Origin: Microcoleus vaginatus PCC 9802
GTDB lineage: Bacteria > Cyanobacteriota > Cyanobacteriia > Cyanobacteriales > Microcoleaceae
Reading direction: 5' to 3'
DNA: 64,000 nucleotides
Assembly (NCBI GenBank): GCA_022701275.1
Contig: CP031740.1
Span: 2,553,001-2,617,000, forward strand
Position numbers and translations under genes: made by a program. Below are positions 1-64,000 of this stretch, piece by piece; within the stretch, counting starts at the first letter, position 1, and each line of letters begins with the position of its first letter. The notes beneath the pieces were generated by a model. It was not told the DNA's origin and made no database searches. It saw nothing but the letters and a program-made list of their open reading frames with translations.

Positions 1-1068
1 ACTGACTAATTCCGGTTGAATTGTGTAGCTGTGCGCTTCGCCGAGAAGTGCGTGCAATTCTCCGTTGTCGATTAAATCTAATTGTTCCGATCGCAATTGG
101 TAAATTAATCTCACAACCGCGTCTTGTATCTCTTTCTTGCCAATAGCTTTAACTAAGTCGGCTTGCGGGTTGTCCGATTCGGAAACATTCACTTTAATAG
201 TTTGAAATACCCGCACGGGCAAAGTGCAAAATTCCCACTCAGCTTTTCCCCGTTCCAAATTAACTAACACAAAACCTTTATCTTCTTTCTCTTCGCTAAA
301 ATCAACTCGTTCGATACTTCCGGGATAAATTACTGGCGGATTGTTGGAAGCATTGAGATTTTGGTGTTTGTGTACGTGGCCGAGAGCAACATAATCAAAA
401 CAAGGGCGAGTTAGCATGGAAACGGGAATGTTAAAACCTTTTCCAACTGCTAAAAAACGTTCGGCGCCCAGACTTGCTTTATCTGCCATTAAGTGCGCTA
501 AAAGTACGGTTGGTATGTCGGGGTTGAGGCGGCGAATTTCGCCTTCCATTGCGATCGTCAGTTTTTCGGTTAATAATTGGTTAACATCGCCCATAGACAG
601 GCTTTCAGTCTCGGAACGTGTCATTAAGGTCGATCGAGTCAACCAAGGCAATGTTACCACCTGTACGGGCCCGCTGCGGGTTTGAATCAGGTGAGTGTCC
701 AGGCGATCGCCTACAATAAACTTAGGTATTCCCAAAGTCCGGTAAATTCCCAAACTCGCGCCGCCTTGTCCCTGAGAATGTTGGTCGTGATTTCCTACTA
801 ACAAAACCGTCGGAATTTGGGCGTCAACCAAGCGGCTGAATTGGCGAGCAAAAGCCTCTTTGACAAACGGTGGAGGCGTCGAATCCGGGAAAGCATCGCC
901 GCCGAATATGACTAAATCTACGGGTTCAGAAATTGCTCTATCCATACATTTGCTCAGCGTCGCCGCGAAGTCTTCTAGCCGCGTATTTAAACCGGTTTCT
1001 GGATTAATCCGGCCGTGAGAAAAGCCGCTGCCCATGTGAATGTCTGAAAGGTGTAAGATTTTAATCAT
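1..1068 (-). CDS. sbcD: DNA repair exonuclease, SbcD/Mre11-like (3' end beyond window)
   Basis: The 356 codons visible read from an ATG at 1068 down to base 1 without a stop, so the C-terminus lies outside the window. The protein opens with MIKILHLSDIHMGSGFSHGR and has the calcineurin-like phosphoesterase signatures in order: the DIH metal ligands (residues 9-11), a GGDAFPDS motif near 55, GNHDQHS near 94 and an ALGHVHKH motif near 225. Known role of the family: the Mn-dependent nuclease subunit that with SbcC opens hairpins and processes double-strand breaks. The SbcC partner is not in the window and may lie beyond the left edge. The start is preceded by an A/T-rich leader without an obvious ribosome binding site. 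Another calcineurin-type nuclease of the same superfamily is possible but less likely. Confidence 0.85.
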   Translation of the reverse strand, partial: MIKILHLSDIHMGSGFSHGRINPETGLNTRLEDFAATLSKCMDRAISEPVDLVIFGGDAFPDSTPPPFVKEAFARQFSRLVDAQIPTVLLVGNHDQHSQGQGGASLGIYRTLGIPKFIVGDRLDTHLIQTRSGPVQVVTLPWLTRSTLMTRSETESLSMGDVNQLLTEKLTIAMEGEIRRLNPDIPTVLLAHLMADKASLGAERFLAVGKGFNIPVSMLTRPCFDYVALGHVHKHQNLNASNNPPVIYPGSIERVDFSEEKEDKGFVLVNLERGKAEWEFCTLPVRVFQTIKVNVSESDNPQADLVKAIGKKEIQDAVVRLIYQLRSEQLDLIDNGELHALLGEAHSYTIQPELVS

Positions 1069-1096
1069 TGTTTTTTATTTGTAAATTATCTTTTGG

Positions 1097-1190
1097 GTTC
1101 GTAGTGAGCACTTCAGTCCTCATCGGTTCGTAGTAAGGACTTCAGCCCTTCTTTAGCTTAGGCAGAAAAACTAAAGTCTTTACTAAGAAC
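1097..1190. repeat. Dispersed intergenic repeat (GTTCGTAGT family)
   Basis: The stretch holds two direct copies of GTTCGTAGTRAG followed by ACTTCAG and then an inverted-looking half ending in TTACTAAGAAC. Related words recur at 22794-22852 and around 31957-32010, always between genes, so this is a multi-copy intergenic element rather than a gene. It fills most of the 188-base gap between the sbcD start and the Uma2 gene downstream of it. Confidence 0.6.
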
Positions 1191-1256
1191 TAGGTTTAAG
1201 GTTTTTGTCCAAGTACAGACGAGAGGAGATTACTACTAAAAATTTTGTTTCATACA

Positions 1257-1832
1257 TCACAATACCATGCCGGGGACTTTTTGATCAACTTGTGCGATCG
1301 GACAGCGAAAATCTATACTCATTAACTCTAACTCATCTCCTTGTCGGTAAGTCTGAGAAACCCAATTTCCCTCAACATTGAGTCGAAAACACTCTATTTT
1401 GATTTCTGATTGAGTTATGAGCACGTATTCCTGCAAACTCGGAGAAGTTTGGTAATCTGCAAATTTATCACCTCTGTCAAAAGCTGCTGTTGAAGGCGAC
1501 AATACCTCAACTACTAAAGATGGATATAAAATGAAATCTTCAGTAGTTGAGGTATCCCTTTCGTCGCAAGTCACCGCTACGTCAGGATAGTAATAGCAAT
1601 TTGCCTCTTCCAGTCGGACTTTTATATCTGATGATAAAACTAAGCAGTCGGTGTTATCTAAGTGATTTCCCAGTCGCCTTACTAAGTTGCTAGCAATAAT
1701 AATGTGAGGCTTTTTTGCCCCTGTCATTGCATAAACGTGTCCGCGTCTGTATTCGTGTTTGATCGGGCTTACTCGCTCGCCTTCTAGGTACTCTTCTGGA
1801 GAGATGTAGAAAGTGTTTTTGCTGATAACCAT
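1257..1832 (-). CDS. Uma2 family (DUF820) putative endonuclease
   Basis: A 191-residue protein of the usual family length. The PD-(D/E)XK-like core is visible as YYPDVAVTCDE (about residues 80-90) followed by PSLVVEVLSPST (about 104-115), giving the D...ExV pattern, and then the family motif SLQEYVLI near 132. Uma2 proteins are very abundant in cyanobacteria. A nuclease activity is inferred from the fold, and the biological role is unknown. A CGGAG sequence lies about ten bases before the ATG at 1832. It stands alone between sbcD and the ligase gene, all on the minus strand but separated by repeat sequence, so an operon is unlikely. Confidence 0.85.
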   Translation of the reverse strand: MVISKNTFYISPEEYLEGERVSPIKHEYRRGHVYAMTGAKKPHIIIASNLVRRLGNHLDNTDCLVLSSDIKVRLEEANCYYYPDVAVTCDERDTSTTEDFILYPSLVVEVLSPSTAAFDRGDKFADYQTSPSLQEYVLITQSEIKIECFRLNVEGNWVSQTYRQGDELELMSIDFRCPIAQVDQKVPGMVL

Positions 1833-1921
1833 TGATTTTTACTCCGCTGATGTTATCTGATACTATGTGTTGGAACTCAAATATTCCGGGAAGGAAACGG
1901 CAGTGCCGTTTCCCTACAAAT

Positions 1922-3199
1922 TTAACAGAACTCCAGAAATCGTGCGTGCCATAGTTTGCCGCTTTCCGTCAAACCCTGCGATCGCACTTTAATTTTGACA
2001 CTTTTGGGGTTAGCCTCGTAGAGTCGAGCAATTTCCTGCATTTCCTCCCCGCTAAACCCGGTTCCCACGCTTCCTACTGGGAGTAATTTGCCATCAATTT
2101 CTTGCGCTACTTTGACGGCACTAAACGGCCGCCCTGCAACTTTTGTCGCCGTCAAGCCCACAATAAACAAATCGTGTTCTTGACAGTATTTCGTCCTCAC
2201 CATCGGATATTTCTTAACATCTTTTCCGCCGATATAGTGACAGTGGTGCAATACCCAAACTTCGCCTTCTTTATTTTCAGATTCCTGCTGATTTACCAGT
2301 ACGAGTTTTTCGGTGGTGGTGCGAAATGTCGGTACAACTTCAAAGGCGGGAGATAAATTTGCCAGCATTTCGCCAACTTCAACTCCCGCTGCAATTCGTT
2401 CGGATTCTGCCACGGTAGTTAAATCATTGCCTTTGAAAAACAAAGTTTTAAAAATAGCATAAATTGCGTTGGGCTGGGTTGTAGGAAAGCCGCTTTCAAT
2501 ATTAACTGTAGCAGCTTGCGCGCCCGTGCGGTGTTCGCTACCCGTACAGCTTTTGTAATACAGTTCGCCGTCTAAAACAAAGGTGCCAATTTTAGCGGCT
2601 GTGTCGATTAATGTGCGATCGCTCTCAATCGATGCTTGCTGTCGCAGGTTAGTCGATCGCGATTGGTAGTATACTTTATCTGGCGTCGCAATGACAACGA
2701 CTCGATTGCCGTCGCGCTTTGGCTGTCCCCAATAATCGGGATTTTCAATATAGTAAGAACGATCGCTCGGCGCGTCAACCGGCTGCATGGTTACAATCCT
2801 TCCCGGCTGCAAGTGCGGTGGCAATTCGGCAACAATGGGATTGTTGACAGTTTCTATTTTTGGGGCGGAAGTTGATTGTTTAGCAGGAGCGAAATCGGCG
2901 GTAGAATTGTTTTGAGGATTCAGGGCGATCGGCTTTTCTCCGGTTTCCAATTCAAACGCTCTTTTCCAAAAGCCGATCGCCATTTCCGGGTATCCTTCCA
3001 ACTCCGCGCACAGTGCAAAACCAATAACTTTTGCCGTACCAATTCCGCGCCCATAATCAGCGAAATACTGCACTGCCCCCGCTTCTCCCATCAAGTGCAA
3101 TCCTCGCGTCACGATGCGATTGTTCCAGCGTTCTCGAATGTCGGCGCTAATTTTTTTAGCTGCTTTTCGCTTGGCTTCTGCGTATTCGGTGCAGTCCAT
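1922..3199 (-). CDS. ATP-dependent DNA ligase, stand-alone, with an unfamiliar N-terminal extension
   Basis: A 425-residue protein. The nucleotidyltransferase core begins near residue 155: motif I is WGQPKRDGNR (K-x-D-G, the lysine being the expected AMP attachment site), motif III is FVLDGEL (about 207-213), motif IV is KEGEVWVL (about 311-318) and the motif V region is KYPMVRTKY (about 331-339). An OB-fold-like tail ends the protein. The first 110 or so residues are helical and rich in K, A and E; I do not recognise them. A strong AAAGGAGGC box sits a few bases before the ATG at 3199, which fixes the start. Cyanobacteria use an NAD-dependent LigA for replication, so this is an accessory enzyme, probably for repair. 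No Ku or LigD polymerase gene is nearby. An RNA ligase cannot be excluded. Confidence 0.8.
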   Translation of the reverse strand: MDCTEYAEAKRKAAKKISADIRERWNNRIVTRGLHLMGEAGAVQYFADYGRGIGTAKVIGFALCAELEGYPEMAIGFWKRAFELETGEKPIALNPQNNSTADFAPAKQSTSAPKIETVNNPIVAELPPHLQPGRIVTMQPVDAPSDRSYYIENPDYWGQPKRDGNRVVVIATPDKVYYQSRSTNLRQQASIESDRTLIDTAAKIGTFVLDGELYYKSCTGSEHRTGAQAATVNIESGFPTTQPNAIYAIFKTLFFKGNDLTTVAESERIAAGVEVGEMLANLSPAFEVVPTFRTTTEKLVLVNQQESENKEGEVWVLHHCHYIGGKDVKKYPMVRTKYCQEHDLFIVGLTATKVAGRPFSAVKVAQEIDGKLLPVGSVGTGFSGEEMQEIARLYEANPKSVKIKVRSQGLTESGKLWHARFLEFC

Positions 3200-3324
3200 A
3201 CTGCCTCCTTTATGTAGGGCTATTTATATACTCTACTAACAATTGACTTATTAGTCAAGTTTAATTTGACAATTAGGTGGTGTGAATAAATTTAACTCTT
3301 TCATTTGTGAACTAGATTTATTTT

Positions 3325-3354
3325 TTAACCGCAGAGGCGCAGAGGGCACAGAGG
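3325..3354. repeat. Dispersed TTAACCGCAGAGG repeat
   Basis: TTAACCGCAGAGG followed by GCGCAGAGGGCACAGAGG. The same word family occurs near 60918-60950, and inside a coding region (reverse orientation) near 58618-58650. It lies in the 348-base gap between the ligase gene and the glutaredoxin-like gene. I see no gene in the rest of that gap, only A/T-rich and repeat-like sequence. Confidence 0.6.
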
Positions 3355-3547
3355 AAGAGAAGAAAGAAAGGTAGGGGGTTGTAGTTTTTTGATTGTCAAG
3401 CGCGGTAATCGGTTCGCTGCCAATGCTAAGATAACTTCGATCGCGCATTGCGACCAATAAAGCCGTGAGTTGCGTCTTACTCGCGTTGAGTTCGCCAACT
3501 GGCGATCGGACGTTTCAGAATTTAAGATCGAGTTTAATCTTACTGTT

Positions 3548-3856
3548 ATGATGCGATTGATTTTGTACAGCAAACCCGGATGCCACTTGTGCGAAGGGTT
3601 GCAAGAAAAACTGGAACAGATTGAAAGCCTGAAGTTTCAACTCGAAGTCAGAGATATTACCGAACGCGATGACTGGTTTCAAGCTTATCAGTACGAAGTT
3701 CCAGTTTTGTTTAAAGTGCAGCCCCAGCCCAAAAATTTTGGTGGCGAGGCTGCATTCTCCGCTGAAGAACTGTTACCCCGTCCTTCTCCCCGCTGTAGTG
3801 TCGGTCAATTGGAGCAAATGTTACAGAAATATTTGCAAATCGATCGGTCACAATAA
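3548..3856 (+). CDS. Glutaredoxin-like protein (DUF836/thioredoxin fold)
   Basis: A 102-residue protein when started at the ATG at 3548; a second ATG follows at once at 3551. The open frame extends upstream to 3470 but that segment has no family resemblance. The sequence begins MMRLILYSKPGCHLCEG, giving a CHLC redox pair near residues 13-16 in a beta-alpha-beta start, followed by the cis-proline segment YEVPVLF near 55. The family is a small cytoplasmic thiol-disulfide protein of unknown partner. An insert-like tail rich in P and S follows the cis-Pro segment. murE lies 200 bases downstream on the same strand, with repeat sequence between, so cotranscription is uncertain. Confidence 0.8.
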   Translation: MMRLILYSKPGCHLCEGLQEKLEQIESLKFQLEVRDITERDDWFQAYQYEVPVLFKVQPQPKNFGGEAAFSAEELLPRPSPRCSVGQLEQMLQKYLQIDRSQ

Positions 3857-3897
3857 TACGATTTACCCAAAAACTCAGGTTTTAATCCGGGCATCGG

Positions 3898-3914
3898 GGT
3901 GCGCCTAGCGCACC
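3898..3914. repeat. Short palindrome GGTGCGC-CTA-GCGCACC
   Basis: A perfect 7-bp stem with a three-base loop, followed by GTAGGGTGTGCAC-type repeat words up to about 3985. It could act as a terminator for the upstream gene, but no U-tract follows, so it is better seen as part of a dispersed repeat. GGGTGTGCA words of the same kind appear at the 5' side of the phytyltransferase gene near 43117-43133. Confidence 0.5.
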
Positions 3915-4056
3915 TTATTTTAGGCCTGTAGGGTGTGCACGGCATACAGAAAAAACCGTAGGGTTTGCACTGCGCGCAGCAAAAACCTGTAGATAATGGC
4001 TCAAACAATGTGTTCCGCCAGTCCTATTCAAGACATCCAAGTGAGGAGTTTTTCAG

Positions 4057-5583
4057 ATGAAATTGAGAGAATTATTAGCAGCAGTTCCCAGCATTTCCTT
4101 TGACGCCCAACATCCCGCCCTCAATGCCGAAGTCAAGGGTTTATCCACTAATTCCCACGCTTGTCAGGCGGGCGATTTGTTTTTGGGAATGCCGGGAACT
4201 CGGGTAGATGGGGGAGATTTTTGGCAAAGTGCGATCGAATCTGGTGCACTTGCCGCCATAATTTCCACCCAAGCCGCCGAGAAAACACCCCCCCAACCCC
4301 CCCTTGCTAAGGGGGGGCTAGAAGATGCTCCCTGCGTCATCGCAGCAGCCGATATGGCCCAAGTTTGCGGTCAAATAGCAACTGCTTTTTACGGCAATCC
4401 AGCTAGCAAATTAAAACTTGTCGGCGTTACCGGGACTAACGGCAAAACTACAACAACTCATTTAATCGAATTTTTGCTCAATGAAATGCAGTTGCCGACG
4501 GCGATTTTCGGCACGCTTTATACTCGCTGGCCGGGCTTCCAACAAACTGCTGTTTACACTACACCTTTTGCAGTTGACCTGCAAAAGCAATTAGCAGAAG
4601 CTGTAGCAGCCGGATGCAAACACGGGGTGATGGAAGTCAGTTCCCACGCTTTAGCGCAGCAGCGAGTTTTAGGCTGTAGTTTTGAAGTTGCTGTTTTTAC
4701 AAACTTGACTCAAGATCATCTAGATTATCACCGCGATATGGAAGATTATTTTGAGGCTAAATCGCTTTTATTTGGTTCGGATTACCTCGCAAATCGCGCT
4801 GTAATTAATATTGACGACCCCTACGGGCAGCGGATATATGAAACCCTAAAATCTGACCGAGTTTGGAGTTACAGCACTGTTCTGAAAACGGCAGATTTGT
4901 ATGCTTTTGATTTGGAGTATCAGCCCAATGGAGTTAAAGGAATGCTGCACACTCCGAAGGGCGAAACTACTTTTTCTTTGCCTTTAGTCGGTCAGTTCAA
5001 TTTATCAAATATGTTGGCTGCTGTCGGTGCTGTTTTAGAATTGGGTTTAGATTTGTCCGCAATTGTGGAGAAATTATCTCAGTTTTCCGGAGTTCCGGGA
5101 CGGATGGAACGGGTGCAAATTAGTCCCGACCAAGATATTAGCGTCATTGTCGATTACGCGCACACTCCAGACAGTTTGGAGAACTTGCTGAAAGCCTCGC
5201 GGCCGTTTATTCCGGGTCAGATGATTTGCGTGTTTGGCTGCGGTGGCGATCGCGATCGCACTAAGCGGCCGATTATGGGTAAAATCGTTGCAGAATTAGC
5301 CGATTTAACTGTTGTTACTTCCGACAATCCGCGCACGGAAAATCCCGATCGCATTTTGGAGGATATTTTAGCAGGAATTCCCGCCGCAGTAAAGCCGATG
5401 GTTTTGTGCGATCGAGCCGCTGCAATTCGCACTGCTATTATGGAGGCTAAACCGGGAGATGGCGTGCTGATTGCAGGAAAGGGACACGAAGATTATCAGA
5501 TTTTGGGCACAGAAAAAGTCCATTTTGACGATCGAGAACAAGCGCGAGATGCCTTGAAAGCCAGAAGGAATTCGGTTAACTGA
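4057..5583 (+). CDS. murE: UDP-N-acetylmuramoyl-L-alanyl-D-glutamate--2,6-diaminopimelate ligase
   Basis: A 508-residue Mur ligase acting in cytoplasmic peptidoglycan precursor synthesis, where it adds the third amino acid. The ATP-binding loop VTGTNGKTTTTH is at about 124-135, the EVSSHAL motif near 195, and DNPR at about 422-425, the signature of enzymes that use meso-diaminopimelate. A GAGGAG box lies eight bases before the ATG. Two oddities. Residues 77-89 read TPPQPPLAKGG plus neighbours and are encoded by a C-rich/G-rich palindromic repeat, an in-frame insertion in the N-terminal domain. The last codons and stop come from a perfect tandem 14-base duplication (5569-5582 and 5583-5596). 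The catalytic core looks intact. Confidence 0.96.
   Translation: MKLRELLAAVPSISFDAQHPALNAEVKGLSTNSHACQAGDLFLGMPGTRVDGGDFWQSAIESGALAAIISTQAAEKTPPQPPLAKGGLEDAPCVIAAADMAQVCGQIATAFYGNPASKLKLVGVTGTNGKTTTTHLIEFLLNEMQLPTAIFGTLYTRWPGFQQTAVYTTPFAVDLQKQLAEAVAAGCKHGVMEVSSHALAQQRVLGCSFEVAVFTNLTQDHLDYHRDMEDYFEAKSLLFGSDYLANRAVINIDDPYGQRIYETLKSDRVWSYSTVLKTADLYAFDLEYQPNGVKGMLHTPKGETTFSLPLVGQFNLSNMLAAVGAVLELGLDLSAIVEKLSQFSGVPGRMERVQISPDQDISVIVDYAHTPDSLENLLKASRPFIPGQMICVFGCGGDRDRTKRPIMGKIVAELADLTVVTSDNPRTENPDRILEDILAGIPAAVKPMVLCDRAAAIRTAIMEAKPGDGVLIAGKGHEDYQILGTEKVHFDDREQARDALKARRNSVN
4288..4317. repeat. Palindromic C7/G7 repeat inserted in frame in murE
   Basis: Two runs of seven C separated by AA, then TTGCTAA, then a run of seven G. 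The second C run pairs with the G run around the seven-base TTGCTAA loop. The whole element keeps the murE frame and encodes PPQPPLAKGG. It falls in a loop of the N-terminal substrate domain, before the ATP-binding loop. Confidence 0.8.
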
Positions 5584-5595
5584 ATTCGGTTAACT

Positions 5596-5629
5596 GTTAA
5601 CGGTTAACCGAATCCGGTTAACCGTTAAC
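5596..5629. terminator. Hairpin after murE (GTTAACGGTTAACCG arms)
   Basis: Perfect 15-bp arms, GTTAACGGTTAACCG and its complement, around an AATC loop, 13 bases after the murE stop. There is no clear U-tract, so it may be a repeat that serves as a transcript-end structure. It is built of GGTTAAC units like the direct repeat that overlaps the murE stop codon. Confidence 0.5.
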
Positions 5630-5752
5630 GATTAGCTGTTCGCGGGCTGCAAAATTTGTTATATTTTTAAGTATTAATACGAAGGAAGAATCAGATTTGC
5701 ACTAGATTATAATACTAAGCTCAAATATATTTATAAAAAAATAATTATTGCT

Positions 5753-8700
5753 ATGATAGAACTAACTGGGTATCAAATTCTCGATCGAATTTACTCAGGC
5801 ACTCGCACCCTAGTTTATCGCGGCTCTCGCCTCTGCGACAAAAAATCGGTCATCATCAAAGTATTGCGGAATGAATATCCCAGCTTTAGCGAACTCTTGC
5901 ATTTTCGCAATCAATACACGATCACCAAAAACCTGAATTTGCCCGGAATCATTCAAACCTACAGCTTGGAAGCCTACCGGAACGGCTATGCGCTGATTAT
6001 GGAAGACTTCGGGGGCATTTCTCTGAACCAATGGACAGGGACAGGAAAAACGGTACAATCTCTGGTGGATTTTTTCCAAATAGCGATCGACCTAAGCAAT
6101 ACATTAGATATACTTTACCGCCACCGCATCATTCACAAAGATATTAAACCAGCCAATATTTTAATTAATCCTGAGACTAAACAAGTCAAACTCATTGACT
6201 TTAGTATTGCATCTTTGCTACCGCGAGAAACTCAAATGCTGATGAGTCCCAACGTGCTAGAAGGGACACTAAGCTATTTGTCTCCTGAACAAACAGGAAG
6301 GATGAATCGCGGCATTGACTACCGCACAGATTTTTATTCTTTGGGTGTCACTTTTTATGAATTGCTGACCGGAGAGTTGCCGTTTCAATCTAACGATCCG
6401 ATGGAATTGGTACACTCTCATATTGCCAAACAACCGCCGCCCCTTGGCGAAAACAGAAGGGGAGAAATTCCCCAAGTTCTGTGGGGCATCGTGATGAAAT
6501 TGATGGCGAAGAATGCCGAAGACCGTTATCAGAGTGCTTTGGGGCTAAAATTTGATTTAGAATTTTGTTTGCGTCAATTAGAAGGAAGTGGTAAAATAGA
6601 AAGCTTTGCAATCGCGCAACGGGATGTTTGCGAACGGTTCATCATACCAGAGAAACTCTACGGCAGAAAAAGCGAAGTTGCACAATTATTGGCAGCGTTC
6701 GATCGCATCTCTGGTTGCGAGACTCTTTTTGGGAAGGAGGGAAGGCGCGAGTTAATGCTGGTGGCGGGTTTTTCTGGCATTGGCAAAACTGCCATTGTGA
6801 ACGAAATTCACAAACCAATTGTCCGCCAGCGCGGCTACTTCATCAAAGGCAAGTTTGACCAATTTAATCGCAATATTCCCTTCTCAGGTTTTGTCCAAGC
6901 ATTTCGAGAATTAATGGGTCAATTGCTGAGTGAAAGCGAGGCTCAACTAGCAGCTTGGAAAACCCAAATTTTAGCTGCGCTGGGTGACAGCGCGCAAGTA
7001 ATTATTGAAGTAATTCCTGAACTAGAGCCAATTATCTCCCAACAGCAAACCGCAACAGAACTGTCTGGGACGGCGGCACAGAACCGCTTTAATTTACTCT
7101 TTCAAAAATTCCTGCAAGTATTCACCACAAAAGAACATCCCTTAGTAATTTTCCTCGATGATTTGCAGTGGGCTGATGCGGCATCTTTGAAATTGATGCA
7201 GTTGTTGATGAGCGAGTCAGACGCCAGATATCTATTATTAATAGGAGCTTATCGCGACAATGAAGTTTCTGCAGCTCATCCTTTGATGTTGGCGCTAGAG
7301 GAGATTGGGAAAGCACAAGCTGCAATCAAAACGATTACATTAGCCGCTCTGACTGAAACCAGTTTAAATCAACTCGTTGCCGATACGCTTAGCTGTTCGC
7401 CCGCAATCGCACAACCATTAACTCAACTAATTTATCAAAAAACCAAAGGCAATCCCTTTTTTAGCGTGCAGTTCCTGAAAATGCTGCACGATGAGGGGCT
7501 GATTAAGTTTGACTTTGATGAGGGCAATTGGCAATGCGACATTGCCAAAGTAAAAGCATTAGCAGTAACGGATGATATCGTTGACTTTATGGCCTTGCAG
7601 TTGCAAAAATTGCCGCCAGCGACTCAGAATGTCTTAAAGTTGGCGGCTTGTATTGGCAATCAATTTGATTTGGGTACTTTGGCCGTTGTTTCTGAGCAAT
7701 TAGCAACAGAAACGGCGGCGGATTTGTGGAAGGCATTGCAAGAGGAGTTAATCCTGCCTGAAAGTGAAGTCTACAAGTTTTATATGGGGCAGGAAAAACA
7801 GGAACAGGCACAAAATTCCGAGGTGGTGAATTACAAGTTTCTGCACGATCGCGTCCAGCAAGCCGCCTATTCCCTGATTCCTGAAGACCAAAAACAATCC
7901 GTCCATTTGCACATTGGGCAATTGCTATTCGCTCGAACCTCAGCAGAGCAACTAGACGAGAGAATTTTTGCGATTGTCAGTCAATTTAATCGGGGCATCG
8001 ATCGCATTGCAATTCAGCAGCAGCGAGACCATCTAGCCAACCTCAATTTGATGGCTGCGCGTAAAGCACGGCTCTCGGCTGCTTACCCAGCATCGGCTCA
8101 ATACTGTGAGATAGGGCTGCAACTTTTAGCCACTGACAGTTCGGATCAATGGATGAGACAGCCCCTTCTTACTTCAGAACTGCATATTGAAGCTGCTAAT
8201 TCAGCCTGTCTGATTGGGGCATTTGAGCGGGTAGATGCTTGCGTCGAGGCAGTTCTCCAACATACGTCAAACCCCCTAGAACAAGTTAAAGCCTTAGAAA
8301 TAAAGATTCAATCCTTGATTGCCCGCAATCAATTATCAGACGCGATTCAGGTGGCAGGGGCAATTCTTCAAGAGTTGGATGTGGAGTTGCCAGAACATCC
8401 CACCCAAGACATGGTAGCCCCTGCTCTCAATGCTATTGGCGATCGACTGATGAGTGTGGATGTAATGAATTCACCAAGGATGAGCGATCCACAGAAGCTG
8501 GCTGCAATGAATATTCTCAGCAGTATGGCTTCAGCAGCCTATATCGGTTCGCCAGCCCTGTATCCCTTGATTGTTCTCAAACAAATTGAATTGTCACTTC
8601 AGTTTGGAAATGCGATCCAAACACCCTATGCTTATTCAACCTATGGACTAATTCTCTGTGCATATGGTGGGCAAATTGTAGCCGGAAATCATGCTGCTGA

Positions 8701-11137
8701 TATCGCGATCGCCTTGATGGAAATGTTTAAAGCATCAAGTTTTAAAGCGAAAATTTTCAATTTAGTTTATCCATTTGTTCGCATTTGGCAGGAGCCGATG
8801 CACACTGTACTGATGCCTTTGCTGGAAGGCTATCAAGGGGGTTTGGAAACGGGAGATTTGGAGTTCGCTGCTTACTGTGCCTATAACCGCTGTCAACTCG
8901 CTTATGCTGCGGGAAATGAACTTCTACAACTGGGAGAAGAGATGCAAACCTATACAGAGGCGATCGCCCAGCTCAAACAAACAACTGCTCTAAACTTTCA
9001 GCAAATTGTGCAACAGGCCGTCTTAAATTGGACAGGTGAAGCCGACTATCCCCAGAAATTGGTTGGAGAAGCTTACGATGAAACGACACGATTACCTCAG
9101 CATAAATTAGCAGGAGATACTTACTCGATCGGGAGCGTCTATGCTCATAAATTGATTCTGGCTTACCATTTTGGGCAACCCCAGGAAGCTCTGGAAATAG
9201 CTCAAATTGCCGAGAAAACTATTGGTGGCATTATCGGAACTGTGTTCTATGGAGTCTTTTATTTCTATCATGCACTGACGTTACTCGCAAACACAAACAC
9301 CTTGCCAATTAGTGAAGCGGTTACGAAGGATCTTGAGCAACTTACTAACTGGGCAACTCATGCACCCATGAACTTTGCCCACAAATGCGATTTAATTCGA
9401 GCCGAACAGCAGCGAATTTTAGGACACAAAGCAGAGGCGATCGACCTCTACGATGGCGCGATCTTCCTCGCTAAAGAAAACCAATTTCTCAACGAAGAAG
9501 CCTTAGCCAACGAACTCGCCGCTAAATTCTACCTCAATTGGGGCAAAGAAAAAGTCGCCGCAGGCTATATGCAGGAAGCCTACTATTGTTACGCCCGCTG
9601 GGGAGCAAAAGCCAAAACCGATGACCTAGAAAAACGTTATCCCGATCTGCTGCGCCCCATCTTACAACAGGCAGCCCAACCCCTCTCTATTTTAGAAACC
9701 CTATCCACCCTCACCAATTCAACCTACTCCTTTCATTCGAGCGCCCACCACACTAGCTCCAGTACCTCCATCAACCAGGCTCTAGATTTTTCTACCCTGC
9801 TGCAAATCTCCCAAGTCATCTCCAGCACGATCGACCTGGATGAGTTGTTGCAAATTGTGACCCAAACCATGTTACAAAACTCGGGAGCCGATCGCTGTGT
9901 ACTGATGCTCTGCCAAGATCAACAATGGCAAGTGCGGGCGATGGCTACCGGGGAATACATTAGCCTGCAAACGGAACCCCTAGAGAACAATCCTACCGTT
10001 CCGGTTAAATTAATCCACTATGTAAAAAACACCATAGCAACAGTTGTCATCGATCAGCTCAAAACTGATCTGCCTGTGATTGACGATTATTTAGAGTACC
10101 ACCAACCAGAGAGTTTGCTGGGTTTGCCAATTCTAAATCAGGGGAATTTGGTCGGCATTTTGTATCTAGAAAATCGGATAACCAGTGGAGTGTTTAGTCG
10201 CGATCGCGTCCTACTGCTGAATTTTCTCTCTAGTCAAGCGGCGATCGCTCTGGAGAATGCCCGCCTCTATCACCAAGTGCAGCAGACTTTGAATGAACTT
10301 CAGCAAACTCAGATGCAAATGATCCAAAGTGAAAAGATGTCAGCATTAGGTAATCTCGTGGCAGGGGTTGCCCATGAAATCAATAACCCCGTTGGTTTTA
10401 TTACCGGGAACATTAATGAAGCTCATGCTGGAGTCCAAGACTTAATTGATTATTTGCGCCTCTATCAAGAAACGTTTCCTCAACCGGCAGCAGAATTGAT
10501 TGAGAAAGCAGAGGAAATAGATTTAGATTATCTCGTAGAAGATTTACCCAAAATGTTGAGTTCCATGAAAATAGGATGCGAGCGCATCAGAAACATCAGC
10601 ACCTCACTCCGCACTTTCTCTCGCGCCGATACGGCACATAAAGTTGAGGCTAATATCCACGAAGGACTCAATAGCACTTTGATGATTTTACGCCATCGCC
10701 TGAAAGCGAACGACAAGCATCCTGAAATTAAAATCATTAAAGAGTACGGCAATGTTCCAAAAGTAAAATGTTATTTGGGACAATTAAACCAGGTATTTAT
10801 GAATCTGTTGGCCAATGCGATAGATGCCTTAGAAGAATCCAATCAAGGACGGACTTTTGCCGAGATTCAAGCCCACCCCAATCAAATTACTATTCGGACA
10901 CAAGTAGAAAGGAAAAATGTAAGAATTTCCATCGCCGATAACGGAAATGGAATGTCCGAAGAGGTCAAAAATAGGATTTTTGACCATCTATTTACCACTA
11001 AGGACGTGGGCAAAGGAACTGGGTTAGGACTGGCGATCGCGCGTCAAATTGTAGAAGAAAAACACGGCGGTAAACTGAGTTGTATTTCTTCACTGGGAGA
11101 AGGAACGGAGTTTGTCATTGAGATTTTAATTGATTAA
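5753..11137 (+). CDS. Serine/threonine kinase - AAA ATPase - GAF - histidine kinase fusion
   Basis: A 1794-residue signalling protein. Order of parts: protein kinase (about 8-270; catalytic loop HKDIKPANIL near 128-137, activation site LIDFSIAS near 149); AAA-type ATPase (Walker A GFSGIGKTA near 338-346, Walker B VIFLDDLQWAD near 464-474); a long helical, TPR-like middle (about 750-1300); a GAF domain (about 1350-1500); a short coiled coil; and a histidine kinase with H-box AGVAHEINNPVGF (His near 1540) and a complete GHKL ATP site ([19 protein letters not shown]) at the end. The family is common in filamentous cyanobacteria and links two phosphorylation chemistries. The usual DFG is DFS here, so Ser/Thr kinase activity should not be assumed. 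No response regulator lies beside it. The start has no clear ribosome binding site. Confidence 0.93.
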   Translation: MIELTGYQILDRIYSGTRTLVYRGSRLCDKKSVIIKVLRNEYPSFSELLHFRNQYTITKNLNLPGIIQTYSLEAYRNGYALIMEDFGGISLNQWTGTGKTVQSLVDFFQIAIDLSNTLDILYRHRIIHKDIKPANILINPETKQVKLIDFSIASLLPRETQMLMSPNVLEGTLSYLSPEQTGRMNRGIDYRTDFYSLGVTFYELLTGELPFQSNDPMELVHSHIAKQPPPLGENRRGEIPQVLWGIVMKLMAKNAEDRYQSALGLKFDLEFCLRQLEGSGKIESFAIAQRDVCERFIIPEKLYGRKSEVAQLLAAFDRISGCETLFGKEGRRELMLVAGFSGIGKTAIVNEIHKPIVRQRGYFIKGKFDQFNRNIPFSGFVQAFRELMGQLLSESEAQLAAWKTQILAALGDSAQVIIEVIPELEPIISQQQTATELSGTAAQNRFNLLFQKFLQVFTTKEHPLVIFLDDLQWADAASLKLMQLLMSESDARYLLLIGAYRDNEVSAAHPLMLALEEIGKAQAAIKTITLAALTETSLNQLVADTLSCSPAIAQPLTQLIYQKTKGNPFFSVQFLKMLHDEGLIKFDFDEGNWQCDIAKVKALAVTDDIVDFMALQLQKLPPATQNVLKLAACIGNQFDLGTLAVVSEQLATETAADLWKALQEELILPESEVYKFYMGQEKQEQAQNSEVVNYKFLHDRVQQAAYSLIPEDQKQSVHLHIGQLLFARTSAEQLDERIFAIVSQFNRGIDRIAIQQQRDHLANLNLMAARKARLSAAYPASAQYCEIGLQLLATDSSDQWMRQPLLTSELHIEAANSACLIGAFERVDACVEAVLQHTSNPLEQVKALEIKIQSLIARNQLSDAIQVAGAILQELDVELPEHPTQDMVAPALNAIGDRLMSVDVMNSPRMSDPQKLAAMNILSSMASAAYIGSPALYPLIVLKQIELSLQFGNAIQTPYAYSTYGLILCAYGGQIVAGNHAADIAIALMEMFKASSFKAKIFNLVYPFVRIWQEPMHTVLMPLLEGYQGGLETGDLEFAAYCAYNRCQLAYAAGNELLQLGEEMQTYTEAIAQLKQTTALNFQQIVQQAVLNWTGEADYPQKLVGEAYDETTRLPQHKLAGDTYSIGSVYAHKLILAYHFGQPQEALEIAQIAEKTIGGIIGTVFYGVFYFYHALTLLANTNTLPISEAVTKDLEQLTNWATHAPMNFAHKCDLIRAEQQRILGHKAEAIDLYDGAIFLAKENQFLNEEALANELAAKFYLNWGKEKVAAGYMQEAYYCYARWGAKAKTDDLEKRYPDLLRPILQQAAQPLSILETLSTLTNSTYSFHSSAHHTSSSTSINQALDFSTLLQISQVISSTIDLDELLQIVTQTMLQNSGADRCVLMLCQDQQWQVRAMATGEYISLQTEPLENNPTVPVKLIHYVKNTIATVVIDQLKTDLPVIDDYLEYHQPESLLGLPILNQGNLVGILYLENRITSGVFSRDRVLLLNFLSSQAAIALENARLYHQVQQTLNELQQTQMQMIQSEKMSALGNLVAGVAHEINNPVGFITGNINEAHAGVQDLIDYLRLYQETFPQPAAELIEKAEEIDLDYLVEDLPKMLSSMKIGCERIRNISTSLRTFSRADTAHKVEANIHEGLNSTLMILRHRLKANDKHPEIKIIKEYGNVPKVKCYLGQLNQVFMNLLANAIDALEESNQGRTFAEIQAHPNQITIRTQVERKNVRISIADNGNGMSEEVKNRIFDHLFTTKDVGKGTGLGLAIARQIVEEKHGGKLSCISSLGEGTEFVIEILID

Positions 11138-11160
11138 AACTCATGACTAAAGACTAAGGA

Positions 11161-12777
11161 CTATTGCAGCGGCAAAAATACTGTCATCACCTCACCCTTT
11201 TGGGGCCGCTGGCGAATTACCAACTTCCCGCCAGCAGCCCGAAATAAATTCTTAGTCACGCTCAAATTTAAACTCAAACTTCCCGTCTCCGGCTGCACCA
11301 TCAACAAAGGCCCGATCGAGCGCAAAGGACCATTAGCCTTAGCTGCAAAAGTCGATGCGCCATTATCTTCAGGTAGGTGTTCCGATTCCAACTGCAACTT
11401 TAACTGATCACCGGCCAATGTCACCTCCACCTGAATGCGACTCCCCGAGGGCAAAGTTCGAGTAAAATTCTCAATCAAATTAGTTAAAACCTGATCCAAC
11501 ATCGTCGGATCGCTGACTACCGCCGGCAACTTTTTCGGCACAATAACTTCCAAAGTATGGTTGCGAACACTCGCCTGTTTTTGCCAGCGGGGAATGCTAT
11601 TTTGCAGAACTTCACCTAGGGACATTGCTGTTAGCTGCACGCCCGAATTTTTAGCTTGCGACATTTCCAATTCCACGGCGCGGAAAATTAAACCGAAGCG
11701 ATCGATCTGAGCGGTACACTCAGCATCAATCATTTCCAAACGCTTGACCACGATCGGCTCAAGTTTGGGACGTTTGAGCAGCAATCGAGTCAGGGTGCGA
11801 ATGGTAGCTAAAGGTGTGCGGACTTCGTGGGCGATCGCCTGTAGCAATTCCACCTCTTTAGTAGCCAGAGGAATTGGAGATTTGCAGTTGATATCTGTAG
11901 CCGATAACTTTTGATGCCTCGGGTTCAAACCATCATCAATTCTTTCATCCTTTATCCTGCCTGCTTCATCTTTCCCAAGCGGTAAATTATGTAACAGCAA
12001 GCGGCTGAACTGCATCACTGTTTGATAATGGGGTTCCACAGGCAAAAACTGCTGGAACAGCGCGTCTAATTTAGTAGAATTATTAGTTAATTGGCTAACT
12101 GGTAAATTGAAGCTAGCGTCAGAATTGGCAAGCAAACATTCGCTTTCAGTCACCCTGCGCCGCAAAACCTCCCAAGCTTTGGCGACTACTTGCGGATCGA
12201 AAGAAAATAGAAAAGCCGGAATTCCCGCAGAATTTTCACCCAAAACCATCACCAGGCTAAAACTAGCAGTTAAAACCAAACAAAACTGCTCGTTGGCTAA
12301 GGGATCACCACTTGTCAAAGCCAAAGCCGGGGCCGCCGCAGGCATAGATGTTTGGACATCAGCCGCGGGCATTAAAGCTAAAGTTTGTCTAGCCCGAAAA
12401 GACCACAAAGCTGCATCGTTTTCGGGAATACTGGTAAAAATCCAATTGGCAAAGCCCGAAGCCAAAGCGGGGTCAGTCAAAACCGAAGACGGGCCCGACA
12501 AAACCAATCCCTGACAGGAATTGGGGATTGTCGATCGACAATTTGCTCGATCGGCATCTGTTTTTTGTCCTGATTTTTGCCGGTCGAGCATTTGATTCAA
12601 AGCTGCGATCGCTCCGTACCATTCCTGTTCAGCTTTCAGCCGAGAAGCCCCACGGCTTGCAGGACACCGATGGCGGTTGTTTTCTCCCGCCAACTTAGCA
12701 TCAAAGAGACTCAGGTCATTTTCTTGGCCTTCGGAGGCTAAAATTTCGCTTATTGTCGGTAAAAAGTAAGTATTCAC
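11161..12777 (-). CDS. Sensor histidine kinase, soluble, with weak ATP-site motifs
   Basis: A 538-residue protein without membrane segments. The C-terminal half has a clear H-box, AHEVRTPLATIRTLTRLLLK (phospho-His near 312), and an N-box-like DQVLTNLIENFTRTL. The usual D-x-G-x-G and G-x-G-x-G boxes of the ATP lid are not apparent: the corresponding segment runs from about residue 455 to 500 and reads as non-glycine sequence with only GGKLV near the end. Kinase activity is therefore uncertain. The N-terminal half (about 1-290) is an unrecognised, possibly ligand-sensing region that contains low-conservation linkers with repeat-like DNA (near 11940-11965 and 12500-12580). It is convergent with the kinase giant, 23 bases away. 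Confidence 0.8.
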   Translation of the reverse strand: MNTYFLPTISEILASEGQENDLSLFDAKLAGENNRHRCPASRGASRLKAEQEWYGAIAALNQMLDRQKSGQKTDADRANCRSTIPNSCQGLVLSGPSSVLTDPALASGFANWIFTSIPENDAALWSFRARQTLALMPAADVQTSMPAAAPALALTSGDPLANEQFCLVLTASFSLVMVLGENSAGIPAFLFSFDPQVVAKAWEVLRRRVTESECLLANSDASFNLPVSQLTNNSTKLDALFQQFLPVEPHYQTVMQFSRLLLHNLPLGKDEAGRIKDERIDDGLNPRHQKLSATDINCKSPIPLATKEVELLQAIAHEVRTPLATIRTLTRLLLKRPKLEPIVVKRLEMIDAECTAQIDRFGLIFRAVELEMSQAKNSGVQLTAMSLGEVLQNSIPRWQKQASVRNHTLEVIVPKKLPAVVSDPTMLDQVLTNLIENFTRTLPSGSRIQVEVTLAGDQLKLQLESEHLPEDNGASTFAAKANGPLRSIGPLLMVQPETGSLSLNLSVTKNLFRAAGGKLVIRQRPQKGEVMTVFLPLQ

Positions 12778-13045
12778 AGTTATAAACCCACCTTCGGAGG
12801 CATGAAGGGTGAAGTATTTATGTATAGGAAAGTTCAGGAGTTAGGAGTCAAGCACTAGCACGATCGAAAAATCCCGCATAACTTCTTGCACCTTCCTCCT
12901 AACTCACAGGATATCCACATTTGTCAACTAACGATATTGGCAGAACCGTACCAATAAGCCGCAATCTCCGCGCTTGGGGCGATATTTTGCACGATCGCCC
13001 TGACAAAAGTGCAAAATGAAGTAAGTTAAACACCGTGCTTTCCTT
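12778..13045. other. Intergenic region between divergent histidine kinase and tldD
   Basis: 268 bases between divergently transcribed genes, so it should hold both promoters. I see short imperfect repeats built of TAGGAGTTAGGAG/CTCCTAACTC words but no convincing promoter or operator motif, and no small open frame worth reporting. Confidence 0.4.
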
Positions 13046-14452
13046 ATGCCCACCTCGATCGCCGACTCGAAAAATCTGCTGTCAGACTTAATGGCACGCT
13101 ACCGGAACCAAGTCGATTATCTGGCAATTCGACTCGAAGAAGCCGAAGGCACCGACATCCTGCTGCGGGGCGAAAAAATTGAAACCCTCAGCGAAGGAGT
13201 CTCAATTGGCGGCCAAGTCAGAGCTTGTCACAAAGGCGGCTGGGGCTTTGCCAGTTTTAACCGACTTTCCACCCTCGCCGAAAGAATCGAAGAAGCCATC
13301 GCGGCAGCCAAACTGATCGGGGAAGAAGAAACGATTCTGGCGCCTGTCACCCCAATACAAGACATTTGCTTGCTGCCGCTGACAGGAACAGACCCCCGTC
13401 TGGTTCCCCTAATTGACAAAAAGCAATTGTGCGATCGCTACGCGGCGATTCTCCGCAGCATTGACCCCCGCATCGCCACAATCTCCGTGCGCTACGGCGA
13501 CAGCACCCAGCGGATGCTCCTGGCCACCTCCGAAGGCACCATGCTCGAACAAGGTTGGGCAGACATGGAAATGCGCTTTGCAGCCACCGCCCGGAGTGGG
13601 GAAACCGTACAAACCGGCCGCGAAACCACCGGTTCCCGCAAAGCCTACGAAGATTTAACCGATCTCGATGTTCAAGTTCGCAGCGCCGCCCAGAGAGCCG
13701 TAGATTCCCTAGCCTTACCCCCCGTCCAAGGCAACACCTACACCGTCGTCATTGACCCGATTTTGACCGGATTGTTCGTCCACGAAGCCTTCGGACACCT
13801 TTCCGAAGCCGACATGGCCTACGAAAATCCCGACATCTTGGAAATTATGACCCTCGGTCGCCAGTTCGGTCCCAAAAACTTGCAAATTTTCGACGGTGCA
13901 GCGCCAGAGGGACACCGGGGCAGCTATTTCTACGACGATGAAGGCACTCCGGCGACTACTACTCAGTTAATTAAAGACGGCGCTTTAGTCGGGCGGCTGC
14001 ACTCGCGGGAAACTGCTGGCAAGTTGGGAGAAACGCCTACTGGCAATGCTCGCTGTTTGAATTATCATTATCCGCCAATCGTCCGCATGACGAATACTTG
14101 GATCGAACGGGGTGACACGCCAGTTGCTGACTTATTTTCTGGTATCAAAGAAGGAGTTTATGCGCGCAATTGGCAAGGCGGCATGACTAACGGCGAAATG
14201 TTTACTTTCAGTGCGGGCGAAGCTTGGATGATCCGCGACGGAAAACTAGACAATCCGGTGCGCGATGTTACTCTTTCGGGTAATGTTTTCACCACTTTAG
14301 CTGATATTGAGGCGATCGGCGACGATTTCTACTGGGATGAATCCGGCGGCTGCGGCAAGGCAGGACAAAGCGGTTTGCCCGTGGGGTGCGGCGGCCCGAG
14401 TTTGCGGATTCGCGATGTCGTTGTTGGTGGCGAAGCTGCGGAAGAAGATTAA
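13046..14452 (+). CDS. tldD: TldD/PmbA family metallopeptidase
   Basis: A 468-residue TldD-type protein. The zinc-site helix HEAFGHLSEAD (HExxxH, about residues 244-254) is intact, followed by the family segments DEGTPATTTQLIKDG near 300 and NYHYPPIVRMTNTWIERGD near 342. In other bacteria TldD and TldE (PmbA) form a heterodimeric protease that trims modified peptides and takes part in gyrase-inhibitor processing. No second family member is in this window, so the partner must be elsewhere. The start at 13046 matches the family N-terminus, though no ribosome binding site is evident. A strong hairpin terminator follows 14 bases after the stop. Confidence 0.93.
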   Translation: MPTSIADSKNLLSDLMARYRNQVDYLAIRLEEAEGTDILLRGEKIETLSEGVSIGGQVRACHKGGWGFASFNRLSTLAERIEEAIAAAKLIGEEETILAPVTPIQDICLLPLTGTDPRLVPLIDKKQLCDRYAAILRSIDPRIATISVRYGDSTQRMLLATSEGTMLEQGWADMEMRFAATARSGETVQTGRETTGSRKAYEDLTDLDVQVRSAAQRAVDSLALPPVQGNTYTVVIDPILTGLFVHEAFGHLSEADMAYENPDILEIMTLGRQFGPKNLQIFDGAAPEGHRGSYFYDDEGTPATTTQLIKDGALVGRLHSRETAGKLGETPTGNARCLNYHYPPIVRMTNTWIERGDTPVADLFSGIKEGVYARNWQGGMTNGEMFTFSAGEAWMIRDGKLDNPVRDVTLSGNVFTTLADIEAIGDDFYWDESGGCGKAGQSGLPVGCGGPSLRIRDVVVGGEAAEED

Positions 14453-14466
14453 AGCTTCAAAAGTTT

Positions 14467-14519
14467 AAAAAATAAAGGTAAAGCGCCAGATTCCTACTCG
14501 CGCTTTACCTTTATTTTTT
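14467..14519 (+). terminator. Strong factor-independent terminator after tldD
   Basis: Perfect 20-bp arms (14467-14486 and 14500-14519), containing AATAAAGGTAAAGCGC and its complement, around a 13-base loop and ending in a T-run. The A-run on the 5' arm and T-run on the 3' arm suggest it could also work in the opposite direction. The rest of the 307-base gap to the next gene is A/T-rich with no gene seen. Confidence 0.85.
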
Positions 14520-14759
14520 GAGTGCAACATTTCGCGCCCGTTTGTGGTGTCTGATATTGTGACGAGATTGGGCAAAAAAACCGGAATAGCGAACAATTAT
14601 GCCTTGAGTCGTCAAATACCGCTAAAAAATCGGTTTTTTGCTACGCAGTACGTAAGTCCCCAATTAATAAATCGAAATCTTCAATTTTTCTCTTCTTATC
14701 CCAATTTTTAATTCTCCCATTCTCCCCCTAATTCCCTGCAATTATTGCTTTTTTCTGCT

Positions 14760-14969
14760 TTATCTCCCCCCGCCTCGGTCTGGCGGCTCATTTTTATCGT
14801 TATCTGCATCTGCGTCAAAGGTCGGAGTGTCGGCTAGAGTGGTTAAAATTTCGGGAGCAGAGTTGTCTTGAGCAAAAAAGGTCGATCGAGTTTCTAAGCT
14901 TTGAGCGTTAACTGCGGTGCCGCTCAGTAATAGGCTTGACATCAGGATGGAAGAGTAAAGGCGCATCAT
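14760..14969 (-). CDS. patX: Small exported PatX-like protein ending in RGGGR
   Basis: A 69-residue protein. A signal peptide is clear: MMRLYSSILMSSLLLSGTAVNA then QS, with an A-x-A-like cleavage site near residue 22. The mature part is short and acidic (DADADND) and ends in EPPDRGGGR immediately before the stop. This layout, an export signal, a short acidic linker and a terminal RG-x-GR pentapeptide, is that of the PatX family, described in filamentous cyanobacteria as a source of an RG(S/T)GR-type peptide that acts with HetR. Here the middle residue is Gly instead of Ser or Thr. The ATG could be 14969 or 14966. No hetR, hetL or hetF is in the window. Function in a non-heterocystous species is unknown. 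Confidence 0.75.
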   Translation of the reverse strand: MMRLYSSILMSSLLLSGTAVNAQSLETRSTFFAQDNSAPEILTTLADTPTFDADADNDKNEPPDRGGGR

Positions 14970-15243
14970 AAATTTTGGTGTTTGTATTTTCCCCTTCTTG
15001 ATACGCAGTCTGTACTCGGCTATCAGGATAAAAAAAATAATTGCGGTGAAATCATCAATTAGTAAGTAAGGGCACCTGCAATTTTTTTGAGTTTTGGTTA
15101 AAAGCGGGTGAAATCCATCATCTAGCTCGCTTGTTCGCGGATAATTTCTAGTTATCTGCTACTGGCGGGCAACCATCTGAATTCAAGACCATGTTCAAAA
15201 AAAGAATGCTACTCTATGCCCGTGTTCCCAACCGTGGTAGTTA

Positions 15244-15349
15244 TATAGCAATCCTTGCTGGAGTCGTAAATTTTTTACCCCACCCCAACCCTCCCCGAAC
15301 CCGCTCGCTCGGGAGTAAGAAATTCACAAATGATGCGAGGATTGCTATA
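15244..15349. mobile_element. MITE-like element with TATAGCAATCCTYGC inverted ends
   Basis: A 106-base segment bounded by TATAGCAATCCTTGC and the inverted copy of TATAGCAATCCTCGC (14 of 15 match), with TA at both outer ends, as expected for an IS630/Tc1-type TA target. It has no coding capacity. The interior has a CCCCACCCCAACCCTCCCC run and a CCCGCTCGCTCGGG palindrome. Confidence 0.65.
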
Positions 15350-15363
15350 AATCATTCCCAAAT

Positions 15364-15391
15364 CTAAAATCTAAAATCTAAAATCTAAAAT
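15364..15391. repeat. Heptanucleotide tandem repeat (CTAAAAT)x4
   Basis: Four exact head-to-tail copies of CTAAAAT just after the MITE. Seven-base tandem repeats of this sort (STRR type) are typical of filamentous cyanobacteria. The same CTAAAAT words occur upstream of ktrB and near 53170. Confidence 0.85.
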
Positions 15392-15670
15392 GGTATGACC
15401 CTGGAATCCTCTTGAAACGGCTTTCCAACAAGGAAAGGGAAACCCCCAATTGTAAAGTTTTACTACTTTTATGATTAACTTCATAATTTATTGAGGTGAA
15501 GCGGCAACCCGGGGATTAAACACGCAACAGGAGAGTACCCAGGCGCGCCATCAGCACCTTACATATAAATATCTTGGTGAATGAGATTTATTAAAGCGGG
15601 CACTGCCTAATTTTTCACATTAACTTCATAAATGGTTGCTATTGTATTTTTAAATAAATTGTGAACCTTT
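15392..15670. other. Gene-free stretch between the MITE and coaE
   Basis: I find no convincing gene. A small hairpin CTTTCC-AACAA-GGAAAG lies at 15421-15437, followed by an A/T-rich stretch and a G/C-richer segment near 15495-15555 that could fold, which may mark an untranslated RNA. That is a guess without a family match. Confidence 0.3.
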
Positions 15671-15725
15671 GATTTTTTCTGATTTTTTCTGATTTTTTCC
15701 GATCTTTTCTGATCTTTTCTGATCT
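15671..15725. repeat. Decanucleotide tandem repeat (GATTTTTTCT / GATCTTTTCT)
   Basis: Five copies of a ten-base unit in perfect register, three of GATTTTTTCY then two of GATCTTTTCT, plus a partial sixth copy. The switch from TTT to TCT halfway suggests two rounds of expansion. It lies in the 3' flank of coaE. Confidence 0.85.
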
Positions 15726-15906
15726 GGCTTTGTGACAAGAGCGGTTACGCGCCACCCCAAAGGAGGAGTCGAAAGCGGTTGGGGAAAAAAAACCCGTTTA
15801 CAAAATGGTGGAGTCAATCTCAAATCTCAACTCTCAAATCGAACTGGCGCGCAGGGAGTAAAAAAAATTGGTTTTAAAACTGATATCGCGGAGTCAATCT
15901 CAAATA

Positions 15907-16644
15907 TCAAATCTCACAGCGATTGACTTGCACATCTACCTGCAGGAATAGCGAGTCGAGGGTGGACGAGTTGTCCAAAATAACATCAGCTTGTTGACAT
16001 TTTTGAGCTAGCGGCAACTGAGTGTTAATGCGGGCCTGAGCTCGATCGTAACTCAAGCCGTCTCGCTGCATTAGGCGTTCTAACTGCACTTCGGGTGAAC
16101 AGTACACCACCCAAATTTCGGTACACAAGTCAGTCATATTAGCTTCAAACAGCAATGGCACTACTAAAACCAAAGTCAAAGTGTCAGTGGGGGCGCAGAA
16201 ACCGGAGTTTTTTTCAACAATTCTTCGTTCTAGGTTTTGATTGCGGTGAAAAAACCTGGTTTCTTGAGTTTTTGTACCTAAATTCTGTGTGTCCTGGGAT
16301 ACGGGAGTCAATGCCGCAATGCCGCTTTGAGTTTCCTCAACAAATCTGCGACGCACGTAAGGGTGAATCTGTTGTTCCAACCACTGGCGCTCCGCTGGGT
16401 TACAAAAAATAATACTTCCCAACTCTGGCCGATTTAAAGTGCCGTCGGGGAGCAAAATACCGGCGCCGTATCGTTCTACAATAGAGTCAAGTATTGGCGA
16501 ACCGGGGTTCACAGCTTCGCGGGCGTAAATATCGGCATCTAAAATCGGAAATCCACAGGTATCTGCCAGATAATTAGATATAGCGGTTTTACCGGTGGCT
16601 ATGCCCCCAGTTAAACCAATCAGACGCACAATTCGATCGCTCAT
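15907..16644 (-). CDS. coaE: Dephospho-CoA kinase with an in-frame insertion
   Basis: A 245-residue enzyme for the last step of coenzyme A synthesis in the cytoplasm. The P-loop LTGGIATGKT is at residues 11-20, the DAD motif near 36-38, and the late motifs VVPLLFE near 161-167 and RIN(T)QLPLAQK near 205-215 are present. The family is normally about 200 residues. The extra length is one block of about 42 residues (about 113-154) between the HPYVRRRF helix and the VVPLLFE strand. It contains KTQETRFF and repeat-like DNA (GAAACCAGGTTTTTTC), so it looks like an inserted repeat rather than a domain. AGAGAA precedes the ATG at 16644. The gene stands alone, divergent from the haemagglutinin-CHAT gene. 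Confidence 0.93.
   Translation of the reverse strand: MSDRIVRLIGLTGGIATGKTAISNYLADTCGFPILDADIYAREAVNPGSPILDSIVERYGAGILLPDGTLNRPELGSIIFCNPAERQWLEQQIHPYVRRRFVEETQSGIAALTPVSQDTQNLGTKTQETRFFHRNQNLERRIVEKNSGFCAPTDTLTLVLVVPLLFEANMTDLCTEIWVVYCSPEVQLERLMQRDGLSYDRAQARINTQLPLAQKCQQADVILDNSSTLDSLFLQVDVQVNRCEI
16183..16308. repeat. Repeat-derived in-frame insertion within coaE
   Basis: About 126 bases (42 codons) that have no counterpart in the usual CoaE fold. The DNA includes AAACCTGGTTTCTTGAG, close to the AAACCCGGTTTCTTGAG word at 46601-46617 between ktrA and a hypothetical gene, which ties it to a dispersed repeat family of this genome. Boundaries are approximate. Confidence 0.6.
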
Positions 16645-16849
16645 AATTTTCTCTGTTTAAACTTCCTGTGTTTCGACACTTACTGTCAGTCTTTGCTATG
16701 TTGGTGACACAATCAAATTTAGACTTAAAATTTAAGATTTGCGATCGAGAGTTCGCGTTAGGAAGTGTCAGCATTGGGGTGCGATCGACTCTTTTTTACC
16801 TAAAATCTCAATTTTAAACTCGAATCAAGGTCTAGACCGAGGCAAACTT

Positions 16850-19800
16850 ATGAATGCTCAACGTGCTGTGCGGTCGATTCTGGCAGCCATTCCCCTTGCT
16901 GGATTTTTGATATTAGATTTTTTCCCCAACCTGGTTTTCCTCAAAGAAAACAGCAGGGGATGGATACTCGTGGCAATTTATCCCCAATCTCAAATTGCTG
17001 CGGCACAATCTATTATTTCAGCCCCAGACGGCACCGGAACCGCTGTCACCGCCCCAGGTACAGGGTCGCCCCCTCGCTACGACATTAAAGGCGGCACTCC
17101 CTCCAGAGACGGAGCAAATCTGTTCCACAGTTTTACTCGGTTCGGTCTGAATTCTGGCGAAACTGCCAATTTCATCTCCAATCCAACCGTTAAAAATATC
17201 CTCGGGCGCGTTGTCGGCGGGGACGCTTCCTTAATTAACGGTCTAATTCAAGTTAGTGGCGGCAATTCTAACTTGTTGCTGATGAATCCCGCAGGCATCA
17301 TCTTCGGAGCCAATGCCAGACTCGATGTGTCCGGGTCTTTTTTTGCTACCACCGCTAGCGGTATCGGTTTTGACGACCGTTGGTTCAACGGTACAGGCGC
17401 GAACGACTACCCAGCCCTAGTCGGAGCGCCGAATGCTTTTGTTTTTGGCTCACAGCCCGCGAGTATTGTCAATGCCGGTAACTTGGCTGTCAAAACCGGG
17501 CAAAATTTGACTTTGCTCGGCGGTACGGTCATCAGTACAGGGCAACTTTCAGCCCCGGGCGGTCAAATTACTGTGGCGGCTGTCCCGGGGGAAAATCTCG
17601 TGCGGTTCAGTCAAAACGGACTTTTGCTGAGTTTAGAAGTTTCTCCAGCAGCCGGAGTGTCGGGTTCGGAAGCTGTTCCCTTCTCTCCCCAGAGTTTACC
17701 AGGGCTGCTCTCGGGTCCCGGCGTGGCTAACGCTACGGGTATAACTACGAACGCTCAAGGTGAAGTTGTGCTGACAGGCGGCCAAACAGTGCCAGGAGGT
17801 GCTGGAACTGCGCTGGTAGCGGGTTCTGCGGACGTGTCTGCTACGGGGGGCGTGGGAGGAAGCGTCAACGTGTTGGGCGACAAGGTAGGGCTGTTGGGAG
17901 CGAAGATTGAGGCTTCGGGACCCGACGGCGGCGGAACGGTGCGGATCGGGGGAGATTACCGAGGCGAGGGAACTGTGCCGGATGCCAGGATAACTTACGT
18001 GGATGGCAAAAGTTCGATCGCTGCCAACGCAACTGAATCAGGGAACGGCGGCAGAGTTGTGGTCTGGGCTGACAACACAACAGCATTTTTGGGCAGCATC
18101 AGCGCCAATGGCGTTTCTGCAACAACCACCGCAGGTGTTGGGGGGTTTGTGGAAGTTTCGGGCAAGCAAAGATTGATTTTTAACGGTACTGTTGATACCT
18201 CTGGGACAAACGGTTTGGGGACTTTGCTGTTAGATCCAGAAAATATTTTAATTACAGATTCCCCAGAACGTGCGGGCGATGCGGAAATAATTGCCAACAA
18301 TAATATTTTGGCAACAGGAACGCTACCAGGACAGGAAAACAATTCTGAGCCTTCGCTGACAATTTCGGCTAGAGCTTTGGAAAGTATGTCGGGTACGTCA
18401 AATGTGGTTCTCGAAGCGCTCAATGATATTACAATTGCTGATTTGGCGGACAATCAGTTGAGCTTTCAAGCAACTACTGGTTCGGTAACATTGAGAGCAG
18501 ATGCCGATCGCAATGGTGCGGGTGCTTTTTCGATGAATGCGGGCGATACAATTAGCACGGCTGGCGGTGCGATCGCCATTTCGGGAAATCAAATTACTGC
18601 GGGCAATTTGTCGAGTAACGGCGGAAATATTAGTTTGATTAGTCAGGGTTCGACAGTTGCAAACAATATTTCTTCATCCAATCCCAGCAGCGGCAGCAGC
18701 GGGAATATTTTGCTCGACGGCGTGAACGTAACGGCCCAAAAACTTGATGCCAGCGGCCAGGAAGCGACGGGAAATGTAACTGTGACGGCTCGGAATGTTC
18801 TGGGAGTGAGCTTCGTCGCAGGGGGTTCGGGAAACATTACTTTGACTGGTGATGAAATTAATTTTAAAGGCGACAAAAATTCAGTCAGTGGTACTGGCTT
18901 TTTGGTACTGCAACCTTGGAGTCCCGGTCAAAATATTGCGATCGGCGGTTCTGGAGATGTCGGTACTAATATTTATTTGAATCTGACGGCAAGCGACCTC
19001 GGAAGTTTGGAAAATGGGTTTGCTGGAATTACGATCGGCCGCAGCAACGGTATCGGTTCAATTCTGATTGCCAACGATTTCACATTTTACGATCCGCTAA
19101 TTATTCAATCGCCAGCGGGTTTGGGAACAATCACTACCACAAGTTCCCTGACAGGGGCAGACAATGCCTCAATTACTATCAAAGGTGATGGTAATATCCG
19201 TACCGGAAATATCACTACCAACAATCAGGAAATTCGCATCGTCAGCACCGCAGGCAATGTCACAACCGGTCGGCTACTTACTGGAACTTCCCGCACCATC
19301 AACACTTCTGTCAATTCTTCCGAAAATACAGGCAATTCGGCGGGAGATGTTAGTGTTACCGCACAAGGCACGGTAACTGCCGGGGCGATCGACACGAGGG
19401 GCGATCGCGCGGGGAAGGTGACGCTGACGGGGCGCAATCGAGTCACCGCAGGGGCGATCGAAGCTGGCGACTCGCAAACAGGCGGAGATGTTACCCTGAC
19501 GGGCAACGAAATTGACTTGACGGGTGACAAAAATTCGATCGCCAGCAACGGCAATCTGGTGTTGCAACCGGCTGATCCAAGCCAAAATATTATAATTCAA
19601 GGTTCTGACGATACAGAAGCTCTGAACTTGACTGCTGCTGAATTGAACACTTTTCGGAATGGGTTTGCTTCGATCATGATCGGGCGCGCTGACGGTAGCG
19701 GGGTGATCTCGATTCCTTCTGGAACGCCAAATTCAACGCCAAATTCAACGCCAGTGGCGGTGACATTTCAAGATCCGACGACGATTCGATCGCCCAATGG

Positions 19801-22000
19801 TGCAGGCGCGATCGTGGGAACGGGTGCGATCGTCGGCACTGATAACGCCACGATCTCTCTGATGGGCGGTACTATAGCCGTCGGAGACGTTACCTCGACT
19901 GCGGGGATTAACATCACTACCAGTCAAGGCAAGTTGACCGCTGGTACGGTTTCATCTCGCTCAACTTCCGGGGTGGCGGGCCCTATCAATATTCGCAGCG
20001 CCGGTGCGGTAGAAACCGGCAACATCGATGCTTTTGGTGGCAGAAGCGGGGGAGATATTTCGATTGCGGCGCCGGGCCGGATCGTTACAGGGGTGATCAA
20101 CTCGAGTTCGCAATCGGGAAGTGCCGGTTCGAGCCAAATTACGGGGCGGAAAGATATTGAAGTTGTTTCGATCAAAGCTCGTGGCAATACCGGCGGCGAT
20201 GTGGCAATCGAAGCCGGGGGAGCATTTCGGGCTGCGGGAACCGGAACGGCTGCTGAGCGCGCCCCGGTCAGCATTTCTACAGACGGGCTGGCTCAATCGG
20301 GTTCACAGACGCTGCTGCAAAGCACTTGCCCGTCGGGAACCTGCACGGCGGCGACTGTTGGGACGGGAAACTCGAAGTCGAACACTGCCACATCCTCAAC
20401 GGCGATCGGGCCGCTGGCGATCGTGCCGAGTCCGGCACCAACTAGCAGCGTGGAACTGCAAACTACAGGCAATTCTCAACAAATTGTGACTCAGGTGAGT
20501 CTCCCTCCCGCAGCCTCGGTGCCAAAGGGCAGTACCACAAATGTCTCGCCAGAACCTGCTGCTACGTCTGTTGATGCGCGACCCAACGAGACTGCGGTCG
20601 GCTCCTCGGTAGTGCTGTCGCCCTCGGTGTTAAAAGACAATTTGGGCGCGCCTGCGACGAGAGAAAACGGCAGCGTGGCAACAACTCCACAGAAGCCTGC
20701 GAGTGCGGTGAGTGCAGAAAGTATCGGGAATGTGAGGGTTCCTGAGATTTCTAGATCGAGTTCGATGGCGCAAATAAGTCCGATCGACGCAGTGCAGCAA
20801 AGGGATAGAACTCAGGGCCGGGAATTTGAACGTTACTTTGGGGGTAATCTCACTGAAAAGTCAGTCACGCAGCAAAGTATTCGAGATACTCTCAGCAGCG
20901 TCAATCGGTTGACTGGGGTTAAACCCGCCATCCTTTACGTGTGGGCGAAAGAAAAACATTTAGAACTTGTGTTGTTATTGCCAGACGGCAAAAATGTTTT
21001 TAAAAGCGTGCCTGCAAGCCGCGAGACAGTGCTGCAAGTTGCTAAAGAATTCACTAATGCTATCAGAACTCCTAGGAGATTGAATGCTGCTAATTACAAG
21101 GAATCTGCCGAGCAACTTTACCAGTGGTTAATTGCACCGCTGCAACCGGAATTGGAGGCTAACAAGATTGACACTTTGGTGTTTTCGATGGACGCCGGTT
21201 TGCGAACTTTGCCTTTGGCTGCTCTTTACGACGGCAAGCAGTTTTTGGTAGAAAAGTACAGTTTGGGGCTGATTCCGAGTTTGAGTTTAACTGATACTCG
21301 CTATGCCGATGTTAAGGGTTCTGAAGTGTTAGCGATGGGGGCGTCGAATTTTCCTGCCAAATACGATCAAAATCCTTTGCCTGCGGTGCCGTTGGAAATA
21401 TCGACAATTGTCGGCAAGATTTGGCCGGGTTCGTCTTTTCTCAATGAAGCTTTTACTTTGGCAAATTTGAAGGACAAGCGCAATCAACCGCAATACAAAA
21501 TTATTCATTTAGCTACTCACGGGGATTTTCAGCCTGGGGGGGCGGAAAATTCTTATATTCAGTTTTGGGATACTAAGTTGCGGTTGAATCAGTTGGAGCA
21601 GTTGAAGCTATCTAACCCGCAGGTGGAGTTGTTGGTTTTGAGTGCGTGTACTACGGCGGTGGGAGACGAACAAGCTGAGTTGGGGTTCGCGGGGTTGGCG
21701 GTGCACGCGGGGGTAAAATCGGCTTTGGCGAGTTTGTGGTATGTCAGCGATGTCGCTACTTTGGGGCTGATGACTGAGTTTTACCAGGAGTTGCGTACAG
21801 CGCCGATTAAGGCTGAGGCTTTGCGGCAAGCGCAGTTGGCGATGCTGCGGGGAGAAGTGCGGTTGCAAGATAATTATTTGGTGCGATCGGGCAACAATCA
21901 AGCTCTGCCTTTGCCGTCGGAGTTGACCACCAGGGGCGATCGAAATTTCTCGCATCCTTATTATTGGGCTGCTTTTACCATGATCGGTTCGCCTTGGTAA
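16850..22000 (+). CDS. Exported filamentous-haemagglutinin-like protein with C-terminal CHAT protease domain
   Basis: A 1716-residue protein when started at the ATG at 16850; the frame is open upstream to 16739 but that part is not protein-like. After a hydrophobic export segment (about 15-40) comes the two-partner-secretion domain (about 60-200, with FHSFTRFGLNSGETANFISN and NLLLMNPAGIIFGANARLDV). A long beta-helix-like region follows, carrying at least two copies of a unit beginning LTGxEIxxxGDKNSxxxxG (near 660 and 885). A Ser/Thr/Ala/Pro-rich linker precedes a CHAT caspase-like domain (about 1390-1716) with the His in HLATHGDF (near 1554) and Cys in LVLSACTTAVG (near 1600). The C-terminus reads PYYWAAFTMIGSPW, the usual CHAT end. 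No TpsB transporter is nearby. Confidence 0.92.
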   Translation: MNAQRAVRSILAAIPLAGFLILDFFPNLVFLKENSRGWILVAIYPQSQIAAAQSIISAPDGTGTAVTAPGTGSPPRYDIKGGTPSRDGANLFHSFTRFGLNSGETANFISNPTVKNILGRVVGGDASLINGLIQVSGGNSNLLLMNPAGIIFGANARLDVSGSFFATTASGIGFDDRWFNGTGANDYPALVGAPNAFVFGSQPASIVNAGNLAVKTGQNLTLLGGTVISTGQLSAPGGQITVAAVPGENLVRFSQNGLLLSLEVSPAAGVSGSEAVPFSPQSLPGLLSGPGVANATGITTNAQGEVVLTGGQTVPGGAGTALVAGSADVSATGGVGGSVNVLGDKVGLLGAKIEASGPDGGGTVRIGGDYRGEGTVPDARITYVDGKSSIAANATESGNGGRVVVWADNTTAFLGSISANGVSATTTAGVGGFVEVSGKQRLIFNGTVDTSGTNGLGTLLLDPENILITDSPERAGDAEIIANNNILATGTLPGQENNSEPSLTISARALESMSGTSNVVLEALNDITIADLADNQLSFQATTGSVTLRADADRNGAGAFSMNAGDTISTAGGAIAISGNQITAGNLSSNGGNISLISQGSTVANNISSSNPSSGSSGNILLDGVNVTAQKLDASGQEATGNVTVTARNVLGVSFVAGGSGNITLTGDEINFKGDKNSVSGTGFLVLQPWSPGQNIAIGGSGDVGTNIYLNLTASDLGSLENGFAGITIGRSNGIGSILIANDFTFYDPLIIQSPAGLGTITTTSSLTGADNASITIKGDGNIRTGNITTNNQEIRIVSTAGNVTTGRLLTGTSRTINTSVNSSENTGNSAGDVSVTAQGTVTAGAIDTRGDRAGKVTLTGRNRVTAGAIEAGDSQTGGDVTLTGNEIDLTGDKNSIASNGNLVLQPADPSQNIIIQGSDDTEALNLTAAELNTFRNGFASIMIGRADGSGVISIPSGTPNSTPNSTPVAVTFQDPTTIRSPNGAGAIVGTGAIVGTDNATISLMGGTIAVGDVTSTAGINITTSQGKLTAGTVSSRSTSGVAGPINIRSAGAVETGNIDAFGGRSGGDISIAAPGRIVTGVINSSSQSGSAGSSQITGRKDIEVVSIKARGNTGGDVAIEAGGAFRAAGTGTAAERAPVSISTDGLAQSGSQTLLQSTCPSGTCTAATVGTGNSKSNTATSSTAIGPLAIVPSPAPTSSVELQTTGNSQQIVTQVSLPPAASVPKGSTTNVSPEPAATSVDARPNETAVGSSVVLSPSVLKDNLGAPATRENGSVATTPQKPASAVSAESIGNVRVPEISRSSSMAQISPIDAVQQRDRTQGREFERYFGGNLTEKSVTQQSIRDTLSSVNRLTGVKPAILYVWAKEKHLELVLLLPDGKNVFKSVPASRETVLQVAKEFTNAIRTPRRLNAANYKESAEQLYQWLIAPLQPELEANKIDTLVFSMDAGLRTLPLAALYDGKQFLVEKYSLGLIPSLSLTDTRYADVKGSEVLAMGASNFPAKYDQNPLPAVPLEISTIVGKIWPGSSFLNEAFTLANLKDKRNQPQYKIIHLATHGDFQPGGAENSYIQFWDTKLRLNQLEQLKLSNPQVELLVLSACTTAVGDEQAELGFAGLAVHAGVKSALASLWYVSDVATLGLMTEFYQELRTAPIKAEALRQAQLAMLRGEVRLQDNYLVRSGNNQALPLPSELTTRGDRNFSHPYYWAAFTMIGSPW

Positions 22001-22069
22001 TTCTGAAGGAGGAAGGAATCAGGGTGCGATGTTCAAACTCACTAATAACTCATGACTGATGACTCATGA

Positions 22070-22700
22070 TTAATTGCTAGCTGCGATTTGACTCAAGCCT
22101 TGGAGGATTCGGAGTACATCATGTAAATTATTAGTGCGAGGGCTAATTCCACATAAATCAGATCTGCTATATCGAGGTGATTCTCCTTTGACTAATTTAA
22201 CAAGGATGAAACTGCCACCTGTAGCAATCATGCCCTAATTAGGTTTCTCCGGGTTGGGATTTGCCAGCATATAAGCTAAGATTTGCGCCAAGCCTGCTTC
22301 GAGCGAAAACGAAACTCGTTTCGTTTCTATTGCCATCAGCTACAAATGCTCTTTTAAAACAAAACTATCGATGCTGCCTTTGATGATAACGCCTTCACCC
22401 TCTTCGGAAATTTCGACTGATTTTTCTGCTTTAATTTAGAAAGGATGCAGATAAAACTCGCCGACCAATAACAGCGGAGAGACGAGCGACAAACTGATGG
22501 TTTTTTCCAGCATCGGCGGATAATCCAGCAAGTTGAAGTAACCGGCTTTAATCTGATATAGGTGTCGTTTTTGAAAGTGTGTGATTTCTGGCAACTCGTC
22601 TTGCCATTCTATGAAAAATTGGTCGTGTGTGACAAGTTGCAGGTCAAAAAGTGTTTTTAATTATTCTAAGGTGACATTTGTAACGGCAATTGTTGGAGCC
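22070..22700 (-). pseudogene. Decayed HsdR-N-like nuclease-fold protein with four nonsense codons
   Basis: One reading frame on the minus strand gives a continuous protein-like sequence, including FDLQLVTHDQFFIEWQDELP, NLLDYPPMLEKT, SPLLLVGEFYLHPF and SLEAGLAQILAYMLANPNPE, and ends at a natural TAA (22070-22072). It is interrupted by four in-frame stops, after TLE, after LHPF (22436-22438), after KEHL and after EKPN, with no frameshift. Each stop can arise from one C-to-T type change (for example CAA to TAA or TGG to TAG). The pattern matches a cyanobacterial family resembling the N-terminal nuclease domain of type I restriction R subunits. No start codon is left at the 5' end. Family assignment is from memory of conserved phrases. 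Confidence 0.75.
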
Positions 22701-22793
22701 CTAATTTTAGCCTGTTAATTTTATGGCTAGTTAGAATTTTATCAAATTTCCAGCTAATATTATGTCTCCAGGAACGATAATAACAAAATTGGT

Positions 22794-22852
22794 TCGTAGT
22801 GAGGACGGAGAGTCCTAATCCAGAGCGCTCTGACTTGCATTCCTCACTACGA
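22794..22852. repeat. Dispersed GTTCGTAGTGAGGA repeat, hairpin form
   Basis: Perfect 12-bp inverted ends TCGTAGTGAGGA (22794-22805 and 22841-22852) around a 35-base middle that holds CAGAGCGCTCTG, itself a palindrome. It belongs to the same family as 1097-1190. Confidence 0.7.
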
Positions 22853-22906
22853 AATGGTAACGGTTATTTTATTGAAGATGATATAATAAGTCAAAATTGA
22901 ATTCTG

Positions 22907-23485
22907 CTAATTCCAAATTTTTTGCAAATTGAGAACAAATCCCGGCAAAACATTTTCCCCAGAAAGCGTGAGAGGAGATTGTAGAACTTCCACATCTTGG
23001 CCGGGGCGATAAATTTCAACTTCCCGTTTTTTGCGGTTAATCAGCCAACCCAAACGGCAGCCGTTTTCCATATATTCTTGCATTTTTTCCTGAGTCTTTT
23101 TCAAGCTGTCCGTTGGGGAGAGGATTTCGACAGCAAAATCGGGACAAAGCGGGATGAATTTTTCTCTTTGTTGAGGTGTTAAAGCTTCCCAGCGCGATTT
23201 TTCTACCCAAGACGCATCGGGAGAGCGATCGGCTTTATTTGGCAGAGTAAATCCTGTTGAGGAATCAAAGGCTTCACCGAGTTGGGTTTGTTCGTTCCAA
23301 AGTCCAATCTGTAAGTTAAATTTTGAGTTGCTTCTTCCCGTTTCTCCTCCGGTTGGCGGCATGGCAATTAATTCTCCGCTGGCATTCCTTTCGAGTTTCA
23401 ATTCCGGGTTTTCTTGGCACAGTTGATAAAACTGTTCTGAAGTTAGTTTAATAATGGAGTTGAGGTTTAAGGTGATAGCAGTCAT
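22907..23485 (-). CDS. Uma2 family (DUF820) putative endonuclease
   Basis: A 192-residue protein of the second common Uma2 subtype. Core motifs: RSPDASWV (about 68-75), DFAVEILSPTDSL (about 92-104) giving the D...ExL metal-site pattern, then KMQEYMENGCRLGWLI and a closing LPGFVLNLQKIW. A nuclease activity is inferred from the fold only. It is not a close relative of the copy at 1257-1832, which has a different C-terminal half. It sits between a dead nuclease-fold gene and the duplicated protease genes, all on the minus strand, in an accessory-looking block. Confidence 0.87.
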   Translation of the reverse strand: MTAITLNLNSIIKLTSEQFYQLCQENPELKLERNASGELIAMPPTGGETGRSNSKFNLQIGLWNEQTQLGEAFDSSTGFTLPNKADRSPDASWVEKSRWEALTPQQREKFIPLCPDFAVEILSPTDSLKKTQEKMQEYMENGCRLGWLINRKKREVEIYRPGQDVEVLQSPLTLSGENVLPGFVLNLQKIWN

Positions 23486-23572
23486 TGTTATTTACCTGCT
23501 GTTTGTATGAACTTGATTAAGAATTAAAAATGAATAATCCCATTTTTAATTCTTAATTCTTAAATTCTAATT

Positions 23573-24763
23573 CTACTGCAATTGTTTGATTCTGTTGAGC
23601 GCGTCTAGATACGCACTTGTTCTGCCACCTTGCTTGTAAAGTTCTGCTGCTTTTTGAAAGTCAGCAATTGCTTTCGGTTGGTCTTTGTTGTCCATGTAAG
23701 CTAAAGCTCGGTTGTAGTAAGCGTCGGCAAAACCGGGATTGGCTTCGATCGCCCGCGTGTATGCTTGAATAGCATTGGAACCGCGTGTGGGTTCGGTTTG
23801 AGACAAGCCAGCGGTGATGAAAGTGCGGGCATTACCGATATTAAAATACAATTCAGGGGTATATTTGGGCTTGAAAGCGAGTGCTCTGTTGAAATGGGCG
23901 ATCGCCTCCCAAGCATCTCCTTGATCTAACAGCGAAAGTCCTCGAAAATAATAGGCTTGGGCGTCTTGCGGATTGGCGGTGGAAACCGGGCCGCTGGTTG
24001 GGGGAGTATTGTCTACTTTCAACTCGGATTTGTTGATTCCCGCCGCCACTAGCTTGGCGATAAATGTATTGATGGGAACTGCTGCGTTAAATCCGGTTTT
24101 AATCGGGGCGACTTCGCCGGAACTGGTTTGAGCGAAACCGAATTCCCCTTGTCCGTGTAAACCGATGACTCGGCCTTCGGAGTCAAAAACTGGGCCGCCA
24201 CTCATGCCACTCCAAGTTACGGCCTGATACCGCAAAGTGTAACCTTCCGGGCGGTTGCCCGGGCGGCTGGTAACGAGTCCGGGAGAGAGTTCGGGTTCTC
24301 GTTCAGCGCCGAAAAGTCCGCCCGTAGCGGGATAGCCGTAAACGAAGATTTGAGTGCCGATGACGGCTTGATCGGAATCTGCGATCGTCGCGACTGGATA
24401 TTCTTCGGGGCTTTCAAATTTGACTACGGCTAAATCTGGGTCAGTGTCGGCGGTTTGCAAACGGGTGACGGAGGTTGCTTGATAGTTTTTGCCTTTAGAG
24501 GTGCGAACGGTGTATTTCACGTCTGCTTTTTCTACGACGTGGTTGACTGTTAAAACTGTGTAAGTTTTGCCTGTTTTGGCAATAATTACGCCAGAACCGT
24601 CTCCGAGGGAACTGTTAATTTGTACTGTCAGCGGCCCAGCAATGCTGGCGACTTCTTGGGGAGTTTTGGCGATCGCAGGTTGGCTGATGACTATGGTTAA
24701 GGCTGCGGTAGTTCCTGCTAGCAGGGTGGTTAAGGTGTCATAACGAGAAAAGTTTATATTCAT
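23573..24763 (-). CDS. Secreted trypsin-like serine protease with TPR tail, copy A
   Basis: A 396-residue protein. A signal peptide (about 1-32, ending QPAIA) precedes a trypsin-like domain with the triad His75 (VNHVV), Asp110 (DPDLAVV) and Ser188 (SGMSGGPVF). After a linker near 250-268, three TPR units (about 268-390) end in RIKQLQ. It is predicted to act outside the cytoplasmic membrane; its substrate is unknown. The first 272 residues are identical to copy B and the two genes are 81 bases apart, head to tail. The TPR halves differ: this copy has GDAWEAIAHF and AGLSQTEPTRGSNAIQAYTRAIE where B has other residues. Confidence 0.93.
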   Translation of the reverse strand: MNINFSRYDTLTTLLAGTTAALTIVISQPAIAKTPQEVASIAGPLTVQINSSLGDGSGVIIAKTGKTYTVLTVNHVVEKADVKYTVRTSKGKNYQATSVTRLQTADTDPDLAVVKFESPEEYPVATIADSDQAVIGTQIFVYGYPATGGLFGAEREPELSPGLVTSRPGNRPEGYTLRYQAVTWSGMSGGPVFDSEGRVIGLHGQGEFGFAQTSSGEVAPIKTGFNAAVPINTFIAKLVAAGINKSELKVDNTPPTSGPVSTANPQDAQAYYFRGLSLLDQGDAWEAIAHFNRALAFKPKYTPELYFNIGNARTFITAGLSQTEPTRGSNAIQAYTRAIEANPGFADAYYNRALAYMDNKDQPKAIADFQKAAELYKQGGRTSAYLDALNRIKQLQ

Positions 24764-24844
24764 GGCTGTTGGTAATTTGTAGTTGGGTAGGGATAATTTG
24801 CGGATTTAGGGCGATCGATCGTTTTAATTCTTAATTCTTAAATT

Positions 24845-26050
24845 CTAATTCTCCTGCAATTGTTTGATTCGGTTGAGCGCGTCTTGATAGGCACTTGTTC
24901 TGCCGCCTTGCTTGTAAAGTTCTGCGGCTTTTTGAAAGTCGGCAATTGCTTTGGGTTTGTCTTGTTTTACAAGGTAAGCTAAAGCTCTGTTGTAGTAGGC
25001 GTCGGCAAAACCGGGATTGGCTTCGATCGCCAGCGTGTATGGTTCAATAGGGTTGGGATGGCGGCCGCTGTCCAATGCGGGATCGAGTAGGGCGACGTAT
25101 AAAGTGCGGGCATTACCGATATTAAAATACAATTCAGGGGTGTATTTGGGCTTGAAAGCGAGTGCTCTGTTGAAATGGGCGATCGCGTCCAAAGCCTCTC
25201 CTTGATCTAACAGCGAAAGTCCTCGAAAATAATAATAATAAGCTTGGGCATCTTGCGGATTGGCGGTGGAAACCGGGCCGCTGGTTGGGGGAGTATTGTC
25301 TACTTTCAACTCGGATTTGTTGATTCCCGCCGCCACTAGCTTGGCGATAAATGTATTGATGGGAACTGCTGCGTTAAATCCGGTTTTAATCGGGGCGACT
25401 TCGCCGGAACTGGTTTGAGCGAAACCGAATTCCCCTTGTCCGTGTAAACCGATGACTCGGCCTTCGGAGTCAAAAACTGGGCCGCCACTCATGCCACTCC
25501 AAGTTACGGCCTGATACCGCAAAGTGTAACCTTCCGGGCGGTTGCCCGGGCGGCTGGTAACGAGTCCGGGAGAGAGTTCGGGTTCTCGTTCAGCGCCGAA
25601 AAGTCCGCCCGTAGCGGGATAGCCGTAAACGAAGATTTGAGTGCCGATGACGGCTTGATCGGAATCTGCGATCGTCGCGACTGGATATTCTTCGGGGCTT
25701 TCAAATTTGACTACGGCTAAATCTGGGTCAGTGTCGGCGGTTTGCAAACGGGTGACGGAGGTTGCTTGATAGTTTTTGCCTTTAGAGGTGCGAACGGTGT
25801 ATTTCACGTCTGCTTTTTCTACGACGTGGTTGACTGTTAAAACTGTGTAAGTTTTGCCTGTTTTGGCAATAATTACGCCAGAACCGTCTCCGAGGGAACT
25901 GTTAATTTGTACTGTCAGCGGCCCGGCAATGCTGGCGACTTCTTGGGGCGTTTTGGCGATCGCGGGTTGGCTGATGACTATGGTTAAGGCTGCCGTAGTT
26001 CCTGCTAACAGGGTTGTTAAGGTGTCGTAACGAGAAAAATTTATATTCAT
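24845..26050 (-). CDS. Secreted trypsin-like serine protease with TPR tail, copy B
   Basis: A 401-residue tandem paralogue of copy A, with the same signal peptide, the same triad (His75, Asp110, Ser188) and TPR units from about 268. It differs by two extra tyrosines at the start of the first TPR (YYYYF against YYF), caused by two additional ATA/AAT-type triplets near 25227-25242, and by a different segment ARTLYVALLDPALDSGRHPNPIEP (split by other residues) in the second TPR. The duplicated unit of roughly 1280 bases includes about 60 bases of leader and the TTAATTCTTAAATTC tail after the stop. Both copies look intact and could be expressed together. Confidence 0.93.
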   Translation of the reverse strand: MNINFSRYDTLTTLLAGTTAALTIVISQPAIAKTPQEVASIAGPLTVQINSSLGDGSGVIIAKTGKTYTVLTVNHVVEKADVKYTVRTSKGKNYQATSVTRLQTADTDPDLAVVKFESPEEYPVATIADSDQAVIGTQIFVYGYPATGGLFGAEREPELSPGLVTSRPGNRPEGYTLRYQAVTWSGMSGGPVFDSEGRVIGLHGQGEFGFAQTSSGEVAPIKTGFNAAVPINTFIAKLVAAGINKSELKVDNTPPTSGPVSTANPQDAQAYYYYFRGLSLLDQGEALDAIAHFNRALAFKPKYTPELYFNIGNARTLYVALLDPALDSGRHPNPIEPYTLAIEANPGFADAYYNRALAYLVKQDKPKAIADFQKAAELYKQGGRTSAYQDALNRIKQLQEN

Positions 26051-26285
26051 GGCTATTGCTAATTAGTAGTTGGGTAGCGGGATTTGGGGGAGAAAGGGCG
26101 ATCGGCGGTTTGTGCTTTTTTGTGTTTAGTTTGATTACTGATTTGACGCAAAGGATCTCGGCTTTGTTCTTTAGTGATAATTTTACTCGCTTTTTTGTTC
26201 CTCGATTCCCTTTTTCACTGTAGGTGCTTATGGGCGCACCTTACTTAATCTCAATGTAGGGCGCTGCCGAACTTACTTATTAAAA

Positions 26286-26650
26286 CTAAATAATACATGA
26301 CTCAAACTCCGTGCTTAATTCTTCCTTAGTCATCGTTCCCCGTGCGACTCGCATGACTAAATCCTATGCTCGATCGTCCGTCAAATTCAGAGTGCAAGCA
26401 TTTAAACGCAAAAAGGTATCTGTCACCGCAAAAGCCGTTCGTTTATTGCCGTCAATAAAGGGGTGATTCATCGCTATGTGATAGAGATAAGCGGCAGCTT
26501 GTTCGCTAATTGTGGGATGCAAAAAATCACCGCCCAAAGTTGCTTGCGGCTGAGTTAAATGCGACTCCCACAAGCCTTCGTCTCTGGCATCTGGAGGGCC
26601 ACCAAATCTCTCTATCTGTCGGGCGTGAATACTTAAAAACCTACTTGTGC
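26286..26650 (-). pseudogene. Doc/Fic-type toxin, broken
   Basis: The frame reads HARQIERFGG, ATLGGDFLHPTISEQAAAYLYHIA, the Fic/Doc signature HPFIDGNKRTAF, then TLNLTDDRA followed by a TAG (26364-26366), and on to DLVMRVARGTMTKEELSTEFES and a final TAG (26286-26288). The internal TAG stands where relatives have a tyrosine or similar residue. The N-terminal segment also lacks the expected start and about six residues before IHARQIER. In intact relatives Doc is a kinase-like toxin acting on EF-Tu (family knowledge). Its catalytic motif remains, but with a missing start and an internal stop the gene is probably inactive. Confidence 0.8.
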
Positions 26651-26880
26651 TGAGTGAGAAAATAAGGAGTTGGCAAGGCGACGGTAAACGTCATTTCTTT
26701 TGCGTTCTAAATCTAGAGAGGCTTGCCATGCTTTGGATTCTATTTTTTGCTGCTCCTCAGTCTTTAAAGAACGAACAAATTCAAGCACTTTCAGCAGTAC
26801 GGGTTCTGGTACTTGGTCTAGTTATTGAAAAAGTTGGTCTTTTGCAGTCCTATTTTTTTCTAAATATCTTACAACCAGTT
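26633..26880 (-). pseudogene. DUF2281-like antitoxin remnant upstream of doc
   Basis: The minus strand, in a different frame from doc, reads TAKDQLFQ, a TAA, then LDQVPEPVLLKVLEFVRSLK and LDLERKRNDVYRRLANSLF before a stop at 26633-26635 that overlaps the doc 5' end. The LDQVPEPxLxxVLEFVRSL phrase is typical of small cyanobacterial antitoxins of the DUF2281 kind. An in-frame TAA and the absence of an ATG mark it as dead. Order and overlap fit an antitoxin-toxin operon that decayed as a unit. Confidence 0.65.
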
Positions 26881-26904
26881 TACAACTTATAGCTTGGTTG
26901 ATTT

Positions 26905-26937
26905 AGATACCTGACTTCTTGAAGAAGTCAGGTATCT
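26905..26937. terminator. Perfect hairpin AGATACCTGACTTCTT
   Basis: Sixteen-base arms around a single-base centre. It lies between the antitoxin remnant and the cobA-hemD 3' end. It may serve as a terminator for cobA-hemD (read on the minus strand), although no clean U-tract follows. A dispersed palindromic repeat is an equally good reading. Confidence 0.5.
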
Positions 26938-27007
26938 CGCCTTCAGGAATTATACCAAATATTTTTTAGTCCCCCTCTGCCGGGACTTTTTTTGTAGAGT
27001 AGCGGTT

Positions 27008-28588
27008 TCAACCGCCGATCAATCTTTGATATCCTGCCACCCATTCCACGATCGCCTCAGTCAATCCATCTAAGGTATATTCTTTGGCTTCCACATCTAA
27101 CTTACCCAATAAATTTTGGCAGCTTTTGGAAGTTTCCGGGCCGATGGATGCGATGCAAACGTTTTCCAACCAATCCTTAGACAGGGACAATTTTGGGCTT
27201 TCTTGTATGAGATTGCAAAAGTTATGTACGGTTTTGGAACTGGCAAATGTTATGATATCTACGGCTTGATTTTGGAGTGCGGATAGGGCGATCGGATCGA
27301 TTGTTTCGGGACAGCAAGATTGGTAAGCTGGCACTTCTATTACTTGCGCTCCTTTGGTGGTGAATTCTTTAACTAAAACTTCTCTGCCGCCGCTTTCTAC
27401 TCTTGGAAATAGAATCTTGCAGTTTTGCAAGTTATCGGGGAAGTTATCGACTAGGGAATCGGCGACAAAGTTGGGGGGAATAAAGTCTGGTTGTAGAGAG
27501 TGCGATCGCAAACTTTCTGCTGTTTTTTTCCCGACAACGGCGATTTTAATACCAAACAAACTCCGGGCGTCTTTGCCTTTTGCTTGTAATCGTTGAAAAA
27601 AGCAGTCTACAGCGTTATGGGAAGTGAGAATTAACCAGTGAAAGCTTGACAATTGTGCGATCGCGCTGTCTAATGGTTCCCAACTCGAAGGTGGCCCAAT
27701 TACCAAGGCGGGCATTTCGATAACGCGGGCTCCTTGTTGCTGGAGTCGATCGCTAAATTCAGCCGACTGAGAAACCGATCGCGTGACTAAAATGGTTTTT
27801 CCTGCTAGCGGCAATTTGCTGTTATTAGTGGTGACAGGTGTATCGATCATATTTGTGCTTTCTGGCTGGATTAAATATTCGCGCAATCTAACTACTTCCC
27901 CAATTACGATCACGCAAGGCGATAAAGATTGGCCTGCTGTTTGCTGTACAATGTTGGAGAGAGTGCCCAGCCAAATTTGCTGTTCGGGGCGGCCACAATC
28001 TCGGATAATGGCGATCGGAGTTTCGGTCGAGCGTCCGTGCTTGTGCAATTGCCAGATGATCTCACTTAAATTGCGTCCTCCCATCAATATTACCAAAGTT
28101 TCTATCTGCACTAATGCTTCCCATTCCAGAGCGTCCGGCTCATGGGCGCTCATCACTGCAAAACAGCGACTCATTACCGGATCTGTGAGGGGAATTCCTG
28201 CTAGTAAAGGTGCGGATAGGGCGGAAGAAATTCCGGGTATTACTTCAAAGTTGCAGCCCGCTGTGATTAATGCTTGAATTTCGGAACTAGAACGACCAAA
28301 AATAAACGGATCGCCGCTTTTTAGCCGCACGATTTGTTTTCCGAGTTGGCAATGTTCTACCAGCAAACGGTTGATTTCTTGCTGCTGCGTGGAAGGTTTG
28401 CCGCCGCGTTTACCGACTTCGATTTTCCGACAAGTTGCTGGGATTAATTCGAGTTGCGGGATGTCGATGAGAGCATCGTAGATTAAGACTTCGGCTTGGG
28501 ATAGCAGTTGGTGCGATCGCACTGTCATCAAGTTACAATCTCCGGGTCCCGCACCGACTAGATAAACTTTCCCTTTTTGGTTTTTCAC
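27008..28588 (-). CDS. cobA-hemD: Uroporphyrinogen-III C-methyltransferase fused to uroporphyrinogen-III synthase
   Basis: A 526-residue bifunctional enzyme at the branch from haem/chlorophyll to sirohaem and cobalamin. N-terminal half (about 1-245): SUMT methylase with VYLVGAGPGD, SGDPFIFGR and the PVMSRCFAVMSAHEP region. C-terminal half (about 265-520): HemD fold with GKTILVTRS, LILTSHNAVDCFF and TFASSKTVHNF. The frame is open to an ATG at 28654, but a strong GAGGAGGAATT box sits just before a GTG at 28588-28586 and the family N-terminus starts there, so GTG is chosen. The 5' region faces the glycosyltransferase gene across a short tandem repeat. Confidence 0.93.
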   Translation of the reverse strand: MKNQKGKVYLVGAGPGDCNLMTVRSHQLLSQAEVLIYDALIDIPQLELIPATCRKIEVGKRGGKPSTQQQEINRLLVEHCQLGKQIVRLKSGDPFIFGRSSSEIQALITAGCNFEVIPGISSALSAPLLAGIPLTDPVMSRCFAVMSAHEPDALEWEALVQIETLVILMGGRNLSEIIWQLHKHGRSTETPIAIIRDCGRPEQQIWLGTLSNIVQQTAGQSLSPCVIVIGEVVRLREYLIQPESTNMIDTPVTTNNSKLPLAGKTILVTRSVSQSAEFSDRLQQQGARVIEMPALVIGPPSSWEPLDSAIAQLSSFHWLILTSHNAVDCFFQRLQAKGKDARSLFGIKIAVVGKKTAESLRSHSLQPDFIPPNFVADSLVDNFPDNLQNCKILFPRVESGGREVLVKEFTTKGAQVIEVPAYQSCCPETIDPIALSALQNQAVDIITFASSKTVHNFCNLIQESPKLSLSKDWLENVCIASIGPETSKSCQNLLGKLDVEAKEYTLDGLTEAIVEWVAGYQRLIGG

Positions 28589-28628
28589 AATTCCTCCTCG
28601 ATAGTATAGTTTTATGAATATTGCTAGC

Positions 28629-28692
28629 CTATAGTAAGACGCGCCGAGGCGCACCCTACACTATAGTAAGACGCGCCGAGGCCCACCCTACG
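28629..28692. repeat. Tandem 32-base duplication between divergent genes
   Basis: Two adjacent 32-base units beginning CTATAGTAAGACGCGCCGAG with very few mismatches. It occupies the divergent promoter region between cobA-hemD and the glycosyltransferase gene and must influence spacing there. Confidence 0.8.
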
Positions 28693-28729
28693 GTATACTC
28701 AGCAGTTTATTGTATAAGAAAAGCTATTT

Positions 28730-31700
28730 ATGCAGATTATCATCATCACGGCCGCCGATGCAAATTACTTTGAATTGGTGCGAGGTACTATTTTATCGGT
28801 GCGGGAAAAACCCGAGGGCGAAAATGTGGCGATCGGCTTTTTCGATCTCGGCTGCACTCCCCAACAGTTGCAGTGGCTGGAAACACAAGTTAATATCATT
28901 CAAAAGCCCGATTGGGACTTTGACTTTCCTGGCAGAAATGAAGCTCCCGAACATTTAAAAGGATTATTAGTTAGACCTTGTTTGCGAAAATACTTTCCCA
29001 ATTTTGATATATACCTTTGGATCGATGCGGATGCTTGGGTTCAAGACTGGAGAGCCATTAATTTGTTGGTTGAAGGAGCATCGCGCCGGGGACTGGCAAT
29101 TGTTCCCGAAGTTCACAGGGCGAGCTTGCAGCAGTACGGGCAACTTCCTCAGTTTTGGCAGTGGGTTTATCAACAATACGAAGCTAACTTTGGTGAAGAA
29201 ATTGCTAATAAATTATACAGTTATCCGATATTAAATGCCGGAGTTTTCGCACTCCGAAAAGATGCTTTGCACTGGGAAATTTGGGCTGACAAACTCAATC
29301 AAGGATTGCAAAGATCCGGCTGTGTCATGACAGATCAATTTGCCCTCAACCTCGCTGTTTACAGTGGCAAATTGTTCAATCTGACTGAAATGCTCCCAGC
29401 TTGGTGCAATTGGATATTCAACGGTTTTCCGGTTTGGGACAAGCAGCGAGGCTGTTTTGTGGAGCCGTACTTGCCGCAGGAGGCGATCGGCATTTTGCAT
29501 TTAGCTGGCCGCCAGCAGTTTGACCGAGTACAATTGATGGCAACTGACGGCGATATACTGGAAATTAGCGTCCGTTATCAACCTAAAAAACAGGCAGCAA
29601 TACCAATATTTCAAAAACCCAAAATGACTTACCAACAATCTGAACTAAGCAAAAATAATTTATTACAACCAGGCGATTATGTTTCCCCAGGCTTCCAAAT
29701 AATTATACCTGACTCCTATTTCCCCAATATGATTATTGCCGATCCAAATGCAAGTAACTGGCCTTACTTGCGCCGGGAAATTCCGCATAATTGGTATGCA
29801 GACAAGCGCTATCCATTCATCGGGTTTTTGAATCGCGACGAAGCGCACATCCTTTACAATACAGCCCTGCAATTCAAAGGTAAAAAAGCCTTAGAAATAG
29901 GCTGCTGGCTAGGGTGGTCTGCCTGTCACTTAGCCCTCGCAGGAGTTGAGTTAGATGTCGTCGATCCGCTGTTAGAAAGAGAGGACATTAGACAAAGCGT
30001 AATCGACTCAATTCAAGGTGCTCTAAATGCGTCGGGCGTTCAAACATCAGTCGAGCTAATACCCGGCTATAGCCCCCAAAGAGTAGAAGAATTTTCCGCT
30101 CAATTCAACCGCAAATGGTCGTTAATTTTTATTGACGGAGAACACGGAGGTGATGGGCCGTTAAATGATGCCATTGCGTGTGAAAAATTGGCTGAGGAAG
30201 ATGCAATAATTTTATTTCACGATTTAACCGCTCCAGATGTTGGTACAGGTTTAGATTACTTGAAGCAAAGGGGATGGCAAACGGTAGTATATCAAACAAT
30301 GCAAATTATGGGGGCTGCTTGGCGGGGCAATGTCGAGCCAGTAAAACATCAACCCGACCCCAATATTTCCTGGCAGTTCCCAGCACATTTGCACGGTTAC
30401 AATATTAGCAGTTTAGAGACAATTAATTCTCAAACAGCCAGCCAAATTAATCAAAACCAACAGTCATCTTATACAAGAGATTTTCACCAATTAATCGGAG
30501 AAGGAACTCGCAGTTCTGCTAGAGAAATTATTCCCCTGCTGTTAGACTTGCTGCAACCCATTTTACCTAAAAGTGTGGTAGATGTGGGCTGCGGTACGGG
30601 AAGTTGGTTAGCTGCGTTCCACAAGTTGGGAATTGCTGATTGTTTGGGAATAGATGGTGATTATGTCGATCGCACTATTTTACAAATTCCTTTAAATCAG
30701 TTCCAATCCGCCGATTTAAAGCAACCGCTGCAACTAAACAGAAAATTTGACTTAGCAATTTCTCTGGAAGTTGCCGCACATTTGCCGGCTACCTGTGCCG
30801 AAAACTTTGTTAATTCTCTCACTCAACTAGCACCGGTGATTCTGTTTTCTGCTGCGATACCATTTCAAGGAGGCGTCGAACACGTTAACGAACAGTGGCC
30901 ACAATATTGGGTTTATTACTTTCAGAAAAACGGCTATGCAGTTATTGACTGCTTGAGAAAAAAGATATGGAACAATGACAAAGTAGAGCCTTGGTACGCT
31001 CAGAATATCTTGATTTTTGTTAAACAAGAATACTTGTCGGGATATCCGAGGTTAGTAAATGAATATCAAAATACCGATCTGAATCAATTAGCCATCGTCC
31101 ATCCCAAGATTTATTTTTACAGCTTGCAAGCTGCTAGAAATTCTGCACATAATTTACAATCAGAAAGTGTCAAACAAGTTACAGCATCGCCCCAATTGGC
31201 AGATAGACCTTTGGTATCTGTGATTATTCCCTGCTACAATCAATCTCATTTTTTGGTGGAAGCAGTAACTAGCGTGATTAACCAAACTTACAAAAATTGG
31301 GAAATTATCATTGTCAATGACGGCAGCTTAGATACTACCAGTACAGTAGCAAAAAATGCGATTGCAGCAAATCCCCAGCATCAAATTAGGCTAATAGAAC
31401 AAGCTAATCAAGGGATATCAATGGCTAGAAATACTGGCATAGCGGCAGCAAACGGCCAATACATAATGCCCTTAGATGCCGATGATATCTTAGCTCCAAA
31501 TGCATTGAGTTGTCTTTTAGAAATATGTCTAAAATCCACAGTACCTTGCATAGCATTTGGTTCTTATCAACTTTTTGGCGGCAATGAAAATCACACAATA
31601 CCCAGTTATGATTTATATTCACCAAAAAAGATCAAACAATTTAATATGATTTGCACGTCTTCATTGTATCACAAATCAGTTTGGAATTTGGTCAACGGTT

Positions 31701-31948
31701 ACAAAGCAGAGATGAAAGAAGGTTATGAGGATTGGGAATTTTGGGTTAATTGTCACAAACATAGCATTCCTTTTTTGGGAACGAGAGAAATAGTTCTTAA
31801 TTATCGTCGCGTTCATGGTTCTAGGAATGAAACTGCTCAAAGTTACCATCATAAATTGGTAGCACAAGTTGTTTCTTACAATCCCGAACTATACGATATT
31901 GAAAGTGTAAACAGTGCTAACAAACTATTGGAATCAATCGCAAATTAA
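28730..31948 (+). CDS. Four-domain glycosyltransferase / methyltransferase / methyltransferase / glycosyltransferase
   Basis: A 1072-residue cytoplasmic protein. Domain 1 (about 1-290): nucleotide-sugar transferase fold with WIDADAW (DxD, near 101) and an NAGVFALRKDALHW segment. Domain 2 (about 330-540): class I SAM methyltransferase with ALEIGCWLGWSACH and LIFIDGEHGG. Domain 3 (about 590-790): second SAM methyltransferase with VVDVGCGTGSWLAAF and DLAISLEVAAHLP. Domain 4 (about 825-1072): GT2-type transferase with PLVSVIIPCYNQ, MPLDADDIL and GYEDWEFW. Such fusions build and cap surface glycans in cyanobacteria; the sugar is unknown. It is convergent with the TPR-glycosyltransferase giant, 73 bases apart, which suggests related work. 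Confidence 0.88.
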   Translation: MQIIIITAADANYFELVRGTILSVREKPEGENVAIGFFDLGCTPQQLQWLETQVNIIQKPDWDFDFPGRNEAPEHLKGLLVRPCLRKYFPNFDIYLWIDADAWVQDWRAINLLVEGASRRGLAIVPEVHRASLQQYGQLPQFWQWVYQQYEANFGEEIANKLYSYPILNAGVFALRKDALHWEIWADKLNQGLQRSGCVMTDQFALNLAVYSGKLFNLTEMLPAWCNWIFNGFPVWDKQRGCFVEPYLPQEAIGILHLAGRQQFDRVQLMATDGDILEISVRYQPKKQAAIPIFQKPKMTYQQSELSKNNLLQPGDYVSPGFQIIIPDSYFPNMIIADPNASNWPYLRREIPHNWYADKRYPFIGFLNRDEAHILYNTALQFKGKKALEIGCWLGWSACHLALAGVELDVVDPLLEREDIRQSVIDSIQGALNASGVQTSVELIPGYSPQRVEEFSAQFNRKWSLIFIDGEHGGDGPLNDAIACEKLAEEDAIILFHDLTAPDVGTGLDYLKQRGWQTVVYQTMQIMGAAWRGNVEPVKHQPDPNISWQFPAHLHGYNISSLETINSQTASQINQNQQSSYTRDFHQLIGEGTRSSAREIIPLLLDLLQPILPKSVVDVGCGTGSWLAAFHKLGIADCLGIDGDYVDRTILQIPLNQFQSADLKQPLQLNRKFDLAISLEVAAHLPATCAENFVNSLTQLAPVILFSAAIPFQGGVEHVNEQWPQYWVYYFQKNGYAVIDCLRKKIWNNDKVEPWYAQNILIFVKQEYLSGYPRLVNEYQNTDLNQLAIVHPKIYFYSLQAARNSAHNLQSESVKQVTASPQLADRPLVSVIIPCYNQSHFLVEAVTSVINQTYKNWEIIIVNDGSLDTTSTVAKNAIAANPQHQIRLIEQANQGISMARNTGIAAANGQYIMPLDADDILAPNALSCLLEICLKSTVPCIAFGSYQLFGGNENHTIPSYDLYSPKKIKQFNMICTSSLYHKSVWNLVNGYKAEMKEGYEDWEFWVNCHKHSIPFLGTREIVLNYRRVHGSRNETAQSYHHKLVAQVVSYNPELYDIESVNSANKLLESIAN

Positions 31949-32021
31949 TCTTTTTTATAAGGACTAAAGTCTATACTACGAACAATTTTCCGAAAGTTTG
32001 TAGTCAGGAGTTTAGTGTTAT

Positions 32022-35000
32022 CTACATATCGGCAATCACATCCAAAAAACGCTTAACCTGTTTTTCCCAAGTCCAATCCAGCATAAAATTAGCCGCAGCT
32101 AAACCGCGACGTTTTGATTCTTCGCGATTAGTATAAACTTGTTCCAAAGCCTCGACAACTTCTGCAACCTCAGACTCTCCCCAACCTTCTACACCGGAAA
32201 AAGGAGCAGTAAGTTTAACTCGTCCTTGACTCCATAAAGGATAGCAAATGTGGCTGTAAATCAAGTCTAAATGACCAGTATTTGCTGATAAAATAGTCGG
32301 AATTCCGCAGGCCATACTTTCCATCGCGACTAAATTAGTGCCACCTTCGCAGCGGTTGGTGAAAATAGCGCAGTCGGCTTCTCGCAAAATCTGTCCAGCG
32401 AGGTGATTGGGAATTAAGCCGATGTCGATAAAAGAGTCAACTGGCAAACCGTTAGCCACTAACCATTGGGAAATTCCTAAACTTCCGTCGCCGTTGATAT
32501 TGGGAAGTCCGGCAACGTTTCCGGTTTGTTCGATTCCCAGCATATACTGAGGCCAGAAGTTGTGCCAGGCTGTTAGTAACAAAGCCTCTGGATGTTTAGC
32601 GCGAAATCGTTTGAAAGCGGCAATTACAATATCTTGACCTTTGCGATATTCCAGTTTGCCGCCGGAGAAAATGACGAAGCGATCGCCAAATAGATTAGAT
32701 TTAGGTGCAGGATGGAAAATTGTTGGGTCAATTCCTTGATGTACCATCGCCACATTAGTCAAGCCACAGCTTCTCAAAACATCCGCATTCCAGTTGGAAC
32801 CTGCGACAATCGCGCTATATTTTTTGGCTGTTTCTAGTGCTTCTGCTGTGATTCGCGTGTCTTCAAAAAATATGACTCCTATTTGACAAGCGCTGGTAAT
32901 TTGATTGTCAACTCCAGAGGATGCTAAATTATTCCCCAAAGCGTAAAGTACGGGAAAATTACAACTGATTTGTTTGTCGGAATTTGCTGCTACTAATTCC
33001 TGAAAACTTTTTTGCTTTTCTATTACAGGTAATAACAGGGATTTATGCAGCGGATTCATCGCTTCTGAGGTGATGGATGGCGGTGCTAAAAGCGCAACTT
33101 GCCAGGCTGGATTTTGCAGCAGTTGTAGTGTTAAATTCACGCCGTAAATTCCCCAACCGCTAGTGATGCTGATCGGCCAACTGATGCCCATTCCTGTAAT
33201 TTGTGGGGGAGTTTCTGGGGGTTGGATTTGAGGCGGAGCATAAGAATCTGCGTTAGCAGGCTGAGGCTGGGAACGAGTAGATTGTAGGGGCGGTGCCCCC
33301 GTGCCCGCCCTCTCTAGCAAGGCTGCTTTTATACGATCGCAAACTCCATCCCAATCACCCGGTTTTTGCTGCCTAAACAACCGCGCAGTGGGATACCAAG
33401 GGCTATCTTCGCGTTCCAGCATCCAGCGCCAATCCGGAACAAAAGACAGCAAAATCCACACGGGTTTGCCCAAAGCACCGGCCAAGTGCGCGACAGAAGT
33501 ATCTACGCAAATTACTAAATCGAGTTGCGAAATAATTGCTGCGGTGTCGGCAAAATCGACGCAATGTTCGCTTAAATCTTCAATTTGGTGTTGCTTTAAT
33601 AAAGTGCGTGAAGCGCAGCTATCCTGTAGGGAATCGCCCGCTGACAAATCTTTCTGAAGACTGTAAAAACTCACTCCCGGAACATCTACAAATTTCAGAA
33701 AATCGCTCAATTTACACGATCGCCGATGATTGTTGCGGTGCAGCGGGCCGCCCGCCCATACAATACCTACTTTTAGTTTATTGTTCGGCTGTAGGGAAAA
33801 TTTAAAATCCTGTGGCGGAGCTAAATAAGGAATATTCGCCGGTATATTTTCCAAAGTCGTCCCCAGAATTCGTGGCAAACTTAGCAGCGGGGCTTGTACT
33901 TGAAAATCTATCAAATCGCTCGGCCGGACTCCTACTCTATCGACTCCTGCAATTCCTTCAAATAAACGCTTCAGCAAGACATGACAAGCAACAATAACTT
34001 TGCCACCTTTTTGCTTAACTAAAGGAGCATAGCGGATAAACTGTATCGTATCGCCAAAACCTTGTTCAGGGTGCAATAAAATTGTTTTTCCCTGCAAATC
34101 CGAGCCGTCCCAAATTGGTTTCTCAAAAGAGCGCCGATCCAATTGTTGAGTTTGCCAGCGCGATTCGTACTCTGCAAAACCAGCATCAAAATTCCCAGTT
34201 AAAAGCAAAGCTAAGGCTAGTCTCAAGCGCCAATTTGGCGAGTTGGGGCGTAGTTGAATTGCTTTATTGTAGAAGTCGATCGCGTCTGCGACTTGTCCCT
34301 GTTCTTCAAGGGCAGAACCCAAATATAAGTTAGTTTCAGCCTGGTTAGAATTGATTTTTAGCGATTTTTGGTAATGAGCAATAGCCTCGGCTATTTGCCC
34401 GTTTTCCTGTTTGAGATAACCTAAATAACTGTGGGCTTCGGCATGGCTGGGTGAGGCGGCAATTACTTGTTCGTAACGAGCGGCTGCCTCTGCTTTTTTA
34501 CCTTGTTTTTCTAAGGCATTTGCTATGTGAAATTGTACCTGTGCGGGCGATAAAGAAAATCGAGCCGAAGCTTCGGTATCTTCCTTACCAGGCACAGCTT
34601 GGGAACGAGTAGAAATTAGGTGTTTTAAGGCTGTTTTTATGCGAGCGAATACTTCCTCCCAATCGCCCGGTGTTTGCTGCCGAAACAGTCGCGCCGTCGG
34701 ATACCAAGGGCTATCTTCGCGTTCCAACATCCACCGCCAATCCGGCATAAAACACAGCAAAATCCATACGGGTTTACCCAAAGCACCAGCTAAGTGCGCG
34801 ACAGCAGTATCCACGCAAATTACTAAATCTAGTTGCGATATCACCGCCGCAGTATCGGCAAAATCGTTCAAATTTTCGCTTAAATCTATCACGGGAATTT
34901 GAGTTAACAAACTACGATTGTCAGCCGAAATTTCTTTCTGAATACTGTAAAAACTTACACCTGAAATATCTAACAATGTCAGGAAATAGCTTAAATCGCT

Positions 35001-38000
35001 CGATCGCTGAGAATCCTTCAAATGTTCTGAACTTCCCGCCCACGCAATCCCAACTTTGAAATTGCGCTCGGAAGTTAGGGAAAATTGCCAATTCTGCGGC
35101 GCAGCTAAATAAGGAACATTTGCCGGTATATTTTCTAAATTTGTTCCCAGAATATGAGGCAAACTCATCAGCGGTGCTTGTACTTGGAAATCCGGCAATT
35201 CATCCATCCGAACCGCCACTTGTGCGATGCCAGGAATCTGCTTAAATAAACGCTTCAGTTCTTGATAGCAAGAAATGATTATTTTACCACCTTTTTGCTG
35301 CACAATTGCCGCGTATCGCACAAATTGAATGGCATCGCCCAAACCTTGTTCGGAGCGGAGCAAAATAGTTTGTCCGTTCAAATTTGACCCATCCCAAACT
35401 GGTCGGTCAAAATTCAACCGTGGCAATTTTTTCGCCTGTTCTGTTTGCCAGCGCCACTCGTATTCTGCTAAACCGCGCGGCAAGTCCCCAGTCAACAGCA
35501 AGGCTAAGCTTAAATTGAAGTGAGCTTTTACACAATTAACATCGATTTTTATTGCTTTTTTATAACACGAAATTGCTCGCTTTACGTCTCCTAATTGTTC
35601 AACAGCACTGCCTAAATTAGTAAGAGCTTCTAGATAATTAGGGTTCAAAGATATGGCTCGTTCCAAGCTAGAAATTGCCTGTTCTATTTTTCCCGCCCCC
35701 AAGCATAACGTTCCCAGGTGATAGTGTCCTGTAGGATTGTTTGGTTCTACTCCTATTGCACGCTCGTAAAGCCGTTCAGCCTCGTCTAGCTGAGATTGTG
35801 TTTGCATCGCCACACCCAAATTTACCAGCGCGGGCACGTAATTGGAATTGACAGAAAGTGCTTGATGAAAACACGCGATCGCACTTGGCAACTCGCCCTG
35901 CTGCTGGAGTATCGCGCCGAGATTGCTGAGAGCTTTGACGTAAACCGGATTCAGGGCGATCGCCTTTTGAAAGCAAGATATAGCAGCCATTATATTGCCT
36001 TGATCTTGCAGCAAAATACCCAAGTTATTGTGGGATTGAGCGCAGTTGGGATCTATTTCGATCGCGCGCTGATAATAGGTGGCAGCTTCGGCTAAATCGC
36101 CTGTTTGGTGCAGGGTCACTGCCAAATTAGTCGTAGCCTCTATCGAACTCTGCTGCAAAACCAAAGCATTTTTAAAATAAGCGATCGCCTCGGCCAATCT
36201 TCCTTGCGACTTGAGAATATTTCCCTGATTAAACTGTTTTTGATATAATTCAATATTGGTTTGAGTTTCTCTTGGCGGTAGAGCTGGTTTATGCTGGACA
36301 ATTCTTTCTCTCAGCGCCAAAGCAGCTTCTTCTAAAACTCCTTCCCAATCTCCCGCTGTTGACTGGCGAAACAGCCGCGCCGTGGGATACCAAGGACTAT
36401 CCTCGCGTTGCAACATCCACCGCCAATCCGGCACAAAACACAGCAAAATCCACACTGGTTTGCCCAAAGCACCAGCCAAGTGTGCCACACAAGTATCTAC
36501 AGAAATTACTAAATCCAGAGCCGAGATTGCCGCCGCAGTATCCGCCAAGTCGTGCAAATAAGAGCTTAAATCTGTTACAGGCATTTCCTCTAACAAAGCG
36601 CGATCGTCTGCTGTCATTTCCTTTTGCAAACTGTAAAAATCGGTGCCGGGAATATCTAACAGTTTTGTCAACAAATTCAGGGGTAACGATCGCACCTTAT
36701 TGTGGGAATTTTTAGGATTTCCAGACCACACAAGCCCCACTTTCAAATTAGGAGTTTGACTGAGAGTAAATTCCCAACCGGGCGGCGGAGCTAAATAAGG
36801 AACCTTCGCCGGTATAGTTTCTAAAGTTGTTGCCAGAAGGTGTGGCAAACTCATTAGCTGCGCGTGAACTTGAAAATCCGGCGCATCCTCGGGATTAACT
36901 ATTAACCCATCGATTCCCGAAACTTGTGCAAACAAGCGCTGCAAGTGCGGCAAACACCAAACAATTACCCTACCGCCTTTTTGCTTGACTACATCGGCGT
37001 AGCGGATAAACTGAATTGCATCGCCTAAACCCTGTTCCGGGCAAAGCAAAATAGTTTTTCCCTGCAAATCTTTACCATCCCAAAGCGGCTGAATAAAGTT
37101 GTGGGAGCGGAACTGTTTTTCTTTAACTAGGAGTCGCCATTCGTACTCGTAAAAACCGCGCTGAAAGTCTCCCGCCAGCAGCAAGGCTAAACCTAAATTT
37201 AGGTGAGATTCGGGATGGCCGACATTGAATTTAACTGCTTGGCTGTAGCAGGTGACAGCATCTGCAAATTGGCCGCGATCGTGCAAAGCACTTCCCAAAT
37301 TGGTGAGGGGATTGATATAACCGGGTTTGAGTTCGATCGCCCGACGGTAACAATCGATCGCCTCTACCATTTTTCCCGCTTCCTCAAAAGCTTTGCCGAG
37401 ATTGTTCAAAGCTTCTGGAAAGTCGGGTTTCAGGCTCAAAGCTTGCTGATAGCAGCCGATCGCATCTTCAATTTTGCCCTGTTTCTGCAGGACAATTCCC
37501 AGATTGCAGCGAGCCTGTGCACTAGCTGGCAATTGCTGAATCGCTTGCTGGCACACGGCTCGAGCCTCATCTAACTTGTCTTGCTGTTGCAGGGAACTCC
37601 CCAAACCAATCAGAGTTTCTGCTAAATCCGGTTGCAGTGCAGTCGATCGCTCGTAGTATGCGATCGCGCGGTCAATTTTGCCCTGTCGGATCGAGGCGTA
37701 TGCTAAGTTGTGCAGGGCCTCCACATAATTTGGCTCGATCGCGATCGCCCGTTCGTAATTGGCGATCGCCTGTTCGTAATTCGCGCCCGCTTCCTCCCCT
37801 TGTGCCTCCAAAGCAATTCCCAAATTCAAATAAGCCACCGCGCAATTAGGATTGACTTGAATCGCTTGCTCGTAGCAGCTTATAGCCTCTGCCACATCCC
37901 CTTGCTCTTCCCGCAACAGGCCCAAATTAATCAGCGCTTCCGCGCAATTCGGGTTCAAAGAAAGCGCCCGCTCGTATTCTGCGATCGCCTGTTCAGTCTC

Positions 38001-41000
38001 CCCTGCTTCTGCGAGCGCGCTGCCCAAATTGCTCGCAGTTTCCGCCAAATTCCCGTCGATTGCTAGCGCTTGTCTGTAGTGCGCGATCGCCTCTGGGAGC
38101 CTGCCCGCTTGTTGTTTGACAACGCCTAAATTGCTGTGCGCGGCTGCGTAATTAGGATCGATCGCGATCGCTCGCTCATAACATTCGATCGCACCGCCAA
38201 AATCGGCTTGCTGCTGCAAATCTACGCCCAACCGAAACTCTGCATCCGCCGCATCCGAGGGCACAAATGCTGCAGCAACCGCGCCTAGAGCTTCCGCCAC
38301 CCGAGCGAAAACGTCCTCCCAGTCGCCCCGCTGATGCTGGCGAAACAGCCGCGCCGTCGGATACCAAGGACTATCTTCCCGTTCCAGCAGCCACCGCCAA
38401 TCCGGCGAAAACGCCAGCAAAATCCACACTGGTTTGCCCAAAGCGCCCGCCAAATGGGCGACAGCGGTATCGACACTAATGACTAAATCCAGTTTGGCGA
38501 TCGCAGCGGCAGTATCGGCAAAATCGCCAAAATACGGGCTCAAATCTACGATCGACGTTTGATTCAACAGCGCGCGATCAGCCTCGGAAACCTCTTTCTG
38601 CAAGCTGTAAAAACTTACCCCCGAAACCTCCAAAAGCGGCAGAAACTGGCTTAAACTGCACGAACGCTGCTTATTTTTGCGGTGTTTTGGATTCCCCGCC
38701 CAGACAATGCCAACTTTCAAAGTGCGATCGGGCAGAAGGGTAAATTCAGCACCTGCAGGCGGAGATAAATAAGCTGTATTTGCTGGTATTGTTTCCAGCT
38801 TTGTACCGATAATATAGGGCAAACTCAACATCGGCGCTTGCACGTCAAATTCCGGCAGTGGCTCGCCTTTAACTATTAGCAAATCAATGCCGTCAACCGT
38901 TGCAAATAAACGGTGCAATTGCGGGTAACAGCCCACAATAACCCTACCGCCTTTATTTTTGACGATCGCAGCGTAGCGAATAAACTGAAGCGAATCACCT
39001 AAACCTTGTTCGGCGTGCAGCAAAATAGTCTTTCCCACCAAATCAGAACCGTCCCACAGCGGTCGGTATTCTCTCGCCGAAACAGTATTATCCGGCCCCG
39101 TCAAAAAACACGAGTGACCAGTGTGAAATTCTTTGATTTGCCAGCGCCACTCGTATTCGGCGAGACCATTTTCCAAATCTCCGACCAACAGCAAAGCCAA
39201 GGATAAATTCAGGTGAGCGCTAGCGTGATTTGGACTTAAATGAATCGCTCGTCTGTAGCAGGATATCGCATCTTCTACCGCGCCTTTTTCCAGAAATGTC
39301 CTGCCTAAATTGTTGATAGCTTCCACAAAATCCGGCAGCAATTCTAGAGCTTTGTGATAATACTCCAGCGCATCTTCTAAATTGCCCTGTTCTTGCAACA
39401 CTGTTGCGAGATTGTTGTAAGCTTCCCAGCTATGCGGATGAATTTCCAGCGCTCGCCGGTACAGCTCGATCGCCCTTACAAGTTCGCCTTTTTCTTGCCG
39501 CGCCACTGCTAAATTAATCAGGGCGGGTACGAAATCCGGTTGAGCTACAAGAGCTTGCTCGTAATGTGCGATCGCCTCTTCCACTTGACCTTGTTCCTCA
39601 AAAATCTTTGCCAGGTTGTAAGCTGTTTGAGGAATATTTGGAGCGATGGCTAAAGCTTCTCGGTAATGGGGGATAGCGGCTTCCAATTCGCCATTTTCTT
39701 GCTTGAGAAAACCAAAATTAATCCGCGCTTGAACGCAATTTGGCTCAAGAGATATAATCTGTTCGTAAAGGGCGAGGGCCTCTTCCTTATCACCTGTTTC
39801 CATTAACTGTTCTGCTTGCCGCAATAAGTCCTCTAAAACAGCTAAATCCTCGCCAGCCGTTCCGATCGCAATCGATGTCTCAATCCCCTGCGATTGCTTA
39901 GCTGCGGAGCCTTCTGCTAACCCTTCGCTCGCCATCGCAAATATTTGTTTACTCTCTTTAACCACCGTTGCACCTGTCATTTTGAGAGCCACAGAATCGA
40001 GGTCAGGCGTATTATTAGCAGTCATTGCGAGTGAAACGAAGTCAAGCCGATCGTGGGCAGAATCCTCGGAATAACTAGCAGTATTGGCGATCGCAAATAA
40101 ACTCAAAGCCGCCTGTACTTCCTCAAACAATTCTTGCCAACTTTCCGGCTGACTTTGGCGGAAAAGCCTCGCAGTTGGATACCAAGGATTATCTTCACGA
40201 TCCAGCAGCCAACGCCAGTCAGGAGCAAAAGAAAGCAGCACCCAAACCGGTTTTCCTAAAGCACCGGCTAAGTGCGCCACAGCCGTATCGACACTAATGA
40301 CTAAATCCAGTTGAGATATAGCCGAAGCGGTATCAGCAAAGTCGTTCAAATGCGGAGTTAAATCCGGCACTAAGTGTTGGTTCAACAAAGTGCGATCGCT
40401 CTCGGACAAGTTTTTTTGTAAACTATAAAAAGCGATTCCCGGAACATCCAAAAATCGAATAAAATCGCTCAACCTACAAGAACGCTGATTGTCTTTCCGG
40501 CGCTTCGGACTCCCCGTCCAAACAATCCCTACCTTCAATTTGGCATCAGAAGAAAGCGCAAATTTGCACTCAGCAGGCGGATATAAATAAGGAACATTTG
40601 CCGGTATTGTTTCCAGAGTTGTCCCCACAATTCGCGGCAAACTCATCAGAGGTGCGTGAAGGTCAAATTCTGGCAAACCTTCCAGACTAACTGATAAATA
40701 TTCAATACCAGGAACTGTCGCAAACAACCGCATCAGTTCTGGATAGCAAGCCACCATAACTTTAGCGCCTCGGCTCCGAAGAATTGGGGCGTAGCGAATA
40801 AACTGAATAGAATCGCCAAAGCCTTGCTCGACGTGGAGTAAAATAGTTTTCCCCTGCAAATCCGAACCATCCCAAACCGGCTGTTTAAATTGCCTCGGTT
40901 GTAGTTGCGGAGTACGCCACCGCCACTCGTATTCAGCAAAACCGCGCTTAAAATCTCCGAACAATAGCAAAGTTAAAGCTAATTCCAGGTGGGCGGTGGC

Positions 41001-41906
41001 GTTGTCTGGCTGCAATTCCAAGGCTCGACTGTGACAAGAAAAAGCCTCTTGAAATTCTCCTAAATCGACCAAAGCGTGTCCGAGATTGTTAATAGCTTCC
41101 ACGAAATGTGGCTTTAAGTTTAATGCTTGTCGGTAGTAGGATATTGCGGCTTTTACATGGCCTTGTTCGTGGTAAAATGCTCCTATATTGTTGTGAGCTT
41201 CGGGATTGTTTGGTTCTAGTTTTACAGCTTGCTGGTAGCAGTTGAAAGCTTCGGCTAATTTCCCCTGCTGTTGCAAAACTGTTCCCAAACCCATCAGAGA
41301 ATATGTCAAGTTGGGATTGATTTTTAAAGCGTGGAGGTAACAGGCGATTGCCTCGTTTAATTGATTTTTTTGTTTAAATAAATGTCCTAAATTGTGCGCT
41401 GTTTCGTGCAGGTTGGGGTCAAGTTGCAGCGCTGTTTGGTAATATAAAATAGCCGCGTCTATTTCGCCTAATTGCTGTTTTGCCCACCCCAAATTATTGT
41501 AAGCGAGTGCGGAATTTGGCTGGATTTTGATTACTTGTTCGTAACTGGCGATCGCCCTTTGATACTCGCGTACATCCAGTAAAAGATTAGCCTTATTTAA
41601 ATGTGCTTCTACAAAATCGCGGTTTTGGGCGATCGCTTGTTCATAAAAGTCGATCGCTTCGGCAATTTTTCCCTGCTGTCTCGCCGCGATTCCCAGCAAA
41701 CACAGCACGTTTGCTGATTCCGGCTGCACTTCTATTATTTGCCGGTACAAATTTTCAGCTTCTAACAAACGTCCCGCTTGGTGATGTTCCCAAGCTAATT
41801 TCAAAGAGTCTTCGGCACCCAGTTTGCAGGCAGATTTCCGAATTTTTTTTTGAGAAGCCATAGTTGTCTTTGTTGTTTGGGAGTTCGCTAACTGGTAATT
41901 GCCCAA
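32022..41906 (-). CDS. Giant TPR protein with five GT9-like modules and a C-terminal GT4 glycosyltransferase
   Basis: A 3294-residue protein without a signal peptide. It repeats one plan five times: a run of TPRs, then a heptosyltransferase-like module that opens with EYEWRW and WDGSDLxGKTILL, continues GDxIQFIRYA and closes with VDTxVAHLAGALGKPVWxLL and PWYPTARLFRQ. The GKTILL motifs lie near residues 350, 960, 1620, 2180 and 2605. After the fifth module a GT1/GT4 domain (about 2905-3294) has GGKLEYRKGQDIVIAAF and CEGGTNLVAMESMACG. The N-terminus is methionine-lysine rich. Known relatives have one TPR-GT unit; this looks like internal amplification. The likely task is protein or polysaccharide glycosylation at the membrane face (inference). 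Linkers near 33283-33310 and 39890-40070 contain repeat-derived DNA. Confidence 0.88.
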   Translation of the reverse strand: MGNYQLANSQTTKTTMASQKKIRKSACKLGAEDSLKLAWEHHQAGRLLEAENLYRQIIEVQPESANVLCLLGIAARQQGKIAEAIDFYEQAIAQNRDFVEAHLNKANLLLDVREYQRAIASYEQVIKIQPNSALAYNNLGWAKQQLGEIDAAILYYQTALQLDPNLHETAHNLGHLFKQKNQLNEAIACYLHALKINPNLTYSLMGLGTVLQQQGKLAEAFNCYQQAVKLEPNNPEAHNNIGAFYHEQGHVKAAISYYRQALNLKPHFVEAINNLGHALVDLGEFQEAFSCHSRALELQPDNATAHLELALTLLLFGDFKRGFAEYEWRWRTPQLQPRQFKQPVWDGSDLQGKTILLHVEQGFGDSIQFIRYAPILRSRGAKVMVACYPELMRLFATVPGIEYLSVSLEGLPEFDLHAPLMSLPRIVGTTLETIPANVPYLYPPAECKFALSSDAKLKVGIVWTGSPKRRKDNQRSCRLSDFIRFLDVPGIAFYSLQKNLSESDRTLLNQHLVPDLTPHLNDFADTASAISQLDLVISVDTAVAHLAGALGKPVWVLLSFAPDWRWLLDREDNPWYPTARLFRQSQPESWQELFEEVQAALSLFAIANTASYSEDSAHDRLDFVSLAMTANNTPDLDSVALKMTGATVVKESKQIFAMASEGLAEGSAAKQSQGIETSIAIGTAGEDLAVLEDLLRQAEQLMETGDKEEALALYEQIISLEPNCVQARINFGFLKQENGELEAAIPHYREALAIAPNIPQTAYNLAKIFEEQGQVEEAIAHYEQALVAQPDFVPALINLAVARQEKGELVRAIELYRRALEIHPHSWEAYNNLATVLQEQGNLEDALEYYHKALELLPDFVEAINNLGRTFLEKGAVEDAISCYRRAIHLSPNHASAHLNLSLALLLVGDLENGLAEYEWRWQIKEFHTGHSCFLTGPDNTVSAREYRPLWDGSDLVGKTILLHAEQGLGDSLQFIRYAAIVKNKGGRVIVGCYPQLHRLFATVDGIDLLIVKGEPLPEFDVQAPMLSLPYIIGTKLETIPANTAYLSPPAGAEFTLLPDRTLKVGIVWAGNPKHRKNKQRSCSLSQFLPLLEVSGVSFYSLQKEVSEADRALLNQTSIVDLSPYFGDFADTAAAIAKLDLVISVDTAVAHLAGALGKPVWILLAFSPDWRWLLEREDSPWYPTARLFRQHQRGDWEDVFARVAEALGAVAAAFVPSDAADAEFRLGVDLQQQADFGGAIECYERAIAIDPNYAAAHSNLGVVKQQAGRLPEAIAHYRQALAIDGNLAETASNLGSALAEAGETEQAIAEYERALSLNPNCAEALINLGLLREEQGDVAEAISCYEQAIQVNPNCAVAYLNLGIALEAQGEEAGANYEQAIANYERAIAIEPNYVEALHNLAYASIRQGKIDRAIAYYERSTALQPDLAETLIGLGSSLQQQDKLDEARAVCQQAIQQLPASAQARCNLGIVLQKQGKIEDAIGCYQQALSLKPDFPEALNNLGKAFEEAGKMVEAIDCYRRAIELKPGYINPLTNLGSALHDRGQFADAVTCYSQAVKFNVGHPESHLNLGLALLLAGDFQRGFYEYEWRLLVKEKQFRSHNFIQPLWDGKDLQGKTILLCPEQGLGDAIQFIRYADVVKQKGGRVIVWCLPHLQRLFAQVSGIDGLIVNPEDAPDFQVHAQLMSLPHLLATTLETIPAKVPYLAPPPGWEFTLSQTPNLKVGLVWSGNPKNSHNKVRSLPLNLLTKLLDIPGTDFYSLQKEMTADDRALLEEMPVTDLSSYLHDLADTAAAISALDLVISVDTCVAHLAGALGKPVWILLCFVPDWRWMLQREDSPWYPTARLFRQSTAGDWEGVLEEAALALRERIVQHKPALPPRETQTNIELYQKQFNQGNILKSQGRLAEAIAYFKNALVLQQSSIEATTNLAVTLHQTGDLAEAATYYQRAIEIDPNCAQSHNNLGILLQDQGNIMAAISCFQKAIALNPVYVKALSNLGAILQQQGELPSAIACFHQALSVNSNYVPALVNLGVAMQTQSQLDEAERLYERAIGVEPNNPTGHYHLGTLCLGAGKIEQAISSLERAISLNPNYLEALTNLGSAVEQLGDVKRAISCYKKAIKIDVNCVKAHFNLSLALLLTGDLPRGLAEYEWRWQTEQAKKLPRLNFDRPVWDGSNLNGQTILLRSEQGLGDAIQFVRYAAIVQQKGGKIIISCYQELKRLFKQIPGIAQVAVRMDELPDFQVQAPLMSLPHILGTNLENIPANVPYLAAPQNWQFSLTSERNFKVGIAWAGSSEHLKDSQRSSDLSYFLTLLDISGVSFYSIQKEISADNRSLLTQIPVIDLSENLNDFADTAAVISQLDLVICVDTAVAHLAGALGKPVWILLCFMPDWRWMLEREDSPWYPTARLFRQQTPGDWEEVFARIKTALKHLISTRSQAVPGKEDTEASARFSLSPAQVQFHIANALEKQGKKAEAAARYEQVIAASPSHAEAHSYLGYLKQENGQIAEAIAHYQKSLKINSNQAETNLYLGSALEEQGQVADAIDFYNKAIQLRPNSPNWRLRLALALLLTGNFDAGFAEYESRWQTQQLDRRSFEKPIWDGSDLQGKTILLHPEQGFGDTIQFIRYAPLVKQKGGKVIVACHVLLKRLFEGIAGVDRVGVRPSDLIDFQVQAPLLSLPRILGTTLENIPANIPYLAPPQDFKFSLQPNNKLKVGIVWAGGPLHRNNHRRSCKLSDFLKFVDVPGVSFYSLQKDLSAGDSLQDSCASRTLLKQHQIEDLSEHCVDFADTAAIISQLDLVICVDTSVAHLAGALGKPVWILLSFVPDWRWMLEREDSPWYPTARLFRQQKPGDWDGVCDRIKAALLERAGTGAPPLQSTRSQPQPANADSYAPPQIQPPETPPQITGMGISWPISITSGWGIYGVNLTLQLLQNPAWQVALLAPPSITSEAMNPLHKSLLLPVIEKQKSFQELVAANSDKQISCNFPVLYALGNNLASSGVDNQITSACQIGVIFFEDTRITAEALETAKKYSAIVAGSNWNADVLRSCGLTNVAMVHQGIDPTIFHPAPKSNLFGDRFVIFSGGKLEYRKGQDIVIAAFKRFRAKHPEALLLTAWHNFWPQYMLGIEQTGNVAGLPNINGDGSLGISQWLVANGLPVDSFIDIGLIPNHLAGQILREADCAIFTNRCEGGTNLVAMESMACGIPTILSANTGHLDLIYSHICYPLWSQGRVKLTAPFSGVEGWGESEVAEVVEALEQVYTNREESKRRGLAAANFMLDWTWEKQVKRFLDVIADM

Positions 41907-41926
41907 TTGTTCTAATTTGTTAACTC

Positions 41927-42044
41927 TTCCTTCCTTCTTCCTTCTTCCCCCTTCCCCCTTCCCCCTTCCTTCTTCCTTCTTCCTCCTTGCTTCTTCCTTC
42001 TCCCTGACATCCGTTACATCCGTTACATCCGTTACATCCGTTAC
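41927..42044. repeat. Polypyrimidine tract and nonanucleotide tandem repeat
   Basis: A CTTCC/CCCCTT-rich polypyrimidine tract (about 41927-42000) is followed by four exact copies of ATCCGTTAC (42009-42044) and a degenerate fifth. It lies in the leader of the TPR giant, just 3' of the phytyltransferase gene. Strand-biased tracts of this sort can form unusual structures. I see no gene in it. Confidence 0.8.
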
Positions 42045-42083
42045 ATAATCCGTTGCCGAACTTCTTTCTTCCTTCTTCCCCTT

Positions 42084-43079
42084 CTACCCCAACAAACAAG
42101 CTGCGGGAAAAATCAGATATTCTAAGAAAAACAACTTCCAGATAAACTGATAAAATGCAGCAATTTCTATTTTATCGTCCAAATCAACTTTCGCGCTCCA
42201 AAACCACATCAAACCCAAAGCCGCCAAATGAGAAACTGCCAGAAACACTAAATTAACATTAGACAATACGATCGCTCCCGCCAAAGTCGCGCCCAAATAA
42301 CAAACCGTCAACACCCAGCGAGATAAATTAAAGACGGCCGGCTTGCCCAGCTCAATCGTAAACGTAGTAATATTGTATTGCTTGTCCCCTTCCATGTCGG
42401 GGATATCTTTAAAAATGGCGATCGCAAACGTAAACACCACAACAAAAACCGTCAGCACCCAAACTTCCGCAGGAATCCCAAAAGACACACTCTCCAAATT
42501 CCAGCCAGAAAAAGCGCTTTTCGCCATTCCCAAATCCAACACCCAATTAAAGTGCAAAAATAACCCTAAATTTACGATCGCGCCCCGCACCGTAAAAATG
42601 CACAGCGCCGCCCAAAAAGGAAACCGTTTCAGCCGAATTGGCGGCAGAGAATAAGCAGTCCCGATCGCCAAACTAACGCCAACGGTAGCCAGCAAAAACG
42701 GGCCTTGTAAAACAGCCGTCAAAATTGCTATAATTCCCGTTGAAATTACAATTAATTCCCCGGTTTTTCGAGAAAAAACTCCCGAGGCGATCGGCAAATA
42801 CGGCTTATTTATTTTATCAATTTCAACATCTTCTAACTGGTTTAATCCCACAATATAAATATTGCCGCAAATGCAAGCCAACCAGGCCAAAGCTAGGGGT
42901 CCAAATACAGGATTCACAAACAGCCGCGCACTTTGGGCGATCGCGTACAACGCCAATACACTCAAGCTAGTACCCACAATTGTGTGCGGCCGAGAAAACT
43001 CCCAAAATGCCCTCACCCAGCTTTGCGGAGCCGAGCCATTTTTATCAATCCAAGACTTGCCAATCGAATCATTGCCCAT
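42084..43079 (-). CDS. hpt: Homogentisate phytyltransferase
   Basis: A 331-residue UbiA-family membrane prenyltransferase that joins homogentisate to phytyl diphosphate in tocopherol synthesis. The first diphosphate-binding motif NQLEDVEIDKINKPYLP is near residues 78-94 and the second, KDIPDMEGDK, is near 225-234; eight to nine hydrophobic helices are visible. The frame opens at an ATG at 43157, but the extra 26 residues (MSVELMSKVCIAHPRAYYLC and following) are encoded by GGGTGTGCA-type repeat DNA. The ATG at 43079, giving MGNDSIGKSW, is the better start. The gamma-tocopherol methyltransferase gene lies immediately upstream on the same strand, so a two-gene operon is likely. Confidence 0.88.
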   Translation of the reverse strand: MGNDSIGKSWIDKNGSAPQSWVRAFWEFSRPHTIVGTSLSVLALYAIAQSARLFVNPVFGPLALAWLACICGNIYIVGLNQLEDVEIDKINKPYLPIASGVFSRKTGELIVISTGIIAILTAVLQGPFLLATVGVSLAIGTAYSLPPIRLKRFPFWAALCIFTVRGAIVNLGLFLHFNWVLDLGMAKSAFSGWNLESVSFGIPAEVWVLTVFVVVFTFAIAIFKDIPDMEGDKQYNITTFTIELGKPAVFNLSRWVLTVCYLGATLAGAIVLSNVNLVFLAVSHLAALGLMWFWSAKVDLDDKIEIAAFYQFIWKLFFLEYLIFPAACLLG

Positions 43080-43178
43080 AAATCTCACACCCGCACCACA
43101 CAAATAATATGCTCTAGGGTGTGCAATGCACACCTTACTCATCAACTCAACACTCAAAACTTCTCTGATATATGCCTG

Positions 43179-44132
43179 CTATTTTACAGCACAAATCATC
43201 CCAAAACGAATCAATCCGCTCTGATATCCACGGCTCATCAATCCGAGAGCAAGTGCAGCTTGAATAGTCGTCCAACCGCTCGTGAGCAAACCCCAAATCG
43301 CGCTCGGAGTCAAAGCAGAATCGATCACCACATCCCAAAAAGGAGCAACAGCTTTTGACCAATCAGCGGTGCGAATACTTGTCAAAGGCAAACTGCGGAC
43401 AATCTCCTCGTATTCCGGCAAAGAAATCACATAAGGCAAAGCATAAACCCGGTAAATTTCTGCCAATTCCTTTCTCTCTTCATCAGTTAATTCTCCCGCC
43501 GTTTCTCCCAGCGGGCGGTGACACCAAGTTGCCAAAATCAAAGTTCCTCCCGGCTTGAGCACGCGGCAGCATTCCTGCAAAAACTTAATTTTGTCGGGCA
43601 TATGTTCGCCACTTTCGAGCGACCAAACTAAGTCGAAGGACTCGTCCGGAAAAGGCATATTCAAAGCATCGGCCACCAAAAAATTCACCTTGCTTTCTAG
43701 CCCAGCTATTTTAGCGCGTTCGGTCGCTCTGTTTGCCTGTACCGGACTCAGAGTAATCCCGGTAGCTGTAACGCTAGGGCCCGTTTTATGTTCTTCGGGC
43801 GATCTGCTATAATCTTGATCCGCCCCGCCATCAAACTTTAAATTATTTTGAGCGATCGAACTAAACTTTTGAGTCAAATACAGCGTGCTGCCGCCGATCC
43901 CACAACCGACATCGAGAATGCGGTAAGGTTCACAGAGTGCCTTCTCTGACGGCACTCCAGCCCAGCCCAGCAGTTCTTCTATCAAATCTATCTGAGCCTG
44001 TCGGCGCTCTTTTTTCAAATTGCCATCCGGGCCGTAGTAACCGTGGTGCATATGTTCGCCCCACACCTGCTCCCACAAACCGCTAGAAGCGTCGTAAAGT
44101 TGCTGAATTTGCTGGTAAAGTGTTGATGTCAT
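43179..44132 (-). CDS. Gamma-tocopherol methyltransferase-like SAM methyltransferase
   Basis: A 317-residue class I methyltransferase. Strong family phrases: SSGLWEQVWGEHMHHGYYGPDG (split here by length limits) at about 16-37, motif I ILDVGCGIGGSTLYL at 72-86, WSLESGEHMPDK near 170, and TLILATWCHRP near 200. These match the enzyme that methylates gamma-tocopherol, the final step of vitamin E synthesis, and the next gene is the phytyltransferase of the same pathway. Relatives have only about ten residues between motif I and SPVQ; here there is an extra block at about 91-119 (FDGGADQDYSRSPEEHKTGP). A 2-methyl-6-phytylbenzoquinol methyltransferase is a less likely alternative. Confidence 0.82.
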   Translation of the reverse strand: MTSTLYQQIQQLYDASSGLWEQVWGEHMHHGYYGPDGNLKKERRQAQIDLIEELLGWAGVPSEKALCEPYRILDVGCGIGGSTLYLTQKFSSIAQNNLKFDGGADQDYSRSPEEHKTGPSVTATGITLSPVQANRATERAKIAGLESKVNFLVADALNMPFPDESFDLVWSLESGEHMPDKIKFLQECCRVLKPGGTLILATWCHRPLGETAGELTDEERKELAEIYRVYALPYVISLPEYEEIVRSLPLTSIRTADWSKAVAPFWDVVIDSALTPSAIWGLLTSGWTTIQAALALGLMSRGYQSGLIRFGMICAVK

Positions 44133-44262
44133 CGCCGAATCGCAAGTTATTAAAGGAATTCTACCGTTATTTTCCCGCTGTTGTCATAGAATTTCGCCAT
44201 TTAGTTCGATCGGTCTCCGGCATTCGCCAGACAGAGATATCCTTATTTGAAGCCCGAGGATC

Positions 44263-44384
44263 GATTTGTGGGCTTCCTCTAAAACCTCAAATCTAAAATC
44301 GATTTGTGGGTTCCCTCTAAAACCTCAAATCTAAAATCGATTTGTGGTTCCCTCTCAAATCTAAAATCTAAAACCTAAAATCGA
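44263..44384. repeat. Three direct 38-base repeats abutting the ktrB start
   Basis: Two nearly identical 38-base units beginning GATTTGTGGG (44263-44300 and 44301-44338) and a third, shorter and degenerate unit (44339-44384) that runs directly into the ATG. Each unit ends in CAAATCTAAAATC. No ribosome binding site is visible between the last unit and the start, so this array forms the 5' untranslated region of ktrB. Confidence 0.85.
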
Positions 44385-45719
44385 ATGACTGTCTCGCGAA
44401 CCATTGCTTTGGGCTTTTTCGCTGTCATCCTCATAGGTGCTCTATTACTGATGATGCCCTTTTCCACAATTGATGGAACTTGGAGCGATCCAATAACAGC
44501 ACTGTTTACCTCTACTTCCTCTGTGTGCGTCACGGGCTTGTCGGTTGTGGATGTCGGAAAATATTACTCTTTTTGGGGGCAACTGTGCCTAGTTTTACTG
44601 GTGCAAATAGGAGGCTTGGGCTACATGACAGCCACGACTTTCTTGCTCTTGTTATTGGGCCGCCGCTTTGGCTTGAAAGACAAAGTTGCCCTGCAACAAT
44701 CTCTCGACAAACCCGGGCTAGCCGGTGTAGTGCAACTCATTCAGTCAATTCTAGCAACAACGCTTTTGTTTGAATTAACAGGAGTGTTTTTGCTGATGAC
44801 GGTTTTCGTCCCCCAATACGGATTTAAACAGGGTGTGTGGTCTGCTATATTTCACAGCGTTAATTCCTTTAACAACGCGGGTTTTAGCATCTATTCAGAT
44901 AATTTGATCGGCTACATCACTTCGCCTATGGTTAACTTCACAGTCAGCGGTTTAATCATATTTGGGGGAATCGGCTATCAAGTAATTATGGAAATGTACC
45001 TGTGGCTGCGCGATCGCTTAAACAAAAGCCCAATCTGCACAGTTTTTTCCCTGAACTTCAAAGTTGTTACTACTACAACGGCTGTCCTTTTAATTTTAGG
45101 AACGCTAGCCTTTTTGGTGCTGGAATACGACAACCCAGACACTTTCGGCTCTCTAACTTTTCCTCAAAAACTGATGGCAGCTTGGTTTCAATCTGTTACT
45201 CCCCGCACGGCGGGGTTCAATACAATTAGCATTGGCCAAATGACCGAAGCCTCGCTATTTCTGACCATCGCGCTGATGTTTATCGGCGCCAGTCCTGGCA
45301 GCACCGGCGGCGGAATCAAAACCACAACTTTTAGGCTATTGTTTTGCTGTACCACAGCAGTTATCGAAGGCCAGGAAGATGTGGAGTGCTATCAGCGTCA
45401 AATCCCGCCACCAATGATTCTGAAAACCATTAGCGTAGTCTTCGGTTCCCTGTTGGTCGCGTTCACATCTGCAATTTTAATCGAGCTGACCAATCCCCAA
45501 GTAGAATTTATCGCAGCGCTGTATGAAGCAGTTTCAGCTTTTGGCACGGTCGGTCTTTCCACTGGGATTACACCCACGCTTTCAGCGATCGGTAAGTTGA
45601 TTTTGATTGCTACAATGTACATAGGTCGGGTTGGGGTGCTGCTGCTGGTGAGTGCTGCATTCGGCGACCCAAAACCCAGGTCTTTTAAGTATGCTGAGGA
45701 AAGTTTGTTAGTGGGATAA
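44385..45719 (+). CDS. ktrB: Potassium uptake transporter membrane subunit, TrkH/KtrB family
   Basis: A 444-residue integral membrane protein, the K+-conducting subunit of a Ktr system. The four pore-loop regions are visible: SVCVTGLSVVD (near 46), NSFNNAGFSIY (near 163), SVTPRTAGFNTI (near 272) and SAFGTVGLSTG (near 385), each with the central glycine that forms the selectivity filter. The length is typical. The gene ends 140 bases before ktrA, the regulatory subunit, on the same strand, so the two are probably cotranscribed. The leader is the direct repeat array described separately. Confidence 0.93.
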   Translation: MTVSRTIALGFFAVILIGALLLMMPFSTIDGTWSDPITALFTSTSSVCVTGLSVVDVGKYYSFWGQLCLVLLVQIGGLGYMTATTFLLLLLGRRFGLKDKVALQQSLDKPGLAGVVQLIQSILATTLLFELTGVFLLMTVFVPQYGFKQGVWSAIFHSVNSFNNAGFSIYSDNLIGYITSPMVNFTVSGLIIFGGIGYQVIMEMYLWLRDRLNKSPICTVFSLNFKVVTTTTAVLLILGTLAFLVLEYDNPDTFGSLTFPQKLMAAWFQSVTPRTAGFNTISIGQMTEASLFLTIALMFIGASPGSTGGGIKTTTFRLLFCCTTAVIEGQEDVECYQRQIPPPMILKTISVVFGSLLVAFTSAILIELTNPQVEFIAALYEAVSAFGTVGLSTGITPTLSAIGKLILIATMYIGRVGVLLLVSAAFGDPKPRSFKYAEESLLVG

Positions 45720-45859
45720 AAAAATCCTGCCTACTTGCTGATAATCTAAACAATGGGTGACAACCCAAATCAACTTTTACGACTTACCTAAAAACCAAAA
45801 GGAGGCGGCGCTGTCTCTGCTAAAATTTAAACAGCAAGACGCTCAGCGCTGGATATTCA

Positions 45860-46555
45860 GTGAACCTGTCATCTTTAAATTTTTTTCGGACTTTGCGCGC
45901 CGACAACAAGCAGTTTGCAGTTATTGGTTTGGGACGCTTCGGCAAAGCTGTGTGTTCGACTCTGCACGGCTTGGGTTACGAAGTCTTGGGAGTTGACACC
46001 GATGAAAAAAAAGTAACTCAAGCTTTGACCGAGCGTATTGCTGCTCACGTTGTGCAGTTAGATTCTACTGAGCCTAGCGCTCTTCAGGAAGCAGGTATAT
46101 TTGAATTTGAAACAGTGATTGTGGCGATCGGCAATTACCTAGCAGAAAGCATTACCACCACCCTAAATCTTAAGGAAGGGGGGGTAAGTCACGTAATAGC
46201 CAAAGCTTCTTCGGAAACTCACTTAAAACTGTTGAAAAAAGTCGGCGCAGATCATGTAGTTTTTCCCGAACGAGAAATGGGCTGCTCTGTGGCCCGCCTT
46301 CTTACAAAACCCAGCATTTTAGAACGCTTTGACCTCGACCCAGATCACAGCATCGTTGAGTTGCTCGTTCCTGAAAAGTTTGACGGTAAAACCATCTCCG
46401 AATTGGAGCTCCGGCGCAAGTATGGTTTGAACTTGCTAGCAGTCGGGCGCGCCGAAAAGTTCGAGATTAATCCGGAGCCAAGCGAACGCTTGAGAAAGGG
46501 CGACGCGATGGTAGTAATTGGTTCTAATAAAGATATCAATCGCTTGCCAATTTAA
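45860..46555 (+). CDS. ktrA: Potassium uptake regulatory subunit, TrkA-N/KtrA
   Basis: A 231-residue cytoplasmic RCK protein that gates KtrB in response to nucleotides. The N-terminal Rossmann fold has FAVIGLGRFGKAV (GxGxxG) at about 19-31 and the acidic ribose ligand in GVDTDEKK near 44. A TrkA-C domain (about 150-231) begins near SIVELLVPEKF. The start is a GTG at 45860 that gives MNLSSLNFFR, a common N-terminus among cyanobacterial relatives. An overlapping open frame from 45757 in another frame is not supported. The pairing with ktrB matches known cyanobacterial Ktr systems, in which a third subunit is often encoded elsewhere. Confidence 0.92.
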   Translation: MNLSSLNFFRTLRADNKQFAVIGLGRFGKAVCSTLHGLGYEVLGVDTDEKKVTQALTERIAAHVVQLDSTEPSALQEAGIFEFETVIVAIGNYLAESITTTLNLKEGGVSHVIAKASSETHLKLLKKVGADHVVFPEREMGCSVARLLTKPSILERFDLDPDHSIVELLVPEKFDGKTISELELRRKYGLNLLAVGRAEKFEINPEPSERLRKGDAMVVIGSNKDINRLPI

Positions 46556-46676
46556 CAGCTTGCCATTTTACGCACATACAGCAACACTCCTGGACTCAGA
46601 AACCCGGTTTCTTGAGTTCGGAATGCCTAAGTCCTATGCAAGTGTTGCGGGATGTGTGAAAATTTCCGACCCCTGC

Positions 46677-46707
46677 AAACCCGGTTTATCTTAGATAAAC
46701 CGGGTTT
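46677..46707. terminator. Perfect hairpin AAACCCGGTTTATCT after ktrA
   Basis: Fifteen-base arms around one T. It is part of a larger GAAACCCGGTTTCTT repeat cluster (46600-46715) in the 340-base gap after ktrA. It may terminate the ktrBA transcript, but its palindromic core recurs in the coaE insertion, so it is more likely a dispersed repeat. I see no gene in the rest of this gap. Confidence 0.55.
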
Positions 46708-46895
46708 CTCTGTCAATCTTTATGTTCTAATTTTTAACCGAAATATCTAAATTGAATTTGACCAATTCTAGGGTTGGTTCCGCCTTGGCGACCTCCTCTG
46801 AGAACCTAGCTAGACAAATCGCGAAAAATTTTAACAAAAAAGTAGCAGCACTAGATCGCGCTCCCGCAAATCATAGGAGCGCTAGCCCTGAAAAT

Positions 46896-47129
46896 TCAGC
46901 CGACTTTCAAGATTTTTTGCAAATAAGCTTTGCCCAAAACCACCACCGCCAAGACTAGAGCTAGTTCAACAGGCCAAGGACACACCGCCAGCAACCAAAT
47001 TAACGAACACACTCCAATAATTGCAGCTATGGGAGCCGGAATTCCGTCTAGCGTTCTATTGTCGGTTCCGGCAGTCACCCACCCAGCAATCAAGCACACC
47101 GTCAACGGAATCAAGCAACTTGTGATCAT
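46896..47129 (-). CDS. Small hypothetical membrane protein
   Basis: A 77-residue protein when started at the ATG at 47129 (MITSCLIPLTVCLIAGWV). The frame is open to an ATG at 47210, but the extra residues are less hydrophobic and the inner start places a hydrophobic helix right at the N-terminus. Three hydrophobic segments are visible (about 1-19, 33-51 and 54-70), with a short DNRTLDG loop between the first two and a KILKVG cytoplasmic-type tail. I do not recognise the family and give no function. It stands alone on the minus strand between ktrA and the sulfite-oxidase-like gene. Confidence 0.55.
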   Translation of the reverse strand: MITSCLIPLTVCLIAGWVTAGTDNRTLDGIPAPIAAIIGVCSLIWLLAVCPWPVELALVLAVVVLGKAYLQKILKVG

Positions 47130-47570
47130 GATTTTTACCCCATCAATTTTTTTGACATATGGCATCTGAGCATATTGTAACAATACATCAAAAATTGGGA
47201 AATGCACCATGAATTGCGATAAAATGTAAGATTAGATACTTAATAAGTATATAGGCGGAATTAAACTCAGCTATATAACAGTATGTAAACAGGCCTGACT
47301 TAGCAACACTTAGGGCATTTGGATACTTTACAATCGTTTACATAATTGCGTTTTACAGCGCCTAGCTACTTACGCTGGAATCATAATAGTTGGTAATTTT
47401 TAGCTTCGGCTATCTCCGAAGGCAGAATTAGGTTGGCATCAGGTAGAATTTAGGGATTTTTTTTATTTCTACAGAAGTGCTTTTGCTTTCTACCTGGAGA
47501 TGAATTGCGATGCGCCCATCTCTGCAAGTTATACTCAGGATTGCAGTCAGTTACTGTAGAGCGTGAATCA
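47130..47570. other. Gene-free A/T-rich region with a small palindrome
   Basis: I see no convincing gene in this 441-base gap. A perfect palindrome ATACTTA-A-TAAGTAT lies at 47236-47250 and could be a regulator site for either flanking gene. The region should contain promoters for the divergent small membrane protein and the sulfite-oxidase-like gene. Confidence 0.35.
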
Positions 47571-48170
47571 ATGCTGGGCAAATTTTTTCGCAAGCCAGAA
47601 TTAGAAAACAGCGATCGCGTCCCCCCGGGTCAATACCTCGCCAACGGCTTTCCTGTGCTGACCTACGGCGATACACCCTCCGTCAGTATTGAGAGTTGGG
47701 AATTTAAAGTCTGGGGATTAGCAAAACCAAAAACCTTCACTTGGTCGGACTTCCAGGCGATGCCCCAAAGTAACTTTACGGCGGATTTTCACTGCGTCAC
47801 CCGGTGGTCAAAACTCGACGTGCAGTGGACGGGAGTCAAAGTCACAGATTTTATGAACTACATAGAAGTCGATGCGAAAGCTCTGCACGTCCTGGAACAC
47901 TGCTACGGCGGCTACACTACTAACATTGCGATCGCCGACTTCCTCCGAGAAGAAAACTTTTTCGCCCACACCGTCTTCGGCGAACCTCTATCCGCAGACC
48001 ACGGCGGCCCAATGCGGCTCGTAGTTCCCCACCTGTACGCTTGGAAAAGCGCTAAATGGATTAACGGCCTGGAGTTTACAGAAACCGAAGAACTCGGTTT
48101 TTGGGAACGCAACGGCTATCACCAGCGGGGCGAACCTTGGGCAGAGGAACGGTACAGCGGTCTGTTTTGA
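47571..48170 (+). CDS. Sulfite-oxidase-fold molybdopterin oxidoreductase
   Basis: A 199-residue protein when started at the ATG at 47571; the frame is open to 47505 but the family N-terminus (MLGKFFRKPELENSDRVPPGQ) fits the inner start. It is a compact molybdopterin domain: the molybdenum-ligand cysteine is in DFHCVTRWS (about residue 72), followed by LEHCYGGYTTNI, the DHGGPMRLVVPHLYAWKSAKW segment and GFWERNGYHQRGEPW. There is no twin-arginine signal and the dimerisation domain of eukaryotic sulfite oxidase is missing, so it should act in the cytoplasm on an unknown substrate. It resembles the catalytic part of MsrP/YedY, but without the export signal. Confidence 0.88.
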   Translation: MLGKFFRKPELENSDRVPPGQYLANGFPVLTYGDTPSVSIESWEFKVWGLAKPKTFTWSDFQAMPQSNFTADFHCVTRWSKLDVQWTGVKVTDFMNYIEVDAKALHVLEHCYGGYTTNIAIADFLREENFFAHTVFGEPLSADHGGPMRLVVPHLYAWKSAKWINGLEFTETEELGFWERNGYHQRGEPWAEERYSGLF

Positions 48171-48796
48171 TGCGGTCGATCGGCAGCAAAGACTGGTCCA
48201 GAACTTCTCTATACAATCTTTGTGGAGGGGCAATCCGCTCTTTTACCGCTTCAGTCTGTGGAAATTGCATCTCCTCGATCGCATCTTTAGGATATGTCAC
48301 GCCACGCGCTCTATTTAATTCAACCAAAATACGTAGACCCAACGATCGCATTTTGTAGGTAATTTACCCGATAGATAAACTACTTTAACTCCCCTATACA
48401 AGTCCCAAAAAACAAATATTCCCAGTTTCTGGTTAATAGAAAACTCCTTTAACTATCAGTACACACGAATATTACCGTATTTATACTTAAGTGTTTGCTG
48501 TGGAGGATTTAGACTTCAGAATCTAATAAAAAATTAGCAGAAGCCCGCTCTAAATCACTTGGGCTTACCCACGCTCCCATGCCCGCAACTGCAAGGTTTC
48601 AAGCCACAATTTTTATAATTATTTGGTGTGTATTTTTAGGGAGCGAGCGCCCGCGAGCCGAGGCTATCGAGAGCATTTGTGAAGGTTATGTAAAGGCTTG
48701 ATAAAGAATAGGTCAAACTTTACCTAAAGTGCCCCAAATACAAAAAAAGTATCGCATAATGAAATTATTAAGACCCTCGCACAAAAGGAACAGGTT
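48171..48796. other. Gene-free region before the PEP-CTERM gene
   Basis: 626 bases without a supported gene. A minus-strand open frame (48076-48351) overlaps the end of the sulfite-oxidase-like gene and may be a remnant, but I cannot assign it. The segment next to the PEP-CTERM gene contains a possible CATAAT -10 element near 48757 and an AAGGAAC ribosome binding site before the ATG. Confidence 0.35.
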
Positions 48797-49489
48797 ATGA
48801 ATACCAAACTCTTATCCGCCCTAACAGCTACCGCAGCCGCCACAGCTCTGTTTGGCGCCGGAGCTCCAGCTCAAGCCGCTTCCTTTGGTACCACCGGCAT
48901 CCAATTCGACAAAGATACCGATATCAAGCTTAACTTCAAACAATCTCACGGTATGTACCAATCCTCTTTGGGAATCTACAGTGTGAAGGACTCGGCGGTC
49001 TCTCTAGTTAAGACCCTGTTTTCGGAAACTAAATCCTCAGACAACCAGTGGGAAAACGAATGGAAAGGAACTCTGGGCAATACAGTCGTGGGTTCTGGCT
49101 CGGTAGTATTCACATTCCTGGCAAATCAAATTTACACTTTGGGGCTCGACAGCGGCTGGGGTGGCAGTGTCTACTCGACCTCAAGCTTGAACAGCGGCAG
49201 CCAGCAAGCGGTGTTTGGCGGGCAATCGCAACTGTGGAACGCGCTCGACAGAGAATCAACTAACACATTCCAAGCAGCCGGACAATTCACAAACGGATTG
49301 GGTTCTCTGTTTAACGGAGGCACGCTAATTGGCTTCGACGATCGCGGTAACAGCAACGACTCAGACTTCCAAGACTTCACAGTGAGCGCAGAAGCAGTTC
49401 CAGAACCGATGACAATGACTGGTTTGGCTCTCGGTTTGGGTGGCTTGGTTGCAGCGCGTCGCCGCCGTGCTAGCAAGACGACTTCATAA
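48797..49489 (+). CDS. PEP-CTERM sorted exported protein
   Basis: A 230-residue secreted protein. A signal peptide (about 1-28, ending PAQA) precedes a Ser/Gly/Asn-rich mature part with no cysteine. The C-terminus is a canonical PEP-CTERM sorting tag: VPEPMTMTGLALGLGGLVAARRRR, that is, a PEP motif, a short hydrophobic helix and an arginine cluster. Proteins with this tag are processed by an exosortase and become part of the extracellular matrix or cell surface; the exosortase is not in this window. AAGGAAC lies about six bases before the ATG. The mature part shows no recognised domain. It stands alone, with a gene-free stretch on either side. Confidence 0.92.
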   Translation: MNTKLLSALTATAAATALFGAGAPAQAASFGTTGIQFDKDTDIKLNFKQSHGMYQSSLGIYSVKDSAVSLVKTLFSETKSSDNQWENEWKGTLGNTVVGSGSVVFTFLANQIYTLGLDSGWGGSVYSTSSLNSGSQQAVFGGQSQLWNALDRESTNTFQAAGQFTNGLGSLFNGGTLIGFDDRGNSNDSDFQDFTVSAEAVPEPMTMTGLALGLGGLVAARRRRASKTTS

Positions 49490-49917
49490 TATTTTTCAAC
49501 CCGAACTATGTGCTGAATTACGTTTGACCAAATAAAATTCTATTAGGAGGCGCGCTAATGAGAAATCGGCTCGCCTTTTGCTTGATTTGAAAAGTCAGAA
49601 GGGAGAAGTCATATCAATTCTGGTTGCACTCCTCATGATTGTTGACTGTTGACTGTTGACTGTTGACTGTTGACTGTTGACTCGGGATCGCCAAACTGAA
49701 TAATGGTTGAGTGTTGGAGATTGACTTGATTTTACGCCCGACGATGAAGCGCGGATTTGATATCAGGGTGAAGTTCGGGAACGCGCAGTGTACGGGATTT
49801 AAGGGATGGGTGTTGAGGGAAGAAGTCAAGCGTGAAGAAGTCAAGCGTTAAGCAAGACGATTTTTCCCACTCTCCGACTATCCCACTCTCTCCCTCTCCC
49901 AACTAAAAATTCAAAAC
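49490..49917. other. Repeat-bearing region between the PEP-CTERM gene and the mscS remnant
   Basis: 428 bases with no supported gene. The heptamer array at 49641-49682 lies inside it. A GAAGAAGTCAAGCGT word occurs twice in tandem near 49818-49848, which suggests slippage. The remainder is ordinary A/T-rich sequence. Small minus-strand open frames here are low-complexity and rejected. Confidence 0.35.
49641..49682. repeat. Heptanucleotide tandem repeat (GTTGACT)x6
   Basis: Six exact head-to-tail copies of GTTGACT, 42 bases in all. It is the cleanest short tandem repeat in the window and, like the CTAAAAT array, has a seven-base period. Confidence 0.95.
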
Positions 49918-50727
49918 TCACTCACGGTAAAGTGTTCGATCGTACAAAGTCACCGATACCGGTTGAAGAATTTGGCGTTGCATAATAGCGGGATGATTTT
50001 GATTGTTTTGTGGGACGGGCCCATGAGCCCGAAGGCGTGTATTTTCACAGCAGGCGGGACGCCTAACCCCTACTCCCCACAATAATCATCCTCAAATTGT
50101 GCAACGCCAAGAATTTTAATGTCGGCCCGGACGCACGCTACTTTAATCGCCACCACAACCACGGTTTTTGTCCGTCGCACCTGTGCTTGTTCCGGCAGCT
50201 TCCAAAGCGGAGAATAAGATGTAAAGAACCTTGGTTAATGCCTAAACTATCAACTTCTCGAGTTGTTTGGGACAAAACGCCTTCGACTTCGGAAATAGCT
50301 TTAACCAAGGTTTCAATTGCTCAGGAAGGCCGGTTTCGTAGCCTAAAATTAAACGCAGGTTGGTTCGCCTGTGTGGAAGGGTTGTTAGTACCCGCACTGA
50401 ATTGGTAAATATGATCGCCTTCGGCACGATAACTCGCTCTCCCCGATCACTAATAATTTGAGTTGAACGCCGCAAAATCTTTTCAACAGTACCTTCAAAG
50501 TTTTCTACAATTATCTGAGCGCCTACTTGAAACGGTTCGTGCAACAGCAACAATATTTCCCCTAAAAAGTATTTGAAGATTTCTTGGAACGCGAAACTAA
50601 TCGCTACTGAACCAAGTCCTAACCAACTGATGATATCTGCAGGCCGCCAAGCTGGGAACGCAATCACGCAGGCGCTCAAACTGCCAGCAGCCCAAGTGAG
50701 AGTGTCAAATAATTCCAGAACGCCACG
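49918..50727 (-). pseudogene. mscS-type mechanosensitive channel, broken by frameshifts and a MITE
   Basis: Read on the minus strand from 50727, the sequence gives RGVLELFDTLTWAAG, then WLGLGSVAISFAFQEIFK, LLLLHEPFQVG, VRVLTTLPHRRTNLRL, all typical of the small-conductance channel. A base deletion near 50321 moves the frame (relatives would read LPEAIETLVKAISEVEG across it), and a second shift near 50170 is needed to continue with EQAQVRRTKTVVVVAIKVAC. At 49974-50108 a MITE interrupts the C-terminus; removing it and one target copy gives ADIKILQPVSVTLYDRTLYRE and a natural TGA at 49918. Upstream, an in-frame TAG at 50728-50730 shows that the N-terminal membrane part is gone or out of frame. 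Confidence 0.8.
49974..50108. mobile_element. 135-base MITE with GGCGTTGCA ends and 8-bp target duplication
   Basis: The element starts GGCGTTGCATAAT and ends with the inverted copy ATTGTGCAACGCC. It is flanked on both sides by the same octamer AAGAATTT (49966-49973 and 50109-50116), a perfect target-site duplication. Inside are a GGGCCCATGAGCCC palindrome and CAGGCGGGACGCCT. There is no coding capacity, so it must have been moved by a transposase encoded elsewhere. Confidence 0.85.
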
Positions 50728-50928
50728 CTAACACAAAAGATTGAGATCGATCGGCCGACAGGAATGTTTGACTCTCACTGTGGGGGTGACTCCATCGACT
50801 CGTTCGCTAATCATTAAAACACAATCAAAATTTAAGATTAGCAGCGCCGAGCCCGATCGAGTAAAATCACAGCACTTGCCCGCCGATGACTTAATCTGCT
50901 AAAACTAACAAAGTTTGATGATTTCTGA

Positions 50929-52218
<1,290 letters not shown>

Positions 52219-52262
52219 TCATCGTTTATCGTTCCCACGCTGTGCGGGGGAATGAATACAAG

Positions 52263-52335
52263 GAGGCTCTGCCTCCCTCATGGGGAGTCGAGGCAGAGCC
52301 TCTAGATATGCGTTCCTAGGCACAGCCTAGGAACG
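52263..52335. terminator. Double hairpin after ahcY
   Basis: Two stem-loops: 13-bp arms GAGGCTCTGCCTC (52263-52275 with 52290-52302), then 10-bp arms CGTTCCTAGG around CACAG (52311-52335). Both are palindromic repeats of the sort scattered through this genome. They probably end the ahcY transcript, but no U-tract follows. Confidence 0.55.
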
Positions 52336-52392
52336 AGTGATGACTACTGACTAATGATTACTGACTTCTTCTTACCAAATTATTAAATCAAA

Positions 52393-53010
52393 ATGGTTGA
52401 ATGGATAACTAACACAATGCAGTCGATGGGCTATCTCGGAATTGGCCTGTTGATGTTTTTAGAAAATCTTTTCCCGCCCATACCCTCAGAATTGATTATG
52501 CCGCTGGCAGGATTCACGGCATCAAAGGGTGATGATATGCAGTTAGCGCCGGCGATCGCAGCAGGAGTAATCGGTACAATTCTGGGCGCGCTTCCCTGGT
52601 ACTATGCGGGTAAGTTATTGAGCGAAGAACGCTTGAGGAATTTAGCCGACAAATACGGCAAGTGGATCACAGTATCGGGCGCTGATATTGACAAAGCAAA
52701 TAGATGGTTTAACAGACACGGCAACAAAGCCGTGTTTTTGTGTCGCCTCGTACCGGGAGTTCGCACCCTGATTTCCCTGCCCGCTGGCATCAATAATATG
52801 CCTTTAATTCCTTTTTTACTATACTCAACAGGAGGCACTCTTTTATGGGTAAGTTTCCTGACTTTTGCCGGATATAAACTAGGGGAAAATTATACCGTTG
52901 TAGAGGATTATCTGGGCCCGGTTTCCAAAATAGTTGTGGTGATTATTGTCATTTGGTTTATATTGTGGGTTGTCAAAAAGAATATGCAGAGGGAAAAATA
53001 TCGCAAATAA
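52393..53010 (+). CDS. DedA family membrane protein
   Basis: A 205-residue integral membrane protein. The family signature ENLFPPIPSELIMPLAGF (about 20-37) with the membrane-embedded FPPIPSE turn is clear, and the second signature CRLVPGVRTLISLPAGINNM (about 117-136) carries the arginine pair. Four to five hydrophobic helices are visible, and a KKNMQREKYRK cytoplasmic tail follows the last one. DedA proteins are scramblase-like or proton-coupled lipid-carrier transporters in other bacteria, so a role in envelope lipid recycling is plausible. The gene lies 174 bases after ahcY beyond two hairpins, so it probably has its own promoter. Confidence 0.93.
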   Translation: MVEWITNTMQSMGYLGIGLLMFLENLFPPIPSELIMPLAGFTASKGDDMQLAPAIAAGVIGTILGALPWYYAGKLLSEERLRNLADKYGKWITVSGADIDKANRWFNRHGNKAVFLCRLVPGVRTLISLPAGINNMPLIPFLLYSTGGTLLWVSFLTFAGYKLGENYTVVEDYLGPVSKIVVVIIVIWFILWVVKKNMQREKYRK

Positions 53011-53440
53011 ATGCAAATTTTGTGAAAATAATCTGCGTTTATTTGCGTTCAGCGGCGGCTACAATCACCATTCTGACCCCGCCCAAAAACGCATACAACT
53101 TTCCCACAGGAGTCGTGTTCAGCCAAAAATTTTAGACTAAGGTTCAACCTCCCAGATTCATCGGTGGAGTAAATCTAAAATCTAAAATCCACTGACTTCT
53201 TTCCAGCATATTCTCAACCGTAGCGCTGAAAGATAGAGAGGGAGATTTGATAGAAACTTCTGCTATCTTTGCTACTTTTTTAAATTAACTTTTAAATTGG
53301 CGCTCGCCCAAAAGTCACAGTGACGGGCAGCCGATCGCCCAAAAATCCAACTTAAATTTATACAAATATTTAAGATTGGTTGAGGTTTAGGCAGATAATC
53401 GTGGCAAAATAGGGAACATTCCTATCCGCGCTGTTAAGAT
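53011..53440. other. Gene-free region upstream of icd
   Basis: 430 bases with no supported gene. It contains words of the TGCGTTTATTTGCGTT type near 53034, a CTAAAATCTAAAAT tandem stretch near 53170 and a GGGCAGCCGATCGCCC near-palindrome near 53324. The icd promoter must be here, but I do not see a NtcA-type GTA-N8-TAC site that I would defend. Confidence 0.35.
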
Positions 53441-54865
53441 ATGTACGAAAAGATTGTAGCCCCGACAACAGGTTCTAAAATTACTTTCAAAGACGGTTTG
53501 CCGATCGTCCCCAATGACCCGATTATTCCCTTCATTCGCGGCGACGGTACCGGCGTTGACTTGTGGCCTGCATCCCAGAAAGTCATGGATGCTGCGGTAG
53601 AAAAGGCTTACGGTGGCGATCGAAAAATCAACTGGTTTAAAATCTATGTAGGCGACGAAGCCTGCGATGTCTATGGTACTTACCAATATCTGCCCCAGGA
53701 TTCCTTAAACGCCATCAAAGAATACGGAGTCGCCATCAAAGGGCCGCTGACAACGCCGGTAGGGGGCGGCATTCGATCGCTAAACGTAGCTTTGCGGCAA
53801 ATCTTCGACCTTTACGCCTGCGTGCGACCCTGCAAATATTATGCTGGAACACCATCGCTACACAAAACTCCTGAACTCCTAGATGTAATTATTTACCGGG
53901 AAAATACAGAAGATATTTACCTCGGAATTGAATGGGCCAAAGGCAGCGAAATCGGCAAAAAATTGATTGAATTCCTCAATAATGAGTTAATTCCAGCAAC
54001 ACCCGAACATGGCAAAAAACAAATTCGCCTCGATTCTGGAATCGGAATTAAACCCATTAGCAAAACAGGTTCTCAGCGTTTAGTAAGGCGCGCCCTTACC
54101 CACGCTTTACGGTTGCCAAAGGATAAGCAGCAAGTGACTTTGGTGCACAAAGGCAACATCATGAAATATACTGAAGGAGCTTTCCGAGATTGGGGTTATG
54201 AATTAGCAACCACCGAGTTTCGAGAACTGTGCGTAACGGAAAGAGAGTCTTGGATTCTGGGCAACAAAGAAAAAAGTCCAGACATTACCTTAGAAGATAA
54301 TGCTCGCCAAATAGACCCGGGATACGATGCTTTGACCCCAGAAAAACAAGCCAAAATTCGTCAAGAAGTAGCCGACGTTCTGTTTGGAATTTGGGAGAGT
54401 CACGGCAGCGGTCAGTGGAAAGAAAAAATCATGGTCAACGACCGAATTGCTGACAGTATTTTCCAACAAATTCAAACCCGACCGGCCGAGTATTCGATTT
54501 TGGCGACAATGAATCTGAACGGGGATTATTTATCCGATGCGGCCGCAGCCATTGTGGGTGGATTGGGTATGGGCCCTGGTGCGAATATTGGTGATGAATG
54601 TGCAGTTTTTGAGGCGACTCACGGCACTGCACCGAAACACGCTGGTTTGGATAAAGTCAATCCCGGTTCCCTGATTTTGTCCGGGGTGATGATGTTAGAA
54701 TACATGGGATGGCAGGAAGCAGCAGACTTGATTAAGAAGGGTTTGGGAGCGGCAATTTCTAACGGTGAAGTTACTTACGATTTGGCGAGGTTGATGGAGC
54801 CGGCGGTGCCTGAGTTGAAGTGTTCGGAGTTTGCTGAGGCGATTATTAAGCATTTCGCGGATTGA
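53441..54865 (+). CDS. icd: NADP-dependent isocitrate dehydrogenase
   Basis: A 474-residue decarboxylating dehydrogenase that makes 2-oxoglutarate, the carbon skeleton for nitrogen assimilation in cyanobacteria. Family motifs: [17 protein letters not shown] near 27, [14 protein letters not shown] near 150, [17 protein letters not shown] near 232 and the coenzyme segment [29 protein letters not shown] near 392-420 (split by length limits), whose HGTAPKxAG loop fits NADP use. Cyanobacterial enzymes carry an insert relative to E. coli, which the length of 474 fits. The start at 53441 matches the family N-terminus MYEKI. Confidence 0.95.
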
Positions 54866-54882
54866 GTTTGAGGGCTTTTTTT

Positions 54883-55087
54883 GAACGGGCTAGAAGCCCG
54901 TTCCACAAAAAGTCAATTTGCTTGTGGGGTGGGCTTCTAGCCCGCCCGCTGTTTATTAAGAACGGGCTAGAAGCCCGTTCCACAAAAGTCAACTTGCTTG
55001 TGGGGTGGGCTTCTAGCACGCCCGCTGTTTATTAAGAACGGGCTAGAAGCCCGTTCCACAAAAGTCAACTTGCTTGTGGGGTGTCCC
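54883..55087. repeat. Three tandem 76/77-base repeats with hairpins
   Basis: Units start at 54883, 54960 and 55036; the third is cut short at about 55087. Each has a GAACGGGC-TAGAA-GCCCGTTC hairpin followed by GTGGGCTTCTAGC(C/A)CGCCC. The units differ by a few bases (for example CCC against CAC). It lies between the icd stop and the convergent glutathione transferase gene and probably ends both transcripts. Confidence 0.9.
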
Positions 55088-55120
55088 GCCCCCCCCGAAA
55101 ATACAATTTAGATGGGGGGT

Positions 55121-55729
55121 TTATAATGATGGAACAGCCATTCCGCGCTCAACTGCGGGACGCTTCTGCAAGGTTTCTACCCAACGTTTGAGGTGGGGGT
55201 GGTTGTCGAGGCTTAATCCTTGAAATTCGTAAATAGCAACCCAGGGATACGTAGCAATGTCGGCGATCGAATAGTCGCCGCAGATGTATTCATATTTTGC
55301 TAGTTGAGTGTCTAATACTCCGTAGAGGCGCAAGGTTTCTTTTTCGTAGCGCCCAATCGCATAGGGAATTTGTTCGGGTGCAAAGCGTTTGAAGTGGTTT
55401 AGCTGACCAAACATCGGGCCGACGCTGGCCATTTGAAACATCAACCACTCTATAACTTGAAAGTATTTTTGTTTGTCTGTGGGAAGAAATTTGCCGCTTT
55501 TTTCGGCAAGATAGATTAGAATAGCGCCGGACTCGAAGACGGTGATGCCGTTATCTCGATCGACTATGGCGGGAATTTTGCTGTTGGGGTTGATGGCGAT
55601 GAACTCTGGGCTAAATTGGTCGTTTTTTGTGATGTCGATGACGTGCACGTTGTAGGGTAAACCTATTTCTTCGAGCATGATCGAGACTTTGCGACCGTTG
55701 GGTGTGGTAAAAGTGTAGAGGTCAATCAT
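55121..55729 (-). CDS. Glutathione S-transferase, Nu-class-like
   Basis: A 202-residue two-domain transferase when started at the ATG at 55729 ([20 protein letters not shown]); the frame is open to 55786 but those residues are not part of the fold. The N-terminal thioredoxin-like domain has TTPNGRK, the N-x-T/Pro-Asn-Gly segment of the YfcG/Nu class, which uses no catalytic Tyr or Ser, and then [11 protein letters not shown] and the glutathione-binding [12 protein letters not shown] (about 63-74). The all-helical C-terminal domain has the [11 protein letters not shown] capping motif near 152. Disulfide-bond reductase activity is known for the class; the substrate here is unknown. It is convergent with icd. 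Confidence 0.9.
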
Positions 55730-55866
55730 AGTTGTGATGTTAAGTTGAAAGTTGGCAAGGCAGGAAATAACCCTATATATTATCACAATTTGGACGAGAA
55801 TTGCGGATTTTCGATCTCTTGTGTTAAAATTTTATTTTAATAATAGAAGAATAACGATCGCTCGAA

Positions 55867-56259
55867 ATGGACATTATTGAAATTCTCAAAGATGATTATC
55901 AAAGATTTCCCGATAATCAGACTTACAGCATCTATGCAAAAGATGTTTATTTTGAAGATCCGGTGAATCGATTTACAGGAGTCGATCGCTACCGCAAAAT
56001 GATCGGGTTTATGGGGACTTTTTTTCAGGATGTAAATCTCGATTTGCACGGGATTTCGCAGTCGGGAGATACTATAGAAACTCGCTGGACTCTGAGCTGG
56101 ATCGCACCGTTACCTTGGAAACCGAAAATGGCGATCGCCGGTAGGAGCGAACTGAAAGTCAACAGCGACGGTTTAATTGTTTCTCACATTGATTACTGGG
56201 ACTGTTCGCGGTTGGATGTGCTCAAACAGCTTGTATTTCCTCTGAAAAGTAATGTTTGA
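55867..56259 (+). CDS. DUF2358 protein (NTF2-like fold)
   Basis: A 130-residue protein of a family found in cyanobacteria and plastids. It opens with the helix MDIIEILKDDYQRFPDNQTYSIYAKDVYFEDPVNRFTG (split by limits); the YAxDVxFxDPxNxFxG phrase near 24-38 is the family hallmark and resembles the start of the NTF2/SnoaL-like cone. The later LSWIAPLPWKPKMAIAGRSELKVN and HIDYWDCSRLDVLKQ segments match too. No catalytic residue is known and the function is unassigned. It is divergent from the glutathione transferase gene; the 137 bases between hold both starts. Confidence 0.85.
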   Translation: MDIIEILKDDYQRFPDNQTYSIYAKDVYFEDPVNRFTGVDRYRKMIGFMGTFFQDVNLDLHGISQSGDTIETRWTLSWIAPLPWKPKMAIAGRSELKVNSDGLIVSHIDYWDCSRLDVLKQLVFPLKSNV

Positions 56260-56565
56260 AAATTAAAATTTTTCTGAGGTTTTTTAGCAAAAAAAAATAG
56301 TGTTTCAAGAGCAATATCCCTTTTTTAACCGCAGATATTAGCCGATAAACACAGATGAACGCTGATGGATTTTTAGGCGCGGCAATTGATATTTGAAATA
56401 AATGATTTTAACTGAGCTTGACATGGCAGCAATTTCGTGAATGACCGAAAATATGCTGTGTCCGGCGGCTGCTTGTCGCCCAAATTAATTCCCCCAGTAA
56501 ATTAATCTCTGTTACAGAACGTTACAATAAAGAAGTAAAGAATTTTCAGGCGAGCTAAACAATCA
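56260..56565. other. Gene-free region upstream of the ArsA-like gene
   Basis: 306 bases without a supported gene. An AACCGCAGATATTAGCCG repeat-type word occurs near 56328, in the same family as other CCGCAG words in the window. The rest is A/T-rich and should hold the promoter of the ArsA-like gene. Confidence 0.35.
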
Positions 56566-57738
56566 ATGCGCTTAATATTAATGACCGGAAAAGGCGGCGT
56601 CGGCAAAACCTCTGTAGCCGCTGCGACTGGGCTGCGATGTGCCGAATTGGGATACAAAACCCTAGTGCTGAGTACAGATCCCGCTCACTCCTTAGCCGAC
56701 AGCTTTGACATGGAACTCGGACACGATTCGCGGCTGGTGAAACCGAATTTGTGGGGAGCAGAATTAGACGCTCTCAGGGAATTAGAAGGCAATTGGGGAG
56801 CAGTTAAGCGCTACATTACTCAAGTCTTGCGAGCACAGGGACTCGAAGGGGTGCAAGCTGAAGAATTAGCCATCTTGCCAGGAATGGATGAAATCTTCGG
56901 TTTAGTGCGAATGAAGCGGCATTATGACGAAGGCGAATTTGATGTTTTAATTATCGATTCTGCCCCAACTGGCACTGCATTGAGACTGCTAAGTTTGCCG
57001 GAAGTTGGCGGCTGGTACATGAGAAAATTTTACAAGCCGCTGCAAGGCATATCAGCCGCCCTTCGGCCTTTAGTTGAACCTATTTTTAGACCACTTGCAG
57101 GTTTTTCTTTACCAGACAAAGAGGTGATGGATGCACCTTACGAATTTTACGAACAAATCGAAGCTTTGGAAAAGGTTTTAACTGACAATACTGTCACTTC
57201 GGTAAGGTTAGTCACCAATCCAGAAAAAATGGTAATTAAAGAGTCTCTGCGCGCTCATGCCTATTTGAGTTTGTACAATGTAGCCACTGATTTAGTAGTA
57301 GCTAACCGGATTATTCCCGCAGAAGTAACTGACCCATTTTTTAAACGGTGGAAAGAAAGCCAGGAACAGTACCGTCAGGAAATTCACTCAGATTTCATGC
57401 CGCTGCCAGTTAAGGAAGTGCCACTTTATTCAGAAGAAATGTGCGGTTTGGCAGCTTTAGAACGGTTGAAAGAAACGCTTTACAAAGACGAAGACCCCAG
57501 TCAAGTTTATTACAAAGAAAATACGATTAAGATCGTGCAGGAAAACAATCAATATAGTCTTGAACTGTATTTGCCCGGAATTGCTAAGGATCAAATTCAG
57601 TTGAGCAAAACGGGAGATGAGTTGAATGTTCGGATTGGGAATCACCGCCGTAATTTGGTGTTGCCCCAAGCTTTAGCGGCGCTGCAACCTTCAGGGGCGA
57701 AGATGGAGGATGATTATTTGAAGATTAAGTTTGCTTAA
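56566..57738 (+). CDS. ArsA/Get3-like ATPase with C-terminal HSP20-like domain
   Basis: A 390-residue SIMIBI-class ATPase. The deviant Walker A loop GKGGVGKTS is at residues 8-16, switch [14 protein letters not shown] near 36-48 and the switch [18 protein letters not shown] near 130-145. There is no second ATPase half as in ArsA of E. coli, and the C-terminal 75 residues or so (about 310-390, with [17 protein letters not shown]) form an alpha-crystallin-like fold. This fusion is typical of cyanobacterial and chloroplast Get3-type proteins. A role in tail-anchored protein or metal-oxyanion handling is inferred, not shown. A hairpin follows 5 bases after the stop. Confidence 0.9.
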
Positions 57739-57742
57739 CAGA

Positions 57743-57782
57743 ACTTACGCAGGCACGCTATATGTAGTGTACCTGCGTAAGT
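57743..57782 (+). terminator. Hairpin after the ArsA-like gene (ACTTACGCAGG arms)
   Basis: ACTTACGCAGG and its inverted copy CCTGCGTAAGT enclose about 18 bases, with partial further pairing. It lies 5 bases after the stop and can end the transcript. The ACTTACGCAGG word is a common dispersed repeat in related genomes (recollection), so it may be a repeat with that side effect. Confidence 0.55.
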
Positions 57783-57824
57783 CCTGTCTCTCTGGAGGAC
57801 ATTGGGTGCAGTCTATGGGGGGTA

Positions 57825-58415
57825 TCAACCATTACCAACTGCGCGATCGAGTATTTCAAAGTCAACTAGATCGACTAACCCATAACCATCCTCAGAGAAC
57901 CGATAGTCTCCTCGTTCTAGTGCATCTGCAAAGGTTTCCAGATAAACTCGAAAACTAGGTGCAATAAGCCCTCTAGTAGCCTCCTGCCACTCTACAATAA
58001 TGACTTGTCCAACATTTCCGCCTGCTGCTGGGGCTAAATCTACGCATTCGCAAGCACCATTGCCTTCCATTGTGAATGGAATCCAATTCGGGTTCCACCA
58101 ACCGTTCCAGATTCCTTCAAAAATGTCGTCACGATCGCACCTAAAATTATCGTCTGAACAATCCTGCCATTTTTCAGATATTTTGATCGCGCTTTGGAGA
58201 GAGAGGAACTCCAAGTTGGGGAACAGGGAATAAGATTCTTCATCCTGACCGTTATGCACGCGGTAAGACAGCTTGAAATCTTCGGGAAACTCTACACCCA
58301 AGAATACTTCTGCTCGATCGATCTCCTCATCAGTAGCGCCGGGTCTGAGACTTTTCAGCACTTGAGGTGCATTGGCTGCCAGCCAATTATCAATTCTTTC
58401 CCAAATTATTTTCAT
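57825..58415 (-). CDS. SMI1/KNR4 family protein
   Basis: A 196-residue SUKH-superfamily protein. The start has the family phrase LRPGATDEEIDRAEVFLGVEFPEDFKLSYRVHNGQDE (about 23-59, split), where a helix precedes the GxxFPEDxxxxYxxxNG signature. The later IPFTMEGNGACECVDLAPA and GQVIIVEWQEA segments match the beta-sheet core. In many bacteria such proteins give immunity to a polymorphic toxin, but no toxin gene is next to it; in others they are house-keeping scaffolds. A function is not assigned. It is convergent with the ArsA-like gene across a hairpin. Confidence 0.88.
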   Translation of the reverse strand: MKIIWERIDNWLAANAPQVLKSLRPGATDEEIDRAEVFLGVEFPEDFKLSYRVHNGQDEESYSLFPNLEFLSLQSAIKISEKWQDCSDDNFRCDRDDIFEGIWNGWWNPNWIPFTMEGNGACECVDLAPAAGGNVGQVIIVEWQEATRGLIAPSFRVYLETFADALERGDYRFSEDGYGLVDLVDFEILDRAVGNG

Positions 58416-58570
58416 GAGAAAAGCTCCGAAGCTGGAAACTCAGTCTATGCGAGAGTTCAGAGGAAAGCGAGATAGCGGTTTTAAGCGCCTAAAATTAAAG
58501 CGGGGTGCTGACTCTCTTTCCCTGCTACTTTTTATCGACTCTAACGATCGCTCAGGTGATTATAGCAATT

Positions 58571-60898
58571 CTAACCACGCTCAACTGCTTCAATCTGAAC
58601 CTTTTGTCCATCTTCTTTTCCCTCCTCTGCGTCCTCTGCGGTTTGTTCACTCCTTCCTGGATTCAACTCAATCTTTTTCTGCTGACGTTCCGAGGCAGCT
58701 TTTTGCAGCATTTTCAATTTTTCTGAATCAGCATTCGATCGCCAAAACAACTTATGATCCTTAATTTTAACGCAGTTTTCCTCCAAACACTTAACCCATT
58801 CCCGATGTTTCTTAACTGCGCCACTATCGAGAATGCCTAACTTTTCTTCTTGGCGGGTGAGTTTCGCAAACTTTTCATAATGGGGATAATTAGGACTAAC
58901 AAAAGCTTCTTTTCTCACTAAAATGGGCGGATTGTACACATCAGAATAGTCTTGATAGCTGACAGAAAGGTCGCGCAAATGTATGTGCATAGCCGTGTGG
59001 AGGGCTGGATGCGGGTTAGTGTCAAAATCGGGATAAAATAAATAGGAAATCTGAGGTTTGCGAGCGTAAAACTTGATGATTGTCGCGCCGTCAAGCCTGC
59101 CAATTGTGCGGTTAGCGCAGCCTTCGTACAGACGCAGCAAAGGGTCTAGTTCTTCTAAAACGGAGACGTGAACTGAAAGGGAACCGGGCTGTTTGTAGCC
59201 GATCGCACTATCTTCACAGCAGTCAGCCACAATATCAGGTTTTCCCAAACTATATAGCATTAAATCTGCCAAAGTGCAAGCTTTTTGATAATTGTCAAAC
59301 AAACCTTTGATGTCGTTGCGGATTTGAGCCGGGAGTCGGCGCATCGAAGGTCGATCGCCCAAACCGTTGAGAGCGAGATATACCAGCAAATCTTGGCGGC
59401 GCTTGTCGGCGATTCTCTCCCAATCATCCGCATCCGTTGCTTGCAAAATGACTCTCCAAGCGCGATTAAAACTGTGAAATTCCTCCTTAATCGCCGATTC
59501 TTCCGCTAGTTCGCCTTTAACCGGAAGGCGGCCTCGATCGCTCACAAAAGCCATCAAAGGAGCGAGCATTTCCGCATAATCCTCAAACCGCTTAACTTGC
59601 GATCGCACTCTGGGAGTCGATAAGTGCGATCGAAACCGAGAAGCACGAAAACCTTCACCCTCCGCTGCATCCCGAAACACAAAATAAATTCCCAAAGCCA
59701 CAGGAATTGCATCAACATTCAAAACTTGGTCAATATAAACCTTCAACTCTTCTTGTTCGTAATACTTCTGAAAAGTATTTCGAGAAGTAATCACCCCATC
59801 CCCATAAGCAATTTGGCCTCGATCACTATCATCAATCAAAACCTGAGCAGCCACAACTAATAAATTCTTAGTTAAATCCCAAGCATTCAGCAAAGCGTCT
59901 CGTCGTTCCGCCAAAGATTCAATGACATTAATCACATAACCAATATTCACAATATCCGCACAAACTCGCGGAGTATCCGGCTGATAGTATGGGTCCCAAC
60001 CAGAAATAGCATAACCCTGTTGTGCAATATATTTAATATCCCCGCCGTAGCCGCAACCGTAGTCAAAAAAAGTCGCCCCGTCCCTCACTAAATCAGCTTC
60101 TAAAACCAGACGCAGGGGTTTAGAAAGAGAGTGGCGCACCATTGCAGCTTTGTGTCGCTCGATCTTAGGAATTGATAACTCACTATTCTCCTGTTTCAAA
60201 CGCTCGACAACAGTATGATCTTGGATTTCTACACCGCAATATCCCAAATATTTGAGCCAACCTTCGCGAGTGCCGATAACGCTAGTATTGTCAAGCAGCC
60301 CCCACTTTTCCTCGCAGCGAGTCAGCCGCGCAAACTTTTCGTAATTGGGATAATCCGCAGCTACAAAAGTTTCCTTGCGGTGCAAAACAGGGGGATTTTC
60401 GCTGTTGCTGTAATCAAAATATTTAACTTCCCCTGTTGCTAGATTAATCTGGATGCTGGTTTGCAAAGCAGGATGAGCATCTGTATCGAAATCAGGGTAA
60501 AAAAGATAAGATATTTTAGGTTGATGGAGTGAAACTTTAACTAAAGTTGCTTCATCAATATTTTCGAGAGTGCGTCTGGCACAATTTTCGTAGATTACGA
60601 GGACAGGGCTGAGTGTCTGCAAAGCCGAAACGTGAACGTAAAAAGCCGTCGGTAATTTTTTTCCCACCTTGCTTTCCCGACAGCAGCGAGCCACTTTTGC
60701 TAGGAGATTGTCAACACATAAATTAGTTATTTCATCGAGCGGAGACGGCACAGCATTTACAGAATCTTGCTCAGAAATAACCTTGTTTTCATACAATAAA
60801 ATTTCCCGAGCAAAAATCATCAAAGGCGTTAGCCGTTTTTCATCATTTTCTAATGAATCGCTATCTAAAATAGTGTTTGTACTGGTATCGTAATTCAT
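58571..60898 (-). CDS. DNA-phosphorothioation-associated putative methyltransferase with duplicated flanking domain
   Basis: A 775-residue protein. The centre (about 245-480) is a SAM methyltransferase with FFDYGCGYGGDIKYI near 283 and GWDPYYQPDTPRVCADIVNIGYVINVIESLAERR near 308-340 (split), the hallmark of the putative methyltransferases linked to the dnd phosphorothioation system. A domain with HVSxLxxLxPxL, YExCAxRT, ISYLFYPDFDTDxHPAL and NPPxLxRKExFV occurs twice, at about 60-235 and 550-735. Relatives I recall carry it once, at the C-terminus. The final 40 residues or so (AEDAEEGKEDG) are encoded by the CCGCAGAGGACGCAGAGG repeat. No dndABCDE gene is in the window, so this is an orphan or its partners lie elsewhere. 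Confidence 0.78.
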   Translation of the reverse strand: MNYDTSTNTILDSDSLENDEKRLTPLMIFAREILLYENKVISEQDSVNAVPSPLDEITNLCVDNLLAKVARCCRESKVGKKLPTAFYVHVSALQTLSPVLVIYENCARRTLENIDEATLVKVSLHQPKISYLFYPDFDTDAHPALQTSIQINLATGEVKYFDYSNSENPPVLHRKETFVAADYPNYEKFARLTRCEEKWGLLDNTSVIGTREGWLKYLGYCGVEIQDHTVVERLKQENSELSIPKIERHKAAMVRHSLSKPLRLVLEADLVRDGATFFDYGCGYGGDIKYIAQQGYAISGWDPYYQPDTPRVCADIVNIGYVINVIESLAERRDALLNAWDLTKNLLVVAAQVLIDDSDRGQIAYGDGVITSRNTFQKYYEQEELKVYIDQVLNVDAIPVALGIYFVFRDAAEGEGFRASRFRSHLSTPRVRSQVKRFEDYAEMLAPLMAFVSDRGRLPVKGELAEESAIKEEFHSFNRAWRVILQATDADDWERIADKRRQDLLVYLALNGLGDRPSMRRLPAQIRNDIKGLFDNYQKACTLADLMLYSLGKPDIVADCCEDSAIGYKQPGSLSVHVSVLEELDPLLRLYEGCANRTIGRLDGATIIKFYARKPQISYLFYPDFDTNPHPALHTAMHIHLRDLSVSYQDYSDVYNPPILVRKEAFVSPNYPHYEKFAKLTRQEEKLGILDSGAVKKHREWVKCLEENCVKIKDHKLFWRSNADSEKLKMLQKAASERQQKKIELNPGRSEQTAEDAEEGKEDGQKVQIEAVERG
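58618..58650. repeat. CCTCTGCGTCCTCTGCGGTTT repeat read through as the methyltransferase C-terminus
   Basis: Same repeat family as 3325-3354, in the opposite orientation. Translated on the minus strand it gives TAEDAEEGK, a low-complexity acidic tail that relatives should lack. Confidence 0.65.
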
Positions 60899-60917
60899 AG
60901 CTAAATTAATTATTTTT

Positions 60918-60950
60918 TTAATTAACCGCAGAGAACGCAGAGGACACGGA
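60918..60950. repeat. TTAACCGCAGAGAACGCAGAGG repeat upstream of the methyltransferase
   Basis: TTAACCGCAGAG, AACGCAGAGG, ACACGGAG in tandem. It flanks the methyltransferase gene on its 5' side while a related copy lies at its 3' end in the opposite sense. The remaining bases to 61104 show no gene. Confidence 0.65.
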
Positions 60951-61104
60951 GTGAAGAAACAAACAAAATTTTCCTAGATTTTTTATATGTAGGATGCAGA
61001 CTCCGTACCGTACCGCTTTATTTCTTAGTCTTTTAGAGAGGAACTTCGTTTTTGTAAGGGCGATTTTAATCGCCGACTAATATCGGCTAGGAGCCAGTAA
61101 GATA

Positions 61105-64000
61105 CTAACCAAACATTCTAGTTTCCACAAATTCTTGAACCCGGGCTAAATGAGTTGACAAACTCACTAATATGTTCTCAACCCTCTCAATATTTAACAA
61201 TTCCCCCTCTGGTGGTTCAGCTTGAAAGCCTCGCGCTTGATGCTCCAACTGTGCAGCCAAATCCGACATCAGAACAACTCCCACATTAGCCGAAGTTCCC
61301 TTGAGACGGTGTGCTTGATATTCCACAGCTTGCCAATCTTTAGCTTTTACAGCTATTTTGGCAGCAGCCATATCAGCTTGGGCGTCTGCCACAAAAGCTT
61401 GCAAAAGTCGCTCTGGCAATTTAATATTAACTCGTCCGAGTTGCTCCAATCTGCTCTTGTCGAACAGTCCGTCGTAGTCTCTGTGTTCCCAAGCTTGAAG
61501 TGCGATCGCCCTTGGTACCGGCTCAGCCACAACCTGTGCTTTTTCCACAACTTCTGTATAATTTGTTGCTAATTGAGATTTATTTTCCGAATTAATACTT
61601 TTAACTCCATACTTATTTTCACCCTGAACATTTAGGGCTTCATACTTTTTCAGGGCCGCCGCCAAAGCATCTAAATCTACAGGTTTGCTGAGATAATCGT
61701 CCATCCCCGCCGCCAGACACTTTTCTCGTTCCCCCGGCATAGCATGAGCCGTTAAAGCCATCACGATAGTATGCCGATCGCTTCCTTCGATTTGCCTCAA
61801 CTTTTGCGCCGTTTTGTAACCATCAAGTACCGGCATTTGACAGTCCATCAGCACTAAATCATAGCTTTTTTTTGCCAGCAAATCCAGCGCTTCTTGACCG
61901 TTGACCACGCAGTCAGCCTGATAGCCTAAAACAGCCAACTGTTCGACAAGAACTTGTTGATTGATCGGGTGGTCTTCCGCCACCAAAATTCTCAGCGATG
62001 ACGGCGAATCGGAAGTAACATATTGAGAATTAACTGGTGGCAACTTGCAAGTATTAGCAGCCTCCACTCTCCCAAAATCTCCCGTTCCCTTCACCGGCGC
62101 AAGCATTGCCTCAAGCAGGTGGCTTGGCCGCACCGGCTCGATCAAATATCTGTTAAAACCCTGACGGCAAAGCGATTCAGCCTGCGGCTGTTCTCGCAAA
62201 GCAGTCATGGCGATTAACGAGCCAACTATAGAGGTCGATCGCACTTTCCTAGCAAATTCCTCCGCATCCAACTCCGGCATTTGCAAGTCCACAAGCACCA
62301 CATCCCAGCTTTTTTCCCCCTCCCCTGAATGCTGAGAAATCCGGCCCTGGGCATTTTTCAACCAACTCAAAGCCTCAGCAGCAGTTTCTGCCTCATCGCA
62401 GCGGGCCCCCCAACTTTGAGCGAGCGATCGCACCGCTGCCCTCCTCAAAGCGCTTCCAGAGACTACTAATAGCTTCTTGCCCGCAAGTTCGGGATCATGA
62501 GGCTCAACTGGCAACTGTTTTTCCAAAGGTACAGTAAACCAAAAAGTAGCACCGCTGCCTAGCAAACTGCGAACTCCAATGTCCCCTCCCATCATCTCCA
62601 CTAACTGCTTACAAATAGCCAAACCCAAACCCGTCCCGCCGTAAGGTCTAGTAGGAGAATCGTCTACCTGAGAAAAAGATTGGAACAGCTTTGTTTGCCC
62701 TTCTGCCGAAATCCCAATGCCAGTATCCCGCACCGAAAATAGCAATCTTGCTTCTTGTCTACCGTCTGCCAGTCGGTTGCCCTGTTTCACAGTTACGTGA
62801 ACGAGAACTTGACCCTGATCGGTAAATTTTATGGCATTCCCTGTCAAATTCAGCAAAACTTGCTTCAATCTGCCCGAGTCGCCCACCAACTTCCTCGGCA
62901 CCGAGCTGTCAACTAAAATATTCAATTCAATACCTTTTTCTTCGGCCAAATGCGCTACGATTTCTATCACCGACTCAACGCAGCTATCCAAATCAAAATT
63001 ACTCTTTTCCAGCCGCATTTCTCCAGCTTCAATCTTAGAGAAATCGAGGATATCATTAATAACATTCAGCAAATGTTCAGCACTGCGGTAAATAGTCTGA
63101 GCGCAATCCCGCTGTTTCGGTTCCAGTGGAGCGCGCAGCAGCAATTGAGCCATTGCCAAAACCCCATTCATCGGAGTACGAATTTCGTGACTCATGTTCG
63201 CCAAGAATTGCGACTTCACCCGGCTAGCTTCTAAGGCAGTTTCCCGCCCTTCCACCAACTCATTAATCTTGTCGGCAACCATCACAATTCCCCCGACTTT
63301 CTCGTCTGGATCGTACCAAGGGTGAGCAGCCCACCGCAGGTACAGAACAGATCCGTCTGCTCGTTCCCAGGCCTCTTCGCTCACAGAAACTACGTTGCCT
63401 TGGAGCGCTTCTTGGTACATTACTTTCCAGCGATTCGGCGTATCTGGAAACAATTCGTAATGGCTGAGATTATTCAGGGACGGCAAGTCCAAATTAAATT
63501 GACTAACCCATTTTTTAGAGTTAGCCATATAGCGCATTTGTGTATCGAACATCGCCATTGCTACAGGCACGCAAGTAATAATTTGTCTCAGTTGCTGCCG
63601 TTCCCTTTCCAGAGCATCTTCCGCCTGTTTGCGCTCAGTAATGTCGCTAATCATACCGGCCATCCGCAGCGCTTTTCCTTGGGAATTGCGTTGAGCTTTT
63701 CCCTGAGAAGTGCAGTAGCGGTAAACACCGTTCGAGTGCAGCAGCCGAAATTCTACATTGTAGTCTATTTCTTGTTCCAAGTGAGCGGCGATCGCCCCGA
63801 CGATTCCCTCCTTGTCATCGGGGTGTAGGCGGTTGTATAGAGCGTCCATAGTCTTGCCAAATTGCTTTCGCGACAAACCGATAATTTCCAAAAGGCGATC
63901 GTTCCAATAAACCTCATTTTTACTTAAATCCCAATCCCAAATTCCGTCGTTCACTCCCTCTAAAACTAACCTGTATCGTTCCTCACTTTCCTTGAGTTTT
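61105..64000 (-). CDS. Hybrid sensor histidine kinase, PAS-PAS-HisKA-HATPase-REC-REC-Hpt (5' end beyond window)
   Basis: 964 residues are visible and the frame is still open at base 64000, where it reads [16 protein letters not shown], the usual lead into a PAS domain. Order: PAS (about 10-125), PAS (about 130-250), HisKA with [15 protein letters not shown], a complete GHKL ATPase ([18 protein letters not shown]), REC1, REC2 with [25 protein letters not shown] and SKPVD, and Hpt with [15 protein letters not shown]1 keeps [12 protein letters not shown] but its opening acidic pair reads VSGSALRR and its lysine segment reads IEPVRP, so it is probably inactive. The signal sensed by the two PAS domains is unknown. 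A membrane part may lie upstream, outside the window. Confidence 0.92.

Follow-up and report, generated by a model that had tools for sequence, protein, structure and literature searches.

The window, by which we mean the whole stretch of 64,000 nucleotides analysed here, comes from a filamentous soil cyanobacterium and contains a small gene, patX-A, whose 69-residue product ends exactly in DRGGGR. By descent this gene belongs to the PatX family, and we consider it rather probable that it is a PatX paralogue which, in the Microcoleus vaginatus-type clade, has lost its tie to the HetR circuit. Decoupling from HetR, rather than a new lineage-wide peptide specificity, is our best reading of the locus, whose features are the following:

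14760..14969, minus strand: patX-A, 69-residue PatX-family precursor ending in DRGGGR, ATG at 14969, TAA at 14762-14760
14904..14969, minus strand: signal-peptide-like N-terminus of patX-A, residues 1-22, MMRLYSSILMSSLLLSGTAVNA, read from the sequence
14781..14903, minus strand: linker of patX-A, residues 23-63, acidic near its end, read from the sequence
14763..14780, minus strand: C-terminal hexapeptide DRGGGR with the stop codon directly after it, read from the sequence
15020..15028, minus strand: putative promoter-like element TCCTGATAG, 59 bp upstream of the patX-A ATG
15105..15119, minus strand: degraded HetR-type palindrome GATGGATTTCACCCG, at -150 from the patX-A ATG
13046..14452, plus strand: tldD, encoding a TldD/PmbA-family metallopeptidase, convergent with patX-A and conserved beside it by synteny
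14470..14516, no strand assigned: 17-bp inverted repeat with a T run, terminator-like by its sequence, between the convergent tldD and patX-A
15907..16644, minus strand: coaE (dephospho-CoA kinase), conserved upstream neighbour of patX-A in the genus by synteny

A preliminary description of this DNA had proposed the small reading frame as an exported PatX-like precursor, and both the frame and the family assignment held. Residues 2-69 of the protein (MMRLYSSILMSSLLLSGTAVNAQSLETRSTFFAQDNSAPEILTTLADTPTFDADADNDKNEPPDRGGGR; terminal codons GAC CGA GGC GGG GGG AGA TAA) match the NCBIfam model NF047413 ('heterocyst-inhibiting protein PatX') with E = 5.1e-16 and 59.2 bits, at a model cut-off of 30 bits, which rules out a chance open reading frame; a Pfam search with the same protein returned no match. 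The N-terminus, likewise noted before, is kept in relatives and has a composition typical of a Sec-type signal peptide, as judged from sequence and constraint, and the linker is weakly constrained. The published PatX motif is RG(S/T)GR (PMC7761841; PMC12756182), to which the RGGGR of patX-A does not conform, so that on its sequence we regard the gene as a PatX member by descent and not in the sense of the published motif. The glycine at the variable position, to which the preliminary description had drawn attention, is indeed unusual. A literature search for RGGGR and cyanobacteria, whose reach did not extend to Elhai and Khudyakov (2018), found no paper.

The same description had tied the peptide to HetR, and the complete source genome (6,698,371 bases) does contain hetR, as a single HetR_C gene (E = 3e-40). 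A second PatX gene, patX-B (MQTYTAIALLSLLGITLSASAAQALESSLPMVETATAQYMLSAQTQQKRERGPERGSGRRNLTEPNVYTHPLQDF), lies about 0.8 kb upstream of it; here the hexapeptide ERGSGR is followed by a 16-residue tail. This rules out the RGGGR copy as the only PatX of the genome; patX-A is a hetR-unlinked paralogue, not the main PatX. Across the genus Microcoleus, patX-B is found just upstream of hetR, and the hexapeptide of the hetR-linked PatX has a pN/pS of 0.00 over 13 Microcoleus copies. Two clade members, G039 and G024, carry patX-B in tandem near hetR (loci L071 and L074), with one copy reading ERGSGR and the hetR-proximal copy damaged (QKGDGR and QSGSGR). In the stretches read, patX-A has no hetR nearby, and it sits between tldD and coaE in most Microcoleus members; tldD adjoins patX even in another genus of the family, g10. 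We considered the product of the convergent tldD as a processing enzyme for PatX-A, but adjacency is a weak clue here, because TldD is a cytosolic enzyme and the patX-A product is predicted to be exported. The inverted repeat at 14470..14516, between the two genes, was not picked up by a terminator scan.

Of the 30 Microcoleus genomes, 27 have an orthologue of patX-A, and orthologues that agree with it in start, length and signal-like N-terminus are spread over the genus. Outside the window's clade the ending is ERGSGR in 19 of 20 genomes and ERGTGR in one. The clade itself comprises seven genomes, with a support of 92/93 in the hetR tree and of 100/100 when the tree is built from the patX-A gene without its motif plus its upstream region; its endings are DRGGGR in the window's own genome, ERGSGR in G013, NRGEGR in G024, RPGDGR followed by KDKA in G025, ERGEGR in G034 and G039, and ERGTGR in G037. 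Since the exact RGGGR end thus occurs in the source genome alone among the 27 orthologues, it is not a lineage-wide trait. The preliminary description had further suggested that RGGGR might define a distinct specificity of non-heterocystous filaments. The comparison does not support this idea: close relatives carry ERGSGR at this locus, patX-B of the source genome also reads ERGSGR, constraint on the hexapeptide and the upstream HetR site are lost in exactly this clade, and the peptide contacts of HetR show no matching change. What close relatives do share with the source genome is the signal peptide and hetR, not the RGGGR ending.

The hexapeptide has lost its constraint in the clade and the signal peptide has not. 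In pooled pairwise comparisons, the hexapeptide has a pN/pS of 0.02 in the genomes outside the clade, compared to 0.74 in the five clade members without Ser or Thr at the variable position; for residues 1-23 the corresponding values are 0.26 and 0.27. On the hetR tree, eight of the ten inferred hexapeptide changes fall inside the clade, whose share of the branch length is 13% (binomial P = 3e-6, to be taken as a guide, as the comparison was chosen after the pattern had been seen and the pooled ratios reuse branches). Positions 1 and 4 account for seven changes, compared to 2.1-3.1 expected under neutrality (P = 0.006-0.04), while the two Arg and two Gly positions together show one, compared to 3.2-4.6 expected, a shortfall that is not significant; clustering alone therefore does not separate decay of the hexapeptide from its retuning.

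A second loss is seen upstream of the gene. An intact GGGN5CCC element precedes patX-A in all 20 genomes outside the clade, mostly as GAGGGGTTTTACCCC some 150 bp before the ATG (106-194 bp over all of them), and in none of the seven inside. The HetR site of the hetP promoter reads GAGGGGTCTAACCCCTC, with GGGnnnnnCCC as the minimal form and a conserved A two bases before the GGG (PMC4192349; PMC4649674); we judged the palindromes by this Anabaena HetR consensus, from which we also infer their role in Microcoleus. The window's copy reads GGATTTCACCC, with GGA in place of GGG, and other broken palindromes of the clade include GATGGATTTCACCAG, GATAGATTTCACCAG, GAGGGGTTTCAGCTG and GAGGGGTTTTATCCG. 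Their halves have decayed differently between the genomes, and the sequence of events is not readable from them. GGGN5CCC occurs by chance about 10 times per 64 kb in the window, the same as in shuffled sequence; at this density, its presence at one place in 20 of 20 genomes is not a chance effect, although these genomes share ancestry. Within 400 bp upstream of the source genome's own patX-B there is no GGGN5CCC. In a genome of genus g7 (G006, locus L039) it is patX-B, not patX-A, that has a HetR-type palindrome, GAGGGGTTACACCCC at -168, together with TCCGGA at -59, suggesting that HetR control may have switched between the paralogues. The promoter-like element TCCTGATAG is present upstream of patX-B as well. 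A PatX gene would be expected to have a DIF1 (TCCGGA) promoter and NtcA/HetR-dependent expression. In the patX genes of Nostocaceae, and in several others, DIF1 lies at about -61 to -64; it is absent from the 400 bp upstream of patX-A, where TCCTGA at -59 differs from it by one base in a similar place.

The receptor shows no corresponding change. In the structure of HetR with the PatS6 peptide, Glu253 bonds the Ser and both Arg residues, Asp270 and Asp278 bond Arg, Glu254 and Asp256 hold the N-terminal amine, and Arg223 holds the C-terminal carboxylate (PMC4649674). With residue numbers transferred via 4hri, the solved HetR closest to that of the source genome, we found Glu253, Asp256, Asp270, Asp278 and Arg223 retained. 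At residue 254, the sole pocket difference, every one of the 30 Microcoleus HetR proteins has Thr, where Anabaena and the other genera aligned have Glu. As E254T also occurs in Microcoleus beside ERGSGR, nothing in HetR changed together with RGGGR, and an adaptation of HetR to this ending is ruled out. Replacement of Ser by Gly would remove one side-chain bond, and the Glu that sister species carry there would be expected to repel Glu253.

Taken together, these observations suggest that patX-A arose as a second, HetR-controlled source of an RG[S/T]GR inhibitor. In the ancestral mode, which sister species would still retain, HetR would bind the palindrome 150 bp upstream and patX-A would be expressed; the precursor would be exported via its signal peptide and cut by an extracytoplasmic peptidase, such as PatP (Alr1666) in Nostoc, and the C-terminal ERGSGR would enter neighbouring cells and inactivate HetR there. 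The lineage of the window has a broken HetR palindrome, and Gly in place of the Ser that contacts Glu253. The product is probably still exported, whereas the DRGGGR peptide should bind HetR more weakly, and HetR inhibition would then rest on the hetR-linked patX-B, in which ERGSGR is kept.

Several points speak against decoupling. No clade genome has a stop or frameshift in the gene, and its signal peptide is still constrained; the role of the palindrome is read from the Anabaena consensus, and its halves decayed in different ways. With Gly, a single side-chain bond is lost, so that binding of RGGGR to HetR may still be good. In addition, the hexapeptide changes gather at positions 1 and 4, which may reflect selection of another amino acid and not decay. 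This last point leads to a reading in which RGGGR, and RGEGR in sister species, are selected, retuned ligands under HetR-independent control, acting as weaker or differently acting HetR peptides or as ligands of another receptor. The RGxGR frame, which six of the seven clade genomes keep while most changes sit at positions 1 and 4, is consistent with this, as are the retention of the promoter-like element at -59 and of the signal peptide, and the precedent of g10, where a DRGGGR copy is under constraint (pN/pS 0.14 for the hexapeptide) in addition to HRGSGR (0.00) and KRGDGR (0.19) copies. However, nearly every clade genome has a different ending and one has no motif at all (RPGDGR followed by KDKA), the peptide contacts of HetR are unmatched both in the clade and in g10, and each genome has one HetR_C gene, and we therefore regard retuning as possible but unlikely.

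Alternatively, Gly might simply be tolerated, patX-A being a neutral allele of a working PatX that does the same job as an ERGSGR PatX under other regulation. Ser contributes one side-chain bond, and the backbone and both Arg contacts would be unaffected by its loss (PMC4649674); moreover, Thr works at the variable position, HRGTGR binding with a Kd of 88 nM (PMC12756182). But a hydroxyl residue at this position in 20 of 20 genomes outside the clade (19 Ser, one Thr), at a pN/pS of 0.02, indicates that other residues are normally selected against, and sister species carry Glu, with its expected repulsion of Glu253; neutrality of the exchange is accordingly improbable in our view. Finally, the gene could be on its way to a pseudogene, with no function left. 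The palindrome and the constraint on the hexapeptide are lost, whole-gene pairwise dN/dS reaches 1.4 in close pairs, and G025 has lost the motif; yet a stop or frameshift in patX-A was found in none of the seven clade genomes, and the signal peptide remains constrained at a pN/pS of 0.27, arguing against a plain pseudogene and making this the outcome to which we give very little credence.

Most Microcoleus genomes have two or three PatX matches. Such matches were found in 45 of 62 genomes of the family and in 207 of 391 genomes of the order, non-heterocystous families often having two or three copies and Nostocaceae mostly one. Nearly all endings read in the order are RGSGR, the others being RGTGR, RGNGR and RGCGR, and SRGGGRRN in one genome. 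In genus g10, eight of ten genomes have a tailed copy with DRGGGR (L032, L034, L041, L042, L043, L046, L053, L054), and the third type of copy reads KRGDGR or LRGDGR; all peptide contacts of HetR are kept in this genus, with no change matching DRGGGR. Judging from constraint on the g10 copy, altered RGxGR endings can be stable, so that the general idea of a lasting alternative ending may still hold. As carriers of a new peptide code, the g10 copies with DRGGGR and KRGDGR are more promising than the window gene. Among genomes with a PatX copy in which x is neither Ser nor Thr, 15 of 17 also have an RG[S/T]GR copy, the exceptions, in which such a copy was not found, being G050 (a 73% complete assembly) and G167. 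In filamentous cyanobacteria, several PatX copies that differ in their RGxGR endings might each carry a signal of their own, or might bind a single HetR, some strongly and others weakly, with the window's HetR-freed RGGGR and the DRGGGR and KRGDGR of g10 as such channels, an extension that we hold to be doubtful.

Precursors with repeated motifs were also observed. In G146 (family f8), a PatX-like, predicted exported precursor (L225/L175) contains well over 10 tandem copies of (D)GRGSGRIKSDFQSF and resembles a multi-copy peptide hormone precursor; further copies in this genome read PHRGSGR (L226) and SRGGGRRN (L157), and its HetR (L198) has Asn for Asp278, a short hood insertion, PKESN, and, close to the C-terminus, a long insertion that is acidic and rich in proline. 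PatX-like proteins with about two to eleven RGSGR repeats occur in several families (L129, L130, L140, L145, L149, L154, L169, L171, L178), and by sequence the multi-copy RGSGR precursors appear to form a class in filamentous cyanobacteria. One PatX (L056, G002) carries the motif twice, as RGSGR within the protein and as HRGSGR close to its end; in genus g8 (L080, L083) the inner motif reads QGTPR or EGTPR and the outer alone is intact, as if the motif had moved.

The role of HetR and PatX in filaments without heterocysts is an open question, for which one genus here offers a natural experiment. Outside one clade, a second PatX has a HetR-type site and a near-invariant ERGSGR; inside it, the site is lost together with the constraint on ERGSGR, and the hetR-linked copy is intact. 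This joint loss links the HetR-type site and the peptide functionally, from sequence alone, and the comparison predicts that the key residue of the peptide is the serine contacting Glu253. Microcoleus thereby provides paired species for testing.

Like PatX of Anabaena/Nostoc PCC 7120 and the rest of the family, patX-A encodes a small, predicted exported precursor with a C-terminal RGxGR in a genome with hetR, and it matches the NF047413 model over its whole length. It differs from published PatX in reading RGGGR rather than RG(S/T)GR, in having its motif at the very C-terminus, without a tail, and in lying apart from hetR, as an extra copy in a genome with an ERGSGR PatX. PatS and HetN of heterocyst formers share an RGxGR peptide as the presumed signal, and the PatS motif is also C-terminal, but, in contrast to PatX, their cleavage is described as probably cytoplasmic (PMC12756182). 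A parallel in a non-heterocystous filament is the patX-hetR pair of Leptolyngbya BL0902, in which patX lies beside hetR, as patX-B does, and in which the effects of deleting patX looked largely independent of HetR (PMC11298460). While that patX is hetR-linked, patX-A of the window lies apart from hetR, as an extra copy whose ending has changed.
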